Virus record (IMG/VR): IMGVR_UViG_3300037541_000509
Span: 1 to 20,494 of that record
Reading direction: 5' to 3' (one strand)
From: a virus
Length of the DNA: 20,494 nt
The translations under genes and the position numbers were made by a program. Of the stretch, positions 1 to 20,494 are shown one piece after another. Numbering within the stretch: position 1 is the stretch's first letter; every line of letters begins with the position of its first letter. Below the pieces are notes generated by a model, which was not told the DNA's origin, did no database searches, and saw nothing but the letters and a program-made list of their open reading frames with translations.

Positions 1-857
1 GTATTTCCAATTCTATAAGCAACTCTTATGATTGTTGATATAGAGCTTCCTGTGTTTATAGTTAACTCTATTGTGTTGTCTATATACGGATTAATATTTG
101 TTATTCCTGCTATATATTCATTATCATTTGGTAGAATCAAATCTGATATTGGTGACCACGCAGACTCTTCATTATCATCATATACATATTGGTATCTGAA
201 CTGAAATAGTTTGCCTAATAAATTATTGCTAGATTCATTAGTGTCTGTCACATATACTCCTGTAGGAGAGAATAAAGGAGGATGCTTAATCCAATCTAAA
301 TTGTTAAATGTAATCTCTGTATAACCCTCCGGGTCAGTTCCTCCGCTATCTGTATATAATAAGGCCTTCTCAATATTTATCTTTCGAGGAGGGTTAAAAT
401 ATGGCAAGCCAAATGGGTCTAATTCATAAGACTCAAAGTAATTATCAGTCCAATAAAGAAGTCCGTTAACTACAGCGGCATGATATATTTTGTAGTCTAA
501 TTGAAAATTAAGTATAGAGTCCTGTAAAATTAATTGGTAGGTATTATCTATTGTGTTGTACCTCCAAATAGAGTGGTTTCTAGATGTATTGTAAACAAAC
601 AATATTATATTCCCACCTGCCTTATACCCCTTTCCTTCTACGTCTTCACATGAACCAATAATCACATTATCACCTGCTGGCAAATTAAGATTTTCCAACA
701 ACTGATTTCCTGTTACAGATTGAACAGCCCCATCATTAGCCGTTCCAACACCGTAATTCCTACTATAAAATGCATTCCTATAGTCACCATCCGTAATGAA
801 ACGATCCTCATCATCAGTATTTAATCCACCTGTAAAGGTTATGTTTTGTGAATACAT
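1..857 (-). CDS. Large beta-rich virion/tail protein, partial (muzzle or stabilisation-type)
   Basis: This reading frame begins at the ATG at 857-855 and stays open to the left edge, giving 285 codons of the N-terminal part; the rest lies outside the window. It begins MYSQNITFTGGLNTD and is rich in beta-forming, Asn, Tyr and Asp residues, with no transmembrane segment. A segment near residues 125-165 (NGLLYWTDN, then NPPRKINIEKA) resembles the beta-propeller-like large tail-stub proteins of Bacteroidota podoviruses and crAss-like phages; that resemblance is from memory of the family, not a search. It starts 1 bp after the stop of the upstream ring-type gene, so it is co-transcribed with the tail-stub genes. 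Role inferred: distal part of the tail tube or muzzle. Virion protein is fairly sure; the exact role is not. Confidence 0.7.
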   Translation of the reverse strand, partial: MYSQNITFTGGLNTDDEDRFITDGDYRNAFYSRNYGVGTANDGAVQSVTGNQLLENLNLPAGDNVIIGSCEDVEGKGYKAGGNIILFVYNTSRNHSIWRYNTIDNTYQLILQDSILNFQLDYKIYHAAVVNGLLYWTDNYFESYELDPFGLPYFNPPRKINIEKALLYTDSGGTDPEGYTEITFNNLDWIKHPPLFSPTGVYVTDTNESSNNLLGKLFQFRYQYVYDDNEESAWSPISDLILPNDNEYIAGITNINPYIDNTIELTINTGSSISTIIRVAYRIGN

Positions 858-858
858 A

Positions 859-1602
859 TTATCTCAATTTTAATCCAGGTGCTGAGTAGTAAGCATCTAG
901 AAGTTCATCAATAGTATTTCCTGTTGCCATCGCTGCATCAGCCATAGACTCAGTATATATACGCTCTCTATCTTTTGCATTAACAGGATATTTTTGAGGC
1001 TCAAATTCAGATAGTTGCCAAATAATATAATTACGCATTGGCTCTATATAATAATGAGGCACAAGTGTTTGAGAGTTAACATCTGCTCCGGTACTTAAAT
1101 ACTCTAAAACAAGGTCTCTTCCCTCAATACCATTTGACAATTGAACAAATGTATTGGTCGGGTCAATTCTGTAGTATCCCTCATTAAAGCCTCCACCCAT
1201 TGCAAATAAAGCAGGGTAGTATGTTCCTCTCCAAGTATGGTCAATAAAAAACACTCCTTGGTTAGACACATTTGGGTTGGACATTTGGTCGAATCCGCAA
1301 GCCTCCATTGTTGTTGGAATGGACATATTTGGGTCTAAACCTAATGTAATTAATCTTCCACCTACGTTAAGTGCTATCTTTGAGTATCTCATAAAGTCAC
1401 TTGGTAGGGGGGCTTGTCTCAAACTATTTACCTGTAAGTGAGCAACCTTCATACATGGAAACGCTGTAGTACCTCTTACAACTTCTGTCATCCATTCAAT
1501 AGCAATTTGCTCTAAACGAGGTATTTCGGAAGTCTGTCCCTTAACCCTATTTAGAGCTGACTGAATAACATATTCTATATTTTTTACAGGTGTTCCTTCC
1601 AT
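859..1602 (-). CDS. Ring/head-tail connector-type protein (247 aa)
   Basis: A 247-aa soluble protein with a helical N-terminal third (residues 1-45) followed by mixed beta structure. Residues 67-74 read PSDFMRYS, nearly the same as PSDYLRYS in the 249-aa gene two positions upstream, and both occur after a helical N-terminus. This layout fits the short-tail adaptor or ring proteins that stack below the portal. It lies 6 bp after the preceding gene and 1 bp before the large tail protein, in a run of small virion genes typical of podovirus tail stubs. No enzymatic motif is visible. The structural role is inferred from position and the shared motif. Confidence 0.6.
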   Translation of the reverse strand: MEGTPVKNIEYVIQSALNRVKGQTSEIPRLEQIAIEWMTEVVRGTTAFPCMKVAHLQVNSLRQAPLPSDFMRYSKIALNVGGRLITLGLDPNMSIPTTMEACGFDQMSNPNVSNQGVFFIDHTWRGTYYPALFAMGGGFNEGYYRIDPTNTFVQLSNGIEGRDLVLEYLSTGADVNSQTLVPHYYIEPMRNYIIWQLSEFEPQKYPVNAKDRERIYTESMADAAMATGNTIDELLDAYYSAPGLKLR

Positions 1603-1608
1603 GTCTTA

Positions 1609-2190
1609 TTATCCTTTTGTAGGCGAATTATCGTCTAATGTATTATTAATTATTTCTTCCGGTCTTATATCTGTAGCACGAATTAACTCAATAACTCTTG
1701 TTAATATAGGTCCAATTGCCGATGGCATTACAACCTCATCATTCTCATCTGTATCAAGAAAAGAAGGTATTATATAAAAAGTAACCGTATCTGAATAAGG
1801 TTTGCAAGTCCAATTAACTTGCTTTCCTCTCGCAAAAAACTCTGGTCTTGCCATCTTCTTAATTGTGCTTAAGAAGATATTCTGATCTTCAGTTTGGCGA
1901 GCAAAATAGTTATTTGAGCAAGAGTCTGTAGCGTATTTAATAGACTTATTTCCTGCTATAGGAGATACAGGAAGTGTACTTGTATACTTACCATTACTGC
2001 AAGTCACAGCAACTTCATAAGCAGTAGCCATAGTTTGACCAAGTTCATTGTCTGCATTTGATGCCTCTTGATAGATAACATCAAGCATAGCAGCCACAGT
2101 GTTGTACTTATAACGACCTAAAATATCATTTGGTACATCACCACTAGCCAAACGCTCTTGTATCAATTCTATTAGCTCTCTCTTTGTCAT
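1609..2190 (-). CDS. Virion-associated protein between two ring-type genes (193 aa)
   Basis: A 193-aa protein with a helical N-terminus (about residues 1-50), a beta-rich middle holding three Cys (near 64, 90 and 127), and a helical C-terminus with IGPILTRVIELIRATDIRPEEIINN. Its ATG overlaps the stop of the upstream 249-aa gene in an ATGA arrangement, so translation is probably coupled. It lacks the PSDxxRYS motif of its two neighbours. I do not recognise the family. Its place between two ring-type genes suggests a tail-completion or connector role, by inference only. Confidence 0.5.
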   Translation of the reverse strand: MTKRELIELIQERLASGDVPNDILGRYKYNTVAAMLDVIYQEASNADNELGQTMATAYEVAVTCSNGKYTSTLPVSPIAGNKSIKYATDSCSNNYFARQTEDQNIFLSTIKKMARPEFFARGKQVNWTCKPYSDTVTFYIIPSFLDTDENDEVVMPSAIGPILTRVIELIRATDIRPEEIINNTLDDNSPTKG

Positions 2191-2936
2191 GGCATTAATC
2201 CTTTTTCAATTTCTAATACACTCAAAGAATTAAGGTCCTTCAAGTTTATCATAAAGTATTTAGTCAACTCATTTACCAAGTCGATATGAACATCATCGTA
2301 ATATTCAAATTCTACACTTATACTTGGGTCACCTGGAGTGAAGTTAGGATTACAAGTTAATGTAGCTGTATTCTGATGAGTTGCACCCGGAGGTAAGTAG
2401 TATGGCATCCCTGTTGCCGTTATGATGTCATAGTCATATATCGGAGTTAAAGGATACCTTACATATGTAAAATTAATCGCAGGAATACCTTGAGGTCGAA
2501 CTAATATCTTCTCATTTTGAATAGTACAAATAGGTCTTGCAAGGCTCGGTTTATATAGAGATGTTGATAGCCTGTACGCAAAGTCTTTATTTGTTAACAT
2601 TTCTATGTGACGATATTCTAACTCAGATCCGGCATCATTATTTAAAAAGTCATAACGGCTAGACCTAGAATATCTCAAGTAGTCACTTGGTATTACACCA
2701 TATCCATAACTATCAAGAGTTAGTGGAGTTGAATTGTTGTCTCCAAGTGTTACAATAAATTGCCTAATATTATCTGCTATCTCTTGGTCCTGTTCATATA
2801 ATTCAAGATAATCATTTATCTTTTGAATATTAACATAGTCAAGAGCCTCATTATATTTTTCAGGCGTAATAAGGTTACCATAGGCATCCTTACCTATCTT
2901 ATTATATACTTGATTTAATATTTCGTCTAGATTCAT
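2187..2936 (-). CDS. Ring/head-tail connector-type protein (249 aa)
   Basis: A 249-aa soluble protein: helical N-terminus (residues 1-65), then beta-rich segments. PSDYLRYS at residues 83-90 matches PSDFMRYS in the 247-aa gene downstream, which suggests related folds. It ends with a helix (LVNELTKYFMINLKDLNSLSVLEIEKGL). It follows the cysteine-rich beta-protein gene by 6 bp and overlaps the 193-aa gene by 4 bp. Likely part of the ring stack or adaptor that joins portal to tail in a short-tailed phage. The function is inferred from gene order and motif sharing, not from a recognised domain. Confidence 0.6.
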   Translation of the reverse strand: MNLDEILNQVYNKIGKDAYGNLITPEKYNEALDYVNIQKINDYLELYEQDQEIADNIRQFIVTLGDNNSTPLTLDSYGYGVIPSDYLRYSRSSRYDFLNNDAGSELEYRHIEMLTNKDFAYRLSTSLYKPSLARPICTIQNEKILVRPQGIPAINFTYVRYPLTPIYDYDIITATGMPYYLPPGATHQNTATLTCNPNFTPGDPSISVEFEYYDDVHIDLVNELTKYFMINLKDLNSLSVLEIEKGLMP

Positions 2937-2942
2937 AATCTA

Positions 2943-4151
2943 TTAATAGTATACTCTAATTTCTACTTGCACAGTTAAATTTGGGCCTGCTCCATCTGTA
3001 TAATATGCTCTAACATTATTAACATTATATCTTCCAAGAGCAACTAAACCGGAATAATCATCTGAAGGGACTGTGATTGAACACCAAGTCTTATCCACTA
3101 CAAATGTATTTGCCAAATTACCTTGGAATTCACCTGCTGCAATCCTTGTCCATACAATATCTCCAATACTATTTTCTAACACAGTTACTACCGGGTCAGA
3201 TGTTCCAGACTGCTCTAACAATGCTACATATGATTTATAACCTGTTTCACTAGTCGTGTTATTAATCCATTGAGGAACAATATCGGTGTCACAAGAAGAG
3301 CAATCGCTACAACCGCAACTACTGCCACAAGAACAACCGCCTTGCCCGACAAGGTTGACAATTTTCTGTGCGTATGCATCAGCAGCCTCTGTATTGCCGC
3401 AAGACCTTTCGATTTGGTATTGTGTATAATAAGCATTAGCAAGAGTTAATTCATTGGCATATCTTGGAGTTGAAGATCCGCAAGCAATATCAGCAGAGTA
3501 TGCAGAAGTAATTTTGTCTAAGCAAGAGTTTACACTACACAACTGAGCATTACAAGCAACATTGTGATTTAACACATCTTTCAACTCGTAAAATATAATC
3601 AAGCCATCGTCTTGAGTGTAAGAAAGATTTGTAGTAATAATACCTGTCCACATTCCTGTTGCCAATTGGTTTACAACTAATGTAGACGCAGTTGTTGTTA
3701 CTACAGGATTTGTTACAGGAGCTGGAACTAATCCATTTGGATAATACAACTCAATAGTTCTGTTAACAATGGTTTGGCTACCATAATCTGTAGAATCAAC
3801 AGCAGATATCTGTCCATTTGGAAAGTAATTGCAATCATTAGATACATTGAACACTAATGTTTTTTGAGTAGTACCTAAATATGTGAAAGTCTCCGTAGAA
3901 GGAGATGGCATACCTGATACAGTATCATATTCAAATGTGTACACACCCTGTACAATATTTCCAGATGTGTCTAATGGTAAATTATATTGAGAAGAGGTAG
4001 TTGAAGCTGTAATAAAAGCATTACCTGTTGTGCTTTTATTCAAAATCAAATTACCGGATGGATCATATACTTTAGCGTAAATGGTAGCCGATGGAGAAGT
4101 TGTACCATAATACTTCTTTGTGCTTGTATTGAAATTAAGAGATGTAGCCAT
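2943..4151 (-). CDS. Beta-rich virion protein with a Cys cluster (402 aa)
   Basis: A 402-aa Ser/Thr/Asn-rich protein. Residues 1-195 look like two beta-sandwich (Ig-like) units: strands such as SATIYAKVYDPSGNLI, and TIELYYPNG near 132-140. A helical segment (about 230-268) leads into a dense cysteine cluster, with Cys at 273, 275, 279, 281, 284 and 287. More Cys lie at 107, 200, 205, 210, 224, 251 and 357. A final beta domain spans about 292-402. No signal peptide is seen, so this is not a secreted host-type protein. It sits between the capsid-side and tail-side genes and is probably a head fibre, decoration or tail-associated protein. The Cys cluster could bind metal or form disulfides. It is preceded by a terminator and a possible promoter. 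Confidence 0.55.
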   Translation of the reverse strand: MATSLNFNTSTKKYYGTTSPSATIYAKVYDPSGNLILNKSTTGNAFITASTTSSQYNLPLDTSGNIVQGVYTFEYDTVSGMPSPSTETFTYLGTTQKTLVFNVSNDCNYFPNGQISAVDSTDYGSQTIVNRTIELYYPNGLVPAPVTNPVVTTTASTLVVNQLATGMWTGIITTNLSYTQDDGLIIFYELKDVLNHNVACNAQLCSVNSCLDKITSAYSADIACGSSTPRYANELTLANAYYTQYQIERSCGNTEAADAYAQKIVNLVGQGGCSCGSSCGCSDCSSCDTDIVPQWINNTTSETGYKSYVALLEQSGTSDPVVTVLENSIGDIVWTRIAAGEFQGNLANTFVVDKTWCSITVPSDDYSGLVALGRYNVNNVRAYYTDGAGPNLTVQVEIRVYY

Positions 4152-4169
4152 TTTTACTTAAATTATACA

Positions 4170-4177
4170 CAAAGATA
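4170..4177 (-). promoter_or_regulatory. Possible -7 promoter element for the 402-aa gene
   Basis: On the minus strand this reads TATCTTTG, an exact match to the Bacteroidota -7 consensus TAnnTTTG. It lies just past the terminator T-tract and about 19 bp before the ATG of the 402-aa gene. No TTTG is found at the expected -33 distance, so the call is weak. Confidence 0.3.
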
Positions 4178-4204
4178 AATAAAAAGGGGTACACTAGCAC
4201 CCCT
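4178..4204 (-). terminator. Rho-independent terminator after the 288-aa gene
   Basis: On the minus strand a 6-bp stem (AGGGGT pairing with ACCCCT, 4185-4190 with 4199-4204, 8-nt loop) is followed directly by TTTTTATTTA. It starts 24 bp downstream of the stop of the 288-aa gene and ends before the start of the 402-aa gene, so it separates head genes from tail genes. Confidence 0.75.
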
Positions 4205-4227
4205 CTTTAAAGATTATTTTATTACGT

Positions 4228-5094
4228 TTACGCTAAGGCTTTCTTCAATGTAGCAAAGAGTTTTTTCTCTTTAGAAACATAAGAAGCTAAGGCGTTTTTG
4301 TCCTCAAATGGAATATCAGCAACGATAGATTCCTTTCCATTATAGTCCATTATTGTCTGAGTTCCATCCTCATTCGCTCTTAAAATACCTAAAGCACTTG
4401 CTTGCTCCACAAGAGTTAGTGCCTCTGTGTTGTCTTGTATTTTAGCTACCCCATTAATAATCCAAGATTTGAATTGCTTGTTACCATCCATTGTAGAGTA
4501 GAATTTAGCCAAGACCATTTCTTTTGTATCGTCAGGACTAACCAAGATTTTATTTTCAGCAATTTGCTTTAATTTCTCTAGAGACATTTGAGCAAGAGCA
4601 ATTTTCGCATTAGATTCAGCAATGATGTCGCTTGTTTTAGCAGCAGCATCAGCTTGCTCAACTAAGAATTTATATGGTGACAATGAATTTCCTACTACAC
4701 CGTTAGAAAATAAGTTAGAGAAGTTATAGCAAAACCACAATAACTCTTTATCTTTTGCCGGATTAAATGAAAATGAATTGTCAATTACAATGTGTTTTTC
4801 GGGAAAATATGATGATCCATCACCTCTATATCTTGGAGGTTGATTTGAGTATCTAATCTCTCTTTGTTCACCTGTCTCGTCATCAATCCATTTACTTACT
4901 AACAATATAGAATGTAATGGTTTAGAAAAAACGTGAGGTGTTTTGGGATTGTTAGTCTCAATTTTTTTGATTACATTTTCATTGTAATTAACTCGAAGAG
5001 TTTTCCCTTTATTCATAAAATCAGGGAATGCAGCTGTTAATTGCCCTAAATCCTCTTCATCAAGAATGAATTTTTTATTGTCTGCAAATAGCAT
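4228..5094 (-). CDS. Unknown protein downstream of major capsid gene (288 aa)
   Basis: A 288-aa soluble protein of unknown family. Residues 1-145 are mixed alpha/beta with an aromatic stretch (ELLWFCYNFSNLFSNG). Residues about 145-185 form a long Ala-rich helix (EQADAAAKTSDIIAESNAKI), and the rest is helical with a Lys-rich end. It stands alone between a terminator after the capsid gene and a terminator of its own, so its dose can be set separately. Its place beside the capsid gene suggests a head-associated, capsid-auxiliary or internal protein. No catalytic motif is visible, and a head completion role is only inferred. Confidence 0.5.
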   Translation of the reverse strand: MLFADNKKFILDEEDLGQLTAAFPDFMNKGKTLRVNYNENVIKKIETNNPKTPHVFSKPLHSILLVSKWIDDETGEQREIRYSNQPPRYRGDGSSYFPEKHIVIDNSFSFNPAKDKELLWFCYNFSNLFSNGVVGNSLSPYKFLVEQADAAAKTSDIIAESNAKIALAQMSLEKLKQIAENKILVSPDDTKEMVLAKFYSTMDGNKQFKSWIINGVAKIQDNTEALTLVEQASALGILRANEDGTQTIMDYNGKESIVADIPFEDKNALASYVSKEKKLFATLKKALA

Positions 5095-5135
5095 AACTTT
5101 TAATTTTTATTTATTGTGTTTTGTGTTTGTTAAAG

Positions 5136-5162
5136 TTAAAATGAGGGAGGTTTTATCCTCCC
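5136..5162 (-). terminator. Terminator hairpin after the major capsid gene
   Basis: A 6-bp stem, GGGAGG (5145-5150) with CCTCCC (5157-5162), with a 6-nt loop. On the minus strand it is followed by TCATTTTAAC. On the plus strand the tail is also T-rich (CCATTTTTATC), so it may act in both directions. It lies 26 bp downstream of the capsid gene stop. Confidence 0.65.
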
Positions 5163-5188
5163 CCATTTTTATCATATTACCTTTCAGA

Positions 5189-6634
5189 TTAGGCAGTCAA
5201 ACGAGTGAACTGCTCTAAAGTGAAGAAGTCAAATCCAAGGTCAGATGACAAATAAAGTTTTGCCACATCATATGGACCAATCTTACGAGCAGAAGCACGA
5301 CCGTCATCGGTGATTTCCATGAAACGGCTATATCCATCCATTTCCTTGTAAACCAACTCGATACGATTACGCAATACTCCTTCAGCATCGGCAACCTTGT
5401 TCAATGGAATAACCCATCCACGCTGACGAAGACCAGAGCTAACATTAGCAGCAGTAGTCGCAGGGTCTTGCATGAAACGAGCATTCTTTAATGCAAAGTT
5501 GTAACCATCGATGTTCAAAGCCTGCCATGAGAATGTGCTGAACAAAGTTTGAGTCTGCTCCATGTTACCACCGAAGAATACGTCAGCGATAGCTTGAGTA
5601 GTAGCGTTAACCAAGTTAGCATTACCTAATTCATATGCAGAAGAACCTGAAGAAATTTCTTGGTTTAAGTCGCTGTAAAGCTCATTAGTTAACCAAGTCA
5701 AGAACAAGTTACTAGCATATCTACGGCTCATTACAGATGCAATAGTACGCAAGTCAGCAACACCAAAGTTACCAGCACCTCCGATTGAGTGAGTGTAACC
5801 ACGAGAAGTGATTTCAGCATCCAAACCTGAGAAAGTTTGTGGCATACCTGTGTTGGTAGTATTTTGACCAAATACCATAGATAAAGCAATTTGCTTAATC
5901 AAACGATATTCAGCTTCATCTTGTCCTTCGTAGAAGAAACCATTCATCTTCTTAGACTTACCATCTCCGTACTCAACTTCCATCCATTGAGGAGCGTTAG
6001 TTTTTTGAGTACCGGTTAATTCGTAAGTTTCTTTGAAGATTTGTGTTTTCCAAGTATACTTAGTCCAAAAAGACTGAGAAGATACCGGCTGTGCAGTTCC
6101 TTCATCCCATGCAGAACCTGTTACAACAAATACATCACCTGCTGTTGCAGCTGCGTTAGTTGTAGCGTCTAAAGGTTTGATAGTTACGTTAACACCAGAT
6201 ACACCTGTAACTAAATACAAAGGCAAAGTTGAAACACTAGTGTTCATCAAAATTTGACCTTCTTTAGCGTAAGTATAACCTGCAAATTGGTCAACGTATG
6301 GGAAAGATGGAGGTGTAGAAACAGATCCGGCAGTTGTGTCAGAAACAAAAGTCAAAGCAACACCTGCACCTGGAGCAGCTACAGTAGCGTTAACTACTAC
6401 AGGAGCGTCATAAAGACCTTTTTCCCAGTGCCATCCTGTTACGTTTTGAACACCACGCTTCATTCCTAATCCCATCAAAAGTTGGAAGTCAGAAAGACCG
6501 TTGTCACCGAATTTGTTTTTAAGAGTACGCAAGTAGTGAGGCACTAATAGACCTGAAGTGTAACTTGCATCGAATAAAGAAAGCAACGACCCATTTAAAC
6601 CACTGGGGGCTGCTACTGGAGATGAAAATGCCAT
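5189..6634 (-). CDS. Major capsid protein (HK97-fold type)
   Basis: A 481-aa protein that would form the icosahedral head shell. The length fits major capsid proteins of crAss-like and other Bacteroidota podoviruses. The N-terminus (about 1-80, with LVPHYLRTLKNKFGD and VTGWHWEKGLYDAP) leads into a beta-rich Ala/Val/Thr region (about 80-190) that may be an inserted surface domain. A mixed alpha/beta core follows, with a long helix near EGQDEAEYRLIKQIALSMVFG, and the C-terminal part is rich in polar beta strands. It lies directly after the probable scaffold gene and is followed by its own terminator. By eye its codons look more GC-rich than those of its neighbours, as expected of a highly expressed gene. 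The identity rests on order (terminase, portal, scaffold, capsid), length and composition. Confidence 0.8.
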   Translation of the reverse strand: MAFSSPVAAPSGLNGSLLSLFDASYTSGLLVPHYLRTLKNKFGDNGLSDFQLLMGLGMKRGVQNVTGWHWEKGLYDAPVVVNATVAAPGAGVALTFVSDTTAGSVSTPPSFPYVDQFAGYTYAKEGQILMNTSVSTLPLYLVTGVSGVNVTIKPLDATTNAAATAGDVFVVTGSAWDEGTAQPVSSQSFWTKYTWKTQIFKETYELTGTQKTNAPQWMEVEYGDGKSKKMNGFFYEGQDEAEYRLIKQIALSMVFGQNTTNTGMPQTFSGLDAEITSRGYTHSIGGAGNFGVADLRTIASVMSRRYASNLFLTWLTNELYSDLNQEISSGSSAYELGNANLVNATTQAIADVFFGGNMEQTQTLFSTFSWQALNIDGYNFALKNARFMQDPATTAANVSSGLRQRGWVIPLNKVADAEGVLRNRIELVYKEMDGYSRFMEITDDGRASARKIGPYDVAKLYLSSDLGFDFFTLEQFTRLTA

Positions 6635-6666
6635 TTTAGTACAATTTTAAATTTAACAATCACTTT

Positions 6667-7767
6667 TTAGTATTGTGACTCAAAGTAGCGTTGCAGTTGG
6701 GATTTCTCGCTTCCTGTGCTTGGCCTTTCAGTTTTCTTAACCTCCGATCCATTATGGAACTCCTTAGCTGTTTGCTCTCGGGCCTCCCCTTTAGCAGCAT
6801 TAATGAGTGCCTTATAAATGTTTTTTGCTTCAAGATTTTCCACCCGACTCCGAATGTAATTATTCATAAGCTCAACATTTTGGTCGTTAGGTAATGATGG
6901 ATTTGATTTAATTAGAGAGAGTAGTTCATTTTGCAGTTGATTTTTAGTTTGCTCAGACACCTGAGTTTTAATTTTCAAACCTTCAACTTCCAATTCATAC
7001 TCACTCATCTTTGTCAAATCGCCAACTACTGGCTTCCATTGATTCACAACCTTTTCAATGGTCTCTTTAGACTCATTGAATTTATTACGCAAAGATGATA
7101 AAATATCTCTGTTATCGCTAATATTTTTTAATTTTTCTTCTACAACAGCAACATTTTTTCCAATTTTCATCTTCATGATTTTTGGAGCATCTTCAAATGT
7201 TACATCTGCATATGTATTATTCTCATCGGCAATAGCATCGCATAAGTCTTCAAAGCTAATATCTTTTAATAAAGATGGGTCTTCTAGAACTTGTGCAAGT
7301 GCCATAGTTTGGATGGGGCTTTGCTTAATTTCCTCAGCAGTTTTACCCACAAACTTTTCGGCTACAGAGCGATCTTTAATTCCGGTATGCTTCATAAATG
7401 AATTAAGAGAGGCAAGTGTATCATCTACAAATGGACTCTCTAACTCCTTAAATAAAGTTTCTTGTTCATTTAAGAAAGGTTCGTACTCATCGTATTTTGA
7501 TGCCTTTTGATTTACTGACTCGTACTTACTCTTAATAGAATCTAATGATTCAAAATCTCCAAAAATGGCTTTTAAATCAGAAGCAGAAAAGGTAGTATCA
7601 TCTGATATTATCTGAGTTGAAGAATCTGTTGTCTGAGAATCAGAAGGTACTGCACCCTCTCCTACAGGTGTAACATTTGTTTCAGAATCTGTAGGTGTTG
7701 GTTGTGGACTAGATGGTGACTCCGCACCAATGTAGTCGAAGAAATTAATTGTGTTTTCGCTTTCCAT
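6667..7767 (-). CDS. Probable capsid scaffolding protein (366 aa)
   Basis: A 366-aa highly charged protein located between portal and major capsid genes, the usual place for a scaffold. Residues 1-60 are Ser/Thr/Pro-rich and likely disordered (SPSSPQPTPTDSETN). Residues about 60-130 are charged helices. Residues about 205-330 are predicted coiled coil (runs such as VVEEKLKNISDN and NQLQNELLSLIKSN). The C-terminal tip (SEKSQLQRYFESQY) is a short basic/aromatic tail of the kind scaffolds use to contact capsid protein. It has no enzymatic motif and no Cys. It ends 32 bp before the capsid gene. The role is inferred from position and composition; a scaffold-protease is unlikely because no protease triad is seen. 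Confidence 0.65.
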   Translation of the reverse strand: MESENTINFFDYIGAESPSSPQPTPTDSETNVTPVGEGAVPSDSQTTDSSTQIISDDTTFSASDLKAIFGDFESLDSIKSKYESVNQKASKYDEYEPFLNEQETLFKELESPFVDDTLASLNSFMKHTGIKDRSVAEKFVGKTAEEIKQSPIQTMALAQVLEDPSLLKDISFEDLCDAIADENNTYADVTFEDAPKIMKMKIGKNVAVVEEKLKNISDNRDILSSLRNKFNESKETIEKVVNQWKPVVGDLTKMSEYELEVEGLKIKTQVSEQTKNQLQNELLSLIKSNPSLPNDQNVELMNNYIRSRVENLEAKNIYKALINAAKGEAREQTAKEFHNGSEVKKTERPSTGSEKSQLQRYFESQY

Positions 7768-7786
7768 ATGTGTTTTTTATTTTGTG

Positions 7787-10117
7787 TTATTCTTCTTTTC
7801 TCACTCGACCAGTTATTTCAGTACCGGTCTCCTTTTGTAAGAACGCCTCTGCTTTAATCTCCTCAATGTTTCCTTGAGTCTCAGCAGCTATAATCATTTG
7901 CTTTTCTTTCACTCTTATATTAGACAATGCCGCTTCTTTCTTAACTTCCAATTCAGCCTTCATTTGCATTAATTCCATCTCCCCTTTTTGCTTCATCAAC
8001 ATCTGCTCTTGTAACGCTTGATTTTGAGCTTGCTGATTTTGCATTGTCATCATATCATTTTGCTCTCTCTTCTTCATGCTCTTATATGTTAAATACCATG
8101 TAGCTTCTTTTAATCTACCTTTCTCCAACATTTCTAATATCATTGTGTAATCAGACAATTCTATTTCAGGCATTCCATTACGGCCAACTTTTAGAGCTGT
8201 TTCTGCCGCTTCTGCAATCTTGAATTTTTGAGTGTTTGATATCTTATTAGTTAATGAAAGACCTAATTCTTCCAAAGTAAAATCAGCTCCTTGCATCATA
8301 TAATTAATAGCCTCAGCACCAAACACATCAGAGTAGAATGATTTAACTTCCTCATCAAATCTGCAAGTAACCAAGGTTCTTAATATAAGATTTTCAGCAG
8401 CCTTAACCTTAACTCTTTCTAACGCTTGTTGTAGTGGCCATAAGGCATTATTAGTAGCGTCTATTTCTAACTCTGCAATACCAACCAACTTATCCCCTTT
8501 TGGAGGAGATCCGGCCATGGTTGGAGTTATACCTGTAATTTGCAATAACTTTTCTACATCATGTTGGTATGCCATTATCCATTCTGATAATTGCTTACCC
8601 ACACCGCCCTCTAACTCTTCAAATGTTTTATTTGTATTTACCTTTCCTCCTAATAAAGAAGATTTGTAAAAGAAATTACCTGTATGAGAATAAACTTGAA
8701 CTAAGTCAAATGGAGTATACATTGTACCTCCAATAGAATTAATATTTAATGCCCCAATGTCAATGGCAATACCTTTAGGTGCAGCGGCTAATTTAGCGGC
8801 TTGTAACTTAAGGTGATTAATCTGAAGAGAGTCGTAAATAGGAATGGCAGTTTCTGTAATAGACTTACCGGAAACCTTTTCAAATCTATAAGAGAGTTGA
8901 GGTTTCTTTTTATTTACTCGCTTAATATTTTTTTGTTTACCACCAACTGTAATATTTGCACCTGGCAAATACCAACCTTCATAAATTGTGTGAGTGTCTA
9001 CAACAACAGTTTTTTTCTTTTCGCTATCTACATACTCACCAAATTTATCAGAATAAAAAGTAGTAATTCCATCACGATTTTTCTTCTTGTAAAAATTACT
9101 ATCTTTTGAAATGTATTCAAATTCTAAAACGTCTACAAAGAAATCATCGTATCTCATTCTATCTGTGATAGTATCTCTTTGACAATACCAAGACCAACCA
9201 TATCGGTCATTTGAATATGTTAAATCAAATGCCCATTTAGCAATTCGATTTACTTGTTGCTCAACATCTTCCTCATCCCATCCATTAGCTAGCAAAAGGT
9301 TGCGTACTTCCGGTATGCTATACTTTTCAAAATGACCTGCAAATGGGCTGTTATCACCTTGGTTTTGGTCAGTCCATGCACAAATAAACTTAGTTACATC
9401 TACATACTTTACTTTAGAAATTCCGCTTTCATTATCAGTATAATCCTTAACTACACAAAATCCAAAGTTAACTAAGTCATCTTTTAATTGGCGTTCTATT
9501 TTATCGTAATCACTAACTTGAAATCCATATTCAGCAATCTTTTCAATAGAAATCTCAAAGTTTTGCTTGAATCCACCTAATGTTTCGTATAAATTTAATT
9601 CGCTTTTATTCTGAGGTGCATACTCACCTTCAGACATTTGAGGCATACCTATCTCACGCATGATAGGCTCTAATGCGTTTTTAATAAATAAGGTTGCCTT
9701 ATCTAAAGCCTTTTTGTTCTTTATTTCAGTATTTATCGAATCGCATTGAATTCTTTGGTTTTGAGTGCCTAATACTGAATGCATAATACGCTTTAATTCT
9801 GGAGCCATCGAGAATATCTCAAAGTTAATATTAGCGTATCCTTTTCTTCTAATTCTTTGAGCTTGGGCATTTGGTGTAGAGTTGTTAGATTTCTCATCAC
9901 CTCTAGCAACCCACATATCTATGTACTTCTGTTGACTTTGTCTGCCCTCGCTATAGTTGCGAATTTCAAATAGTCTAGCAATGTCTTGTCTACCAAAATA
10001 AGTTTTGTTATTTTCGTACCGATAAAAAATAGCACGACCTATTTGAGACAACCAATTGTTATCTTTTTTCTTAGGATCAATGTTATCCTTTGGCCAGAGG
10101 ATTGTATATTCGCTCAT
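7787..10117 (-). CDS. Portal protein (776 aa, crAss-like size class)
   Basis: A 776-aa protein that would form the dodecameric ring at the head vertex through which DNA is packaged. It follows the large terminase by 2 bp, the canonical place. The N-terminal region contains a helical part with NINFEIFSMAPELKRIMHSV (about 95-115), resembling large portals of Bacteroidota podoviruses. The middle is mixed alpha/beta with many aromatic residues. Residues 681-776 are a Gln/Met/Lys/Glu-rich long helix or coiled coil (QALQEQMLMKQKGEMELM), which could be the barrel helix extending into the head. The length is well above that of siphovirus portals (about 450-550 aa) and fits crAss-like portals. Confidence is high from order and size. 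Confidence 0.82.
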   Translation of the reverse strand: MSEYTILWPKDNIDPKKKDNNWLSQIGRAIFYRYENNKTYFGRQDIARLFEIRNYSEGRQSQQKYIDMWVARGDEKSNNSTPNAQAQRIRRKGYANINFEIFSMAPELKRIMHSVLGTQNQRIQCDSINTEIKNKKALDKATLFIKNALEPIMREIGMPQMSEGEYAPQNKSELNLYETLGGFKQNFEISIEKIAEYGFQVSDYDKIERQLKDDLVNFGFCVVKDYTDNESGISKVKYVDVTKFICAWTDQNQGDNSPFAGHFEKYSIPEVRNLLLANGWDEEDVEQQVNRIAKWAFDLTYSNDRYGWSWYCQRDTITDRMRYDDFFVDVLEFEYISKDSNFYKKKNRDGITTFYSDKFGEYVDSEKKKTVVVDTHTIYEGWYLPGANITVGGKQKNIKRVNKKKPQLSYRFEKVSGKSITETAIPIYDSLQINHLKLQAAKLAAAPKGIAIDIGALNINSIGGTMYTPFDLVQVYSHTGNFFYKSSLLGGKVNTNKTFEELEGGVGKQLSEWIMAYQHDVEKLLQITGITPTMAGSPPKGDKLVGIAELEIDATNNALWPLQQALERVKVKAAENLILRTLVTCRFDEEVKSFYSDVFGAEAINYMMQGADFTLEELGLSLTNKISNTQKFKIAEAAETALKVGRNGMPEIELSDYTMILEMLEKGRLKEATWYLTYKSMKKREQNDMMTMQNQQAQNQALQEQMLMKQKGEMELMQMKAELEVKKEAALSNIRVKEKQMIIAAETQGNIEEIKAEAFLQKETGTEITGRVRKEE

Positions 10118-10119
10118 AT

Positions 10120-12525
10120 TTAATAATCAAAAGTATCAAAAAGTTTTGAATCTATCATCATAGATTGCTCATTTAATTCTACAAATTTAGGGTAAACTGA
10201 CTTACTTCCCAAAAGTGCATAGCCTCCTGCAGCAAATAAGTCATATTTAGTCATCTCTTGTTTCCCATCAATATTAGAACATTCTTCTAAAATTTCAATA
10301 TGATTTTCGTACTCAGCACCTATTTTTAGATAATTTTCCCAACTGTCAAATATATCTTGTTTAGTTGAATTGGCATTTCCATCAGAGGTAATACGACCCG
10401 GTAATGGTTTCTTATAACCATTCTCATCCATATCATATAAAAGGTATCCTCTAAAACCCCACTCTATAAATCTTTCATAAAGAAAAGTTACGTTCATCTC
10501 GGGGTACAACATAGCACCAAAAAACACGCAAGCCTTTGCCATATCATCTGCGTATTCATCACGACTAACATCCCTTTGCTTATATGTAAGTACAAATTTA
10601 TCTGACACCCATGAACCTCTAGGCTTTATATTGTTACCCATATCTCCATCAACAGACTCATCTTTTTTATAATACATAGCTGCTGCGTTGTAAGACTTTT
10701 TCTTTCCGCTTACTTCTTGAGTTTCATACTTTGCAGGGTCAGCTCCCAAAACAAACTTGTTCATCACAGTCCATGCAGGCTTCCATGCCTCTAACTCTGT
10801 GTCCCATTCACGCAAATTTCTAGCACCAGGATTTGGCAAGTAAGACATTATAAATTTACCCTCATCATCCTCAACAAGTCTAACTTTTGAATTCCTTCCT
10901 GATTCCCACTCTAAGTTATATCTCCGGCTAACGTGCTTTTCAAATGTTAACTCAGTTATTCTCTTTTTAATTTTAAGTACAGGGAATGAAGAGTCTTTTG
11001 ATGCCGACATGAAGCATTCCTTTAAGTTACATGGGAAGTTTTGCATTTCTTCAATGAGACCTGTTTGGTCACCATTAATTTCAAAAGCTCTTCTCTTATT
11101 CATAAGATAAGATTTAGCTCCCATGTTAACTGTTTTCCCATCAATGTTCTTTATAGGTTTTGGTGGGTCTTCAACAATAGAGTTTCCAAACTCATCAATA
11201 AAACCATCAAGACCATCGTATGCAGGGAAAAATAAAGTAATCAATCCGGTTATTGTTTGTCCGTTGTCATTTCGGTCATTAAATCGAGATCCTAAAATAA
11301 GCCTTTTCATCTGCTCACCTCCCCCTTTTTCCATTTCACCAAGGGTAGATGTTAATAGGCCAAGCCCATGTATATATGGACCTTGTGCCAAACATTTCAT
11401 AACAACCCTCCATCTATCAACTACGTTAATATTAATACCTGCCTTTGGGTCTATTTTTCCTACCTCATCATGATGTATGAAATGAAGTTTCTCCATGTCA
11501 TACGCTCTCTCTCCGGATGGTCGGTGATTTATCCATCCTTCGTGTGGAGGGAGAGATGTTGTGCCTACACTACCTGCTGCACGACTTGCAGGAGCAGTAA
11601 AAGAAATCGCCTCCTTTGGAACACTTGACCCTTCTGTCATCAGCTTAAAGAAGAATGGCATTCTTCGGAGACGTTTCGCTATATGGTCGACAAACACTTG
11701 GGTAGAGTGATAATCAGACATTGACTGAATACCACCAAAACGCTGAATACCCATTGTTGCCGTTATGTACCAATTCATAAAACCTGCACGAGATGTAGCT
11801 CCCTCACGCCTGTGTTTAGGATATATTACACCGTAAATAGTTCTATCCCCTGTGTCTATTAAAAAGTTACCTTCCTCTACATAACTATTTGGGTACTTTT
11901 CTCTAAACTCATCAAGACTTTTCTTTATGTTAAAGTATCTTACATAGTTTTTTCCTTCATCTAAATAAACAACTTTGTATTTATAGAAGGCATCTTTTGA
12001 GGTGTAAGCATACATTATAGTCAAGAACCATCTTCTGTCACGATCTCTATATTCAGGGAGACCATGTTTGTTTCTGTTATTACCTATAGGCCAAAAGTTC
12101 AGATATGTGTATTGACATCCAGGCATATAAGTTGGCTGACCATTATTAAAAAAGAAATAACCTTTATAATGTCTTCTTATTTGCTTTTTAATCCATTGTA
12201 TCTCTTTAGAATAATAAGATACATTTCCAAACAACTCTTCGTCTATGTCCTCTAACTTTACAGAGTCTTTAGGTTTCAACTGCTTTTTTCTCCGTATAAC
12301 TGCCTCTAACTCTAATAGTTTAGATGGAGTTTCTTGATATTTAAACTTTTGTTTTTCGGGAGGAAGTCCATAACCATCTATCTTTTTTATTGCCTCTTCA
12401 TGTGGCAAATTGTAATATTCAGATGGTGTTGGAACTTTAATTGTAATGGGATACAAATCCTCATCATCATTATTGACAATGATAAATTCTTCTGCATCCT
12501 TGTATTTATGTTTTATCTCACGCAT
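10120..12525 (-). CDS. terL: Terminase large subunit (801 aa)
   Basis: The DNA-packaging motor: an N-terminal ATPase and a C-terminal RNase H-like nuclease that cuts concatemers. Visible motifs: a Walker A-like segment near residues 237-246 (KHRREGATSR) that lacks the canonical GKS/T, a Walker B at 349-354 (FIHHDE, hydrophobic residues then DE), and a coupling motif near 392-398 (TSTLGEM). The nuclease domain begins with VLGADPA at 592-598, where D596 would bind metal. The protein is long, with about 230 residues before Walker A, as in crAss-like terminases. Its start overlaps the stop of the 221-aa gene by 8 bp, and the portal gene follows after 2 bp. Confident call. Confidence 0.9.
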   Translation of the reverse strand: MREIKHKYKDAEEFIIVNNDDEDLYPITIKVPTPSEYYNLPHEEAIKKIDGYGLPPEKQKFKYQETPSKLLELEAVIRRKKQLKPKDSVKLEDIDEELFGNVSYYSKEIQWIKKQIRRHYKGYFFFNNGQPTYMPGCQYTYLNFWPIGNNRNKHGLPEYRDRDRRWFLTIMYAYTSKDAFYKYKVVYLDEGKNYVRYFNIKKSLDEFREKYPNSYVEEGNFLIDTGDRTIYGVIYPKHRREGATSRAGFMNWYITATMGIQRFGGIQSMSDYHSTQVFVDHIAKRLRRMPFFFKLMTEGSSVPKEAISFTAPASRAAGSVGTTSLPPHEGWINHRPSGERAYDMEKLHFIHHDEVGKIDPKAGININVVDRWRVVMKCLAQGPYIHGLGLLTSTLGEMEKGGGEQMKRLILGSRFNDRNDNGQTITGLITLFFPAYDGLDGFIDEFGNSIVEDPPKPIKNIDGKTVNMGAKSYLMNKRRAFEINGDQTGLIEEMQNFPCNLKECFMSASKDSSFPVLKIKKRITELTFEKHVSRRYNLEWESGRNSKVRLVEDDEGKFIMSYLPNPGARNLREWDTELEAWKPAWTVMNKFVLGADPAKYETQEVSGKKKSYNAAAMYYKKDESVDGDMGNNIKPRGSWVSDKFVLTYKQRDVSRDEYADDMAKACVFFGAMLYPEMNVTFLYERFIEWGFRGYLLYDMDENGYKKPLPGRITSDGNANSTKQDIFDSWENYLKIGAEYENHIEILEECSNIDGKQEMTKYDLFAAGGYALLGSKSVYPKFVELNEQSMMIDSKLFDTFDY

Positions 12526-13183
12526 CTATATCTGGAAATACATCACCATTTTGTTCAAACTCTCTAATGTATTCTTCAGGTCTAATTCCTAAAGAATCCA
12601 ACAAAGTAAATTCAGTCAACTCATCTTCTAAATCCTTACTTTTTTCCCCTTGCAAGAAATCATTTTTCGAAGCCGCAATCTGCGACATGGTCATATTAAT
12701 GATTTCTCTTCGTGTCTTTTCCGCTTGAATTATCTTCGCCTGAGCTGCCTCGTCTTCAGCATCTAATTTAATCTCTAATTCTGTATAACGCAACAGTGCT
12801 TCCTCCGCAGATTTCCAAACCATGTATTGTTCACCACCCATTAAAAGCAAGAAATATATTGCCCTTCTATTTACTCCCTTTATTTTCCATGAGAGCATAT
12901 CTACAATATATTGTTCATATGGAGGTTCAATATTTAAACATTGCAACGCCCATGTCTTTCTTCTTTTTAAATCGGGGATGCCTTGGCCCGGAGAGCCGAG
13001 GTCGTACATATAAATTAAATATCTTAAAACAATATCCGGGTCTAATTTTTTTGGCAAATCATTAGCAGCAAATACTACAGAAAAATTCTCAAGGTCTTTA
13101 AATTCAAATAATACAGGTGTACCTAGAGGTATTTTGTGTATCGGATATTTTAACTTGCCAAATTCACTCTGCTCAAACTTCAT
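12518..13183 (-). CDS. Unknown protein upstream of terL; small terminase candidate (221 aa)
   Basis: A 221-aa protein just upstream of the large terminase. Residues 1-60 are beta-rich (GTPVLFEFKDLENFSVVFA). Residues about 60-120 are helical (LRYLIYMYDLGSPGQG, KRRKTWALQCLNI). Residues 125-175 form a long charged helix likely to oligomerise (EIKLDAEDEAAQAKIIQAEK). The end is acidic. Position, length and a central oligomerisation helix suit a small terminase subunit, but no DNA-binding helix-turn-helix is clear, so the role is a guess. It overlaps the GroES-like gene by 11 bp and terL by 8 bp, which suggests coupled translation. Confidence 0.45.
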   Translation of the reverse strand: MKFEQSEFGKLKYPIHKIPLGTPVLFEFKDLENFSVVFAANDLPKKLDPDIVLRYLIYMYDLGSPGQGIPDLKRRKTWALQCLNIEPPYEQYIVDMLSWKIKGVNRRAIYFLLLMGGEQYMVWKSAEEALLRYTELEIKLDAEDEAAQAKIIQAEKTRREIINMTMSQIAASKNDFLQGEKSKDLEDELTEFTLLDSLGIRPEEYIREFEQNGDVFPDIDA

Positions 13184-13799
13184 AAGCTAATATTTCATTG
13201 TGCCTTACTAAATGATACTCATCGTTTAACTTTTTGTTTAGATGAGCTTCTAATGGAATGCCTGCCCAAGTCTTACTTAAAATTGTATCTCCAACTTGAG
13301 GAATAGCGTCTGTACCATACTTTAATTCTTCTTTTGGAGAAGGATCTCCAACTGCGATGACTTTCCAATGTGCCTCTTTATATTTTTGTTCGTATGCTGT
13401 GGGTATATAAATTAATGAATTTTTTTCTTCTTCTGGTATTTGTTTTACTAAACACCAACCATCTTGAACAATAAATTGACCATCTCTTATTGTTAAATAC
13501 ACGAGATCCGGCTTTATCATTACAACTTCTGTATCTCCATCATCAATTATGCGAGTGTTTTTGCCCTCGCTGTATGCCCCAAAAGCCTCTCTAATTTCAA
13601 TGTATTTTACAAAAACTTGGTCTCCTTTCTTCCATTTACCCCAGTCTTCATAAACTATACAATCCGTATTAGTCCAATATTCTGCATCCGGTGAAGACAT
13701 TCTGACTACCAGGTGAATTCTATTCTCACCAAAATCAAAACCTTCAGCCAAATGATTTTTAGATTTCATAACTACAGGCAAATAATTCAAATACTTCAT
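13173..13799 (-). CDS. GroES-like (Cpn10) co-chaperonin protein, apparently two Cpn10-like halves
   Basis: I choose the ATG at 13799-13797 (MKYLNYLPVV), giving 208 aa. The frame is open up to an ATG at 13925, but that longer start would run through two hairpins and a low-quality N-terminus. Residues about 110-208 resemble GroES: DGWCLVKQIPEEE, then VGDTILSKTWAGIPLE (169-184) and EYHLVRHNEILAYEV (194-208), matching the family pattern GDxVL..K.AG....E...Y..vr...ILA. Residues about 45-105 show a weaker copy: KKGDQVFVKYIEI (58-70) and IKPDLVYLTI (95-104). Phage co-chaperonins such as T4 gp31 replace GroES to fold the capsid protein with host GroEL, and this gene sits in the head operon before terS/terL. 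The C-terminal match is good; two-domain structure is an inference. Confidence 0.65.
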   Translation of the reverse strand: MKYLNYLPVVMKSKNHLAEGFDFGENRIHLVVRMSSPDAEYWTNTDCIVYEDWGKWKKGDQVFVKYIEIREAFGAYSEGKNTRIIDDGDTEVVMIKPDLVYLTIRDGQFIVQDGWCLVKQIPEEEKNSLIYIPTAYEQKYKEAHWKVIAVGDPSPKEELKYGTDAIPQVGDTILSKTWAGIPLEAHLNKKLNDEYHLVRHNEILAYEV

Positions 13800-13850
13800 T
13801 TTGAAAAAATTAAGTGTGTTTAATGTGAGATTTTTACTATACTTTTGTTG

Positions 13851-13877
13851 GGCATCGTTCTGATGCCTTTTCATTTT
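13851..13877 (+). terminator. Hairpin with T-rich tail on the plus strand
   Basis: Perfect 6-bp stem GGCATC (13851-13856) with GATGCC (13862-13867), 5-nt loop, then TTTTCATTTT on the plus strand. Every gene here is on the minus strand, so it could stop antisense transcription or act as a 5' leader hairpin of the GroES-like mRNA. Confidence 0.4.
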
Positions 13878-13906
13878 GTTTGTTGTGTTATATTGTGTGC
13901 AGAAAG

Positions 13907-13930
13907 TGGGGACAACGGTCCCCATTTTTT
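13907..13930 (+). terminator. Strong hairpin with T6 tract on the plus strand
   Basis: Perfect 7-bp stem TGGGGAC (13907-13913) with GTCCCCA (13918-13924), 4-nt loop AACG, followed by TTTTTT on the plus strand. On the minus strand it follows the metallophosphoesterase stop, and its tail there is only CTTTCTGC, so termination in that direction would be weaker. Confidence 0.5.
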
Positions 13931-13938
13931 GTTATGTA

Positions 13939-14817
13939 CTAGTGGTCTCTCAGTTGTACGAAACTTGGTAACAATAAATTTGCCGATGAACCATTTTCTG
14001 ACTCATTGACATAATCAAAGGAAAGAATATAACCTCCAATTGGTTTAGGAGGTCTTCCCTTTTCAATATGATACCCAAAGTCACCATCTCCATATTCCTC
14101 TTTGTAGGCGGCTGTTCTGATGTGATGAACGTATCTGTGCTTAATTGAATATCCTGATCTTGGATTATGTTCTAAAGATTCTTGAGAATCAATAACATGA
14201 TATAGTTCGTGAACGTGACCCTGCCAAATACAATCAGCTCCAGATATCATTACACTCATACGATTGTTTTGGATAACGCCCTTGGTGATGACCCCACCGC
14301 CTCCTGAGCCGTGGTAATATTTCACGTTGAACGCATGGTTCGAGTGACTCTTATATTTCATCTGAAGTTTCCACCAACCTCCATAACCTCCAGTATAAAT
14401 AGATGTCTTGTTCTTATAATTCATAAGATCAACAAATCTCTGAAGAGGGTCGGTCTCTGTATTTTTAATAATTGCCGTCTCATGGTTTCCATAACCAATC
14501 CAAGCAATGTTTTGAGCGTAAGGACTCCACCAATCAACTGCCGTTTCAATAACAGCATCTAAATAATTATGCACGTTATGCTCAGGTCTAATATCTTTCT
14601 TGCTTCTACGAGGGTCCCATTTGCCCTGCATTAAACAGAAAAAATCGCCATTAATAACGATTCCCATATCTTCGGCAAGGGCCATGTCTAAATGCCTTTT
14701 TAATATATCTCTTTTGCACTTCGGGTTGTCCCAATGGACATCAGATATCATAAGCCATTTCTTTTCAGAAGAGCATTCTGTAATCAGAATGTTTTTATTT
14801 ATCTTGGTTGTAAGCAT
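13939..14817 (-). CDS. Calcineurin-like metallophosphoesterase (292 aa)
   Basis: A two-metal phosphoesterase with the full set of family motifs in order: SDVHWD (D26, H28), NGDFF (G57-D58), YGNHET (GNHE at 110-113), a His at 169 in YYHGSGGGG, and QGHVHE (GHVH at 200-203). The family includes nucleases of the SbcD/Mre11 type, phosphatases and cyclic-nucleotide esterases; the sequence does not tell which. The ORF is near the usual size for a single catalytic domain without the extra Mre11 capping domains. It overlaps the upstream 111-aa gene by 23 bp and sits in the same operon as SSB-like, GroES-like and packaging genes, so a role in DNA processing or repair is plausible. Catalytic fold confident, substrate unknown. 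Confidence 0.85.
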   Translation of the reverse strand: MLTTKINKNILITECSSEKKWLMISDVHWDNPKCKRDILKRHLDMALAEDMGIVINGDFFCLMQGKWDPRRSKKDIRPEHNVHNYLDAVIETAVDWWSPYAQNIAWIGYGNHETAIIKNTETDPLQRFVDLMNYKNKTSIYTGGYGGWWKLQMKYKSHSNHAFNVKYYHGSGGGGVITKGVIQNNRMSVMISGADCIWQGHVHELYHVIDSQESLEHNPRSGYSIKHRYVHHIRTAAYKEEYGDGDFGYHIEKGRPPKPIGGYILSFDYVNESENGSSANLLLPSFVQLRDH

Positions 14818-15130
14818 TGTATACCTCGTTACTTTTTAATAGGTTAAAATATTCGGAGAAGGTGTTGTACGGTTGGTCTATGATTAATGGGTCATCAGCT
14901 CCAACAAGATAAAGAAGAGTTCTATTACCTACTGATATAGATCCGTTATCTTTAAATTCGACATCAGCTTGTATAGCTGACACTTTAGTGATATCAAAAA
15001 TTATTGGTACAGAATCACAATAAAGTTGAGCGTTACCAGCTATATCCTCCTCATTATTCCATACTACACAAACAGTGCTGCATAATGTTGGATAAGGGGT
15101 GATATCTTTTTTCTTCTTTCTCCAGAACAT
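14795..15130 (-). CDS. Small protein of unknown function (111 aa)
   Basis: The start is placed at the ATG at 15130-15128 (MFWRKKKKDI). The frame is open further upstream to 15241, but that extension runs through the SSB gene end and a terminator hairpin. The protein has a basic N-terminus, a beta-rich middle (VCVVWNNEEDIAG, VPIIFDITKV, NRTLLYLVGADD) and a helical end. No family is recognised. It lies after the SSB-gene terminator, with no clear promoter seen between, and overlaps the phosphoesterase gene by 23 bp. Confidence 0.5.
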   Translation of the reverse strand: MFWRKKKKDITPYPTLCSTVCVVWNNEEDIAGNAQLYCDSVPIIFDITKVSAIQADVEFKDNGSISVGNRTLLYLVGADDPLIIDQPYNTFSEYFNLLKSNEVYNAYNQDK

Positions 15131-15153
15131 AACTATTATTTTCTGTAAAAATA

Positions 15154-15181
15154 CAAAAAACCCTCTTTCTTTAGAAGAGGG
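15154..15181 (-). terminator. Rho-independent terminator after the SSB-like gene
   Basis: On the minus strand CCCTCTT (15181-15175) pairs with AAGAGGG (15167-15161) across a 7-nt loop, followed by TTTTTTG. It lies 10 bp downstream of the SSB-like stop codon, with the T-run only on this side, so it serves the minus strand. Confidence 0.85.
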
Positions 15182-15191
15182 CTTATTGTCC

Positions 15192-15527
15192 TTAGAATGG
15201 TAAATCGTCTTCCGATTCTTCCTTATTGGTCGGCTGTGCATTAGATTCCGGTTGAATTGGTTCTGCTTTACTCACTTGTTCTATCTTCCACACTTTTAAA
15301 GAGTTGTAAACACTCCCATTATATTCTCTTCCTTCAACATTAAAATGGCAATCAATAACATCACCAACTGAAAATGGGTCAATCAAAACTGATTTGTCAT
15401 TAATGAGTTGAAATTCAATTACAGTTGGATACTTATCCCCTGTCTCAATAACGAACTTACGAATAGCAAACTTTGGAGTCTTTTGCTCGGTACTCCCAAC
15501 CGACTTAATTTTTCCTTGAATATTCAT
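15192..15527 (-). CDS. DUF3127-like single-stranded DNA-binding protein (111 aa)
   Basis: A small OB-fold-type protein. It begins MNIQGKIKSVG and contains RKFVIETGDKYPTVIEFQLI (23-42), VGDVIDCHFNVEGREYNG (54-71) and SLKVWKIEQV (76-85), the pattern of the DUF3127 family common in Bacteroidota and their phages. Residues 86-105 are a polar, Gln/Glu/Pro-rich linker. The protein ends EESEDDLPF, an acidic tail with terminal Phe like the SSB C-terminal tip that recruits partner proteins. It would coat single-stranded DNA during phage replication. It is the first gene of the minus block, divergent from the replication operon, and is followed by its own terminator, so it can be made early and in quantity. 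Confidence 0.8.
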   Translation of the reverse strand: MNIQGKIKSVGSTEQKTPKFAIRKFVIETGDKYPTVIEFQLINDKSVLIDPFSVGDVIDCHFNVEGREYNGSVYNSLKVWKIEQVSKAEPIQPESNAQPTNKEESEDDLPF

Positions 15528-15543
15528 GATTTTTAAATTTTCA

Positions 15544-15551
15544 CAAATATA
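15544..15551 (-). promoter_or_regulatory. Possible -7 promoter element for the SSB-like gene
   Basis: On the minus strand this reads TATATTTG, an exact match to TAnnTTTG, 16 bp upstream of the SSB-like ATG. No TTTG occurs at the expected -33 position, and the leader would be short, so support is moderate to weak. Confidence 0.35.
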
Positions 15552-15619
15552 TAATTTATTTTGTAGACTTTGTTACATAGTTTTCAACATATGATTGTCA
15601 ATAGTGTTTATAAAAAACT

Positions 15620-15652
15620 TTTGGATTCTAATGTGAAAATGTATTTACTTTG
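15620..15652 (+). promoter_or_regulatory. Probable Bacteroidota-type promoter for the 71-aa gene
   Basis: TTTG (15620-15623), a 21-bp gap, then TTACTTTG (15645-15652), one mismatch from TAnnTTTG. Transcription would start near 15659, about 15 bp before the ATG at 15674. This is the divergent intergenic region (15528-15673); nothing else is seen there. Confidence 0.5.
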
Positions 15653-15673
15653 CATTATAAACACAACAACGTC

Positions 15674-15889
15674 ATGGAAATAGAAAAAAACATTCCAATA
15701 CCTAACACATCAGGTCGAGGCAGAAAGACTGAATATGGTTTGCCTGATATGGAAGTGGGTGATTCGTTTTTCGTAAAGGGTGAGAATAGCAAGTATTTAT
15801 CTAAGATATTCTACCAAAGAAAAAAGAAGAATTACAAACTAACAGCAAGAACCTACCCGGATGGAGTAAGGATTTGGAGAAAAGCGTAA
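15674..15889 (+). CDS. Small early protein of unknown function (71 aa)
   Basis: The start is the ATG at 15674; upstream only a TTG at 15650 is in frame. The protein begins MEIEKNIPIPNTSGRGRKTE, then has MEVGDSFFVKGENSKYLS and ends YPDGVRIWRKA. The pattern (short N-terminal IPIP segment, GDSFFV strand, basic end with G-V-R-x-W-R) recurs in small phage proteins as I remember them, but no function is known to me. It is basic, with no membrane segment. It is the first plus-strand gene, with a probable promoter before it; the next promoter overlaps its 3' end. A DNA-binding or regulatory role is possible but unproven. Confidence 0.6.
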   Translation: MEIEKNIPIPNTSGRGRKTEYGLPDMEVGDSFFVKGENSKYLSKIFYQRKKKNYKLTARTYPDGVRIWRKA

Positions 15890-15903
15890 TTTAATTACCT
15901 TTG
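15873..15903 (+). promoter_or_regulatory. Perfect Bacteroidota promoter of the replication operon
   Basis: TTTG (15873-15876), exactly 19 bp, then TACCTTTG (15896-15903), matching the TTTG-N19-TAnnTTTG consensus of the Bacteroidota primary sigma factor. The -33 box lies inside the end of the 71-aa gene. Transcription would start near 15910 and give a leader of about 97 nt before the initiator ATG at 16007. Confidence 0.8.
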
Positions 15904-15913
15904 TTTTAAGTTT

Positions 15914-15999
15914 GAGTCGCAGCAAACTAAAAACATAAAACACTAGCCCTGTTGAATGGTGCGAGACTGCGACCTCCCCATTCTTCGGGGCATTTTTTT
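15914..15999 (+). promoter_or_regulatory. Structured 5' leader with alternative terminator/anti-terminator (attenuator candidate)
   Basis: Four pairings can be read. Stem 1: GTCGCAG (15916-15922) with CTGCGAC (15967-15973), 7 bp perfect. A nested stem: CACTA (15941-15945) with TGGTG (15957-15961). Terminator: CCCC (15976-15979) with GGGG (15987-15990), then a T7 run at 15993-15999. Alternative: GAATGG (15954-15959) with CCATTC (15978-15983), 6 bp perfect, which excludes both the nested stem and the terminator. GCCC (15946-15949) can also pair with GGGC (15988-15991). The layout is that of an attenuator or riboswitch-like switch ahead of the replication genes. The ligand or trigger is unknown, and no known riboswitch class was recognised. 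Confidence 0.55.
15976..15999 (+). terminator. Leader terminator in front of the initiator gene
   Basis: CCCC, a 7-nt loop, GGGG, then CA and seven T. The 4-bp GC stem is short but the T-run is strong. It lies between the promoter and the initiator ATG, so it must be read through for the operon to be expressed. Confidence 0.55.
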
Positions 16000-16006
16000 C
16001 ACAAGT

Positions 16007-16726
16007 ATGAACACAGGACAAATAGTAAAAGCCAAGTCTGAAAGAGACTTTACAATGTTGAGTAATAAACTACTCCAAGACTGCACATTAACAATTGAAG
16101 AAAAGGGACTTTTGGTCTACCTTCTTAGTTTGCCTTCTGATTGGGTTCTTTATAAGAAGAACTTACCCGAGAAGACTGGAGAGTCTAAGGGAACAATAGA
16201 TCGTGTATTTAAACAGCTTCAAGAGAAGGGGTATATTATATCTGTCAAGGTAATTGATGTGGAGACAAAATTGTTTAAAGGATGGAATCATATTGTTTAC
16301 GAAATACCGATATTATCGGAAACCGACATTCGGGAAACACCGACATCGGCTTTTACCGACCTCGGTCAAAGTATGCCTATACAAATACTAAATACTAATA
16401 CAAATAATAATATTAATACAAATACTAATATAGGGAAAGCACGTTTTTCTCCTCCAAGTTTAGATGAGGTAAAGGCATTCTTCAGAGAAAAGGGGTATCG
16501 TGAGGATGTGGCTATAAAAGCATACAACTACTACAGCGATGGTAATTGGTGTGATAAGAATAATAAACCGGTTAAGAATTGGAAGTTAAAAATGCACATT
16601 TGGTTTAGAGATGAAAACAAGATACAAGAAGTTAAGCTAAAGGTGAGGACAGCATTTGGAGATATTGTTGAAGTAACTAAGCAACAATATAACTCAGCAG
16701 AACCAGGATACTATAAACAAATATAA
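16007..16726 (+). CDS. Replication initiator with N-terminal winged helix (239 aa)
   Basis: The start is set at the ATG at 16007 (MNTGQIVKAK), because the in-frame ATG at 15956 lies within the terminator leader. Residues about 10-95 form a winged-helix domain: LTIEEKGLLVYLLSLPSDWV, then LPEKTGESKGTIDRVFKQLQ, with the turn near GESKGT and the wing after GYIISVKV. Residues about 122-142 are a low-complexity Asn/Thr linker. Residues about 147-205 hold a DnaD-like/phage initiator C-terminal motif (PSLDEVKAFFREKGY, NYYSDGNW, VKNWKLKMHIWF). Such proteins bind origin DNA and load helicase. The linker and the segment before it are encoded by the iterons and AT-rich stretch proposed as the origin, as in lambda O. 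The helicase gene starts 2 bp downstream. Confidence 0.8.
   Translation: MNTGQIVKAKSERDFTMLSNKLLQDCTLTIEEKGLLVYLLSLPSDWVLYKKNLPEKTGESKGTIDRVFKQLQEKGYIISVKVIDVETKLFKGWNHIVYEIPILSETDIRETPTSAFTDLGQSMPIQILNTNTNNNINTNTNIGKARFSPPSLDEVKAFFREKGYREDVAIKAYNYYSDGNWCDKNNKPVKNWKLKMHIWFRDENKIQEVKLKVRTAFGDIVEVTKQQYNSAEPGYYKQI
16307..16432 (+). other. Candidate replication origin: four palindromic iterons plus AT-rich element
   Basis: Four CCGA-n-TCGG palindromes lie inside the initiator gene: 16307-16319 (5-nt centre), 16323-16333 (3-nt centre), 16340-16349 and 16356-16365 (2-nt centres). Starts are spaced 16, 17 and 16 bp. Directly downstream, 16377-16432 has no G except at its last positions and only a few C, and contains a 13-bp direct repeat ATACAAATACTAA. 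Iterons beside an AT-rich unwinding element within the initiator gene is the lambda ori/gene O arrangement. Confidence 0.65.
16379..16428 (+). repeat. 13-bp direct repeats in AT-rich element
   Basis: ATACAAATACTAA occurs exactly at 16379-16391 and 16416-16428 (37 bp apart), with related AATACTAATAC and AATAATAATA units between. It codes for the Asn/Thr linker of the initiator. Confidence 0.7.
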
Positions 16727-16728
16727 CA

Positions 16729-18480
16729 ATGGACAACTATCAAAAACTTACAGCACTCGGCATTGAGTGTAAAAATACATCGACTCAACAAAAAGTAAAC
16801 TGTCCATTCTGCAAAGACATTAGGTCGAATAAAAGAGACAAGTCTCTTAGCGTCAATGTAGAGTTGGGTGTATATAAATGCCACTACCCAAATTGCGAGG
16901 CATTTATGGGTAAAAGCGTCTCATCATTTGAGCGAAAGCCTGAGTACATACTTCCGGTTTCAAAACTGCAAAAAGTTAGCGACAAAGTTTTGTCATGGTT
17001 TGAGTCGAGAGGAATATCCAACAACACATTGCTTCAATTTAAGGTTACAGAAGAAGATGCATACTTTCCGCAAGTACAAGAAAATAGGAAGGCAATATGT
17101 TTTAACTACTTCAGAGGACCGGATCTCATTAACATTAAATATAGAGACGCAGCCAAAAATTTTAAGATGGTTAAGGATGCGGAACTCATCATGTATAATC
17201 TGAACGCAATAGAGGGCTATAATTGGTGTGTAATTGTCGAAGGGGAGATGGATGCCTTATCGATGCATGAAGCTCAAATTTACCCTGTTGTAAGCGTTCC
17301 TAATGGGGCAACAAAGGGTAATCAAAACCTTAAGTATCTCGATAACTGTATTGACCACTTCAAAGACAAGGATAAAATAATCATATTTACAGACAACGAT
17401 TCATCTGGAATCTCTTTAAGAGAGGAGTTAGCTAGAAGGTTGGGTAAAGAAAGGGTTTGGTATATAAACCCAATAGAGGGGTGTAAGGATGCCAATGATA
17501 TCTTAATCAATTATGGAGTAGAGGCAATTCAGAAAGTAATTGCAGAGAGTTACCAAGTGCCAATAGAAGGAATAGAGAAAGTACATGATGTAAAAGACAA
17601 GATACTTGACATATACACGAATGGATTTCCACATGGACTGAAGGTAGGATTTTCTGACTTTGACGATCATATGAGTTTTAGAGGTGGCGAATTTACTATA
17701 ATCACCGGAACTCCCAATGCAGGTAAGTCAACTTTTTTGAGCAATGTACTTGTCAGATTAGCTTCAAAACATGGTTGGAAGATAGCTATGTTTTCTCCCG
17801 AAAAACAACCTACCGAAATCCTATTCTCAGAATTAGCCGAGATATATATCGGAAAGTCATTCTCTTCCTATAACCAGGTTTTAAAGATGTCTAGGGAAGA
17901 ATTACAAAAGGCAGAAGACTTTGTAGATGAGAATTTCTTCTTTATGAAGATTGATGAGATAGATGTGACCATTGATGGGATACTTGCCAAAGCATCTGAA
18001 TTGGTTCAAAGAAATGGTATAAACTGTCTTGTAATTGATCCTTGGAATTATGTTGAGCATAAGTACGAAAGAGGCACTAATGAGACTCAGTACATATCAG
18101 AGGCTCTTACTAAGATAAAAAGATTTAAAGATAGATTTGGAGTCCATGTATTCGTAGTTGCCCACCCGACAAAGATTAGAAAGGAGAATGGGTCATATGT
18201 TGTACCAACACTATATGACATTGCAGGGTCTGCCCATTTCTTCAACAAGTGCGATAATGGGTTTGTTGTATATAGAGACTATGCTACCGGTCAAACCAAA
18301 GTGTATATTCAGAAAATTAGATGGTCATTCATTGGGAAAGTGGGGGATTCTAACTTCATGTATGATGTGAGTAACAAGAGATTTACTAGTATCATGGATG
18401 ACAAATACTCATTCAATCCTATAAGTGATTACGAGCAATTACAAGACGATATTACATACGATGAAAATATACCATTCTGA
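16729..18480 (+). CDS. Bifunctional primase-helicase, T7 gp4/Twinkle type (583 aa)
   Basis: The replicative primase-helicase that unwinds the fork and, through its N-terminal half, may make primers. Zinc-binding domain: C25-x2-C28 and C51-x4-C56. TOPRIM primase fold: VEGEMDALS (E171, E173, D175) and TDNDSSG (D222, D224, G227). RecA-like helicase: Walker A GTPNAGKST (327-335, K333), Walker B LVIDPWN (D437), a sensor His at 479 in VVAHPTK, and a candidate arginine finger near KIRWSF (528-533). The size is close to T7 gp4 (566 aa). The last residues, DDITYDENIPF, form an acidic tail ending in Phe. It lies 2 bp after the initiator and overlaps the next gene by 20 bp. Very confident for the fold; primer synthesis is inferred from the intact TOPRIM acids. 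Confidence 0.93.
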   Translation: MDNYQKLTALGIECKNTSTQQKVNCPFCKDIRSNKRDKSLSVNVELGVYKCHYPNCEAFMGKSVSSFERKPEYILPVSKLQKVSDKVLSWFESRGISNNTLLQFKVTEEDAYFPQVQENRKAICFNYFRGPDLINIKYRDAAKNFKMVKDAELIMYNLNAIEGYNWCVIVEGEMDALSMHEAQIYPVVSVPNGATKGNQNLKYLDNCIDHFKDKDKIIIFTDNDSSGISLREELARRLGKERVWYINPIEGCKDANDILINYGVEAIQKVIAESYQVPIEGIEKVHDVKDKILDIYTNGFPHGLKVGFSDFDDHMSFRGGEFTIITGTPNAGKSTFLSNVLVRLASKHGWKIAMFSPEKQPTEILFSELAEIYIGKSFSSYNQVLKMSREELQKAEDFVDENFFFMKIDEIDVTIDGILAKASELVQRNGINCLVIDPWNYVEHKYERGTNETQYISEALTKIKRFKDRFGVHVFVVAHPTKIRKENGSYVVPTLYDIAGSAHFFNKCDNGFVVYRDYATGQTKVYIQKIRWSFIGKVGDSNFMYDVSNKRFTSIMDDKYSFNPISDYEQLQDDITYDENIPF

Positions 18481-18871
18481 TCCGGCACTACAATTAGCAT
18501 TACGACAACTCGCAATAACAAAGTATAAAGATGGTGAATTAATAGGGTCTAAAGAAGACTATTTAGAGAATATTGAAGCTGTTTATATCTCTGTTAATAA
18601 AAATTATGATAAAATTTTAGAAGTTTTATTTGCATTTTGTGAGAAAAATGTTAGATATTTGCGAAAGCATAATTTAATAGAACAAAAAGTAAGCGAAGAA
18701 ATAATACTGAAGGCAAAGAAAAGAACTTGTAGGGAGATGGGAATATCTAAACCGGATGCAAGTGAGAAATATAAAAACAAATACCTTCAGAACCTTTATA
18801 AACTTGTTTACTGGGAGTTCATTAAGACACACACAATAGAAGAAGTAAAAGTTAAATTTAAAACAATATGA
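18461..18871 (+). CDS. Unknown protein in the replication operon (136 aa)
   Basis: The start is the ATG at 18461 (MKIYHSDPALQL), overlapping the helicase end by 20 bp. The frame extends upstream to 18425 but only inside the helicase. The protein is largely helical and basic, with PALQLALRQLAITKYKDGEL near the start and a Lys-rich region (KYKNKYLQNLYKLVYWEF) near the end. It has no known motif and two Cys. Its stop overlaps the next ATG (ATGA), so it is translated together with the DnaA-like gene. A replication accessory role, such as helicase loading, is conceivable from context but not supported by any motif. Confidence 0.5.
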   Translation: MKIYHSDPALQLALRQLAITKYKDGELIGSKEDYLENIEAVYISVNKNYDKILEVLFAFCEKNVRYLRKHNLIEQKVSEEIILKAKKRTCREMGISKPDASEKYKNKYLQNLYKLVYWEFIKTHTIEEVKVKFKTI

Positions 18872-19377
18872 AAACAAAATCAATTCACTTCCTGGACATA
18901 TTGGAATATGTGCCGGATTCAAAGAAAAATCAATTCATTACTGACTTGGTTGTTTATGTCCCACACATTCAAGCTGAGGCTGAGAAGTATAAAAACATTG
19001 TACATGACGTAAACTTTGGCAAAGAACGTACTGAATACATAAACTCAATGCGTAAAACAAGCAGGGAGATATGGAACAGCGATGACACATCGAGAAGAGA
19101 TTTGAAAAATATACAATCTCGTCAAATGTTGTATTACTTTTTATATAACACATTGCCATTATCTTATGCAGAGGTTGGAGGTTATTTCGATAAGGATCAT
19201 TCAACAGTTATACATGGAATTAAAAGATTTACCTCAGACATGGAGACGTCTTTAAGAACTAGATTAATGGTTGAGTTCTTTGTAACAAAAATGGAGGAAA
19301 ATGGTTACAGACAGCCAAGAAGAGCATATGAATTATTAATGAACAACATTGAAGTTTATGGAAATAACAATCAATAA
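18868..19377 (+). CDS. DnaA domain IV-like DNA-binding protein without AAA+ domain (169 aa)
   Basis: Residues about 80-121 match the DnaA C-terminal DNA-binding domain: LKNIQSRQMLYYFLYNTLP, then SYAEVGGYFDKDHSTVIHGI (99-118) and KRF, including the DHSTVIH signature that contacts the DnaA box. Residues 1-75 are helical and charged and are not a DnaA AAA+ ATPase: there is no Walker A or B, and the protein is about a third of DnaA length. It may bind DnaA-box-like sites in phage or host DNA, either to direct replication or to compete with host DnaA. It overlaps both neighbours (ATGA upstream, 20 bp downstream). Domain identity is confident; the biological role is inferred. Confidence 0.82.
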   Translation: MKTKSIHFLDILEYVPDSKKNQFITDLVVYVPHIQAEAEKYKNIVHDVNFGKERTEYINSMRKTSREIWNSDDTSRRDLKNIQSRQMLYYFLYNTLPLSYAEVGGYFDKDHSTVIHGIKRFTSDMETSLRTRLMVEFFVTKMEENGYRQPRRAYELLMNNIEVYGNNNQ

Positions 19378-19594
19378 GCCACACAGCACAACATTTGAAT
19401 TTGCCGGGGAATGTTTCTTAGACATGAAATATTCATTCACACTTACAAAAGTAGTAAACGAGTTAGGAACACATTATTTTGTATCAGCTCATCCTCACTC
19501 CTCTGAGACTAATTGGGAAGACTGGAACAATGTAAAGCAGAATGTGATTGAAAACATAATAAAAAAACACTTCGAACAAAATGGAGCAGAATAA
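19358..19594 (+). CDS. Small unknown protein (78 aa)
   Basis: The start is the ATG at 19358 (MEITINKPHSTTF), inside the end of the DnaA-like gene; an in-frame TTG at 19349 is less likely. The protein is acidic and beta-rich at first (FEFAGECFLDMKYSFTLTKVVN), with a helical end (WNNVKQNVIENIIKKHFEQ). No family is recognised. It overlaps the next gene by 14 bp in the same operon. Confidence 0.5.
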   Translation: MEITINKPHSTTFEFAGECFLDMKYSFTLTKVVNELGTHYFVSAHPHSSETNWEDWNNVKQNVIENIIKKHFEQNGAE

Positions 19595-19817
19595 CACACA
19601 AAATGTAAAAGTCAATTACGAATACAAGCAGTCTGAAGTAGTTACAGAGGTTATCTCTGATATTAAAAAAAGAGAGGAAAAAGGATTTCTTCAATATGGA
19701 ACTACTGTTGACAGAAATGATTATGACCTTAAAATGTGGCTACAAGAAGCATATGAAGAATGTTTAGACATGGCTATATATTTAAAGAGTGCCATTAATA
19801 ATATTAAGAAAAAATGA
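19581..19817 (+). CDS. MazG/dNTP-pyrophosphatase-like small protein (78 aa)
   Basis: A 78-aa all-helical protein. Residues 24-70 (VISDIKKREEKGFLQYGTTV, then DLKMWLQEAYEECLDMAIYLKSAI) resemble phage proteins of the all-alpha NTP pyrophosphatase superfamily. The E-x2-EE-x2-D pattern (E56, E59, E60, D63) is the kind used to bind magnesium. Those enzymes hydrolyse dNTPs and alter nucleotide pools. Only one of the two acidic motifs of full MazG proteins is visible, so it may be a minimal or inactive member. Its stop overlaps the methyltransferase ATG (ATGA). Confidence 0.5.
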   Translation: MEQNNTQNVKVNYEYKQSEVVTEVISDIKKREEKGFLQYGTTVDRNDYDLKMWLQEAYEECLDMAIYLKSAINNIKKK

Positions 19818-20494
19818 GATACGGATCAGTATGTTCAGGAATAGAAGCTGCTACAATGGCATGGCATCCTCTAGGTTGGAAGGCACAATGGTTTTCGGAA
19901 ATAGAACCATTTCCATCAGCTGTCTTACAGCATCACTACCCAGAAGTTCCCAACTTGGGGGACATGACTTTAATTCACTCAAATCCTATATTTAATGAAA
20001 CAACTATCGATGTTCTCGTTGGAGGAACTCCCTGCCAATCATTCTCAGTCGCAGGTCTCAGAAAAGGAATGGAAGACCCTCGTGGCAACTTGGCCCTTGA
20101 ATTCTGCCGAATTGCTAATATTGCAAAACCCCAATGGATTGTATGGGAAAATGTCCCCGGTGTCTTGTCAAGTAACGGAGGAAAAGATTTTGCTTCCCTC
20201 CTCGGGGCGTTGGGGGAACTCGGGTATGGGTTCGCCTACAGAATTCTTGACGCTCAACACTTCGGAGTCCCACAAAGACGCAGAAGAATCTTTCTTGTCG
20301 GATATCTTGGAGACTGGAGACCTGCCGCAGCGGTTCTATTTGAGTCAGAGAGCTTGTGCAGGAATACTGCGGAGAGCAGAAGTAAGAGGGAAAAAGTTAC
20401 CCGAGCGATTGAGGCAAGCATTACTAACAACAGTGAGTCAGGAGAATGGTGGGATGGAGGACAAACAGCCGCAAGTTTAACTACTAGGTGTCAT
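19814..20494 (+). CDS. C5-cytosine DNA methyltransferase, partial (227 codons, cut by right edge)
   Basis: The frame is open from the ATG at 19814 to the last base and continues outside the window. It transfers a methyl group from S-adenosylmethionine to C5 of cytosine in a specific DNA site. Motif I is SVCSGIEAATMAW (5-17), motif II includes EIEPFPS, motif IV is GGTPCQSFSVAG with the catalytic Cys, motif VI is WENVPGVLS, and motif VIII is QRRRRIFLVG. The target-recognition region begins near residue 180. Its start overlaps the preceding stop (ATGA). No restriction partner is seen, so it probably protects phage DNA from host enzymes or marks it. Codons become visibly more GC-rich after about 20130 than in the rest of the operon, suggesting a different origin. 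Specificity cannot be read. Confidence 0.9.
   Translation, partial: MRYGSVCSGIEAATMAWHPLGWKAQWFSEIEPFPSAVLQHHYPEVPNLGDMTLIHSNPIFNETTIDVLVGGTPCQSFSVAGLRKGMEDPRGNLALEFCRIANIAKPQWIVWENVPGVLSSNGGKDFASLLGALGELGYGFAYRILDAQHFGVPQRRRRIFLVGYLGDWRPAAAVLFESESLCRNTAESRSKREKVTRAIEASITNNSESGEWWDGGQTAASLTTRCH

Follow-up and report, generated by a model that had tools for sequence, protein, structure and literature searches.

The DNA analysed here (the window) is a stretch of 20,494 nt, positions 1 to 20,494 of the IMG/VR virus record IMGVR_UViG_3300037541_000509. It carries a replication operon whose first gene encodes a replication initiator or DnaD-like helicase loader and whose second gene encodes a DNA primase/helicase. 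Downstream of the latter, positions 18868-19377 encode a 169-aa protein with a DnaA C-terminal DNA-binding domain (PF08299), and genes annotated as DnaA protein are found at a similar place in phi19:1 and phi10:1. The operon is preceded by a structured leader, and the features of the region are as follows.

15674..15889, plus strand: upstream open reading frame of 71 aa, weak match to DUF7303
15873-15876 and 15896-15903, plus strand: leader promoter of the Bacteroidota type, TTTG, 19-nt spacer and TACCTTTG, perfect match
15909..15928, plus strand: P1, the 5' hairpin, with stem 15909-15914/15923-15928 and loop 15915-15922, from the fold and pairing conservation
15916..15922, plus strand: L1, kissing word GTCGCAG in the P1 loop, from its pairing with L2 in 24/24 distinct window-type leaders
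15946..15991, plus strand: PT, the terminator hairpin, with loop 15966-15973, from the fold and pairing conservation
15946-15951/15986-15991, 15954-15959/15978-15983, 15961/15977 and 15963-15965/15974-15976, plus strand: helices of PT
15967..15973, plus strand: L2, kissing word CTGCGAC in the PT loop, from the alignment and loop geometry
15993..15999, plus strand: U7 tract of the terminator, from the sequence
16007..16726, plus strand: first gene, replication initiator/DnaD-like helicase loader, 239 aa, matching phrog_186 and replication-initiation families, with HTH_36 below cut-off
16729..18480, plus strand: second operon gene, DNA primase/helicase, 583 aa, from family matches

The promoter before the initiator gene (15873-15903) had been described as perfect in an earlier note on this DNA, and its elements and spacing confirm this; the stop codon of the 71-aa open reading frame falls within its spacer. 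The region 15900-16010 folds to -34.3 kcal/mol, better than 200/200 dinucleotide shuffles (z -3.88), in the order P1, PT, an A, the T7 run and the initiator ATG at 16007. An in-frame ATG is also present at 15956, within the terminator hairpin, and would extend the initiator to 256 aa. The complementarity of GTCGCAG (15916-15922) and CTGCGAC (15967-15973) had been taken for a 7-bp closing stem. The complementarity stands; as L1 lies in the P1 loop and L2 in the PT loop, one hairpin loop pairs with the other, which makes this a kiss and not a closing stem.

Other elements of the proposed switch were assigned differently in this study. The T7 run lies before the ATG as stated, while the short CCCC/GGGG hairpin presumably meant by the terminator of the earlier note (15976-15979/15987-15990) is possible in the window at -5.9 kcal/mol, compared with -24.9 kcal/mol computed for the long PT hairpin; as a conserved terminator it was rejected, 94.8% of its cells being paired in window-type leaders with no both-sided change. 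The 6-bp complementarity of 15954-15959 with 15978-15983 is also present, and forms the upper helix of the minimum-energy PT instead of a stem excluding the terminator. It covaries with the terminator to which it belongs, and was rejected as an antiterminator; no competing antiterminator structure was found in the leader. Since this stem lies within the very terminator it had been proposed to exclude, the scheme of mutually exclusive pairings is not supported. The nested hairpin with a GCCC loop, reconstructed as 15938-15941/15950-15953, was rejected as not conserved, with 53.8% of its cells paired in window-type leaders and no both-sided change.

Covariation among homologues, by which the earlier note had proposed to judge the leader, was counted in alignment A3, comprising 24 distinct window-type leaders; as the distinct leaders are mutually related, counts of leaders here and below are not counts of independent events. 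The kiss is paired in all 24, with both-sided changes at 3 of its 7 pairs and one-sided changes at none (0): C-G is replaced by A-U in 11 and in 10 sequences, and A-U by G-C in 10. Paired cells amount to 97.8% in P1, where 3 of 6 pairs show both-sided changes, and to 94.8% in PT, against only 38.6-52.5% in slid controls. Minimum-energy folds that assumed no kiss were computed for 47 distinct leaders, the set remaining after L008, L043, L044, L049 and L063, in which no leader was visible, had been dropped beforehand from 52 distinct upstream regions; in 38 of these 47 the L1 and L2 loops are perfectly complementary along 6-8 nt. L004 has a 5-nt loop match in the fold and 7 nt by sequence; in the 8 other leaders the matching word lies in a terminator bulge or multiloop outside the hairpin loop, or the loop is partly paired. 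The leader thus has the two closed hairpins, paired loops and compensatory change that characterise a kissing-loop interaction.

The leaders of relatives differ widely in sequence, the promoter, P1, PT, the U-tract and the start codon being common to them. More than 30 different kiss words occur between leader groups, among them GTAGAGG, GAACCAC, GAGCAAC, GGGAAAC, GTAAGAG, GTGGCTT and GTCGGAT. Within the cultured genus Lillamyvirus, the kiss is GTGAGAAG/CTTCTCAC in morran9-1 and GTGAGACG/CGTCTCAC in lillamy9-7, and three further words, GTGGAAC, GTGGAAAG and TGTCCAC, come from loci related by the FCOV-F26 initiator. A permutation test was applied to 31 kiss words that had been preselected for a match of at least 6, so that it shows merely that the kiss pairs are not interchangeable.

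As in an intrinsic terminator, a G+C-rich hairpin followed by a U-tract lies between the promoter and the first gene. This position makes transcription attenuation the leading reading, and the earlier proposal of an attenuator-like leader for the replication operon is supported by the promoter, conserved terminator-type hairpin with U-tract and first gene, retained in many phages. A ligand-binding riboswitch, for which it could be said that loop-loop contacts occur in known purine and cobalamin aptamers, is scarcely credible here. By inspection the leader groups have no common unpaired core, and in an Rfam search of the window and 15 loci no family reached its gathering score. Because only pairs are conserved between groups and Rfam gave no match, a metabolite riboswitch is not supported, and the earlier suggestion of ligand sensing finds no backing. 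Membership of an Rfam family was rejected on the same grounds. The best weak match was the 23S-methyl RNA motif (RF01065), which like the leader has a 5' hairpin and then a terminator; unlike that motif, whose structure line is shown without a kiss, the leader has one, and the match scores 22.3 bits where the gathering score is 50.

The geometry of the kiss bears on its role. It adjoins the 3' stem strand in 73/76 L1 loops and 72/76 L2 loops, leaving 0-3 spare nucleotides on its 5' side within the loops, and for 21 of 23 kiss types most leaders cannot prolong it into the P1 or PT stems. A loop-loop helix of 6-8 bp, flush with the 3' strand, is the geometry required by two closed hairpins in contact. 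The respect for stem borders and the 3'-flush position therefore fit both hairpins being closed, and argue against the kiss as an invading antiterminator. Such a role, in which L1 would capture the sequence of the PT loop while the 3' arm is still to be transcribed and so slow closure of the terminator, and in which a factor blocking the kiss would cause termination, would be in line with pseudoknot-free folds, where L1-L2 pairing is already preferred in transcripts ending at 15973-15983. Once the outer arm is out PT prevails, being far more stable when completed, and the antiterminator role is considered unlikely.

To determine how widespread the leader is, relatives were collected as 77 IMG/VR loci by the initiator and 77 by the primase/helicase; an alignment of 13 initiators provided further relatives, of which the best 80 of 364 were taken, with some repeats. 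Among 98 distinct upstream regions from initiator relatives, 93 show the layout of promoter, P1, PT and kiss before the replication operon: 73 were positive by a fold-based scanner, 19 were recognised by eye, and in L192 the leader stands one gene farther upstream. The five regions without a leader (L008, L043, L044, L049 and L063) count against the attenuator reading; L227 was set aside, its upstream stretch being too short. The scanner missed 19 of the 92 leaders lying immediately upstream of the initiator, as well as those of phi19:1, phi10:1, elemoA_14-9B and lillamy9-7. For these 23, a script confirmed both complementary words, 45-99 nt apart, and the stems were judged by eye. Scanner matches at W 13045, on the minus strand of L063 and in L146 are probably due to chance.

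Six cultured phages carry the leader: morran9-1, lillamy9-7, elemoA_14-9B, FCOV-F26 and the Cellulophaga phages phi19:1 and phi10:1. It was not found in the examined stretches of phiST, Bacteroides C1_85S2P, Parabacteroides PDS1 and Alistipes AS73P1, nor in those of Maribacter Panino and Cellulophaga Calle_1, which hold mostly structural genes; Panino gave one weak 6-nt match in a search for the architecture. A kissing leader with the words TTGCAGG/CCTGCAA at L413 1879-1980 lacks an obvious TAnnTTTG promoter, and perhaps belongs to a phage of another host group.

The architecture search covered 250 sources (1.78 Mb) and returned 145 places, compared with 9 in shuffled copies; when 6-nt kisses were used and a promoter was demanded, the counts were 145 and 13, respectively. 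In the window, searched on both strands, the place is single. The architecture is not enriched in host-family chromosome: stretches totalling 1.19 Mb, taken from four genomes of the same family as a Christiangramia MAG, contained 7 places, none leader-like by eye. A window-type model without the kiss matched leaders in L036, L023, L201, phi19:1, L242, L006 and L192, and found a second leader in FCOV-F26, whose kiss was seen afterwards. The same model matched a kiss-less hairpin-terminator ahead of ninG in phi19:1 (L233:2996-3063), which counts against the attenuator reading. Model R1 of the window type gave 0 matches in 199 genomes of one family, a result that, as the set included no positive control, carries no weight. 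A DNA-similarity search of the phage collection and a search of genome contigs for initiator relatives gave no lead. An Rfam tRNA match at L023 1110-1218 spans 109 nt for a model of 71 positions, corresponding to a tRNA gene with an insertion.

The hairpin and U-tract sit between the promoter and the first gene irrespective of the type of that gene, and a TAnnTT[TC]G element lies at most 70 nt upstream of P1 in 67/76 distinct leaders. The first gene is an initiator of another type in L082 and L107, with L088 and L101 similar to L082; in L108 a gene for a MUG113/T5orf172 protein directly follows the leader, and L110 and L112 resemble it. An HNH endonuclease gene stands first in L192 and a DNA methyltransferase gene in L151. 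In these five loci, L108 to L112, L192 and L151, the arrangement is as if mobile genes insert between the leader and the operon. The leader thus occurs with other upstream genes and before other first genes, which leaves the proposed sensing by the 71-aa product without support, and this protein was rejected as a general partner of the leader. Two phages, FCOV-F26 and L217, possess a second leader with a different kiss word heading a NUMOD4/HNH homing-endonuclease gene; the words are GTAGTGC/GCACTAC in FCOV-F26 and GTACCAG in L217. The second kissing leaders, each heading a NUMOD4/HNH gene and having its own kiss word, are located as follows.

L217, 1250-1347: second kissing leader
L247, 40331-40430: second kissing leader

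The distance between PT and the start codon raises the question of translational control, in which the kissed hairpin beside the start codon would govern ribosome loading, as the loop-loop pseudoknot of the antisense-regulated IncB/IncI repZ leaders does. As in the phage leader, a 5' hairpin loop in repZ pairs with a downstream element just before the start of a replication initiator; unlike repZ, where control is translational, the phage leader carries a U-tract terminator. PT ends 6-21 nt ahead of the first ATG in 74/76 scanned leaders, which suits control of ribosome loading, as does the retention of the hairpin and kiss in a few leaders with a poor U-tract (L011, L053, L201 and L205). The latter leaders count against the attenuator reading, and suggest that strong termination may not be needed everywhere. 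Speaking against translational control are the spacing of some 50 nt that separates PT from the start codon in cultured phages, the several unrelated kinds of first gene, and the strong U-tract of most leaders, though the scanner located places by a T-run and so selected for it. On balance, translational control is improbable. A stretch like ATAGTTATAGGTAATCTTAAAACC, common to Lillamyvirus and Cellulophaga phages, lies between terminator and start codon, at about 818-845 of L079 and ahead of the first gene in L238, L233 and L235.

Antisense control of plasmid replication offers another precedent. In pT181, attenuation of repC by an antisense RNA acts on a replication initiator. Loop contacts are tied to premature termination in pT181 and in icsA/RnaG, as they would be in the leader, and the pT181 target is of the same kind. 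Shigella icsA/RnaG, which also uses an antisense RNA, combines kissing loops with premature termination (PMC5394118). The kiss words vary between phages like incompatibility loops. A counter-transcript that pairs with the loops and drives termination is nevertheless very unlikely: L1 and L2 are complementary inside one RNA, and unlike these systems the leader has no conserved antisense promoter, one of the TAnnTTTG type, the only type sought, being found over 10/76 leaders against 6/76 control regions, one of them with a -33 element.

The leader might also act at a replication origin, as DNA hairpins or as primer RNA. The GC skew turns near 16 kb, which is equally explained by the change of coding strand there, and close to this turn three copies of the iteron-like repeat ATACAAATACTAA, with 18-19 nt spacing, lie at 16379-16428 inside the initiator gene, where an origin is possible. 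The leader itself is found strictly in one orientation, with a promoter and U-tract, and its second copies head homing-endonuclease genes, which makes such a role highly improbable. A further reading takes the terminated RNA as the product, a kiss-stabilised phage small RNA that would act in trans, while read-through would supply the operon. The promoter adjoining P1 and the terminator would yield a compact RNA of about 90 nt, but each loop is occupied by the other, no sequence outside the pairs is conserved between groups, and the leader stays tied to operon heads, so that a trans-acting product seems quite improbable.

Attenuation of transcription around an intramolecular kissing complex, as predicted from the sequences, is accordingly favoured with slightly better than even confidence. 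Comparison of the leaders shows P1, PT and the kiss, their order, the promoter and the gene context. The promoter would start the transcript near 15909, and P1 would fold first, its loop displaying GUCGCAG. The emerging CUGCGAC would pair with this loop, and the arms of PT would close round the 7-bp kiss helix. The resulting P1-kiss-PT rod, with the U7 tract at its end, is taken as the terminating state. A share of transcripts would then stop in the cell at about 15995-15999, short of the initiator ATG and with a length of roughly 90 nt, while read-through would allow expression of the initiator and primase/helicase. The kiss would brace the terminator and not weaken it, so that terminator strength would vary with the availability of the P1 loop, and read-through would most likely be set by a factor that opens the complex, reading the kissing shape and not its sequence. 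Recognition of shape is suggested by the different kiss words kept by two leaders in one genome. The leader probably decides whether the DNA-replication genes of flavobacterial phages and their relatives are switched on. A wider proposal is tentative, and rather doubtful at present: the leaders may constitute a new class of regulatory RNA in Bacteroidota phages, recognised solely by shape, with a 7-bp intramolecular kissing complex on a terminator, placing replication operons and homing-endonuclease genes in a phage regulon under one factor that reads any kiss.

Such recognition has a parallel in the ColE1 RNA I/RNA II kissing complexes, which form 7-bp loop-loop helices and are bound by the shape-specific Rop protein. 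As in the leader, the ColE1 helices are of 7 bp and their sequence drifts while pairing is kept; unlike ColE1, the leader has its kiss within one RNA and on a terminator, with no known protein. Attenuators with intrinsic terminators resemble the leader in having a terminator-type hairpin with its U-tract placed after the promoter and ahead of the first gene; in the leader no antiterminator pairing was found, and an upstream hairpin engages the terminator loop instead. HK022 put-type antitermination RNAs, which act on RNA polymerase so that it passes later terminators, were considered as a further comparison. In searches of open-licence PMC papers, no title or abstract opening described such a leader. 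Every element is familiar, and within the literature searched a conserved class of phage leaders with this arrangement is apparently undescribed.

A terminator braced through conserved pairing of its loop with that of an upstream hairpin would represent, as far as the searches reach, a leader class not described before. The leader stands before the replication operon in many environmental phages and in cultured Flavobacterium and Cellulophaga phages, and is therefore testable now. The leaders may supply natural kiss pairs of differing sequence, may lead to an RNA-binding factor with specificity for the shape of kissing complexes, and may reveal how Bacteroidota phages time their replication.

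Follow-up and report, generated by a model that had tools for sequence, protein, structure and literature searches.

We identified, in the analysed stretch of viral DNA (20,494 nucleotides, hereafter the window), a region between positions 16307 and 16432 that, judging from its sequence and from homologous initiators of characterized phages, very probably (about 0.9) functions as a theta-type replication origin nested in the gene of its own initiator, of the kind served by the replisome organizers of TP901-1 and 80alpha. This interpretation, put forward in an earlier note, is supported by the conservation of the repeat register among relatives and by the homologous proteins TP901-1 Rep and 80alpha ORF20, both with published gene-internal origins, from which we infer activity in the window phage. 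The gene-nested layout is already known from other phages; a limited literature search returned no description for the window phage group. On the present reading, the probable origin of this uncultured group of phages would be narrowed to about 125 bp, and gene-nested origins would extend to initiators that are followed by a gene for a phage primase-helicase.

Iterons and AT-rich tract inside the initiator gene

The initiator gene occupies positions 16007 to 16726 of the + strand and encodes 239 aa; within the ORF 15956/16007-16726 the ATG at 16007 was taken as the start, in agreement with the relatives. The protein consists of an N-terminal winged helix, a disordered linker and a C-terminal domain. 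It matches HTH_36 of Pfam with E=6e-4, which is below Pfam's cut-off, and, among the PHROGs, phrog_186 (DnaD-like helicase loader, 8e-15) together with several replication-initiation families. In the AlphaFold model (mean pLDDT 69) the winged helix and the C-terminal domain are ordered, and linker residues 104-145, with pLDDT under 50, are predicted to be disordered; the Asn/Thr stretch of the protein is of low complexity. Foldseek found no neighbour of this model at E<=0.001, the weak winged-helix ones including MarR-type regulators and Geobacillus primosomal DnaB. Likewise, Pfam gave no match to a DnaB_2 (DnaD-like) or Phg_2220_C domain, a C-terminus that we treated as a common, not a defining, trait of TP901-1/80alpha-type organizers. 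Just upstream of the initiator start, positions 15940-16006 hold a hairpin like that of an intrinsic terminator, CCCC...GGGG with a T-run after it.

The four CCGA...TCGG palindromes lie exactly where the earlier note had put them, with starts at 16307, 16323, 16340 and 16356, and form an array (16307 to 16365, + strand) that covers codons 101-120, in the interval between the winged helix and the C-terminal domain, as had also been claimed. Unit 1 (16307-16319, CCGATATTATCGG) has an internal spacer of 5 nt, unit 2 (16323-16333, CCGACATTCGG) one of 3 nt, and units 3 (16340-16349, CCGACATCGG) and 4 (16356-16365, CCGACCTCGG) have spacers of 2 nt, successive starts being separated by 16/17/16 bp. 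Since the relative L001 carries a perfect CCGACATCGG at the place of unit 1, this unit is probably, from the sequence comparison, a CCGA half-site that has kept the register and whose TCGG partner is displaced. Elsewhere in the window CCGA-N2..5-TCGG occurs 0 times, against a first-order Markov expectation of 0.115. Furthermore, when the linker peptide was re-encoded by synonymous-codon resampling, four units appeared in 0 of 200,000 draws and three units in 2 draws. The units start in codon phases 0,1,0,1, and a repeated peptide therefore does not account for them.

The tract proposed as DNA unwinding element begins 10 nt past the last palindrome and extends from 16376 to 16432 of the + strand (codons 124-142). 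A G-free stretch beside the iterons had been described as 55 bp long; the stretch is indeed there and measures 57 nt, the longest + strand run without G in the window. It contains ACTAA and ATACAAATACTAA-type repeats, and at 16383 starts the window's most AT-rich 50-mer (90% AT). Array and tract together largely coincide with the predicted disordered linker. In the linker tracts of the family ACTAA is found 98 times against 33 expected, and a similar count gave only 4 copies of its reverse complement; ACTAA is absent from some groups (L010 and L064 types). TAN runs in the AT tract average 3.4 against 2.2 expected, which is only suggestive of a DnaA-trio element, and on the complementary strand a paired TnnT DnaD recognition element (PMC10201434) is a possible candidate. 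An oriC-like origin of DnaA type was rejected, as no TTWTNCACA occurs at or beside the AT tract; the nearest perfect copy, at 15995, lies in the T-run of the terminator, some 310 bp before the array. A separate gene at 18868-19377 (+) encodes a protein whose C-terminal helix-turn-helix resembles domain IV of DnaA (Bac_DnaA_C, E=3e-9, above Pfam's cut-off), with relatives in L001, L002 and L003 and, weakly, in L069; by its sequence, the product is a possible second initiation or regulatory factor.

The palindromes might also serve the initiator as operators for repressing or road-blocking transcription of its own operon, replication starting elsewhere. The MarR-type repressors among the winged-helix neighbours and the location of the sites in the first gene of an operon would suit such a function. 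However, the array lies 300 bp into the gene, not at a promoter, and is joined to the AT tract, and homologues of the same anatomy have published gene-internal origins, so that we regard operator function in place of an origin as very unlikely. Autoregulation may nonetheless coexist with origin function.

Conservation of the register among relatives

The comparison with close relatives was made on 77 IMG/VR loci; a scan of genome contigs for further relatives yielded none that was confirmed. Units or half-sites are spaced 16/17/16 in the window, L001 and L003, and 16/16/16 in L004, L006, L023 and others. As the earlier note had anticipated, the units keep their register while the linker peptide drifts: the peptide varies among relatives and the 16-17 bp spacing of half-sites persists even in relatives with as little as about 37% protein identity. 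As 16 cannot be divided evenly by 3, the codon phase of the units rotates in the relatives as well, and a repeated peptide therefore cannot produce the register. L003, L017, L025 and L031 have few or no perfect palindromes, with half-sites still in register; in L003 and L025 the sites are thus not lost from a gene that is kept. In 16 whole relative records most sites fall within the initiator gene. Three records have no exact match, and the exceptions are isolated single sites (e.g., in G010, where one palindrome lies at 1893, and in G012) and G005, in which 2 of 4 sites are outside the initiator and the other two are inside, 48 bp (3 x 16) apart.

The codons themselves bear the same mark. Where the residue is the same, codons are identical in 90 of 105 cases inside the array and in 986 of 1480 outside, whereas amino-acid identity is lower inside (105/159) than outside (1566/1943); these counts come from overlapping pairs, so that p-values are indicative only. 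The proposal that the DNA constrains the protein in this segment is thus borne out, synonymous codons being more conserved and amino acids less conserved within the array than outside it. This result bears directly on the view that the pattern has no function at the DNA level and simply arises from codon bias in a low-complexity linker. The Asn/Thr stretch is certainly of that nature, and AT-rich codons alone are expected to yield about one ACTAA in the window; yet the 16-bp register rotates through the frames, codon resampling does not reproduce the array and synonymous conservation is found precisely within it, and we therefore give this view almost no credence.

GC skew was uninformative. 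Cumulative minima do lie no more than about 1.5 kb from the initiator in the window, G006, G012 and G010 (in the last a local minimum, with the initiator at 26467), G002 having been left out of the comparison because its initiator is at the end of the record. The skew offers no independent support for an origin, since the minima coincide with the switch in gene direction. In the window the turn is at about 15500, where left- and right-facing genes diverge near the initiator. Third-codon-position skew is small and inconsistent, and the turn appears to reflect gene direction.

Iteron types and domain exchange in the wider family

A second scan, together with named phages, gave a wider set of 45 non-redundant initiators. 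At least two tandem CC[GA]-N4/5-[CT]GG cores 15-17 bp apart are found in 26 of them, and at least three cores in 14; the array exceeds codon resampling at p<0.01 in 19/45, and a general periodicity of 14-17 bp is detected in 31/45 at p<0.05. By this core pattern L104, L143, L152 and L159 have no array. The core spacing is 16 in the window clade, and phages of Gram-positive hosts mostly have 15; a 15-bp array is present in Bacteroides phage BK649P1 too.

Natural domain swaps in this set suggest, from sequence comparison, that the iteron type goes with the winged helix. For instance, L010 and L064 have C-terminal domains that are 93% identical and winged helices that are 46% identical, and their iterons are CCGACATCGG and CGGAAAGCGG, respectively; conversely, the CCGA...TCGG type is retained in many pairs whose winged helices share 50% identity or more and whose C-terminal domains share 25% or less. 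Simple linkage could also give this pairing, because the array adjoins the coding sequence of the winged helix. The L010 and L064 groups have in common, besides the C-terminal domain, an ATATATA-type tract without ACTAA, their winged helices and iterons being different; these groups hint that the AT element may follow the C-terminal half, an association that is not strict. In L069 and L083 the half-sites (CGGAAAGCGG and CGGAAAACGG) are direct, not inverted, at 15 bp, as if the orientation of a half-site could flip while the spacing is kept.

These loci also weigh on the idea that the units act as RNA hairpins or as another mRNA element. The window segment does fold better than its shuffles (z -3.1), as do those of L003, L010 and L069. 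On the other hand, the predicted folds vary between relatives and do not use the palindromes consistently; Staphylococcus phage SA13 (L083), with its direct half-sites, folds no better than shuffles (z -1.1), and L003 keeps its half-sites in register though the pairing is lost. We consider an RNA element highly improbable.

A broader proposal, to which we assign roughly even odds, is that the winged helix makes up a portable cassette together with the iteron array, in which one iteron grammar recurs across phages of several bacterial phyla, the sequence and orientation of half-sites are co-inherited with the winged helix, and C-terminal helicase-recruiting domains are exchanged via the disordered linker. 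The grammar would consist of a 10-11 bp core plus a mostly A/T-rich spacer of 5-6 bp, giving an in-frame period of 15 bp in phages whose hosts are Gram-positive and an out-of-frame one of 16 bp in the present Bacteroidota group. If true, it would amount to a readable code of initiator-origin specificity, for which the natural swaps offer cases where the DNA signal accompanies the DNA-binding domain. Origins could also be predicted from this grammar in many phages in which the HTH_36-type initiator carries no annotation beyond that of a hypothetical protein.

Proposed mechanism and relation to known origins

The gene next to the initiator (16729 to 18480, +) encodes a primase-helicase with Toprim and DnaB_C domains (PF13155, PF03796; phrog_239 DNA primase/helicase, 1.6e-96). 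We propose that the N-terminal winged helix would bind the four iterons, probably as one dimer per 10-11 bp palindrome with neighbouring dimers about 1.5 helical turns apart, that the complex would strain the adjacent AT-rich tract and cause its melting, and that the C-terminal domain would bring the phage's own primase-helicase onto the opened strand. The C-terminal domain (window 16442-16633, residues 146-209) recurs after different N-terminal regions in Flavobacterium phages (Lillamyvirus and Elemovirus; L084, L186), where the genes are directly upstream of primase/helicase; this recurrence fits a helicase-recruiting role. The terminase of the window is closest to those of phages of Flavobacterium, Cellulophaga, Tenacibaculum and Maribacter, which makes a Flavobacteriia-like bacterium the probable host. 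The sole near match of the window among phage records is that of positions 20230-20365 to Monoglobales phage PV036456 (79% DNA identity).

TP901-1 Rep (ORF13) is homologous to the window initiator (tblastn 3e-13, 35% over residues 6-120), and in its linker CCAGATGTGG cores recur every 15 bp ahead of ACTAAATACTAATA. Both this protein and Tuc2009 Rep (Rep2009) bind repeat-rich regions in their own genes, which serve as ori (PMC8965321). TP901-1 differs from the window in the iteron sequence, in the spacing (15 bp vs 16-17 bp), in a C-terminal DnaB_2 domain that the window protein lacks, and in having no primase-helicase directly downstream. 80alpha ORF20, also a homologue, has in its linker four cores and, after them, four ACTAA units, both series with a 15-bp spacing; in this locus (L180) the cores are at 1775, 1790, 1805 and 1820 and the ACTAA units at 1843, 1858, 1873 and 1888, within the putative origin annotated in that gene. 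Complementation of ORF20 in trans failed, and ORF20+21 were enough for autonomous replication (PMC5499656). Here the spacing of 15 bp is in frame and a DnaC-like loader, not a primase-helicase, lies downstream; SA13, a relative of 80alpha, has a Phg_2220_C C-terminus.

In SPP1 the direct repeats bound by the initiator lie within its gene, 38, beside an AT-rich unwinding element, at oriL (PMC6316719), and the initiator, G38P, is 26% identical to 80alpha ORF20 (PMC5499656). The layout is the same as in the window, a likeness that rests on the published description; SPP1 has in addition a second origin, oriR, and a separate loader and helicase. Finally, the arrangement had been said to mirror that of lambda, whose ori, made up of four iterons and an AT-rich tract, lies midway along the initiator gene O (PMC7466680). 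The layout is indeed found in the window, with four iterons and an AT-rich tract inside an initiator gene. However, the window initiator has no O-family Pfam match, phrog_678 is reached only with E=0.02, and lambda uses P and the host DnaB, whereas the window phage has its own primase-helicase gene alongside. Lambda O and its ori are thus best regarded as analogous, the closest precedent being the replisome organizers of TP901-1, 80alpha and SPP1.
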